Below are positions 1 through 25,658 of a DNA stretch of 25,658 bases, piece by piece. This stretch comes from a virus. The stretch lies in the IMG/VR virus record IMGVR_UViG_3300031758_000512, positions 1 through 25,658 of that record. One strand, written 5' to 3'. The notes under the pieces were generated by a model. That model was given only the letters and a program-made list of their open reading frames with translations. It was not told the DNA's origin and did no database searches. A program made the position numbers and the translations under genes. How positions within the stretch are numbered: position 1 is the first letter of the stretch; each line of letters opens with the position of its first letter.

Positions 1-163
1 GTCTTAAGTGTTTACCAGTTGTTCTTCTGACCCAGCAAAGCTGGCAGTTCCATTTTGCGCCCATATCAACCCCGCCCTCTGGCGGCCTATCAGCTTGGCA
101 CTTGGTGCAAAACTTTAGTCGATGCACGGGCGTGACTCGGCCCATTTGAATGGCAGGCATCAT
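1..163 (-). CDS. Small zinc-ribbon-like protein, 3' end outside window
   Basis: The gene starts at an ATG at 163 on the minus strand and stays open to the window edge (54 codons visible). Two Cys-x2-Cys knuckles, CTKC at residues 19-22 and CQLC at 40-43, suggest a single four-cysteine zinc ribbon. The start codon shares one base with the stop of the upstream gene (TAATG), and an AGGAG sits a few bases before it, which supports both the start and translational coupling. No family is recognised. It is the last visible gene of the leftward early operon. Confidence 0.6.
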   Translation of the reverse strand, partial: MMPAIQMGRVTPVHRLKFCTKCQADRPPEGGVDMGAKWNCQLCWVRRTTGKHLR

Positions 164-375
164 TAGCGCACTCTCCTAAGAGGTACATCCACAAGGCGAT
201 CACGCTCGGGCGGTGGGGGCGGCATGCCCTCACTAGGCGGTGTCCATCCATGCTTGCGCCAAAGTGTTTGCACATCAGCGCCCGACTCCCATTTAAACTC
301 TACAACGCCATCTTTGCCCATTTTGGTGGGAGTTGACGGGTAGCTAATCTTTGAATATGGTGGTTTTTCCAACAT
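163..375 (-). CDS. Conserved-looking phage hypothetical protein (70 aa)
   Basis: This 70-residue protein has an ATG start preceded by AAGGAG at 381-386, an ideal ribosome binding site. A polyproline stretch follows a GWTPPSEG segment near residues 43-50, and the C-terminus is basic. There are no membrane segments or cysteines. Its stop overlaps the next start (TAATG), and it lies 9 bases after the upstream Cys-rich gene. The function is not recognised. The position within a compact early operon suggests a small accessory protein. Confidence 0.6.
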   Translation of the reverse strand: MLEKPPYSKISYPSTPTKMGKDGVVEFKWESGADVQTLWRKHGWTPPSEGMPPPPPERDRLVDVPLRRVR

Positions 376-384
376 GATGTCTCC

Positions 385-585
385 TTAAAAAGGGATGTGA
401 TCCCATTCCCAGTGTTCGCACTGAACCGTGCCGGTAATCCACTCTAGCGGTGGCTTTGCTCCAAACTGCTTACAAATACCTGTCTCAAAGTTGTTGCACT
501 GTTGGCAATTGACTTGGATAGTGTTGACTTGTTTGACTTGGCTGTCCAGATGCCTCTTGATGGCGTTAAGTTCTGTCAAATTCAT
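385..585 (-). CDS. Small cysteine-rich phage protein (66 aa)
   Basis: The protein has four cysteines, CQQC near residues 27-30 and single cysteines near 38 and 56, and ends in a W-D-x-I-P-F motif. From memory, this pattern is typical of short phage proteins thought to bind zinc; no biochemical role is known to me. The start lies inside the last 20 bases of the helicase gene, with AGAGG about ten bases ahead of the ATG, so it is probably translated by coupling to the helicase. The N-terminal third looks helical. Confidence 0.65.
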   Translation of the reverse strand: MNLTELNAIKRHLDSQVKQVNTIQVNCQQCNNFETGICKQFGAKPPLEWITGTVQCEHWEWDHIPF

Positions 586-2185
586 AATGTTTTACCTCTG
601 TGTATTTTCCATTTTTGCGGGTTGCAATACGTGATGGTGATGACAATTGCTTGCTTAAACCAAATGCCACAAATGTATTGTTTGGCTGAATGCCATTAGG
701 GTTTCTTCTAGCCCACCATTGGTAAGCCTTTTCTTTGGCATAGCCATGATGGTCAAAACAAACCCACTCACTGGCAGTGCGAAGCAAGCCAGAAAAGTAG
801 TCAACCCTTAGCGAGTCTGGCTTGCCTTCTTTTCTGTGGATGGCATAGTCAACTCTGGTCACATCATGCCAAATTAGTTCGCCAATTTCACTTGCACTCG
901 ACAAAAGCGCTGCTAATGAAACCTTGGCATCCATTGGCGCGGCCTCTTCTTCCTCTCTGATTTGACCTTGGCAATAGATGCACACAAGCGCAGCTGGTGC
1001 GTTGCGTTCACCACAGTCTGGGCAAATGCTGTAGGGCGCCTCTTGTGGGCCTGACCTCTTTTTAGCCCTGCCTTGGATGGTATCCACTGGCCCCAAGCGC
1101 TCAACTGTGTCAGTAAAGTCAAGCACCAAGCAGTCATCTTTGCCGTCTGCAATGCGAGTGCCTCGGCCCATTCCTTGCACATAAAGCACTGGCGACTTCG
1201 TTGGCCTGCACCAAATAATGCAATCTACGTCCGGCACATCAAAGCCAACTGAGAGCGCCAGCACGGTGACTAGGCAGTGAATCTGATGTTCCTTAAACTG
1301 GCGAATCAGGTCTTCGCGCTCTTGTTTTGGCGTTTCACCGCACACAACGGCGCTCACAATGCCTTGTTTGTTTAGCTTGTCAGACAGGCTTTCAGCGTTG
1401 GCGACACTCGGTGTAAAGGCGATCCATTTCTTGCGCTCTGAGGCGATTCTGGTGGCTTCTATGGCCACTTTGGCAAGGTATTTCTCAACCTCACGGGATA
1501 GTTCGCCCACCTTGTAGTCGCCGTTTGAGATGCCAACGTGGCTTGCATCAATGCGGGTTTCTATGTGTTTAGTAGGCGGAACAAGTGGCGCAATGAACTT
1601 GGCATTAAGTAGTTCACGCATAGACACTCGACTGGCAATGCCAGTGAACAATGGCTCATCCCCATCGGTCAGCCAAACGCCATTGCCCCTGAAAGGCGTG
1701 GCGGTCATGCCAACAGTTCTGAACTCGCAAAGTTCACCCAACTTGGACAAAAAGGTGCGGTACATCCCTGCATCGCCTGCCTTCTGGCTCACCAGATGAG
1801 CCTCATCAATCACCACGGCCTTGATGTTGCCAAGCAAGTGTGCGGCCTTGTGGATGCTGCCAATGGTGGCAACAATCACATCGGCGTTGTACTTCTTTGT
1901 TCCAAGACTAGCGCTGACAAAACCAACGCTGATGGTGTGAGGCAATAAGGCTCTGAGTTTGGCCGCATTCTGCTCGGCCAGTTCCTTGGATGGAACTAGC
2001 ACCACAGTGCGCGGGTGAAAAAGAGGCCATTGATCCCACATTTGGCGCACAATCTCGGCGCAGATCACCGACTTGCCTGCGGCGGTAGGTAGCACAAGCA
2101 AGGGGATGTCGTGATCCTTTTGGTGCTTAGTCCACCATGCAAACAGGTCTGTGACTGCGCGGGACTGATACTCACGAAGGATCAA
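566..2185 (-). CDS. SF2 DEAH-box DNA helicase
   Basis: This is a superfamily 2 ATP-dependent helicase of the phage DEAD/DEAH (UvsW/RecG-like fold) type, expected to unwind or remodel DNA in replication and recombination. Motifs appear in order: Q-like LREYQ (residues 3-7), Walker A PTAAGKS (33-39), DEAH (127-130), TATPF (161-165), motif V around LSVGFDVPDVD (311-321) and arginine-finger motif VI QGMGRGTR (337-344). A four-cysteine zinc ribbon follows (Cys388, 391, 402, 405), then a C-terminal domain with a WVCFDH segment common in phage helicases. I chose the TTG at 2185 because GAGGAG lies seven bases upstream and the homology begins there. An ATG at 2209 and further in-frame starts up to 2326 are alternatives but run deep into the upstream gene. 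It overlaps genes at both ends. Confidence 0.85.
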   Translation of the reverse strand: MILREYQSRAVTDLFAWWTKHQKDHDIPLLVLPTAAGKSVICAEIVRQMWDQWPLFHPRTVVLVPSKELAEQNAAKLRALLPHTISVGFVSASLGTKKYNADVIVATIGSIHKAAHLLGNIKAVVIDEAHLVSQKAGDAGMYRTFLSKLGELCEFRTVGMTATPFRGNGVWLTDGDEPLFTGIASRVSMRELLNAKFIAPLVPPTKHIETRIDASHVGISNGDYKVGELSREVEKYLAKVAIEATRIASERKKWIAFTPSVANAESLSDKLNKQGIVSAVVCGETPKQEREDLIRQFKEHQIHCLVTVLALSVGFDVPDVDCIIWCRPTKSPVLYVQGMGRGTRIADGKDDCLVLDFTDTVERLGPVDTIQGRAKKRSGPQEAPYSICPDCGERNAPAALVCIYCQGQIREEEEAAPMDAKVSLAALLSSASEIGELIWHDVTRVDYAIHRKEGKPDSLRVDYFSGLLRTASEWVCFDHHGYAKEKAYQWWARRNPNGIQPNNTFVAFGLSKQLSSPSRIATRKNGKYTEVKHYEFDRT

Positions 2186-2360
2186 AGTCGCTCTCCTCAA
2201 GCATGGCATCTGCAATTGCATACGCCCTTTGTGCAATCTTTGAAGGATCATGCCACCATTTGTAGTTACTATCGTGCGCTCCTTGTTCGAGATCGCCAGC
2301 AAGAGCTTGCCCTGCAAAGTAGTCACGCAATGTAATTTTGTTAATTGATGGTGTTTTCAT
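2172..2360 (-). CDS. Small conserved phage protein (TLRDYFAGQAL family)
   Basis: This 62-residue protein carries TLRDYFAGQALAG near residues 10-22 and AYAIADAML near 47-55, a pairing I recognise from many short phage and prophage hypothetical proteins; the function is unknown to me. The start overlaps the stop of the nuclease gene (ATGA), and its own end overlaps the helicase start, so nuclease, this protein and helicase are translationally chained. No cysteine motif or membrane segment is visible; it is probably a small helical cytoplasmic protein. Confidence 0.75.
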   Translation of the reverse strand: MKTPSINKITLRDYFAGQALAGDLEQGAHDSNYKWWHDPSKIAQRAYAIADAMLEESDFDPS

Positions 2361-3445
2361 ACAAACCTCGCATTGTGCTGTTTACGTAAATCAAGGGCAA
2401 ACTCATCCACCAAGGCGGTCTTGTCTGCACAGGCATGAATTTCAGCACTGCTGATGTGATCGGGGTTCTTATCTGGGTCGCCATTGACAAACTGTTTGCC
2501 CTCTGGCGTTTTGTAAACCACATTATCATTTTGGTCAAGGTCAACTGGATGGCCTGTTTTGGCAAGTAAGATGGGGATGTAGCGGTGATCATTGCAACCT
2601 TTGCGCTGCATTCCTTCTGACAAGACTGTGCCATGGGAAGCGCACGACCAAGCGGCATCGCCGTCCAACTCTGGTGTGGCATGAACGCATGATCGGCAGG
2701 TTGGCGCAGGAACGTCTGTGCCGTGGCAGATAGCTTGGTAGTCGCAGAACTTGCACTCAAACCAAGTGGGGTCGGTAGAAACTCCAACTGGTGGCTCGGG
2801 TGCGGTGATCACTGCCATGGCCTTGTTGATGATGGCCTGTGCCTCACACTTGTCGTACTCCAAACGCTCGGTGTAGATGTCATCGTTGTCTTTGTTGACC
2901 ACAAAGTAAAGCGCACGATGGCAACCATCTTCCCCAAACTGATCAATTGACCACTTCATGTATATTTGCATCTGCGCGTAGTGTTCGGGCTTGGACTTCT
3001 TTACGCCAAATTTCTGCATTTCTTTGAACATTTTGTCAGATGCAGTCTTGATCTCTAGCAGGTGCGGAGACTTAGGCGCTTGCGGCAGGCCAGTGATGAT
3101 GCCATCGGCGTTGCCTTGGAAATGGTGGCCAGTGGCGGGTTCTGTGAATGACCACTGCCTGCCCGTGGCAGGGTTGATCTGGTAGACCGTGCAACCAATG
3201 CTAGACAAGTCAGCATAGACACGCGGCTCTTGTAAGTGGCCAGACTGAAACACTCGGTATAGGCGACCAGAGAACTCGGCAGGCTTTGACCACCGGAAAG
3301 AGTACCAGTGCTGGCGCAGGCAAGGCTTACCAATGGCAGAGGCGCCAAGGTAAGGGCGCTGAGATTCCGAGCCAAACTTTGCCTTGTAATGGGCAAAGAT
3401 GGCATCGGCCACAGGATCAATAACTGATTGTGGAAGTAAGGCCAT
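2357..3445 (-). CDS. PD-(D/E)XK nuclease with Cas4/AddB-like iron-sulfur cysteines
   Basis: This 362-aa RecB-family nuclease probably acts as the phage's DNA end-processing exonuclease. The catalytic core is visible: GNADG with Asp114, LEIKT with Glu131 and Lys133, and a HYAQMQIY motif at 155-162 whose glutamine is typical of RecB-type nucleases. Cys42 (KPCLRQ) plus Cys231, Cys234 and Cys240 give the C-xn-C-x2-C-x5-C pattern that holds a 4Fe-4S cluster in Cas4 and AddB. A further Cys/His-rich stretch follows at about 250-290. The start shares a base with the upstream SSB stop (TAATG). The SSB and Sak4 neighbours indicate a recombination module; there is no CRISPR context. Confidence 0.85.
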   Translation of the reverse strand: MALLPQSVIDPVADAIFAHYKAKFGSESQRPYLGASAIGKPCLRQHWYSFRWSKPAEFSGRLYRVFQSGHLQEPRVYADLSSIGCTVYQINPATGRQWSFTEPATGHHFQGNADGIITGLPQAPKSPHLLEIKTASDKMFKEMQKFGVKKSKPEHYAQMQIYMKWSIDQFGEDGCHRALYFVVNKDNDDIYTERLEYDKCEAQAIINKAMAVITAPEPPVGVSTDPTWFECKFCDYQAICHGTDVPAPTCRSCVHATPELDGDAAWSCASHGTVLSEGMQRKGCNDHRYIPILLAKTGHPVDLDQNDNVVYKTPEGKQFVNGDPDKNPDHISSAEIHACADKTALVDEFALDLRKQHNARFV

Positions 3446-3957
3446 TACTTACGTGCCCAAGCTGGTGTTTTGGACTTTGCGGCCTCTTGCTCGGCTGTTG
3501 GCCATGCAGGGGTGTCGGCAGGCGTAGGTGCAGTTGGTGCAGCAGCTGGTGCGCTGATACCGCCACCTGCGGCTTCGTAGCCCTTGATGTTGTTGCTTGC
3601 CTTGTACTGCCCAACAGCTTCGCGCACAGTCACGTTGATACGAACTGGTTTGAAGTGAAGGGCAGCAGTGTCCATCAACTTGATGACGTTCACGGCATGG
3701 CAAAGGCCAGACAACTGGCTCTGGGCAATGCGCTGAGTGTCTTCGCTTGTGTGGCGAATGTTCAAGTTCTCCCAAACCTTACGGCCTTTGAACTGGCCAT
3801 CAATGATCTCGAAAGTCAGCTTCAAGCCTTCGCCGTTGCCAGACTTCAAGGGCTGAACATCAGACTCAACAATGTGAGCCAAATAAACACCCGCAGGCAG
3901 TGGGCCTGAAGATGCTTGGGGGGCGACTTGGGATGCGTCAAAATTAAACTGAGCCAT
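3445..3957 (-). CDS. DUF669-type single-stranded DNA-binding protein
   Basis: This 170-aa protein resembles the DUF669 phage single-strand DNA-binding family (OB-fold-like). The N-terminus FNFDASQV, the LPAGVYLAHIVESDV strand (about 20-34) and GEGLKLTFEI with KGRKVWENLNI (about 43-68) are characteristic. The C-terminal third is an Ala/Pro/Thr-rich linker ending in a basic WARK tail, without the acidic tip of classical SSBs. It would coat single strands made by the adjacent nuclease and hand them to the Sak4-like ATPase. AGGA about ten bases upstream of the ATG supports the start. It lies 39 bases after the Sak4-like gene. Confidence 0.85.
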   Translation of the reverse strand: MAQFNFDASQVAPQASSGPLPAGVYLAHIVESDVQPLKSGNGEGLKLTFEIIDGQFKGRKVWENLNIRHTSEDTQRIAQSQLSGLCHAVNVIKLMDTAALHFKPVRINVTVREAVGQYKASNNIKGYEAAGGGISAPAAAPTAPTPADTPAWPTAEQEAAKSKTPAWARK

Positions 3958-3996
3958 GATAAATTTCCTAAAAAGTTAAGTTACGAACTGGGGTGA

Positions 3997-4743
3997 TCAA
4001 GATTGCGCTTGGGTAAGCGCTGCTTGGAATGCCGTCCAGTCAAGCGGCATATTCTGAAGGCCAAAGCGGTTACCACCGCAGTGAGCCGGATGGGGTTCAA
4101 CGTGCAAGATGCGCTCACCAGTGGTGGTAGCCTTGGTTTCTTTCTTAGAGAACCCTGCGTCTGTCTTGCTAGTGAAGATGCGGTAGCCTGCGTAGCCAAT
4201 CACGTCTGCCCACTCTTGTACAAGACCAGCGGCCTTGTCGTGCAGTTTCAGAACGTGGCTGTCATAGCCTTCGGTTAGCGGGTCTTCAATGCGCTTGATC
4301 TTGTCGTGAGCAATCAAGATAATGCCCATGCCCTTGGCAGAGCGCAAGACTTCCAAACCAGACAGAAGGTTGCGCCATTCTTCGGCGGCGGCGACGTAGC
4401 CCTTACCAAAGCCTGGCTGCTCAATGTTCTTCCAATTATTCTGCTTGCACACATACTCTTGGATCATTGGCTCTAACCAGTCAAGCGAGTCAATGAATAG
4501 GGTCTGGAAGTCATGGTCTTGGTTGATCAGCGTGTCAATGGCCGCATAGACTTCGGGCAGACTGGCCGCCAATGGGAAGGCGTTTGCGTCCACAGCATCA
4601 GCGCCGTCTTCGGTCAAGATGCCAATGGCGTTGGGCGCCATGGCTGCGAATGTTGTCTTGCCGATTTTGCCTTGGCCGACCACCACAATCTTGGGTGAGC
4701 GTACACGTTTGGTTTTGGAGATGGATGAGAGATCGAATGCCAT
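3997..4743 (-). CDS. Sak4-like RecA-fold ATPase (AAA_24)
   Basis: This 248-aa protein has a RecA-like nucleotide-binding fold with Walker A GQGKIGKTT (23-31), Walker B TLFIDSLDW (81-89, Asp85) and a later IILIAHDK strand with His146, as in AAA_24/Sak4 phage recombinases. Sak4-type proteins promote strand annealing or exchange with the phage SSB, which fits the DUF669 gene directly downstream and the nuclease after it. The ATG is one base past the stop of the preceding gene, so expression is coupled. Length is normal for the family. Strand-exchange activity is inferred from family and context. Confidence 0.82.
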   Translation of the reverse strand: MAFDLSSISKTKRVRSPKIVVVGQGKIGKTTFAAMAPNAIGILTEDGADAVDANAFPLAASLPEVYAAIDTLINQDHDFQTLFIDSLDWLEPMIQEYVCKQNNWKNIEQPGFGKGYVAAAEEWRNLLSGLEVLRSAKGMGIILIAHDKIKRIEDPLTEGYDSHVLKLHDKAAGLVQEWADVIGYAGYRIFTSKTDAGFSKKETKATTTGERILHVEPHPAHCGGNRFGLQNMPLDWTAFQAALTQAQS

Positions 4744-4744
4744 G

Positions 4745-5113
4745 TTAGTCTTTCAGTTCAATGGATGGTTTTGCGGGTTTGCTAGTGATGAACACTGCTG
4801 CCTTGTTGTAGGCAGCGGGGTCAATTTCGGAGAGGGAGCGCAGGTATGCCAGATTAACTTCGGCCTTCCAGCGAAATGCTCTTTGGGCGTTTTCTGACAG
4901 ATCGTCATAGTCGGCGGCCAAACGGTCAGTATCAACCGTGCGGTTTAGCTTCCAAGTAATTGAGAACTCCTCATCGTTGTGTGTGCCTTCATTGCTTTCG
5001 GGCTTGGCAAACTGCTCGGTGATCAAAGTCTCAATGCGTAGGCGCTCGGCCTTGGCTTCGTTCTCGGCCTGCTTGGCCATGCGCAGTTGTGCTGCCAGTT
5101 CAGAGATCGTCAT
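4745..5113 (-). CDS. Conserved phage hypothetical next to the recombinase (122 aa)
   Basis: I chose the ATG at 5113 because residues 1-35 then form a charged, coiled-coil-like helix (MTISELAAQLRMAKQ...), which suits a real N-terminus. An ATG far upstream at 5257 would overlap the preceding gene almost completely. The rest contains a beta-like FSITWKLNRTVD stretch and ends KPAKPSIELKD. Proteins of this outline commonly sit beside phage Sak4/SSB genes, but no activity is known to me. The start overlaps the upstream gene by 14 bases, and the stop is one base before the Sak4 start. Confidence 0.65.
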   Translation of the reverse strand: MTISELAAQLRMAKQAENEAKAERLRIETLITEQFAKPESNEGTHNDEEFSITWKLNRTVDTDRLAADYDDLSENAQRAFRWKAEVNLAYLRSLSEIDPAAYNKAAVFITSKPAKPSIELKD

Positions 5114-5375
5114 TTTTATAGTCCTCAAGTGCGGTGGTTGTGATGTGATCAACAAGGCCCTGCAAGAGCAAGTGGCCAATGTCAATGTCAGTGCCTTTGA
5201 TGTAGGCGCTGACAAGTTCCATAGTTTCGCCATAGTCAGGCTCATTAGGTAAGCCACGGCTATCTAATGCGCCAATTTCTTCTGGGATGTACTCCAAGTG
5301 GCAGACTAAATCAACGCCTTCAAGTTCGCACTCAAATTCAATGATTCCTTGGGGGCAGGCAGGTGTGGGGTTCAT
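5100..5375 (-). CDS. Acidic phage hypothetical protein (91 aa)
   Basis: The start at 5375 has AAGGAG eight bases upstream and overlaps the stop of the HTH gene (ATGA); an upstream in-frame ATG at 5420 lacks such support. The protein is strongly acidic (FECELEGVDLVCHLEYIPEE near residues 13-32) and ends DYKNDDL. No motif or membrane segment is recognised. It could be a small inhibitor or a structural partner, but nothing in the sequence decides this. Confidence 0.6.
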   Translation of the reverse strand: MNPTPACPQGIIEFECELEGVDLVCHLEYIPEEIGALDSRGLPNEPDYGETMELVSAYIKGTDIDIGHLLLQGLVDHITTTALEDYKNDDL

Positions 5376-5581
5376 GTGTTCTTCTCCTTGAGTTTGGATG
5401 CTTTCGGTTCGTGCATACAAGCCTCCTCATATTCAAGAACATCTTGCGGTCTGTAACGAATCAGTCCGCCGATCTTGAGGTAGCGAACACCCTGCTTGAG
5501 CGATCTGTCGCGCTCCAGTGTCGCCTCGCTGATCTTCCACCGGAATGCCAGCTCCTCTTGTGTCATCAGTTGCTCATTCAT
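5372..5581 (-). CDS. Helix-turn-helix protein, excisionase/MerR-like
   Basis: This 69-aa protein has a winged-helix DNA-binding motif: MTQEELAFRWKISEATLERDR (residues 6-26) as the helix-turn-helix, then GVRYLKIGGLIRYRPQDVLEYEE (about 31-53) as wing and terminal helix. This is the HTH_17/AlpA/excisionase type. It may regulate phage transcription or act as a recombination directionality factor, but no integrase is visible. The ATG overlaps the previous stop (ATGA) with GAGGAG upstream. The last codons (KLKEKN) double as the ribosome binding site of the next gene. Confidence 0.75.
   Translation of the reverse strand: MNEQLMTQEELAFRWKISEATLERDRSLKQGVRYLKIGGLIRYRPQDVLEYEEACMHEPKASKLKEKNT
5377..5397 (-). 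repeat. Duplicated gene-junction module, copy 1
   Basis: A 21-bp stretch that differs from 5701-5721 by one base. It encodes the C-terminal KLKEKN of the HTH protein and carries the AAGGAG ribosome binding site of the next gene. Confidence 0.75.
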
Positions 5582-5700
5582 TGTGGCTTCTCCTCGTCAT
5601 CAAACGCCATGTCTGGGTGCGGCACAGCGTCATGCACAACCACACCATCAACGGCCTCGATGTACCGCCCGCAGATAACGCAGTAATAGCCGTCATCCAT
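5578..5700 (-). CDS. Tiny zinc-knuckle phage protein (40 aa)
   Basis: The ATG at 5700 lies seven bases after AAGGAG and gives a 40-residue protein beginning MDDGYYCVICGRYIEA, followed by DGVVVHDAVPHPDM and an acidic tail ending EEKPQ. The single C-x2-C knuckle plus two histidines could bind zinc. I recognise this pattern (CxxCGR, then DGVxVHDxVPHP) from many short phage proteins of unknown role. A longer upstream start (5778) is unlikely because it would read through the upstream gene. The stop overlaps the start of the HTH gene (ATGA). Confidence 0.7.
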   Translation of the reverse strand: MDDGYYCVICGRYIEAVDGVVVHDAVPHPDMAFDDEEKPQ

Positions 5701-6046
5701 TGTTCTTCTCCTTAAGTTTGGCTTCAATGGCTCGGGCAAATGTATATAGCCGTGTGCCATAGGCGTTAACACCTTCAAGGATTGCGCCTATCTCCTCTTC
5801 ACTTAGCGGCTTGCGCTGTGATGGGGTGGTGTAGAGAGGCTTCCAACGTCCTTCCCATGGTGGTCGTTGTTTATTCCAAACTGTTTCCGCTTCACCATGC
5901 TCTATGTCGTACCATGCCACAGGCTCTTGCTCTGGCTGTGCCAAGGCTTCTTTGATGGCGGTGATGGCTTGCAATTGTTTTTGTTGCGGATACATAGATG
6001 TTTCCAAGGCATCTAGCGCCAGATTCAATGCTTCGTCTTTAGTCAT
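5693..6046 (-). CDS. Phage hypothetical, MTKDEALxLALxALE family (117 aa)
   Basis: The N-terminal helix (MTKDEALNLALDALE), the AITAIKEALAQPEQEPVAWY segment (about 28-46), and the later PLYTTP and KPLSEEEIGAI pieces are familiar from numerous phage proteins of unknown function. I chose the ATG at 6046 because it overlaps the stop of the upstream small gene (ATGA); an alternative ATG four codons upstream (6058) is possible. The end, KLKEKNNG, reads through the ribosome binding site of the next gene, which it overlaps by 8 bases. Confidence 0.65.
   Translation of the reverse strand: MTKDEALNLALDALETSMYPQQKQLQAITAIKEALAQPEQEPVAWYDIEHGEAETVWNKQRPPWEGRWKPLYTTPSQRKPLSEEEIGAILEGVNAYGTRLYTFARAIEAKLKEKNNG
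5701..5721 (-). repeat. Duplicated gene-junction module, copy 2
   Basis: This 21-bp stretch matches 5377-5397 with one mismatch. It encodes the C-terminal KLKEKN of the upstream protein and supplies AAGGAG for the zinc-knuckle gene. Confidence 0.75.
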
Positions 6047-6186
6047 GCTGACCACCATGCAACCAATAAAGCGGCCAAGCTAATGCCAATGGCAAGGGCT
6101 GTGAGAAGGTCAAGCCCTGCTTGTGCGCGGGCGGTGAGCCTGGCGCTCTTGACTTCGGGGTAGTAGAAATGTTTGCTGTGTTTCAT
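6043..6186 (-). CDS. Tiny single-span membrane protein (47 aa)
   Basis: An ATG at 6186 opens a 47-codon frame ending in TGA at 6043. The protein begins MKHSKHFYYPEVKSARLTAR (basic) and then has a hydrophobic segment from about residue 25 to 44 (LDLLTALAIGISLAALLVAWW). That fits one transmembrane helix with the basic N-terminus in the cytoplasm. The stop overlaps the next ATG (ATGA), matching the coupling seen through the operon, although the ribosome binding site is weak. Function unknown; a small early membrane protein could act in superinfection exclusion or lysis control, but nothing decides this. Confidence 0.5.
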   Translation of the reverse strand: MKHSKHFYYPEVKSARLTARAQAGLDLLTALAIGISLAALLVAWWSA

Positions 6187-6198
6187 GTTGTGCTTTCG

Positions 6199-6212
6199 GG
6201 GGCTTGCGCCCC
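6199..6212 (-). other. GNRA-capped hairpin in early mRNA
   Basis: On the minus strand GGGGC-GCAA-GCCCC forms a 5-bp GC stem with a GCAA tetraloop. It sits between the first and second genes of the early operon. No T-run follows, so it is not a classic terminator; mRNA processing or stability is possible. Confidence 0.4.
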
Positions 6213-6223
6213 ATTTGGTTTAA

Positions 6224-6604
6224 TTAGGCTGCGGCTTTCTCAGCGAATAAGCGCTTGGCTTCTGTGCCTTGATAAGCGTATTCGTCAGAGCCATAAGCTG
6301 GATCGATTTCTTCCCAAAATGTGGGTGATAAAAACTTACCAGACTGAAGCGCAGCTTCAACACGAATAGACAAGCGCACTGCTTTAGCAGATGCTTCTTG
6401 GCGAAGATCGGGAAAATAAGAATCGCCAGACTCTGGGCAAACAACTTCTTGAGTGCCGTTGAAAGTAGCTGTGTGACGGAAGCGGCGACCTGCTACGTTT
6501 TCGATCACAACGTAATACTGCTCGGCAATGAAGGGGTGACCGTCGCAAGAGTAGCCTGCGTTATAAAGATCAGTTGCTACGTGGGCTGTGTAAGATGCGT
6601 TCAT
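6224..6604 (-). CDS. First gene of the leftward early operon, unknown function (126 aa)
   Basis: The ATG at 6604 follows AGGAAAC at a proper distance; a longer frame up to 6658 would reach into the promoter's transcribed leader and is less likely. The protein contains YTAHVATDLYNAGYSCDGHPF (about 4-24), a beta-rich YYVVIENVAGRRFRH segment, and an acidic FWEEIDPAYGSDEYAYQGTEA region near the C-terminus. No domain is recognised. As the promoter-proximal gene it is probably made first and strongly, which suits a host-takeover or accessory protein; that is inference. Confidence 0.65.
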   Translation of the reverse strand: MNASYTAHVATDLYNAGYSCDGHPFIAEQYYVVIENVAGRRFRHTATFNGTQEVVCPESGDSYFPDLRQEASAKAVRLSIRVEAALQSGKFLSPTFWEEIDPAYGSDEYAYQGTEAKRLFAEKAAA

Positions 6605-6665
6605 TTTGTTTCCTATGGCCTTTCGGCGTGATGGACAGAGAACCAATTTCCCTGCCACGCTTTGA

Positions 6666-6693
6666 ATTCTAGCGAGTTGCTAGATGTTGTCAA
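6666..6693 (-). promoter_or_regulatory. Leftward early promoter
   Basis: On the minus strand TTGACA (6693-6688) and TAGAAT (6671-6666) are separated by 16 bp, a near-consensus sigma70 promoter facing the early operon. Two of the three 17-bp operators overlap it. Confidence 0.75.
6668..6684. promoter_or_regulatory. Operator 1 (perfect TCTAGC-N5-GCTAGA)
   Basis: A perfect 6-5-6 inverted repeat covering the -10 and spacer of the leftward promoter. It is a likely binding site of the Cro/YdaS-type protein encoded at 6772. Confidence 0.65.
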
Positions 6694-6706
6694 GCCCTTT
6701 GCTAGA
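6690..6706. promoter_or_regulatory. Operator 2 (TCAAGC-N5-GCTAGA)
   Basis: Same 6-5-6 architecture with one mismatch in the left arm. It overlaps the -35 of the leftward promoter and starts 22 bp from operator 1. Confidence 0.55.
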
Positions 6707-6731
6707 AATATTTGTGTAGGTGTTTTCCCTA

Positions 6732-6762
6732 TTGCCAAAAGAGTCTATCAATGTGCTAGAGT
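6732..6762 (+). promoter_or_regulatory. Candidate rightward promoter of the regulator gene
   Basis: An extended -10 (TG-C-TAGAGT, hexamer at 6757-6762) is preceded by TTGCCA at 6732-6737 with a long 19-bp spacer. Initiation would fall near 6769, two or three bases before the ATG at 6772. Operator 3 overlaps the -10. Confidence 0.45.
6744..6760. promoter_or_regulatory. Operator 3 (TCTATC-N5-GCTAGA)
   Basis: A third 6-5-6 site with one left-arm mismatch. It overlaps the -10 of the candidate rightward promoter, consistent with autoregulation by the downstream gene. Confidence 0.55.
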
Positions 6763-6771
6763 CAATGCCCT

Positions 6772-6987
6772 ATGAACACACAAATACCACCAGACGAGCG
6801 CCGACAACTGGCAGAAAAAGTTGGCATCAATGAACAGTATCTTTACCAGTGCCTGACGGGCCGGCGAGAGATGTCAGCTTGGGAGGCTGTTCGGGTAGAG
6901 CAGCAGACTGAAGGCAGGGTTACTCGGCAGATGGTGTGCCAAGGGAGTTGGCAGTCCATTTGGCCTGAGTTGGTGGAGCAAACGTGA
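6772..6987 (+). CDS. Cro/YdaS-type helix-turn-helix regulator
   Basis: This 71-aa protein has a lambda-type helix-turn-helix: LAEKVGINEQYLYQCLTGRRE (about 13-33) is followed by the SAWEAVRVEQQTEG segment and a C-terminal WPEL, the pattern of the Cro/YdaS family. It is expected to bind as a dimer to the three operators just upstream and to repress one or both divergent promoters. No CI-type repressor is present in the window. No Shine-Dalgarno sequence precedes the ATG and the predicted transcript start is almost at the ATG, so translation may be leaderless. The stop overlaps the methyltransferase start. Confidence 0.8.
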   Translation: MNTQIPPDERRQLAEKVGINEQYLYQCLTGRREMSAWEAVRVEQQTEGRVTRQMVCQGSWQSIWPELVEQT

Positions 6988-7757
6988 ATGAGTTGGCTCT
7001 TTTCGCAGGCGCTGGTGGCGGAATACTTGGGGGGAAACTTCTCGGATGGCGAACAGTCTGTGCCGTCGAGTGGGAAGCCTATCCCGCAAGCGTACTGTGC
7101 GCCAGACAAAATGACGGCTTTCTCCCGCCTTTCCCGATTTGGGATGACGTATGCACCTTTGACGGCAAGCCGTGGAGAGGAATTGTTGACGTTATATCTG
7201 GCGGCTTTCCATGCACCGACATTAGTGCCGCAGGAAAAGGAGCCGGAATCGATGGAGAAGCCTCTGGAATGTGGCGAGAAATGGCGAGGATCATTTGTGA
7301 AGTTCAGCCTAGATTCGTGTTCGTGGAAAACTCACCAATGCTCACTTCTCGGGGACTTGGACGAGTTCTCGGAGACTTGGCCCAAATGGGGTTTGATGCT
7401 CGATGGGGAGTGTTGGGAGCAGCAGACGTTGGTGCAGTCCACCAAAGGGATCGCATTTGGATTGTCGCAGAGCTACCCCCCCCCTCGAAATGGCCTACAC
7501 CAACAGCAACAGATTGGAAAGCGGTTGGCAAATTGGAAACACTAAAACGGCAAGGAAACAATTTCGAGGCAGGAGGGCAAAATCGCCCTCAATATCACTA
7601 CTCACGCCTTATGAACATGAAAATGCCTGTAAGTGCGTCAGAGATGCTGATGTTGTGGCCTATCGAGTGGACAGACTTAAAGCCATTGGGAACGGACAAG
7701 TTCCAGCAGTGGCTGCAACAGCATGGAAATTACTCAGTGAAAGAATCTAATGACTAA
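6984..7757 (+). CDS. dcm: DNA cytosine-5 methyltransferase, C-terminus out of frame
   Basis: The N-terminal two thirds are a clear C5-methyltransferase: motif I FAGAGGG (7-13), motif IV GGFPC with catalytic Cys77, motif VI ENS (115-117) and motif VIII QRDRIW (154-159). Motif X is missing from this frame. It occurs in the -1 frame as KAIGNGQVPAVAATAW, ending in TAA at 7748-7750 in perfect TAATG overlap with the next gene. From the 9-C run at codons 165-167 onwards this frame instead encodes WPTPTATDWK ... WTDLKPL, which I take to be the tail of the overprinted protein. One extra C would restore a roughly 255-aa enzyme. The start is a GTG at 6984, five bases after GGAG. As written, activity is doubtful. 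Confidence 0.8.
   Translation: MNELALFAGAGGGILGGKLLGWRTVCAVEWEAYPASVLCARQNDGFLPPFPIWDDVCTFDGKPWRGIVDVISGGFPCTDISAAGKGAGIDGEASGMWREMARIICEVQPRFVFVENSPMLTSRGLGRVLGDLAQMGFDARWGVLGAADVGAVHQRDRIWIVAELPPPSKWPTPTATDWKAVGKLETLKRQGNNFEAGGQNRPQYHYSRLMNMKMPVSASEMLMLWPIEWTDLKPLGTDKFQQWLQQHGNYSVKESND
6988..7545 (+). CDS. Overprinted reading frame inside dcm (MSWLFSQALV family), broken at poly-C
   Basis: An ATG at 6988, nine bases after the same GGAG used by dcm, opens a 185-codon +1 frame starting MSWLFSQALVAEYLGGNFSD. Later come SRFGMTYAPLT, CSWKTHQCSLLGDL and FSETWPKWGLMLDGECWEQQT, which I recall (unverified) from phage hypothetical proteins that continue with WPTPTATDWK and end near WTDLKPL-x-TDKFQ. 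Here that continuation lies in the dcm frame, after the 9-C run. With one added C this frame would run to 7757 and give about 256 aa. A run this long with family-like Trp/Cys-rich motifs is unlikely to be chance, but expression is unproven. No enzymatic motif is recognised. Confidence 0.5.
   Translation: MSWLFSQALVAEYLGGNFSDGEQSVPSSGKPIPQAYCAPDKMTAFSRLSRFGMTYAPLTASRGEELLTLYLAAFHAPTLVPQEKEPESMEKPLECGEKWRGSFVKFSLDSCSWKTHQCSLLGDLDEFSETWPKWGLMLDGECWEQQTLVQSTKGIAFGLSQSYPPPRNGLHQQQQIGKRLANWKH
7476..7484 (+). other. 9-C homopolymer at the frame break of dcm
   Basis: Nine consecutive C bases code for Pro165-167 of the annotated dcm frame. Both overlapping reading frames change register exactly here by the same -1 step. 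One added base would correct both. Confidence 0.8.
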
Positions 7758-9795
7758 CCTAACAACAATATTCCCCAACGGCTTTGCGGCAGCCACAGAA
7801 AGCCAAGACTTGATCAACCCTGAAGAGGGGTTCAGGAAGCACTGTGAGGCAAGTGGCCTGCTGATCAAGGAGATCATTGCTGATGGTGAGATTCACCGTG
7901 TGGCGCATGTTTCGTCCAAGAAGGGTGCATTGGACGGTTGGTACATCTTGCACTCCAGTGGCAAAGTGCCAGTTGGCATTGCGGGGTGCTGGAAAGAGCC
8001 AGTGTTTGAATCCAAATGGATAGCAGACACAGGCCGCGCCATGTCGTTTACTGAGCGCTTTGAGCATGACAAGTGGATCGCTGAAGTCAAGGCCAAGAAA
8101 GAAGCTGACAGGCTGGCTTCGCAGGCGGTGGCTGCCGAACGTGCAGAGGATGAGGTGGGCACATACGCAGATGCAAGTGATGATCATCCCTACCTTGTGA
8201 GGAAGCACGTTGGGGCGCATGGTATCAAGATTGATCGTGCAGGCAGGCTGGTTGTGCCAGTGATCAATCAGGCAGGGGAGATATTGAGTTACCAGACCAT
8301 TGATGCAGATGGCAACAAAAGGTTCTTGAAGGGTGGCAAGATTGAGGGTGGGTTCTACGAGTTGCGCGGGAACCGGAAGATTGTTTTCGTTGGTGAAGGG
8401 TTTGCGACCTGTGCTTCGATCCATGAGGCGACGGGATATACAGTCCTTGTGGCTTTTGATTGTGGGAACTTGGCCAAGGTAGCCAAGAGCGCCAAGGAGA
8501 TGTTCTTAGGCTCGAAGATCATCATCGGTGCGGATAATGATCAGTTCACGGAGGGCAACCCTGGTGTCACTAAGGGCCGTGCGGCGGCTGCTTTGGTGTT
8601 TGGTGAGATTGTGTACCCATCATTTGGTGAGTCTGACATGGTGGATAACAAACCAACAGATTTTAACGACCTGCACTGCTTGCAAGGCTTGGATGCGGTC
8701 AAAGAGCAGATCGAGCGCGTGGCTGGCCCAATGCGGGACAAACTGGCGTTTGAGTTCTCCAGAATAGATAGCTTGGAACTTAGCCAAATCAACTGGATTG
8801 TGGATGACTACATTGAGAGTGACTCGCTGGCGCAGGTGTTTGGTGACCCAGGCGGTGGTAAGTCGTTTGTCTCCATCGACATTGCCTGCTGTGTGGCCAC
8901 CGGACGTGCTTGGCATGGCCATGAGGTTAAGCAAGGCTCGGTGTTCTACATTGCTGGCGAAGGGCATAACGGGTTGGCAAGAAGGTTCAAGGCATGGCAG
9001 TTGGGCAATGGGCAGACCTTGGATGGGGCGCCACTGTACAAGAGCCATAGGGCAGCGCAGTTGTACGACGCAACAGAGGCGGCAGTGGTGGCTGAGAGCA
9101 TCAAAGAGTTGTCAGCGCAGGCTGGCACAACTCCAAGTTTGATTATTATTGATACTTTGGCAAGAAACCACGGCGGTGATGAGAACTCCACCCAAGACAT
9201 GAATGCGTTTATTCAGCACCTTGATACCTACTTGCGCCAACCTTGGAAATGTTGTGTCTTGGTGGTTCACCACTCCGGTGTGGCTGACAAGGATAGAAGT
9301 CGGGGATCAACGGCCTTGAAGGGCGCACTGGATGCGGAGTATCGCTGCCAGTTGGACAGTGGAACTAAAACCATAGCGTTTGAATCCAAAAAGATGAAGG
9401 ATGCAGAGATGCCTGCGCCCAAAAACTTTCAGATCACTCAGGTTGATTTGCCTATCCAAGACAAGAATGGAGCGCCAGTCAAGGGTGCATACCTGACGGC
9501 GGTGGACATCTCGGGCCTGATGGGTAACATCCAAAAGCGTGCTGTGTTATCGGGTAACCAAAAGATAGCTTTAAATTCTTTGGTGTCTATTGAAGCCAAA
9601 AGAACAGCTGATGGGATTCAAGGCTTTGCGGCTATGGTTGACTACGATGAATGGCGGGAAAGCGCCAAAAGCCATGGCTTAAATTCACGCCGGTTTAAGG
9701 AATGTTTGGACGCATTGACTAAGAAATCCATGGTTTTGGAGAATGCTGGCATGTACCGAACTGTACCGAAAACAGAGCCAAATGAGGTTGTATGA
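7750..9795 (+). CDS. TOPRIM primase / RepA-like replicative helicase
   Basis: This 681-aa replication protein combines a DNA primase TOPRIM domain (VGEGFAT with Glu216, ADND at 261-264) with a RecA-fold RepA/AAA_25 helicase domain. The latter has Walker A GDPGGGKS (365-372), Walker B LIIIDT (464-469, Asp468) and VVHHSG (505-510). The N-terminal 120 residues are less conserved, and a charged helix (about 105-137) leads into TOPRIM. It probably primes and unwinds at the phage origin. The last codons (MYRTVPKT) are themselves made of the first two GTACCGAA iterons, so the origin repeats begin inside the gene. The ATG at 7750 forms TAATG with the -1-frame stop of dcm. Confidence 0.85.
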   Translation: MTNLTTIFPNGFAAATESQDLINPEEGFRKHCEASGLLIKEIIADGEIHRVAHVSSKKGALDGWYILHSSGKVPVGIAGCWKEPVFESKWIADTGRAMSFTERFEHDKWIAEVKAKKEADRLASQAVAAERAEDEVGTYADASDDHPYLVRKHVGAHGIKIDRAGRLVVPVINQAGEILSYQTIDADGNKRFLKGGKIEGGFYELRGNRKIVFVGEGFATCASIHEATGYTVLVAFDCGNLAKVAKSAKEMFLGSKIIIGADNDQFTEGNPGVTKGRAAAALVFGEIVYPSFGESDMVDNKPTDFNDLHCLQGLDAVKEQIERVAGPMRDKLAFEFSRIDSLELSQINWIVDDYIESDSLAQVFGDPGGGKSFVSIDIACCVATGRAWHGHEVKQGSVFYIAGEGHNGLARRFKAWQLGNGQTLDGAPLYKSHRAAQLYDATEAAVVAESIKELSAQAGTTPSLIIIDTLARNHGGDENSTQDMNAFIQHLDTYLRQPWKCCVLVVHHSGVADKDRSRGSTALKGALDAEYRCQLDSGTKTIAFESKKMKDAEMPAPKNFQITQVDLPIQDKNGAPVKGAYLTAVDISGLMGNIQKRAVLSGNQKIALNSLVSIEAKRTADGIQGFAAMVDYDEWRESAKSHGLNSRRFKECLDALTKKSMVLENAGMYRTVPKTEPNEVV

Positions 9796-10041
9796 AACAA
9801 AGTTACCATGGACTTGTACCGAAATGTACCGAAATGGTAATTTTGTTACAATCAAAAAGTACCGAACTGTACCGAAATGTACCGAGTTCGGTACATCGGT
9901 ACATGGCAAATGTACCGAACCGTGTACCGAAATGTACCGAAACGTACCGAAATGTACCGAATGACCCCACCTCTGGTGTACCGAAACGTACCGAAAGGGT
10001 ATATAACCCTTTCGGGTTCGGTACATAAAGGGGTTCGGTAC
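9753..10041. repeat. GTACCGAA iteron array, candidate replication origin
   Basis: Thirteen perfect direct copies start at 9753, 9763, 9816, 9826, 9859, 9869, 9912, 9924, 9934, 9944, 9954, 9978 and 9988. Three perfect inverted copies (TTCGGTAC) start at 9887, 10017 and 10034. Near copies lie at 9879 and 9895. Within clusters the spacing is almost always 10 bp, one helical turn, so a protein would contact one face of the DNA. The array begins in the 3' end of the primase/helicase gene and fills most of the roughly 290-bp gap before the RusA-like gene. This looks like Rep-binding iterons; a transcriptional operator array is the alternative. Confidence 0.8.
9991..10015. repeat. Perfect 10-bp palindrome with AT loop
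   Basis: CCGAAAGGGT, loop ATATA, ACCCTTTCGG. It overlaps the last direct iteron. No T-run follows, so it may be a cruciform or melting element rather than a terminator. Confidence 0.65.
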
Positions 10042-10086
10042 ATCCGTACTTTGGGCAGGGTGTTTTGATGAGATTGGAGTTATGGT

Positions 10087-10434
10087 TTGATTGAAATCAG
10101 AATGAACATGAAAATTGTCAGTGTGGCGAACATGAGACTGCATTGGGCGGCGAAGGCCAAGCTGGTCAAGGATCAGAGAACGAGGACTCGGATGAGCTTG
10201 GCTGCTGTGTCCCAATCTTCTGGTTTGGAGATGCTTCCGGTTACTGTGGTTTTGACCAGAGTTGCTCCAAGGAAGTTGGATGGGGATAATTTGCAGTCTG
10301 GGTTTAAGGCGGTCAGAGACGGTGTGGCTGATTGGCTTGGCGTGGACGATGGCAATGGATTGATTGATTGGCAGTATGTTCAGAGGTCAGGCAAGGCAGG
10401 CGAGTATGCGGTTGAGATTGAGGTGATAAGATGA
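10087..10434 (+). CDS. RusA-like Holliday junction resolvase
   Basis: This 115-aa protein matches the RusA-like endonuclease outline: a KLDGDNLQSGFKAVRDGVADWLGVDDG core (about 63-89) with the acidic residues and lysine expected of the metal-binding active site, then the DWQYVQ strand. It would cut branched replication or recombination intermediates made by the Sak4/SSB system. I accept the TTG at 10087 because GGAG lies seven bases upstream; an ATG five codons later (10102) lacks a site. The gene follows the iteron array, and its stop overlaps the next small frame (ATGA). Confidence 0.75.
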   Translation: MIEIRMNMKIVSVANMRLHWAAKAKLVKDQRTRTRMSLAAVSQSSGLEMLPVTVVLTRVAPRKLDGDNLQSGFKAVRDGVADWLGVDDGNGLIDWQYVQRSGKAGEYAVEIEVIR

Positions 10435-10532
10435 GTGTGCGCGCAGTTGCCATTGATTGTTGCGCTCTCGGGGAAAGCGCCTTGCGGCGTGAGTACCCAT
10501 TTTTTTGGGGGTTGTTTTATGCCAGTTGGTAG
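10431..10532 (+). CDS. Possible 33-aa peptide after rusA
   Basis: An ATG overlapping the RusA stop (ATGA) opens a 33-codon frame that ends in TAG at 10530-10532 and overlaps the next gene by 14 bases. It starts MSVRAVAIDC and ends in an aromatic-rich FFWGLFYASW stretch. Coupling geometry is the only support; it may simply be a spacer. Confidence 0.3.
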   Translation: MSVRAVAIDCCALGESALRREYPFFWGLFYASW

Positions 10533-10779
10533 ACCAGCTAATCCAAAGTCAAAATACTTTCAACGCATCCTAAAGCCCGCAGAGAAAAAGATTTTGGTTC
10601 ATGCAGGCCGTGGCGATATGTCGGCTGGCTTTCATCATTTGCTTGAAGTTTATTCATTTTTATGGATGCAAGGCTTTAGACCGCATAAGAGCCTCGATTG
10701 CATAAAGGTAGGCAATGGTACGGACGAATGGTTTGAGAGCGATACAGAGGGTTTTGATGCGTTTGAAGGGCATTCCTGA
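10519..10779 (+). CDS. Small basic phage protein with GRP motif (86 aa)
   Basis: From the ATG at 10519 the protein begins MPVGRPANPKSKYFQR, a basic N-terminus with an AT-hook-like GRP, followed by a helical region (LKPAEKKILVHAG ... FHHLLEVYSFLWMQGF) and an acidic C-terminus. It may bind DNA, but no family is certain. A G-rich stretch seven bases upstream is a weak ribosome site. An upstream in-frame start at 10435 would add 28 residues with no coding character. It is the last gene before the structured non-coding region. Confidence 0.55.
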   Translation: MPVGRPANPKSKYFQRILKPAEKKILVHAGRGDMSAGFHHLLEVYSFLWMQGFRPHKSLDCIKVGNGTDEWFESDTEGFDAFEGHS

Positions 10780-10831
10780 ACTGGCTGGATGGTTTGGGCG
10801 TTCCTCACAAATTTTCGGTACACAAAAGTGT

Positions 10832-10872
10832 ATACAGTTTGGTATGCAGTTCTGAATACAGTTTGGTATGCA
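10832..10872. repeat. Direct repeat ATACAGTTTGGTATGCA (two copies)
   Basis: Two perfect 17-bp copies at 10832-10848 and 10856-10872, phased 24 bp apart. They lie just after the isolated inverted iteron and before the DnaA boxes; a protein-binding site is likely. Confidence 0.7.
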
Positions 10873-10942
10873 AGTCCCCCCGAAATGCACCCACCGCCTC
10901 TTTCCCTTTTTTCTCCCGACCAGTTTCCCCGATCCGACCCAG

Positions 10943-11031
10943 TTATCCACAAGGGTCTTGTTCAACTTGTCCACAGTTTCCTGTGGACAACTTGACGAGT
11001 ACAAACAAAGTATTCAAATATCTGTGGATAT
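10943..11031. other. Cluster of DnaA-type boxes
   Basis: A perfect TTATCCACA lies at 10943-10951, TTGTCCACA at 10967-10975, its reverse complement at 10982-10990, and TGTGGATAT at 11023-11031. The two middle boxes form a perfect 10-bp inverted repeat with a 4-base TTTC loop. The flank is AT-rich. Host DnaA binding is expected from the consensus; origin function is inferred. Confidence 0.65.
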
Positions 11032-11070
11032 CTATAAGTCAACTTAACATAATGGAGGTTGTATAAAGTA

Positions 11071-11102
11071 AAATCGGGAAAACCCTTGGTTTTGGTCGAT
11101 TT
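11071..11102 (+). other. Two-part hairpin upstream of the terminase genes
   Basis: The outer arms AAATCG/CGATTT and inner arms AAAACC/GGTTTT pair around a CTT loop with a small internal loop. No T-run follows. It could act in the late mRNA leader or as a packaging signal. Confidence 0.4.
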
Positions 11103-11106
11103 GCAT

Positions 11107-11158
11107 GGGGGGGGAGGGGGTGGTCGGTCGCCAGTGAAATTGGTGGTGCCCCACCCCC
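11107..11158. other. G8 run and GC hairpin upstream of terS
   Basis: Eight Gs (11107-11114), an A and five Gs are followed by an arm GGGGGTGG (11116-11123) that can pair with CCACCCCC (11151-11158) across a 27-base loop. A role in packaging recognition or leader structure is only a guess. Confidence 0.4.
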
Positions 11159-11215
11159 ACCGAAAAAGCAAAATGGACTAGAATCCATCAAACCCAGCTT
11201 CCCGAAAGGAAAAAA

Positions 11216-11644
11216 GTGGAATTCACCCCTGCAACCGAAGAAACGCAACAAACGCAACAAACCCCGACACCCCCTGCAAAGAAGAAGGGTGGCAGACCCA
11301 AGGGTTCGCTCAAGATGACCATTCAGCGTTATGCGAACAACCCGCCCAAGGTTCTGCCCAAGACAGACCACCAGCGCCTCAAAGAACTCAAGGAGTTAAT
11401 GATCCGGTCTGGCGGCAAGGATGTGGCGCAGAAGGTGATTGAGATTGCGTTAAATGATGACCACCCAGGCCAGATGGCCGCGCTCAAGATGTGCATTGAC
11501 CGCACACTGCCAATCAGTATGTTTGAGAAAGACAAGAGCCAACGAAGCGCAGTCACGATCAACATCACTGGTTTAGGCGAAACCCCAACCATCATCGAGG
11601 CAGACCCCAGTGGCCCAGAAGACGTAGAGGCAAAGTATGGCTGA
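11216..11644 (+). CDS. Putative terminase small subunit
   Basis: This 142-aa protein lies directly upstream of the large terminase and overlaps it by 8 bases, the usual place for the DNA-recognition subunit. The N-terminus is Thr/Gln/Pro-rich and then carries KKKGGRPKGS (about 23-32), an AT-hook-like DNA-binding motif. A helical middle follows (LKELKELMIRSGG ... AQKVIEIALND ... AALKMCIDRTLP), and the C-terminus is acidic. The start is a GTG at 11216, five bases after AAGGA. The assignment rests on position and composition more than on sequence motifs. Confidence 0.65.
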   Translation: MEFTPATEETQQTQQTPTPPAKKKGGRPKGSLKMTIQRYANNPPKVLPKTDHQRLKELKELMIRSGGKDVAQKVIEIALNDDHPGQMAALKMCIDRTLPISMFEKDKSQRSAVTINITGLGETPTIIEADPSGPEDVEAKYG

Positions 11645-12896
11645 TTTGAACTTTAGTCTCCTTCCTTGGCAACAAGAGGTATTTAAAGACCAGACGAGGT
11701 TCAAGGTGGTGGCTGCAGGTCGTCGCTGTGGTAAGAGTCGTATGGCGGCAGTAACGCTTCTTATAGAGGGTTTAAAGTGTCCTCAAGGCTCTGCTGTGCT
11801 TTATGTAAGCCCTACTATGGGTCAATCAAGGCAAATCATTTGGGACTTGTTGTTAGACCTTGGTAGAGAAGTTATCCAGAATAGCCACGTAAACAACTTA
11901 GACATTACTCTGATAAACGGGGCAAGAATCTATGTTCGTGGTGCTGATAGACCAGATACCCTTCGTGGTGTTAGTCTTACTTATGCCGTACTTGACGAGG
12001 TTGCTGACATCAAACCAGAGGCGTGGGAACAAGTTATACGGGCTTCTTTGTCTGATAAGAAGGGTAGAGCCTTGTTCATCGGTACTCCAAAGGGTAGAAA
12101 CTGGTTCTACGATACCTTTAAGCTCGGAGAAGAAGGCACTGATCCAGACTGGAAGTCTTGGCACTTTACAACCCAAGATAACCCCTTGATCGACCCTACA
12201 GAGATAGAAAGCGCTAAGAAGACCCTGAGTACCTTTGCTTTTAAACAAGAGTACATGGCGAGTTTCTCCAATGCGGGAAGTGACGTTTTCAAGGAAGAAT
12301 GGATTAAGTATGGGGAAGAGCCTCAACATGGGAGCTACTTCATAGCAATTGACTTAGCGGGATTTGAAGAGGTTGCCAAACAAGCGGGTAATGCTAAGAA
12401 GCGGTTGGATGAGTCTGCTATCTGTGTGGTTAAGGTTACTGAGGATGGTAAGTGGTTTGTCAAAGAGATAATCCACGGGAGGTGGGATATACGGCAGACT
12501 GCGGCTAATATCTTGTTGGCAATAAGAGATTACAGACCGATTTCCGTTGGGATTGAGAGGGGTGCGCTAAAGAACGCTGTTTTGCCCTATTTGAGCGACC
12601 TAATGAGAAAGAACAACGTGTATGCTCATATTGAAGATTTAACGCATGGAAACAGAAAAAAAGCGGATAGAATCATTTGGTCATTGCAAGGACGCTTTGA
12701 ACATGGCAGAATTATCCTTAATAAGGATGAAGATTGGGATGAATTTGTTGACCAACTTCTGCTTTTTCCTGCACAGGGAGTTCATGACGACCTTCCTGAT
12801 GCGCTTAGTTATATCGACCAGATCGCCGTCACTTCCTATTTTGAAGAGGACGATACCGATGAGTGGGAACCTGTAGACATAATATCGGGGGTGTGA
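11637..12896 (+). CDS. Terminase large subunit
   Basis: This 419-aa protein is the DNA-packaging motor and headful/cos nuclease. The ATPase domain has Walker A AAGRRCGKS (26-34), Walker B AVLDE (Asp120, Glu121) and the coupling motif GTPKG (149-153). The RNase H-like nuclease domain shows AIDLAG (Asp239), VGIERG (Glu307) and HDDLPDAL (383-390, Asp388). It uses ATP to translocate DNA into the prohead through the portal encoded next. The ATG overlaps the small subunit gene, and its TGA overlaps the portal start. Length is normal for a compact podoviral terminase. Confidence 0.92.
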   Translation: MADLNFSLLPWQQEVFKDQTRFKVVAAGRRCGKSRMAAVTLLIEGLKCPQGSAVLYVSPTMGQSRQIIWDLLLDLGREVIQNSHVNNLDITLINGARIYVRGADRPDTLRGVSLTYAVLDEVADIKPEAWEQVIRASLSDKKGRALFIGTPKGRNWFYDTFKLGEEGTDPDWKSWHFTTQDNPLIDPTEIESAKKTLSTFAFKQEYMASFSNAGSDVFKEEWIKYGEEPQHGSYFIAIDLAGFEEVAKQAGNAKKRLDESAICVVKVTEDGKWFVKEIIHGRWDIRQTAANILLAIRDYRPISVGIERGALKNAVLPYLSDLMRKNNVYAHIEDLTHGNRKKADRIIWSLQGRFEHGRIILNKDEDWDEFVDQLLLFPAQGVHDDLPDALSYIDQIAVTSYFEEDDTDEWEPVDIISGV

Positions 12897-14908
12897 TGGA
12901 ATTTAACCAGTTTGACGAACCAACAGACAGCGACAAAGAGTTAGTAGCCTTTGTTGTAGACCATTGTGATCGTTGGAGAAACTACCGAGATACCAACTTT
13001 CTTGAAGATTGGCTTGAGTACGAAAGAATCTTCACTGGTGAGTGGGATGCTCAAGATAAAACCCGTGATTCCGAGCGTAGCCGTATTGTCACTCCCGCTA
13101 CCCAACAAGCTGTTGAAACCCGTCATGCTGAGATCATGGAGGCTATCTTTGGTCAAGGAGAGTTCTTTGACATACAAGATGACATTCGTGATGTAAATGG
13201 AAACCCATTGGATGTAGCCATGATTAAGGCTCAACTGATGGAAGACTTCAAGATTGACAAGATCAGAAAGTCTATCGACCAAATTGAGTTGATGGCAGAG
13301 ATTTACGGCACTGGTATTGGTGAGATTGTTGTCAAATCAGAGAAGGTTTATGTTCCAGCTACCAAAGCAATCCCTGGTCAAATGGGTCAAGCTGCTATTG
13401 GTGTAGAGGAAAAAGACCGAATTGGTGTCAAGATTGTTCCTGTTAACCCTAAGAACTTCTTGTTTGACCCTAATGGAACATCTATTGATGACTGTATGGG
13501 TGTTGCGATTGAGAAGTTTGTCTCTATCCACAAGATTGTTAAAGGTCAAGAGGATGGTATCTATCGTAAGGTAGAGATTGGTACTGATGCTGAAGACACA
13601 GACCTTGAACCAACCCAAGAACTGAGCCAATATCAAGACGATAAGGTGCGTTTGTTGACGTACTACGGCTTAGTACCACGTGAATACATTGAACAACTGG
13701 AAAACGAAGCAGAAGTTGAGGATTTATTCCCTGAAGACTCTATTCAGGACGATTACTCCGATCTGGTTGAGGCGATTATCGTGATTGCCAACGATAACGT
13801 GCTTCTCAAAGCAGAAAAGAACCCTTATATGATGAAAGATAGGCCAATTCTGGCTTATCAAGACGATACAGTTCCTAATCGTTTATTAGGTCGTGGTACT
13901 GTAGAGAAGGCTTACAACTCTCAAAAGGCTATTGATGCCCAAGTTCGTTCACACTTGGACTCTTTAGCTCTCACGACAAGCCCAATGATGGCTATGGATG
14001 CAACACGCCTCCCTCGTGGTGCTAAGTTTGAGGTCAAGCCAGGCAAGGCTATCCTGACAAACGGCAATCCAAATGAGATTCTGTTTCCCTTTAAGTTCGG
14101 TAATACAGATGGTTCTAACCTGACGACTGCCAAAGAGTTTGAGCGTATGCTGTTGCAGTCTACAGGTACTCTTGATTCACAGGGAATGGTGTCTTCTGTT
14201 GCGAGAGATGCTGGTCAAGGTGGTATTTCGATGGCTGTTGCCTCGATTATCAAGAAGTACAAGCGTACCTTGGTAAACTTCCAAGAAGACTTTATGATTC
14301 CGTTCATCATGAAGGCTGCTTATCGCTATATGCAGTTTGACCCTGAGCGTTATCCTACTGTTGACATGAAGTTCATCCCTACTGCGGCATTGGGCATCAT
14401 TGCTCGTGAGCATGAACAACAACAATTCATCTCTTTATTGCAGACACTTGGCCCAAATACACCTGTTTTGCCTGTTATTCTGAAGGGAATCATGGCTAAT
14501 TCATCTCTGTCTAACAGATATGAGTTGATTCAGATGTTGGATGAGATGAGCAAGGTTGATCCACAAGCACAACAGATGCAACAAGCACAGCAACAGTTGG
14601 CTATGCAAGCGGCACAGGCTCAGATTGCTGTACAGACGACTCAAGCAGAGCAGAATCGTGCTGAAGCGCAGAAGTTGATGACTGAGACGCAGTTAATGCC
14701 TCAAGAGATTCAGGCTAAAGTGTTGTCCAGTGCGACTAAGAACCTTCCTACGGGGAATGAACCCGCAGAGTTTGACAAACGGGTCAAGATTGCTGAATTG
14801 ATGCTCAAAGAGGCTGACATTAAGAACAAATCCAAGATTGTAGAGATGCAAATGTCGGATAAAATGGAAAAAGCCTTCCTAGACCGCATCACTTCGGAAC
14901 TGAAATAA
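12896..14908 (+). CDS. Portal protein (P22-like)
   Basis: This 670-aa protein forms the dodecameric portal ring at the capsid vertex. The early RSRIVTPATQQAVETRHAEI segment (about 61-80) and MEAIFGQGEFF are typical of portal proteins of podoviruses related to P22. A large mixed domain follows, and the last 150 residues are a Gln/Ala-rich helical coiled coil (QQMQQAQQQLAMQAAQAQI), as in portal barrels. I use the ATG at 12896, which overlaps the terminase stop (TGATG) behind a G-rich site. An in-frame ATG 11 codons upstream lies within the terminase gene. Confidence 0.85.
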   Translation: MEFNQFDEPTDSDKELVAFVVDHCDRWRNYRDTNFLEDWLEYERIFTGEWDAQDKTRDSERSRIVTPATQQAVETRHAEIMEAIFGQGEFFDIQDDIRDVNGNPLDVAMIKAQLMEDFKIDKIRKSIDQIELMAEIYGTGIGEIVVKSEKVYVPATKAIPGQMGQAAIGVEEKDRIGVKIVPVNPKNFLFDPNGTSIDDCMGVAIEKFVSIHKIVKGQEDGIYRKVEIGTDAEDTDLEPTQELSQYQDDKVRLLTYYGLVPREYIEQLENEAEVEDLFPEDSIQDDYSDLVEAIIVIANDNVLLKAEKNPYMMKDRPILAYQDDTVPNRLLGRGTVEKAYNSQKAIDAQVRSHLDSLALTTSPMMAMDATRLPRGAKFEVKPGKAILTNGNPNEILFPFKFGNTDGSNLTTAKEFERMLLQSTGTLDSQGMVSSVARDAGQGGISMAVASIIKKYKRTLVNFQEDFMIPFIMKAAYRYMQFDPERYPTVDMKFIPTAALGIIAREHEQQQFISLLQTLGPNTPVLPVILKGIMANSSLSNRYELIQMLDEMSKVDPQAQQMQQAQQQLAMQAAQAQIAVQTTQAEQNRAEAQKLMTETQLMPQEIQAKVLSSATKNLPTGNEPAEFDKRVKIAELMLKEADIKNKSKIVEMQMSDKMEKAFLDRITSELK

Positions 14909-17115
14909 TGGAACTTCTGAAAAACCTTGAGGGATTGTCTGCTGATGAGCAGATGACTGCCGTTGTTGAGCTTCAAAAAGCGGCTATGAAGCATCTTGAG
15001 GAGCAAAAGCAAGCCTCCATCGGTAAGAGTGCCGAGATGGTCATTCTTGGTTTAAAGAAGATTAAGTCTGACTTTGAAGCCAAGTTTGACTCTCTAAACT
15101 ACGATATTCAGACCAAAGTAGCCAACCTAAAAGATGGTGAACAAGGACTCCAAGGCCCTAAAGGTGAGCAAGGAGACCGAGGTTTAGACGGCTATCAAGG
15201 AAAAGATGGTCGTGATGGCAAAGATGGAAAAGACGGCTTAGATGGTGTTGATGGTGTTGGCGTAAGAGACGCTAAGATTGACTTTGATGGCTCTTTGGTG
15301 ATTAGCCTGACAGATGGTCGAGAGATTAACTGTGGTGAGGTTGTATCTGTTGATGTTGCCAAACAGATTCAGAAGGTTACGCACAACATCCAAACGGGTG
15401 CTGGTGGTGACTCACAGACTGTTTTAGACGCTATTGCTGCTATTCAAGCCACGATTGCCACTTATGGCACGATGGCTACACAGAATAAAACCTCTGTAGA
15501 CATTGAAGGCGGCACAATTGACAACACCACAATAGGAGCAACAACACCCTCTACAGGTGTGTTTACAACTCTTACTGCTACTGGACAGACTTCTTTAGGT
15601 GGTGTTGAGGGTAGTGAGTCATTACGTGTGCTTGTTCCAAGCAGCACTGGCACTTTTATTACAGCAAGTGGAGGCTCAACAGGAGCTGAATTTAGGGTTT
15701 CTGGTTATCAATCCAATAATTCATTGTCTTTCATTGCCCGTGGTGGTTCTGGTGCGCTTGGCTTTTCAACAAATAACTCTGTTTCTAACCAGCAATTCCG
15801 CATTACCAACACCTCCTCCGCAGTAAACTATGTTCAAGTAACTGGTGGCGCAACGACTAAAGGTGTTATTCAATCTGCTCAAGGTAGCGATTCAAATATC
15901 AGTTATGTAACCCAATCCAAAGGCACAGGAGCAATAGACCTAGCCGCAGGTAGTTCAGGGGTTAATATTTCTAATGGCGGTACTGTTACTGCTATTACGA
16001 GGACTGTAAACGGTACAGGGTATACATCTATTCCAGCCCTAGCTATTTCAGCACCGACAACGGCTGGTGGTGTTCAGGCTACAGCAACACCAACAATGCT
16101 TACCGTAGGTCAAACTGTTGTTTCTGGTGGTTCAGGATACACCGTAGGCGATTCTTTGACGATAGTAGGCGGTACATTTACTACGCCAGTAATTCTAACA
16201 GTTTCAACAGTGTCTGCAGGGGCTGTAACTGGAGTTACTGTGTTAAGTGGTGGTTTTGGTAATTATTCTATACTGCCATCAACCCCTGCATCGGTAACAG
16301 GCGGCACGGGTTCTGGTGCAACATTTAATCTTACATGGGCTTTAGCCCCAACATTCACCATCACCAACGCAGGTTCAGGCTATGTTGAACAACCAACAGT
16401 AACCTTTAGCGGTGGCGGTGGTTCTAGTGCGGCGGCTTATGCGACTGTTGGTGCTACGGCTACTATCAAAGGCTTGTACGGAGGCAACTCACAGATTCCA
16501 ATTCAGTTTGCAGGACCTGCGGGAAATATTCTTCAATTGATGGAGTCAGGGACAACATCTTCACCAACTGCACTTGTTATCAAAACAGGTGGTTCATCGG
16601 CACAGATGTATCCATCTTTGACAAACTCATCATTGTCGTTTTCAGCGAGTGGAACATCGCCAATTGATTTTTATACGGGCGTATTGAGTGCGCTACAAGC
16701 CCGAGTAGCCCACACAGCCTCTGCTGTTAACTATGTACAGGTTACAGGGGCGGCTACTGGTAACAGACCTGTTATTTCTTCTCAGGGTTCGGACACAAAC
16801 ATCGGTCTTAATCTTCAGACCAAAGGGACAGGTGCTTTTTTCTTTGCCACTGGAGGCTCTGGTTTAGCTCAGTTTGTTATTACAAACACGTCCTCGTCTG
16901 TTAATTACGTACAGGTTACTGGGGCCGTTACCACGGGATCACCAACAATTTCTGCGTTAGGTAACGACACCAACATCGACCTAACCCTGACACCCAAAGG
17001 CACAGGACTTGTTCGCTTTGGAACCCGTACAGCCTCCGCAGATGCGGCTATCACAGGTTACATTGAAGTGCGTGATAGTGGTGGCACAATTCGCAGACTT
17101 GCCATCATTGGCTAA
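14908..17115 (+). CDS. Collagen-like virion fibre or adhesin protein
   Basis: This 735-aa protein has three visible parts. Residues 1-75 are a coiled-coil-like stalk. Residues about 77-115 are Gly-x-y collagen repeats (GEQGLQGPKGEQGDRG and GKDGRDGKDGKDGLDG). The rest is beta-rich and repetitive: three copies of a roughly 50-residue unit with (S/T)AVNYVQVTG and SDTNIxL-x-TKGTG (starting near bases 15802, 16711 and 16879), interrupted between copies 1 and 2 by Gly-x-Gly-Tyr modules such as GSGYVEQPTVTFSGGGG. It resembles a trimeric surface fibre. The location between portal and scaffold is unusual for a tail fibre, so a head fibre is possible. The start overlaps the portal stop (TAATG). Confidence 0.75.
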   Translation: MELLKNLEGLSADEQMTAVVELQKAAMKHLEEQKQASIGKSAEMVILGLKKIKSDFEAKFDSLNYDIQTKVANLKDGEQGLQGPKGEQGDRGLDGYQGKDGRDGKDGKDGLDGVDGVGVRDAKIDFDGSLVISLTDGREINCGEVVSVDVAKQIQKVTHNIQTGAGGDSQTVLDAIAAIQATIATYGTMATQNKTSVDIEGGTIDNTTIGATTPSTGVFTTLTATGQTSLGGVEGSESLRVLVPSSTGTFITASGGSTGAEFRVSGYQSNNSLSFIARGGSGALGFSTNNSVSNQQFRITNTSSAVNYVQVTGGATTKGVIQSAQGSDSNISYVTQSKGTGAIDLAAGSSGVNISNGGTVTAITRTVNGTGYTSIPALAISAPTTAGGVQATATPTMLTVGQTVVSGGSGYTVGDSLTIVGGTFTTPVILTVSTVSAGAVTGVTVLSGGFGNYSILPSTPASVTGGTGSGATFNLTWALAPTFTITNAGSGYVEQPTVTFSGGGGSSAAAYATVGATATIKGLYGGNSQIPIQFAGPAGNILQLMESGTTSSPTALVIKTGGSSAQMYPSLTNSSLSFSASGTSPIDFYTGVLSALQARVAHTASAVNYVQVTGAATGNRPVISSQGSDTNIGLNLQTKGTGAFFFATGGSGLAQFVITNTSSSVNYVQVTGAVTTGSPTISALGNDTNIDLTLTPKGTGLVRFGTRTASADAAITGYIEVRDSGGTIRRLAIIG

Positions 17116-17133
17116 TTTTTAAAAGGAAAACAA

Positions 17134-17403
17134 ATGGCTTTAATCAAATCAGTCGATACAGACTTTGGCATCCCTGCCAGCTACTGGAATATTGGTGCTG
17201 TTCAAGAAGACTTCAAAGGAAAAGGCACAGAAGTAACTTTTTACGGATACGCTTCTAAAGAAGCCCGTGAAGCAGGAAAACAACCACTAAGCGCTGGCAA
17301 GGTACAGATTTCTGGTGACGAATATGTAGCAGGTGCAGACCGTGCGGCCCTTTATCAAATCATCAAGCAAAAGCCTGAGTTTGAAGGCGCTGAAGACGCA
17401 TGA
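17134..17403 (+). CDS. Phage structural-region hypothetical (89 aa)
   Basis: The start has AAAAGGAAAA just upstream. The protein begins MALIKSVDTDFGIPASYWNIG, continues with a beta-rich KGTEVTFYGYASKEAREAG stretch, and ends acidic. It resembles short proteins that follow fibre genes in podoviruses, but no function is known. The stop overlaps the next gene (ATGA). Confidence 0.6.
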   Translation: MALIKSVDTDFGIPASYWNIGAVQEDFKGKGTEVTFYGYASKEAREAGKQPLSAGKVQISGDEYVAGADRAALYQIIKQKPEFEGAEDA

Positions 17404-17627
17404 GTCCCGAACTTCAAAAGTACTATGAGGAGAGGTTCAACACAATGGGAACGCCTGGTTGGGCTGATCTCATGGAAGATGTTGACAAAATCATTGCTTC
17501 TTTGAATAATATTTCAATCATAGATAGTGAGAAAGACCTACAATTCAAAAAAGGTGAACTATCTATTCTTACTTGGCTGAGAAATCTTAAAGAGATCAGC
17601 GAGAGAGCGTATGAAGAAATTTTATGA
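17400..17627 (+). CDS. Small helical phage protein (75 aa)
   Basis: This acidic, largely helical protein contains ELQKYYEERFNTMGTPGWADLMEDV (about 4-28) and ends LTWLRNLKEISERAYEEIL. No motif gives a function. It is translationally coupled at both ends: its start overlaps the upstream stop, and the next gene starts 17 bases before its end. A head-associated accessory protein is plausible from position alone. Confidence 0.6.
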   Translation: MSPELQKYYEERFNTMGTPGWADLMEDVDKIIASLNNISIIDSEKDLQFKKGELSILTWLRNLKEISERAYEEIL

Positions 17628-17838
17628 TTACGTCTGTGAAAACGGACACAAAACAGAAAAGTTTGTTGTTTATGAGGCAACAGGCTTGAAGTGTGAGTGC
17701 GGAGCTAATGCTACCCGTTCTCTCTCTGCACCAGCGTTTCGACTAGAAGGTTGGTCTGGTTCTTTTCCTACTGCTTATAGCAAGTTTGGTAAGAGCCATA
17801 CTGACAAGTTGAAATCTGAGCAGAAACTCAACTCATAA
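17611..17838 (+). CDS. FmdB-like zinc-ribbon protein (75 aa)
   Basis: The protein starts MKKFYDYVCENGHKTEKFV with Cys9 and His13, followed by KCECGANATRSLSAP with a C-x-C pair (about 28-30), the layout of small FmdB-type putative regulatory zinc ribbons. Such proteins are frequent in phage structural regions, where their role is unknown; regulation is only the family label. The start is inside the previous gene, with GAGAG ahead. Confidence 0.65.
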   Translation: MKKFYDYVCENGHKTEKFVVYEATGLKCECGANATRSLSAPAFRLEGWSGSFPTAYSKFGKSHTDKLKSEQKLNS

Positions 17839-17895
17839 GCAATTATGCCGAGTTGAATCTCCTAGAACCCATTGCGGCAGGAAAAGGAAATAAGT

Positions 17896-18639
17896 ATGTT
17901 GATTGACAATGAAAAAGAAGAGTTTGGTGAGTTAGAGATCGAAGAGCAGAAGATTTCGCAAAAGGCTGAACTCCCTGAGAAATACAGGGATAAAAGTTTA
18001 GATGACATTGTGAAGATGCACCAAGAGGCTGAAAAGCTCATTGGTAAGCAAGCACAAGAAGTAGGCGAAGTCCGTAAGTTAGCCGATGAACTCATTAAGC
18101 AGAACCTTGGTTCTAGGCAACAGCAGACTAGACAGGAAGAGCCTGAAGTAGATTTCTTTGAGAATCCTCAGAAGGCAGTTCAAAGGACAGTTGACAGTCA
18201 CCCTGACATCATTGCGGCTAGACAAGCCACTTTAGAGATGAAAAGGGCGCAGATTCAGCAGAAGTTAGCTAGTGAGCATCCTGATTTTGGCGATATTGCT
18301 AAAAATGAGGACTTTACGAATTGGGTTAAATCTAGCCCAGTACGGATTGATTTGTTCAAGAAAGCTGATGCAGAATTCGACTATGATTCAGCCAATGAAC
18401 TGTTATCGACTTACAAGGAACTTCGCTCTGTCAAACAGAAGCAATCGAGTGATGCTGGAGAAGCCACTCGGAAGCAGAATTTGAAGGCAGCGGGGGTAGA
18501 TGTAGGTGGTTCTGGAGAGTCATCAAAGAGGGTCTATCGTAGGGCAGACCTTATTCGGCTGAAAATGCAAGACCCGTCCCGATACGAGGCGCTTTCTGAT
18601 GAAATCATGACTGCGTACGCTGAAGGTCGAGTCAAGTAA
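17896..18639 (+). CDS. Capsid scaffolding protein
   Basis: This 247-aa, highly charged, mostly helical protein lies immediately upstream of the major capsid gene, the standard position for the assembly scaffold. The sequence is Glu/Lys/Gln-rich (SLDDIVKMHQEAEKLIGKQAQEV; SRQQQTRQEEPEVDFFENP). The C-terminal part contains a basic KRVYRRADLIRLKMQDP segment, likely the coat-binding end. I chose the ATG at 17896 because AAGGAAA lies before it; an ATG eight codons upstream has no site. It guides prohead assembly and is then lost or digested. Confidence 0.75.
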   Translation: MLIDNEKEEFGELEIEEQKISQKAELPEKYRDKSLDDIVKMHQEAEKLIGKQAQEVGEVRKLADELIKQNLGSRQQQTRQEEPEVDFFENPQKAVQRTVDSHPDIIAARQATLEMKRAQIQQKLASEHPDFGDIAKNEDFTNWVKSSPVRIDLFKKADAEFDYDSANELLSTYKELRSVKQKQSSDAGEATRKQNLKAAGVDVGGSGESSKRVYRRADLIRLKMQDPSRYEALSDEIMTAYAEGRVK

Positions 18640-18663
18640 CCTTAACTTTTTGGAGATTTAACT

Positions 18664-19638
18664 ATGGCAAATACCGCCTTTTCCCCCACAAATAGTGTAA
18701 CCACTACATCCGCAGCTAACTTTATTCCAGAGATTTGGAGTGATGAAATTGTTGCCGCCTATAAGAAGAACCTCGTTTTGGCCAACTTGGTCAAGAAGAT
18801 GTCTTTCAAAGGCAAAAAGGGTGACACTGTCAACATACCTAGCCCTGCTCGTGGTTCTGCTTCCGCTAAAGCCGCTACAGATGCTGTGACTTTGATCGCT
18901 GAGAGCGACACAAACATTCAAGTCTTGATTAACAAGCACTATGAATACTCACGTTTGATCGAAGACATCGTTGAAGTTCAGGCTTTGACATCACTGCGTT
19001 CTTTCTACACAGAAGACGCTGGTTATGCCTTGGCTAAGCGTATCGACACAGACTTGGTTCAATTGGGTCGTGCTTTCAATGGCGCTACAGTTGGTACTGA
19101 TGACTACGCTACAAGCAATACAACCACTAAAGCCTACATCGGCTCTGATGGCACTACTGCTTACAACAGCACATCATCTAACGCTGCCGCTTTGACTGAT
19201 GCTGCTATTCGTCGCACTATTCAGCGTTTGGACGACAATGACATTCCTATGGATGGTCGTTTCTTCCTGATCCCACCCTCAAGCCGCAACACTTTGATGG
19301 GTTTGGCTCGTTACACTGAGCAAGCATTCGTTGGCAACGGCGATGCGATCCGCAATGGTGAAATCGGTCAACTGTACGGCATGGCTGTGTTCGCCACATC
19401 TAATGCTGACACTGGCGCTGGTTCTTCTGGCACAGACCGCATTTGCTTGATGGGTCACAAAGACTCTATGGTCTTGGTTGAGCAATTGGGCATCCGTTCA
19501 CAGACTCAGTACAAACAAGAGTACCTCGGTACATTGTTTACTGCTGATACCATTTATGGTGTGAAAGCTCTGCGTACAAACGCTACTAGCTCTGCCGCTA
19601 ATGCTTCTGGCGCTTTTGCGTTGGCAGTACCAGCCTAA
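18664..19638 (+). CDS. Major capsid protein
   Basis: This 324-aa coat protein is probably of HK97 fold: an N-terminal FIPEIWSDEIVAAYKKNLVLANLV segment (about 21-44), KGDTVNIPSPARG, then KHYEYSRLIEDIVEVQAL and the DTDLVQLGRAF spine helix. Codon use is strongly biased to frequent codons, consistent with very high expression. TGGAG lies seven to nine bases before the ATG. The scaffold gene precedes it and an intrinsic terminator follows 12 bases after the stop, so it closes a transcription unit as in many podoviruses. Confidence 0.85.
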   Translation: MANTAFSPTNSVTTTSAANFIPEIWSDEIVAAYKKNLVLANLVKKMSFKGKKGDTVNIPSPARGSASAKAATDAVTLIAESDTNIQVLINKHYEYSRLIEDIVEVQALTSLRSFYTEDAGYALAKRIDTDLVQLGRAFNGATVGTDDYATSNTTTKAYIGSDGTTAYNSTSSNAAALTDAAIRRTIQRLDDNDIPMDGRFFLIPPSSRNTLMGLARYTEQAFVGNGDAIRNGEIGQLYGMAVFATSNADTGAGSSGTDRICLMGHKDSMVLVEQLGIRSQTQYKQEYLGTLFTADTIYGVKALRTNATSSAANASGAFALAVPA

Positions 19639-19649
19639 TGTTGCCATTT

Positions 19650-19680
19650 CCCCTCGCCTTAACAGGTGGGGGGGTTTTTT
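19650..19680 (+). terminator. Intrinsic terminator after the major capsid gene
   Basis: Stem CCCCTCGCC (19650-19658), loop TTAACA, and GGTGGGGGG pair over 9 bp with two G-U pairs, followed by one G and six Ts. Confidence 0.85.
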
Positions 19681-19702
19681 CTTAATCTAGGAGGAATTTA
19701 TT

Positions 19703-20026
19703 ATGGCAACCGCATCCGCAGTAGTCTCACGCCGTGGTAACGATCAGTTCCGTGGAATCTTTAGCGACACTTGGGTAGTTCGTGCTACTCTTGACGCAGG
19801 TTCTTTGGTTGATGGTGCTGGCGAAACAGACGATATTACGATCCCTGGCGTAGCTTTGGGTGACATGGTCATTGGCGCATCTTTGGGTGTTGACTTGGTT
19901 GGCTTGACAGTAACAGGTTATGTTTCTGCCGCTAACACAGTTAAGTTCCGCATTCAGAATGAGTCTGGCTCAACTGCTGACTTGGCATCTTCGACACTTC
20001 GCATTGTTGTAGCACGCATGGTCTAA
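19703..20026 (+). CDS. Probable head decoration or accessory protein (107 aa)
   Basis: This 107-aa beta-rich protein starts MATASAVVSRRGNDQFRG and contains ITIPGVALGDMVIGASLGVDL and a final STLRIVVARMV strand, an outline common in virion surface proteins. A near-perfect AGGAGG lies upstream of the ATG, and codon use is biased like the capsid gene. It is framed by two intrinsic terminators, so its mRNA must come from read-through of the first. Decoration protein is an inference from position and expression signals. Confidence 0.65.
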   Translation: MATASAVVSRRGNDQFRGIFSDTWVVRATLDAGSLVDGAGETDDITIPGVALGDMVIGASLGVDLVGLTVTGYVSAANTVKFRIQNESGSTADLASSTLRIVVARMV

Positions 20027-20029
20027 TCC

Positions 20030-20053
20030 AAGGGGGCTAATAACCCCCTTTTT
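20030..20053 (+). terminator. Intrinsic terminator after the decoration gene
   Basis: AAGGGGG (20030-20036) pairs with CCCCCTT (20044-20050) across a 7-base loop, ending in a five-T run. Confidence 0.8.
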
Positions 20054-20065
20054 CACGGAGTTCTT

Positions 20066-20266
20066 ATGGCAACCTTTCGCTGTTTAGCAAGTGGACAGAC
20101 AGTCACATTTGTTCACCAACATGATATTGACTCAATGAAAGGTCATCAGGGCTATGTACGTATCGACCAAGAAGAAGTGGTCGAATCTACTGATAAACCT
20201 GTTGTTCTAGCCCCTCCTACCCCTATTAGGAAGGCTGGAAGACCTAAGAAAGTCGCAAATGTCTGA
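20066..20266 (+). CDS. Small phage hypothetical with basic tail (66 aa)
   Basis: The start follows CGGAG. The protein begins MATFRCLASGQTVTFVHQHD, with a central acidic stretch and a C-terminal IRKAGRPKKVANV that is AT-hook-like (GRPKK). It may bind DNA or simply be basic. It overlaps the next gene by 8 bases and follows a terminator. Function unknown. Confidence 0.6.
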   Translation: MATFRCLASGQTVTFVHQHDIDSMKGHQGYVRIDQEEVVESTDKPVVLAPPTPIRKAGRPKKVANV

Positions 20267-20462
20267 AATTGACCCAAGAGAGTTTGGCAAACTGGAAGCT
20301 CAAGTAGAAGCTCTCCAAGCAGAAGTTCATGGACTTCGCCAAGATATTAAACTTCTTTTAGAGATGGCAAACAAGTCCAAAGGTGGCTTTTTTGTCGGTA
20401 TGGCGATTGCCTCCGTTGTTGGTGGCATCATTTCTTTTATAGCAACTAAACTTGTAAGGTGA
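20259..20462 (+). CDS. Coiled-coil plus transmembrane protein, holin-like
   Basis: This 67-aa protein has a helical coiled coil (FGKLEAQVEALQAEVHGLRQDIKLLLEM, about 9-36) followed by one C-terminal membrane span (FFVGMAIASVVGGIISFIATKLV, about 44-66). This coil-then-TM layout is seen in XhlA-type and other phage holin-like or lysis accessory proteins. No endolysin is visible nearby, so the lysis role is a guess. It may equally be a membrane-anchoring virion assembly protein. It starts within the upstream gene. Confidence 0.6.
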   Translation: MSEIDPREFGKLEAQVEALQAEVHGLRQDIKLLLEMANKSKGGFFVGMAIASVVGGIISFIATKLVR

Positions 20463-20466
20463 GATC

Positions 20467-20616
20467 ATGTACGGAAAAACCAAAATGACTAGCTCTAAGA
20501 TGCCTAAAAAGGAAAAGAAGGTCATGCCTTTGACGATTATGGTTGCTGTTGGCAAGCCTATGCCTAAGCGTGGTGAGCGTACTGCCAAGAACATGGCAAA
20601 GAAAGCCAAGAAATGA
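20467..20616 (+). CDS. Tiny lysine/methionine-rich basic protein (49 aa)
   Basis: The ATG follows AAGGTGAG. The 49-residue product is very basic (MPKKEKKVMPLTIMVAVGKPMPKRG ... AKKAKK) and has no cysteines or membrane span. It begins a chain of ATGA-coupled genes. Basic composition suggests a DNA- or RNA-binding or virion-internal protein, unproven. Confidence 0.5.
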   Translation: MYGKTKMTSSKMPKKEKKVMPLTIMVAVGKPMPKRGERTAKNMAKKAKK

Positions 20617-20762
20617 AGACGAAGGCTGAGAAGAAAATCAGCAAGGTTATGCGAGAATTTAAAGCAGGAACGCTTCATTCTGGCAAAAAAGGCCCAGTAG
20701 TTAAGTCTAAAGACCAAGCTATTGCCATCGCTATTTCTGAATCTAAAAAGAAGAAGAAATGA
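20613..20762 (+). CDS. Tiny basic phage protein (DUF6496-like, 49 aa)
   Basis: The start overlaps the upstream stop (ATGA). The protein reads KKISKVMREFKAGTLHSGKKGPV, then KSKDQAIAIAISESKKKKK, a pattern I recognise as a common small phage/bacterial domain (DUF6496-like; name from memory). It is strongly positive and likely binds nucleic acid, but no role is known. It is coupled to the next gene by another ATGA. Confidence 0.6.
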   Translation: MKTKAEKKISKVMREFKAGTLHSGKKGPVVKSKDQAIAIAISESKKKKK

Positions 20763-21049
20763 AATCTCCAACTTGGCAAACAAAAGCAGGAAAAAACCCG
20801 AAAGGGGGCTTGAATGCCAAAGGAAGAGCATCGTATAATGCAGAAACAGGTGGCAATTTAAAACCACCAGTCAAGTCGGGAGACAACCCTCGCAGGGCAT
20901 CCTTTTTAGCACGAATGGGCAATATGCCTGGCGCTGAGATGAAAGATGGGAAGCCGACTCGACTCCTATTATCTCTTAGAGCTTGGGGCGCAACGTCCAA
21001 AGAAGATGCTAGAGCGAAAGCAAAAGCGATCTCTAAGAGGAATAAATGA
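20759..21049 (+). CDS. Basic phage hypothetical (DUF6321-like, 96 aa)
   Basis: This 96-aa basic protein has SPTWQTKAGKNPKGGLNAKGRASYN (about 3-27), then KSGDNPRRASFLARMGNMPG and LRAWGATSKEDARAKA. The layout matches short basic phage/marine bacterial proteins (DUF6321-like; name from memory). No enzyme motif is visible. It overlaps both neighbours by ATGA and is the third of three successive basic small genes between holin-like and neck genes. Confidence 0.6.
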   Translation: MKSPTWQTKAGKNPKGGLNAKGRASYNAETGGNLKPPVKSGDNPRRASFLARMGNMPGAEMKDGKPTRLLLSLRAWGATSKEDARAKAKAISKRNK

Positions 21050-21384
21050 GACCAATATCTGTCGGCAAGAACTTAACTGCTAATACGGCTACTACGCTGT
21101 ATACAGTGCCGACTGGCTATTACGCCAAATGTGTATTGCTTCACGCCTCAAACAATGGTTCATCCAACAAGCATATTAGCTTTACTTGGTATGACGCAAG
21201 TGCTGCTACAAGCATCTTGATTACCTTTGAATACACATTGACAGCAAAATCAACTTACGCTGAGATTGATGTTAATCAGTACATCCTTATGGAAGAGGGT
21301 GACTACATCTCAGCTCTCTCAGAAACTGGTTCTACTATTTCTGTGATTGCTACATTTGAACAAATAGGATTGACTAGATCATGA
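21046..21384 (+). CDS. Beta-rich virion protein (112 aa)
   Basis: This 112-aa protein is predicted to be almost all beta-strand (NTATTLYTVPTGYYAKCVLLHASN; ISFTWYDASAATSILITFEYTL; STISVIATFEQIGL), like a small jelly-roll virion subunit. It starts by ATGA overlap with the basic gene and ends by ATGA overlap with the neck gene, so it is probably made in similar amounts. A head or neck attachment role is inferred from position. Confidence 0.6.
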   Translation: MRPISVGKNLTANTATTLYTVPTGYYAKCVLLHASNNGSSNKHISFTWYDASAATSILITFEYTLTAKSTYAEIDVNQYILMEEGDYISALSETGSTISVIATFEQIGLTRS

Positions 21385-22028
21385 CCTACCTAGAACTTGT
21401 CAATGATGTCCTTGTGCGACTGCGTGAAGAGACAGTATCTACTGTTTCTGAGACTACTTATTCTGCTTTGATTGGCAAGTTTGTTAACGATGCCAAACGA
21501 GCAATTGAAGACTCTTATGAGTGGAACATCTTGGGAACTACTGTTGTTCTCACGACCACTTCTGGTACATCTTCATATTCATTGACTGGTGCAGGTCAGA
21601 AGTTCCGTGTTCAAGATGTGATTAACGATACGGCAAACAATGGGATGACTAACATTCCTTTTGCCAACATGAATCGTTTTCTGAACTTTGGCAACCCTTC
21701 TAATGCCACTCCTACCTACTATGCGTTTGATGGCGTAGATGGCTCGTATGACACCAAGGTGAGTCTGTTTCCTGTTCCTGATGGCGTGTATACCCTCAAG
21801 TTCAGCATCATTGTTCCGCAAGCAACTCTCTCTTCTGATTCAACAGTAGTGTTGATGCCATCTGAGTTGATTGTCCAGAATGCTTATGCTCGTGCTTTGG
21901 TTGAGCGTGGTGAGGATGGTGGATTATCTTCTTCAGAAGCCTATTTGCTCTACAAGTCTATGCTTTCTGACTACATTGCTATGGAAGCCACTCGTTATCC
22001 TGAGTTTGGCTCTTTTGAGGCTATCTAA
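21381..22028 (+). CDS. Head-tail adaptor (P22 gp4-like)
   Basis: This 215-aa protein starts with MTYLELVNDVLVRLREETV, followed by FVNDAKRAIEDSYEWNIL, the helical N-terminal signature of phage gp4-like/connector adaptors, then a beta-rich domain (YDTKVSLFPVPDGVYTLKFSI) and a C-terminal helix (SSSEAYLLYKSML). It would bind under the portal ring and start the short tail. It lies between small virion genes and the stabilisation/nozzle gene, the expected position. TAATG couples it to the next gene. Confidence 0.75.
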   Translation: MTYLELVNDVLVRLREETVSTVSETTYSALIGKFVNDAKRAIEDSYEWNILGTTVVLTTTSGTSSYSLTGAGQKFRVQDVINDTANNGMTNIPFANMNRFLNFGNPSNATPTYYAFDGVDGSYDTKVSLFPVPDGVYTLKFSIIVPQATLSSDSTVVLMPSELIVQNAYARALVERGEDGGLSSSEAYLLYKSMLSDYIAMEATRYPEFGSFEAI

Positions 22029-23584
22029 TGGCTCAACCAATCCAAACATTCAGCATTAGCGCACCAGGCTTTTATGGGTTGAATACTCAGGATAGTCCAT
22101 TGGATTTGGCTAGTGGATTTGCTTTGGTTGCTACTAACTGTGTGATTGACCAATATGGTCGTATTGGATCAAGAAAAGGTTGGACAAGGGTTAATTCTTC
22201 TTCTGGAGACCTTGGTGCTAACGATGTTGGTGTGATCCATGAGTTAGTCCAGACTGATGGCACATTGACTGTGTTGTTTGCTGGCAACAATAAGATATTC
22301 AAACTGAGTAGCACTACTGTTACTGAGTTGACCTATGGGGGGGGTGGTTCTGCTCCTACCATCTCTGCTAGTAATTGGCAGTGTGCTTCTTTGAATGGAA
22401 TCACTTATTTCTTTCAAACAGGGCATGACCCAATCATTTACGACCCTGCTGTAAGTACAACCACTTATAGACGGGTTTCTGAGAAGTCAGGCTATGTAGG
22501 GACTGTTCCTAGTGGGAATCTCGCTATATCGGCTTATGGTCGCTTGTGGGTGGCTTCTACCAGTACAGATAAGGTCACTGTCAGCTTCTCTGATCTGATT
22601 GCAGGTCATGTGTGGTCTGGTGGCACGACAGGAACTTTGGATACGAGTAGAGTTTGGCCTAATGGTGCTGATGAAGTACAAGCCTTGGCTGCTCACAATG
22701 GATTCTTGTTTATCTTTGGCAAGAGACAGATTCTTGTCTATCAGGGGGCGACTACACCTTCTACGATGTCTATTTCTGACACAGTAGGTGGTATTGGTTG
22801 TTTAGCAAGAGACAGTGTTCAGACAACCAGTTCTGATGTGATCTTCTTGTCAAACAGTGGTGTTCGTTCTTTGATGAGAACCATTCAAGAGAAGTCTGCT
22901 CCTGAGAGAGATTTGTCTAAGAATGTGCGTAATGATTTGATGAGTGATGTTGCTTCTCAGAATCTGGCAAACATTAAGTCTGTTTACTCTGAGAGAGAAG
23001 GCTTCTATCTGTTGACGATGCCTGTTACGCAGTCTGTGTACTGTTTTGACAGTAAAGTTATCTTACAAGATGGTTCTTCCCGTGTAACGACATGGGACTC
23101 TATTACGCCTACTTGTTTGGCATCATTGAGGGATGGCTCTGTCTACATTGGTAAGAATGGCTACATTGGTCAATATACGGGCTATAACGACTATCAATCC
23201 ACTTATCGGATGCAGTATTACACAAACCATGCAGACCTTGGTAATGTGAATCAGACATCTGTTTTAAAGAAGATTTCCACTGTCGTGATTGGTGGGACAA
23301 ACCAACCAGTCATTTTTAAGTGGGGCTTTGACTTCAAGACGAACTATCTCAGTGCGACAACAACTATTCCTGTTCAGGGTATTGCCGAGTATGGAATTGC
23401 TGAATATGGTGCTAATGCAACAGTAGTAGCGGAGTATTCTGATGGCGTTGCACTGAATACATTGAAAGTATCTGCCAGTGGTACTGGTAAGGTTGTTCAA
23501 ACTGGTTATGAGTCTGATATTAACGGGTCACAGTTGTCGATCCAAAAGATTGAAATCCAAGCTAAGAATGGGAAACTATCATGA
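22028..23584 (+). CDS. Packaged-DNA stabilisation / tail nozzle protein (P22 gp10-like)
   Basis: This 518-aa protein begins with FYGLNTQDSPLDLASGFALVA and a CVIDQYGRIGSRKGW motif (about 38-52), then a long beta-propeller-like body (NGITYFFQTGHDPIIYD; NGFLFIFGKRQILVYQG). This is the outline of P22 gp10-type stabilisation proteins and podoviral tail nozzles, which seal the packaged head below the adaptor. Translation is coupled to the adaptor by TAATG and to the next gene by ATGA. No peptidase or lysozyme domain is visible. Confidence 0.75.
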   Translation: MAQPIQTFSISAPGFYGLNTQDSPLDLASGFALVATNCVIDQYGRIGSRKGWTRVNSSSGDLGANDVGVIHELVQTDGTLTVLFAGNNKIFKLSSTTVTELTYGGGGSAPTISASNWQCASLNGITYFFQTGHDPIIYDPAVSTTTYRRVSEKSGYVGTVPSGNLAISAYGRLWVASTSTDKVTVSFSDLIAGHVWSGGTTGTLDTSRVWPNGADEVQALAAHNGFLFIFGKRQILVYQGATTPSTMSISDTVGGIGCLARDSVQTTSSDVIFLSNSGVRSLMRTIQEKSAPERDLSKNVRNDLMSDVASQNLANIKSVYSEREGFYLLTMPVTQSVYCFDSKVILQDGSSRVTTWDSITPTCLASLRDGSVYIGKNGYIGQYTGYNDYQSTYRMQYYTNHADLGNVNQTSVLKKISTVVIGGTNQPVIFKWGFDFKTNYLSATTTIPVQGIAEYGIAEYGANATVVAEYSDGVALNTLKVSASGTGKVVQTGYESDINGSQLSIQKIEIQAKNGKLS

Positions 23585-24150
23585 GTAGTTATACAAAAAG
23601 CACTAACTTCGCCAGTAAAGATAACTTAACCTCTGGCAATCCTGCAAAGATTGTTAAAGGTACGGAGATTGATACTGAGTTCAACAACATTGCTACGGCT
23701 ATAAATAGTAAGCAAGACTATGACTCTGATCTAGCTGCCTTTGCCGCTAAGACTGCACCTACTGGTGATGTTGTTGGCACTACAGATACTCAAGGTCTGA
23801 CAAACAAGACTTTGACAAACCCAACTGTCACCAATTATGTTGAGACACCATTTACTGCTAACAGTTCTACAGCTATTACGTTAGATTTAACCAATGGTAC
23901 TGTTCAGATTATTACTTTGACAGGCAATGCAACAATTACAATGCCAACGGCTACATCTGGCAAGTCTTTTGTTTTGTTTTTAAAGCAAGATGCTACAGGC
24001 TCAAGGACAGTTACTTGGTCAACAGTTAAGTGGCCTTCTGGTACTGCACCAACTATTACAAGTACAGCATCTAAACAAGATATTTTCAGCTTCTTTGCTG
24101 ATGGTACTAATTGGTATGGTGTTACTGTTGGTCAGAACTACACTCCATAA
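23581..24150 (+). CDS. Short tail-appendage protein (189 aa)
   Basis: This 189-aa protein starts MSSYTKSTNFASKDNLTSG and KIVKGTEIDTEFNNIATAINSK, a fibre N-terminal motif frequent in podoviral tail appendages, followed by QGLTNKTLTNPTV and a beta-rich domain (ITLTGNATITMPTA; FFADGTNWYGVT) typical of fibre shafts. It is likely the connector or proximal part of the tail fibre. It is coupled to the nozzle gene by ATGA, and the last gene of the window starts 10 bases after its stop. Confidence 0.7.
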   Translation: MSSYTKSTNFASKDNLTSGNPAKIVKGTEIDTEFNNIATAINSKQDYDSDLAAFAAKTAPTGDVVGTTDTQGLTNKTLTNPTVTNYVETPFTANSSTAITLDLTNGTVQIITLTGNATITMPTATSGKSFVLFLKQDATGSRTVTWSTVKWPSGTAPTITSTASKQDIFSFFADGTNWYGVTVGQNYTP

Positions 24151-24160
24151 GGAATCATAA

Positions 24161-25658
24161 ATGTTTGCTTCTGGAAAATCAGCGTCAGTATCTGCTGTAG
24201 CCAACTACATCGAGGATGTGTTCAGCACATACCTTTACACAGGCAACGGCTCTACGCAGACCATCACCAACGGGATTGATCTATCTACTGAAGGTGGTTT
24301 GGTTTGGCTTAAGAACAGAGATGGTGTTCCTGCTAACCAAAATCATAACTTAGTGGACACTCTTAGAGGAATAAACAAACCTATTTATACAAACAGTGCT
24401 GGAGCGCAGCTTACACAAAACACTATTGCATCTTTTGATACAACGGGTTTTACTTTAGGTGGTTTTGGCCCTAACGGGGGAGGTGCTACATACGCCTCAT
24501 GGACATTCCGCAAGCAGCCGAAGTTCTTCACGCAAGGAACTTACTCTGGCAACGGATCAACGCAAGCCATCACGCATGACTTAGGATCAGCGCCAGGCTG
24601 CGTCATTGTCAAGAACATCACCACGTCTGGCAGCTGGATTGTTTGGCATCGCGGCCTTTCGTCTGGCTACTACATTCAGCTCAACGGCACAGGCGCTCAA
24701 GATAACTTAAACGCTGCAAGACGCTTTGGCAACAACAGCACAACTGTAGACCCAACATCCACGACAATCACTGTTGGCGATCTAATCAACACCAGTGGAG
24801 ACACCTGGGTTTATTACGCATTCGCCCACAACGCAGGAGGCTTTGGTCTGACTGGCAACGACAATGTGATTTCGTGTGGGTCGTTAACCGTACCTTCTAG
24901 TGGCGATGTCACAGTCACTTTAGGATATGAGCCTCAATGGGTAATGGTTAAGCGCACTGACTCATCAAGTGGCGGTAATTGGATTATTGAAGATGTCATG
25001 CGAGGGATGTCAAACACTTCATACGCTGATTTGTACCCCAACACTTCTGGTGCTGAATCCGCAAGCAGTGCCTATTCATCAATTATTCCAACTGCAACAG
25101 GCTTTGTTGGTGTTACATCTACATCAGCAACCGCTTTCATCAACAACGCCACCTATATCTACATCGCCATCCGCCGTGGCCCGATGAAAGTGCCTGAGAG
25201 TGGGACGAGTGTGTTTGCGCCTGTTGCAAATACGCAATCTAGCGGCACGGTTCGCACCATTGGTTTCACGGCAGACTTGGCAATTTCCACAGGAAGAACC
25301 ACAAACCTTCAGCGCATGTTTAATGACAGGCTGCGTGGGTTCTCGCAAACAAATACATCGACGGGTCCAAGGCTGTTTTCAAACACCACTGATGCAGAAA
25401 CCACAAGTTTCACGGGCGTTGGTGCAGTGACAAACACGAGCTATCAGGATGGCGATTATTTTGATCCGGGCATCTCAATGATCCGGTATTTGTTTGGCCG
25501 CGCCCCCGGCTTCTTTGATGAGGTTTGCTACACGGGGACGGGAAGTGCCACTACGTTTAGTCACAATTTGGGCGTAGTGCCAGAACTTCTCATAACAAAA
25601 AACAGAAGTAACGCTTCTAACTGGCGAGTGTATTCAGCAACTTTGGGTAACACAAAGT
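24161..25658 (+). CDS. Tail-fibre / receptor-binding-type protein, 3' end outside window
   Basis: The ATG at 24161 follows AAGGAA and the frame stays open for 499 codons to the window end. The start is MFASGKSASVSAVANYIEDVF. Repeated modules (YTGNGSTQTIT, YSGNGSTQAITHDLG, YTGTGSATTFSHNLG) are each followed by a P-x-(C/L)-(V/L)-I-(V/T)-K-N strand, as in large phage surface proteins with repeated beta domains (DUF7483-like). GC-richer codons than its neighbours hint at exchange, as is usual for host-range genes. It probably decorates the tail and contacts the host surface. Confidence 0.75.
   Translation, partial: MFASGKSASVSAVANYIEDVFSTYLYTGNGSTQTITNGIDLSTEGGLVWLKNRDGVPANQNHNLVDTLRGINKPIYTNSAGAQLTQNTIASFDTTGFTLGGFGPNGGGATYASWTFRKQPKFFTQGTYSGNGSTQAITHDLGSAPGCVIVKNITTSGSWIVWHRGLSSGYYIQLNGTGAQDNLNAARRFGNNSTTVDPTSTTITVGDLINTSGDTWVYYAFAHNAGGFGLTGNDNVISCGSLTVPSSGDVTVTLGYEPQWVMVKRTDSSSGGNWIIEDVMRGMSNTSYADLYPNTSGAESASSAYSSIIPTATGFVGVTSTSATAFINNATYIYIAIRRGPMKVPESGTSVFAPVANTQSSGTVRTIGFTADLAISTGRTTNLQRMFNDRLRGFSQTNTSTGPRLFSNTTDAETTSFTGVGAVTNTSYQDGDYFDPGISMIRYLFGRAPGFFDEVCYTGTGSATTFSHNLGVVPELLITKNRSNASNWRVYSATLGNTK

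Follow-up and report, generated by a model that had tools for sequence, protein, structure and literature searches.

The window analysed here, a 25,658-nt virus record from IMG/VR (IMGVR_UViG_3300031758_000512, positions 1 to 25,658), carries two overlapping coding frames at a single C5-methyltransferase locus, and in its relatives both frames are open and under purifying selection. We consider it likely that the locus represents a naturally split, two-subunit C5 DNA methyltransferase resembling M.EcoHK31I, in which the subunit genes overlap almost fully and a homopolymer sets the reading frames in some lineages. The methyltransferase frame is referred to as alpha and the +1 frame as beta.

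Organization of the locus

The frame-0 ORF (6984-7757) encodes 257 aa from a GTG start and matches the Pfam model DNA_methylase over residues 4-165 (2.2e-28), and the +1-frame ORF (6988-7545) encodes 185 aa from an ATG. Both had been recognized in a preliminary description of this DNA, which reported motifs I-VIII in frame 0 and a +1 frame open for 185 codons from 6988. That description had also placed the two tails in new frames after position 7484, and this is correct: downstream of the C9 tract, frame 0 continues from the alpha head into the MSW-type tail (WPTPTATDWK...WTDLKPLGTDKFQQW), and the third frame (ORF 7403-7750) holds the methyltransferase tail (AIGNGQVPAVAATAWKLL; AIGNGQVP). It missed, however, that a single homopolymer is the point at which both frames change, and that intact relatives have both ORFs at full length without a shift. 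The tract is the longest mononucleotide run of the window. Two G8 runs are found elsewhere, at 11107-11114 and 22337-22344.

The features of the locus are listed in Table 1. The match of the upstream 71-aa ORF to YdaS_toxin (Pfam, 2.5e-06) falls below the gathering cut-off; the overlap of its stop with the alpha start makes translational coupling possible. The downstream primase-helicase matches AAA_25 (1.1e-37) and Toprim_3 (4.7e-09) in Pfam and phrog_2249, DNA primase.

Table 1. Overlapping methyltransferase pair and neighboring features, in coordinates of the window
Feature	Position	Strand	Basis
Upstream small ORF, 71 aa, YdaS/Cro-like helix-turn-helix; stop overlaps alpha start	6772..6987	+	ORF list, Pfam
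Shine-Dalgarno-like GGTGGAG, in reach of GTG 6984 and ATG 6988	6972..6978	+	Read from sequence; inference
Alpha head, C5-methyltransferase motifs I-VIII (LFAGAGG, FPCTDIS, ENS, QRDRIWIVA)	6984..7475	+	Pfam, PHROGs, HhaI structures, dN/dS
Beta head (MSWLFSQALV...), +1 frame over alpha head	6988..7475	+	Open in relatives; phrog_1008 1.2e-08
C9 tract directly after motif VIII; both genes switch frame there	7476..7484	+	Sequence
Beta tail, target-recognition-like module (WPTPTATDWK...)	7491..7757	+	ORF list; beta-tail HMM
Degenerate motif IX inside beta tail, PVSASEMLMLWPIEWTDL	about 7626-7679	+	Sequence
Alpha tail with motif X (AIGNGQVPAVAATAWKLLSERI), third frame, ORF 7403-7750	7682..7750	+	ORF list
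TOPRIM/AAA primase-helicase; ATG overlaps end of the pair (operon context)	7750..9795	+	Pfam, PHROGs

Both frames are open in relatives

Scans of IMG/VR returned at least 597 relatives with the +1 protein and at least 598 with the frame-0 ORF. Searching with both proteins and inspecting the other frame, as the preliminary description had proposed, showed that the partner frame is open in most relatives, and most have both ORFs at full length (about 230-370 aa). Relative to the methyltransferase frame, the beta ATG has a constant position, the alpha start often lies 4 nt upstream of it (ATGAATGAG, GTGAATGAG, TTGAATGAG), and the alpha and beta stops are usually within about 20 nt of each other. 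Sets seeded with beta, including the IMG/VR set collected with the MSW-type protein and the set used for codon shuffling, are biased toward an open beta frame. Of 80 loci fetched with the frame-0 ORF of the window, about 74 have a +1 frame without stops up to, or almost up to, the end.

The openness of the +1 frame exceeds chance. When the codons of the methyltransferase head were shuffled synonymously in the window sequence, the +1 frame was open in 2% of trials, and the same shuffle in 80 relatives, which had been fetched with the +1 protein, left it open in a median of 0 of trials. Per gene, synonymous shuffling of the methyltransferase codons introduced about 5 stops into the +1 frame, and the reverse shuffle gave about 10. 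The preliminary description had held that stops scattered through the +1 frame of homologous dcm genes would refute the overlap; this is true only of canonical one-chain enzymes (Propionibacterium phage PFR1, streptococcal phages), whose catalytic frame retains both the target-recognition region and motif IX.

The alpha/beta overlap occurs in hundreds of phages and prophages. Annotated phages with the same pair infect Pseudomonas, Acinetobacter, Salmonella, Vibrio, Klebsiella, Microcystis, and Stenotrophomonas. The phage records that we examined usually annotate one frame only, as 'methyltransferase' or 'hypothetical protein', the exceptions being pairs that are nested or split, for example Lily gp62/gp63 and Tucker gp91/gp90. 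A beta scan of bacterial and archaeal species genomes yielded 145 matching stretches. In 78 of the best 80 of these, a methyltransferase head overlaps beta in the -1 frame, which bears out the earlier suggestion that MSWLFSQALV-type proteins are systematically the +1 frame of dcm; the other two (L249 and L276) are copies of this pair with disturbed frames, and a stand-alone beta without alpha was not found among these 80. Since the scan was seeded with beta, the openness of beta in this set is given by construction, whereas that of alpha is not. The matches come from taxa such as Pseudomonas, Acinetobacter, Halomonas, Burkholderia, Akkermansia, Planctomycetota, and Spirochaetia, and from a MAG with an archaeal label. 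Among RefSeq Escherichia coli, few genomes (4 of 5,426) have the Salmonella-type version.

Purifying selection changes its dominant frame at motif VIII

Purifying selection acts on alpha and on beta alike, and which of the two frames dominates changes at motif VIII. In the head (motifs I-VIII; 155 codons, independent pairs binned by divergence), dN/dS of alpha was 0.12-0.20 and NN/NS of beta 0.61-0.87, varying with divergence. No stop was seen in the beta frame of the head, against 47-85 expected if alpha-synonymous changes were relocated randomly (two largest bins). Similarity of the beta heads also exceeded the null, with BLOSUM z scores of +9 to +14 in the three better sampled of four bins and by 3.5 standard deviations in the smallest bin.

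In the tail, this pattern was reversed, with an overall dN/dS of 0.50 for alpha and 0.19 for beta. The middle region gave 0.86 [0.70-1.05] for alpha and 0.17 [0.12-0.23] for beta, and the last 42 codons gave 0.34 [0.26-0.42] and 0.34 [0.27-0.44], respectively. Loci used in the tail tests had been pre-filtered for both ORFs being full length. For the alpha middle of these loci, shuffling of the beta codons leads one to expect about 3.7 stops per locus; because of the filter, the fair claim is limited to the alpha middle being open in most unfiltered loci, although it is near neutral at the protein level. The two-frame dN/dS analysis had been proposed together with the inference of a conserved dual-coding pair of about 770 bp, and that inference stands, both frames being open and selected.

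Beta resembles the target-recognition and motif IX half of the enzyme

Motifs and profile matches show the beta tail to be a homologue of the part of one-chain C5 methyltransferases that comprises the target-recognition region and motif IX. Beta tails of relatives read WPTPxxxD... LNPxWVEWLMGWPxGWT. In phage PFR1, a single frame contains motif VIII, LLPTPTARDVKD..., LSARFVEWMMGLPDGLVT, and LRALGNGAVPQQA, i.e., motif VIII, the target-recognition region, motif IX, and motif X are all encoded in one frame. A beta-tail HMM, searched against 286 background ORFs with E-values calculated for 10,000 sequences, matched the catalytic-frame ORFs of Babsiella gp54 (6.5e-9) and PFR1 (1.5e-6). The tail motifs and the HMM match to one-chain enzymes suggest that beta is the target-recognition and motif IX half, with an overprinted N-terminal half. 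A second polypeptide with motif IX in an overlapping frame, as an M.EcoHK31I-type enzyme should have, is predicted from the HMM and from the overlap in 78 of 80 genome matches. In the window, the motif IX match is degenerate (EMLMLWPIEW).

Among PHROGs families, the matches of beta are to phrog_1008 ('DNA methyltransferase') and, for its C-terminal end, to phrog_26627 and phrog_35493 (unknown function). The latter two, at about 70 aa each, are probably fragments of the motif IX end of beta, as far as their sequences indicate. Dual coding is not mentioned in any of the three entries, which give the function as 'DNA methyltransferase' or unknown. We found no model matching beta in Pfam and NCBIfam, and AlphaFold predictions were poor and gave no support for a model, with a pLDDT of 53.7 for beta alone and 46.8 for the fusion ORF of the window with head and tail rows. 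A function for beta as second half of the enzyme, the tract, and the precedents (M.EcoHK31I; Streptococcus thermophilus 5093-group phages) were all absent from the preliminary description.

Alpha lacks motif IX

Alpha contains motifs I-VIII including the catalytic PC and ENx and thus satisfies what is expected of a C5 DNA methyltransferase. Its head matches phrog_363 (3.3e-55) and residues 4-161 match HhaI structure chains (5e-11). By contrast, the expectation that motifs IX and X lie in one chain in frame with motifs I-VIII is not fulfilled: alpha of relatives ends ...EPDVGRV...RVDRLKAIGNGQVP without motif IX in frame, the IX-like region being in the beta frame and motif X in the alpha frame (in the third frame in the window copy). 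A large chain with motifs I-VIII and X that lacks motif IX is what M.EcoHK31I-type enzymes have, and alpha fits this description. We infer that the locus works as a C5 methyltransferase only as a two-chain enzyme.

In a few loci (L207, L216, L236), a stop interrupts the alpha frame behind or close to motif VIII, which may reflect error, decay, or a phase state. In L083 and L088, alpha ends early and motif X closes the beta-frame ORF. In L266:2470-3670, from a Spirochaetia MAG, alpha is 179 aa long and stops behind motif VIII, and both IX and X are found in the beta-frame ORF, a division of motifs like that of M.AquI but inside an overlapping pair. L083, L088, and L168 have an HNH-like stretch in the third frame (LHRHHLDHNPFNNQKSNIAILCQICHGTLH in L083), located after motif IX and before the motif X region, about 700-1000 nt downstream of the LFAGAGG codons.

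A homopolymer tract recurs at the domain junction

C or G runs of at least 9 nt occur 14 times in 102 kb within the gene versus 3 times in 481 kb of flanks, so that the excess over background expected of a tract in a phase-variable coding region is met. Ten of the 14 in-gene runs fall directly behind motif VIII (nt 476-487), in C lineages as well as in G lineages, and lengths of 9-15 recur at the tract in independent lineages. A pattern scan at motif VIII picked up 14 contigs in which the C run is 9 nt or longer; the poly-G variant of this pattern had no match, yet G11-12 tracts exist with other codons. In seven viral records checked, the tract was the sole C10 run. Most relatives have no long tract at the junction.

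Some contigs differ only in tract length. L182 (C12) differs in this way from L186 and L187 (C13), and L184 (C12) from L189 (C11), with 100% identical flanks in both sets over 490 nt upstream and 270 nt downstream (760 nt in total); all are assembled metagenome contigs, in which homopolymer errors are possible. Both ORFs are full length in L182 and L190, the alpha head is joined to the beta tail in the window (C9) and L184 (C12), and the beta head is joined to the alpha tail in L189 (C11) and L186 (C13). Such differences in tract length are what slipped-strand phase variation gives, and the tract is likely a phase-variable switch, although homopolymer assembly error is not excluded in these contigs. 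More tentatively, the homopolymer could be a three-state mutational switch for both methyltransferase subunits, with both chains on, an alpha head with the target-recognition/IX tail, or a beta head with the motif X tail. Such a switch would produce mixed modification states within one phage population, and the fused proteins might serve roles of their own; we regard this as possible, if somewhat less likely than not.

A second tract site, poly-G (G9-G15), is found in the motif IV region of alpha in L024, L055 (nt 234 from LFAGAGG), and L249:2746. L249 changes frame at this tract.

Two-chain model and alternative explanations

According to the two-chain model, alpha would provide the catalytic motifs I-VIII, a tolerant middle linker, and motif X at its end, and beta, starting 4 nt after alpha, would provide the target-recognition modules (LPTPxxxD...) and motif IX (LNPxWVEWLMGWPxGWT) behind its overprinted N-terminal half. 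The two chains would form a single enzyme for methylation of phage DNA, with evasion of host restriction as its probable purpose. In the subset of lineages with a C/G homopolymer at the alpha/beta domain junction, the tract would set the frames of both chains at once, one tract length class giving both chains at full length and the other two swapping or truncating the tails. C9 in the window would represent a swapped state, in which the alpha head is fused to the beta tail, the beta head is truncated, and motif X is out of frame. The analysis demonstrates dual coding, selection on both frames, the homology of the beta tail, the recurrence of the tract, and its differing length among contigs. 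Complex formation, methylation activity, the need for both chains, and reversible switching are inferred, and there is no protein-level evidence for either chain.

Could the two frames instead yield a single chain by ribosomal frameshifting or transcriptional slippage near motif VIII, without a separate product of the beta head? The slippery homopolymer sits at the right junction in some lineages, and the fused order of motifs I-VIII, target-recognition region, and motif IX resembles that of canonical enzymes. Yet the homopolymer is absent from the junction in most loci, motif X would require another frame change, the beta head keeps a conserved ATG and excludes stops, and the alpha middle is open in most relatives despite near-neutral selection on its protein, which makes recoding unlikely in our judgment. 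It is hardly credible that the +1 ORF is a by-product of methyltransferase conservation and codon bias. The +1 frame of distant one-chain enzymes does have short similar stretches, but codon shuffles predict about 5 stops per gene, stops are absent where tens are expected, and selection reverses after motif VIII; the selection tests already contradict this reading, and we rejected it on the codon shuffles and the relocation test.

The frame change in the window is a separate question, and a mere homopolymer assembly error in a virus that has both genes intact is a serious possibility, even if we lean against it. The near relative L190 has the same tail and both ORFs at full length, homopolymers are error-prone, and only single contigs are available; against this, long C or G tracts recur at this site in independent lineages, far above background, and L184, 93-96% identical to the window, shares its frame state. 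We also regard it as very unlikely that beta is an independent regulator or anti-restriction protein and no methyltransferase subunit. Such a role would agree with a beta head that has neither a Pfam or NCBIfam match nor a known fold, but not with the homology of the tail to the target-recognition region and motif IX, with the lack of any beta without alpha among the best 80 genome matches, or with motif X following the beta frame where alpha is short (L083, L088, L266).

Hundreds of phages and prophages appear to encode a second, largely unrecognized protein over their methyltransferase gene. Should the two-chain model hold, target specificity sits in the chain that annotation most often misses, and alpha looks too short and without motif IX because the specificity/IX half lies in beta. 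The family is a large, testable case in which two genes overlap almost entirely and selection is reciprocal from domain to domain, and its phages have culturable hosts; a shared homopolymer would be an economical switch for a two-subunit enzyme.

Comparison with known systems

The small-subunit gene of M.EcoHK31I is said to lie inside the large gene in a different frame. The pair described here is like that enzyme in having two chains, with motifs I-VIII and X in one and motif IX in the other. It differs in that beta spans nearly the whole alpha gene, only 4 nt separate the starts, and both genes can be shifted by a homopolymer. Two-chain C5 methyltransferases include M.AquI (alpha/beta) and M.EcoHK31I, whose large subunit has motifs I-VIII, X, and the target-recognition domain and whose small subunit has motif IX (PMC3404938). 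The target-recognition domain is therefore placed differently, in beta here and in the large subunit there; for the present pair, a location in the large chain is contradicted by dN/dS in the middle region (0.86 for alpha, 0.17 for beta) and by the one-chain homology of beta. M.AquI alpha/beta and gp91/gp90 of Mycobacterium phage Tucker are split between motif VIII and the target-recognition region, as here, but have both IX and X on beta, and the Tucker genes overlap only slightly.

Total overlap of two C5-methyltransferase ORFs in different frames, as seen here, has been reported for S. thermophilus 5093-group phages, alongside an S. pneumoniae phage and Tn5252 (PMC5601072); the passage on this overlap reports neither a selection test nor a tract. 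In other streptococcal phage methyltransferases examined, motifs IX and X are kept in the catalytic frame, so the +1 ORF there need not be a target-recognition/IX subunit, and the overlapping methyltransferases of streptococci may be a different case. Three Streptococcus phage loci (L191-L193) encode canonical HhaI-like enzymes with a long +1 ORF that ends SLSDILEE...FLS and whose head matches the beta profile (E 3e-13 to 2e-7), a candidate overlapping family.

In bacteriophage Lily gp62/gp63 ('g62 internal gene'), the nested +1 ORF includes a target-recognition-like module, ends in a motif-IX-like sequence, and matches phrog_1008 (5.8e-44). In Lily, the beta ORF begins within the alpha gene and not at its start, and there are +1 stops near the alpha start. 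In the open literature searched, we found no report of a homopolymer tract in phage C5 methyltransferases, although such absence is weak evidence, and none of near-complete overlap of catalytic and target-recognition subunits, reciprocal selection, and wide spread. Nested C5 methyltransferase genes are already known, and the near-complete overlap, the reciprocal selection, and the shared tract look new.
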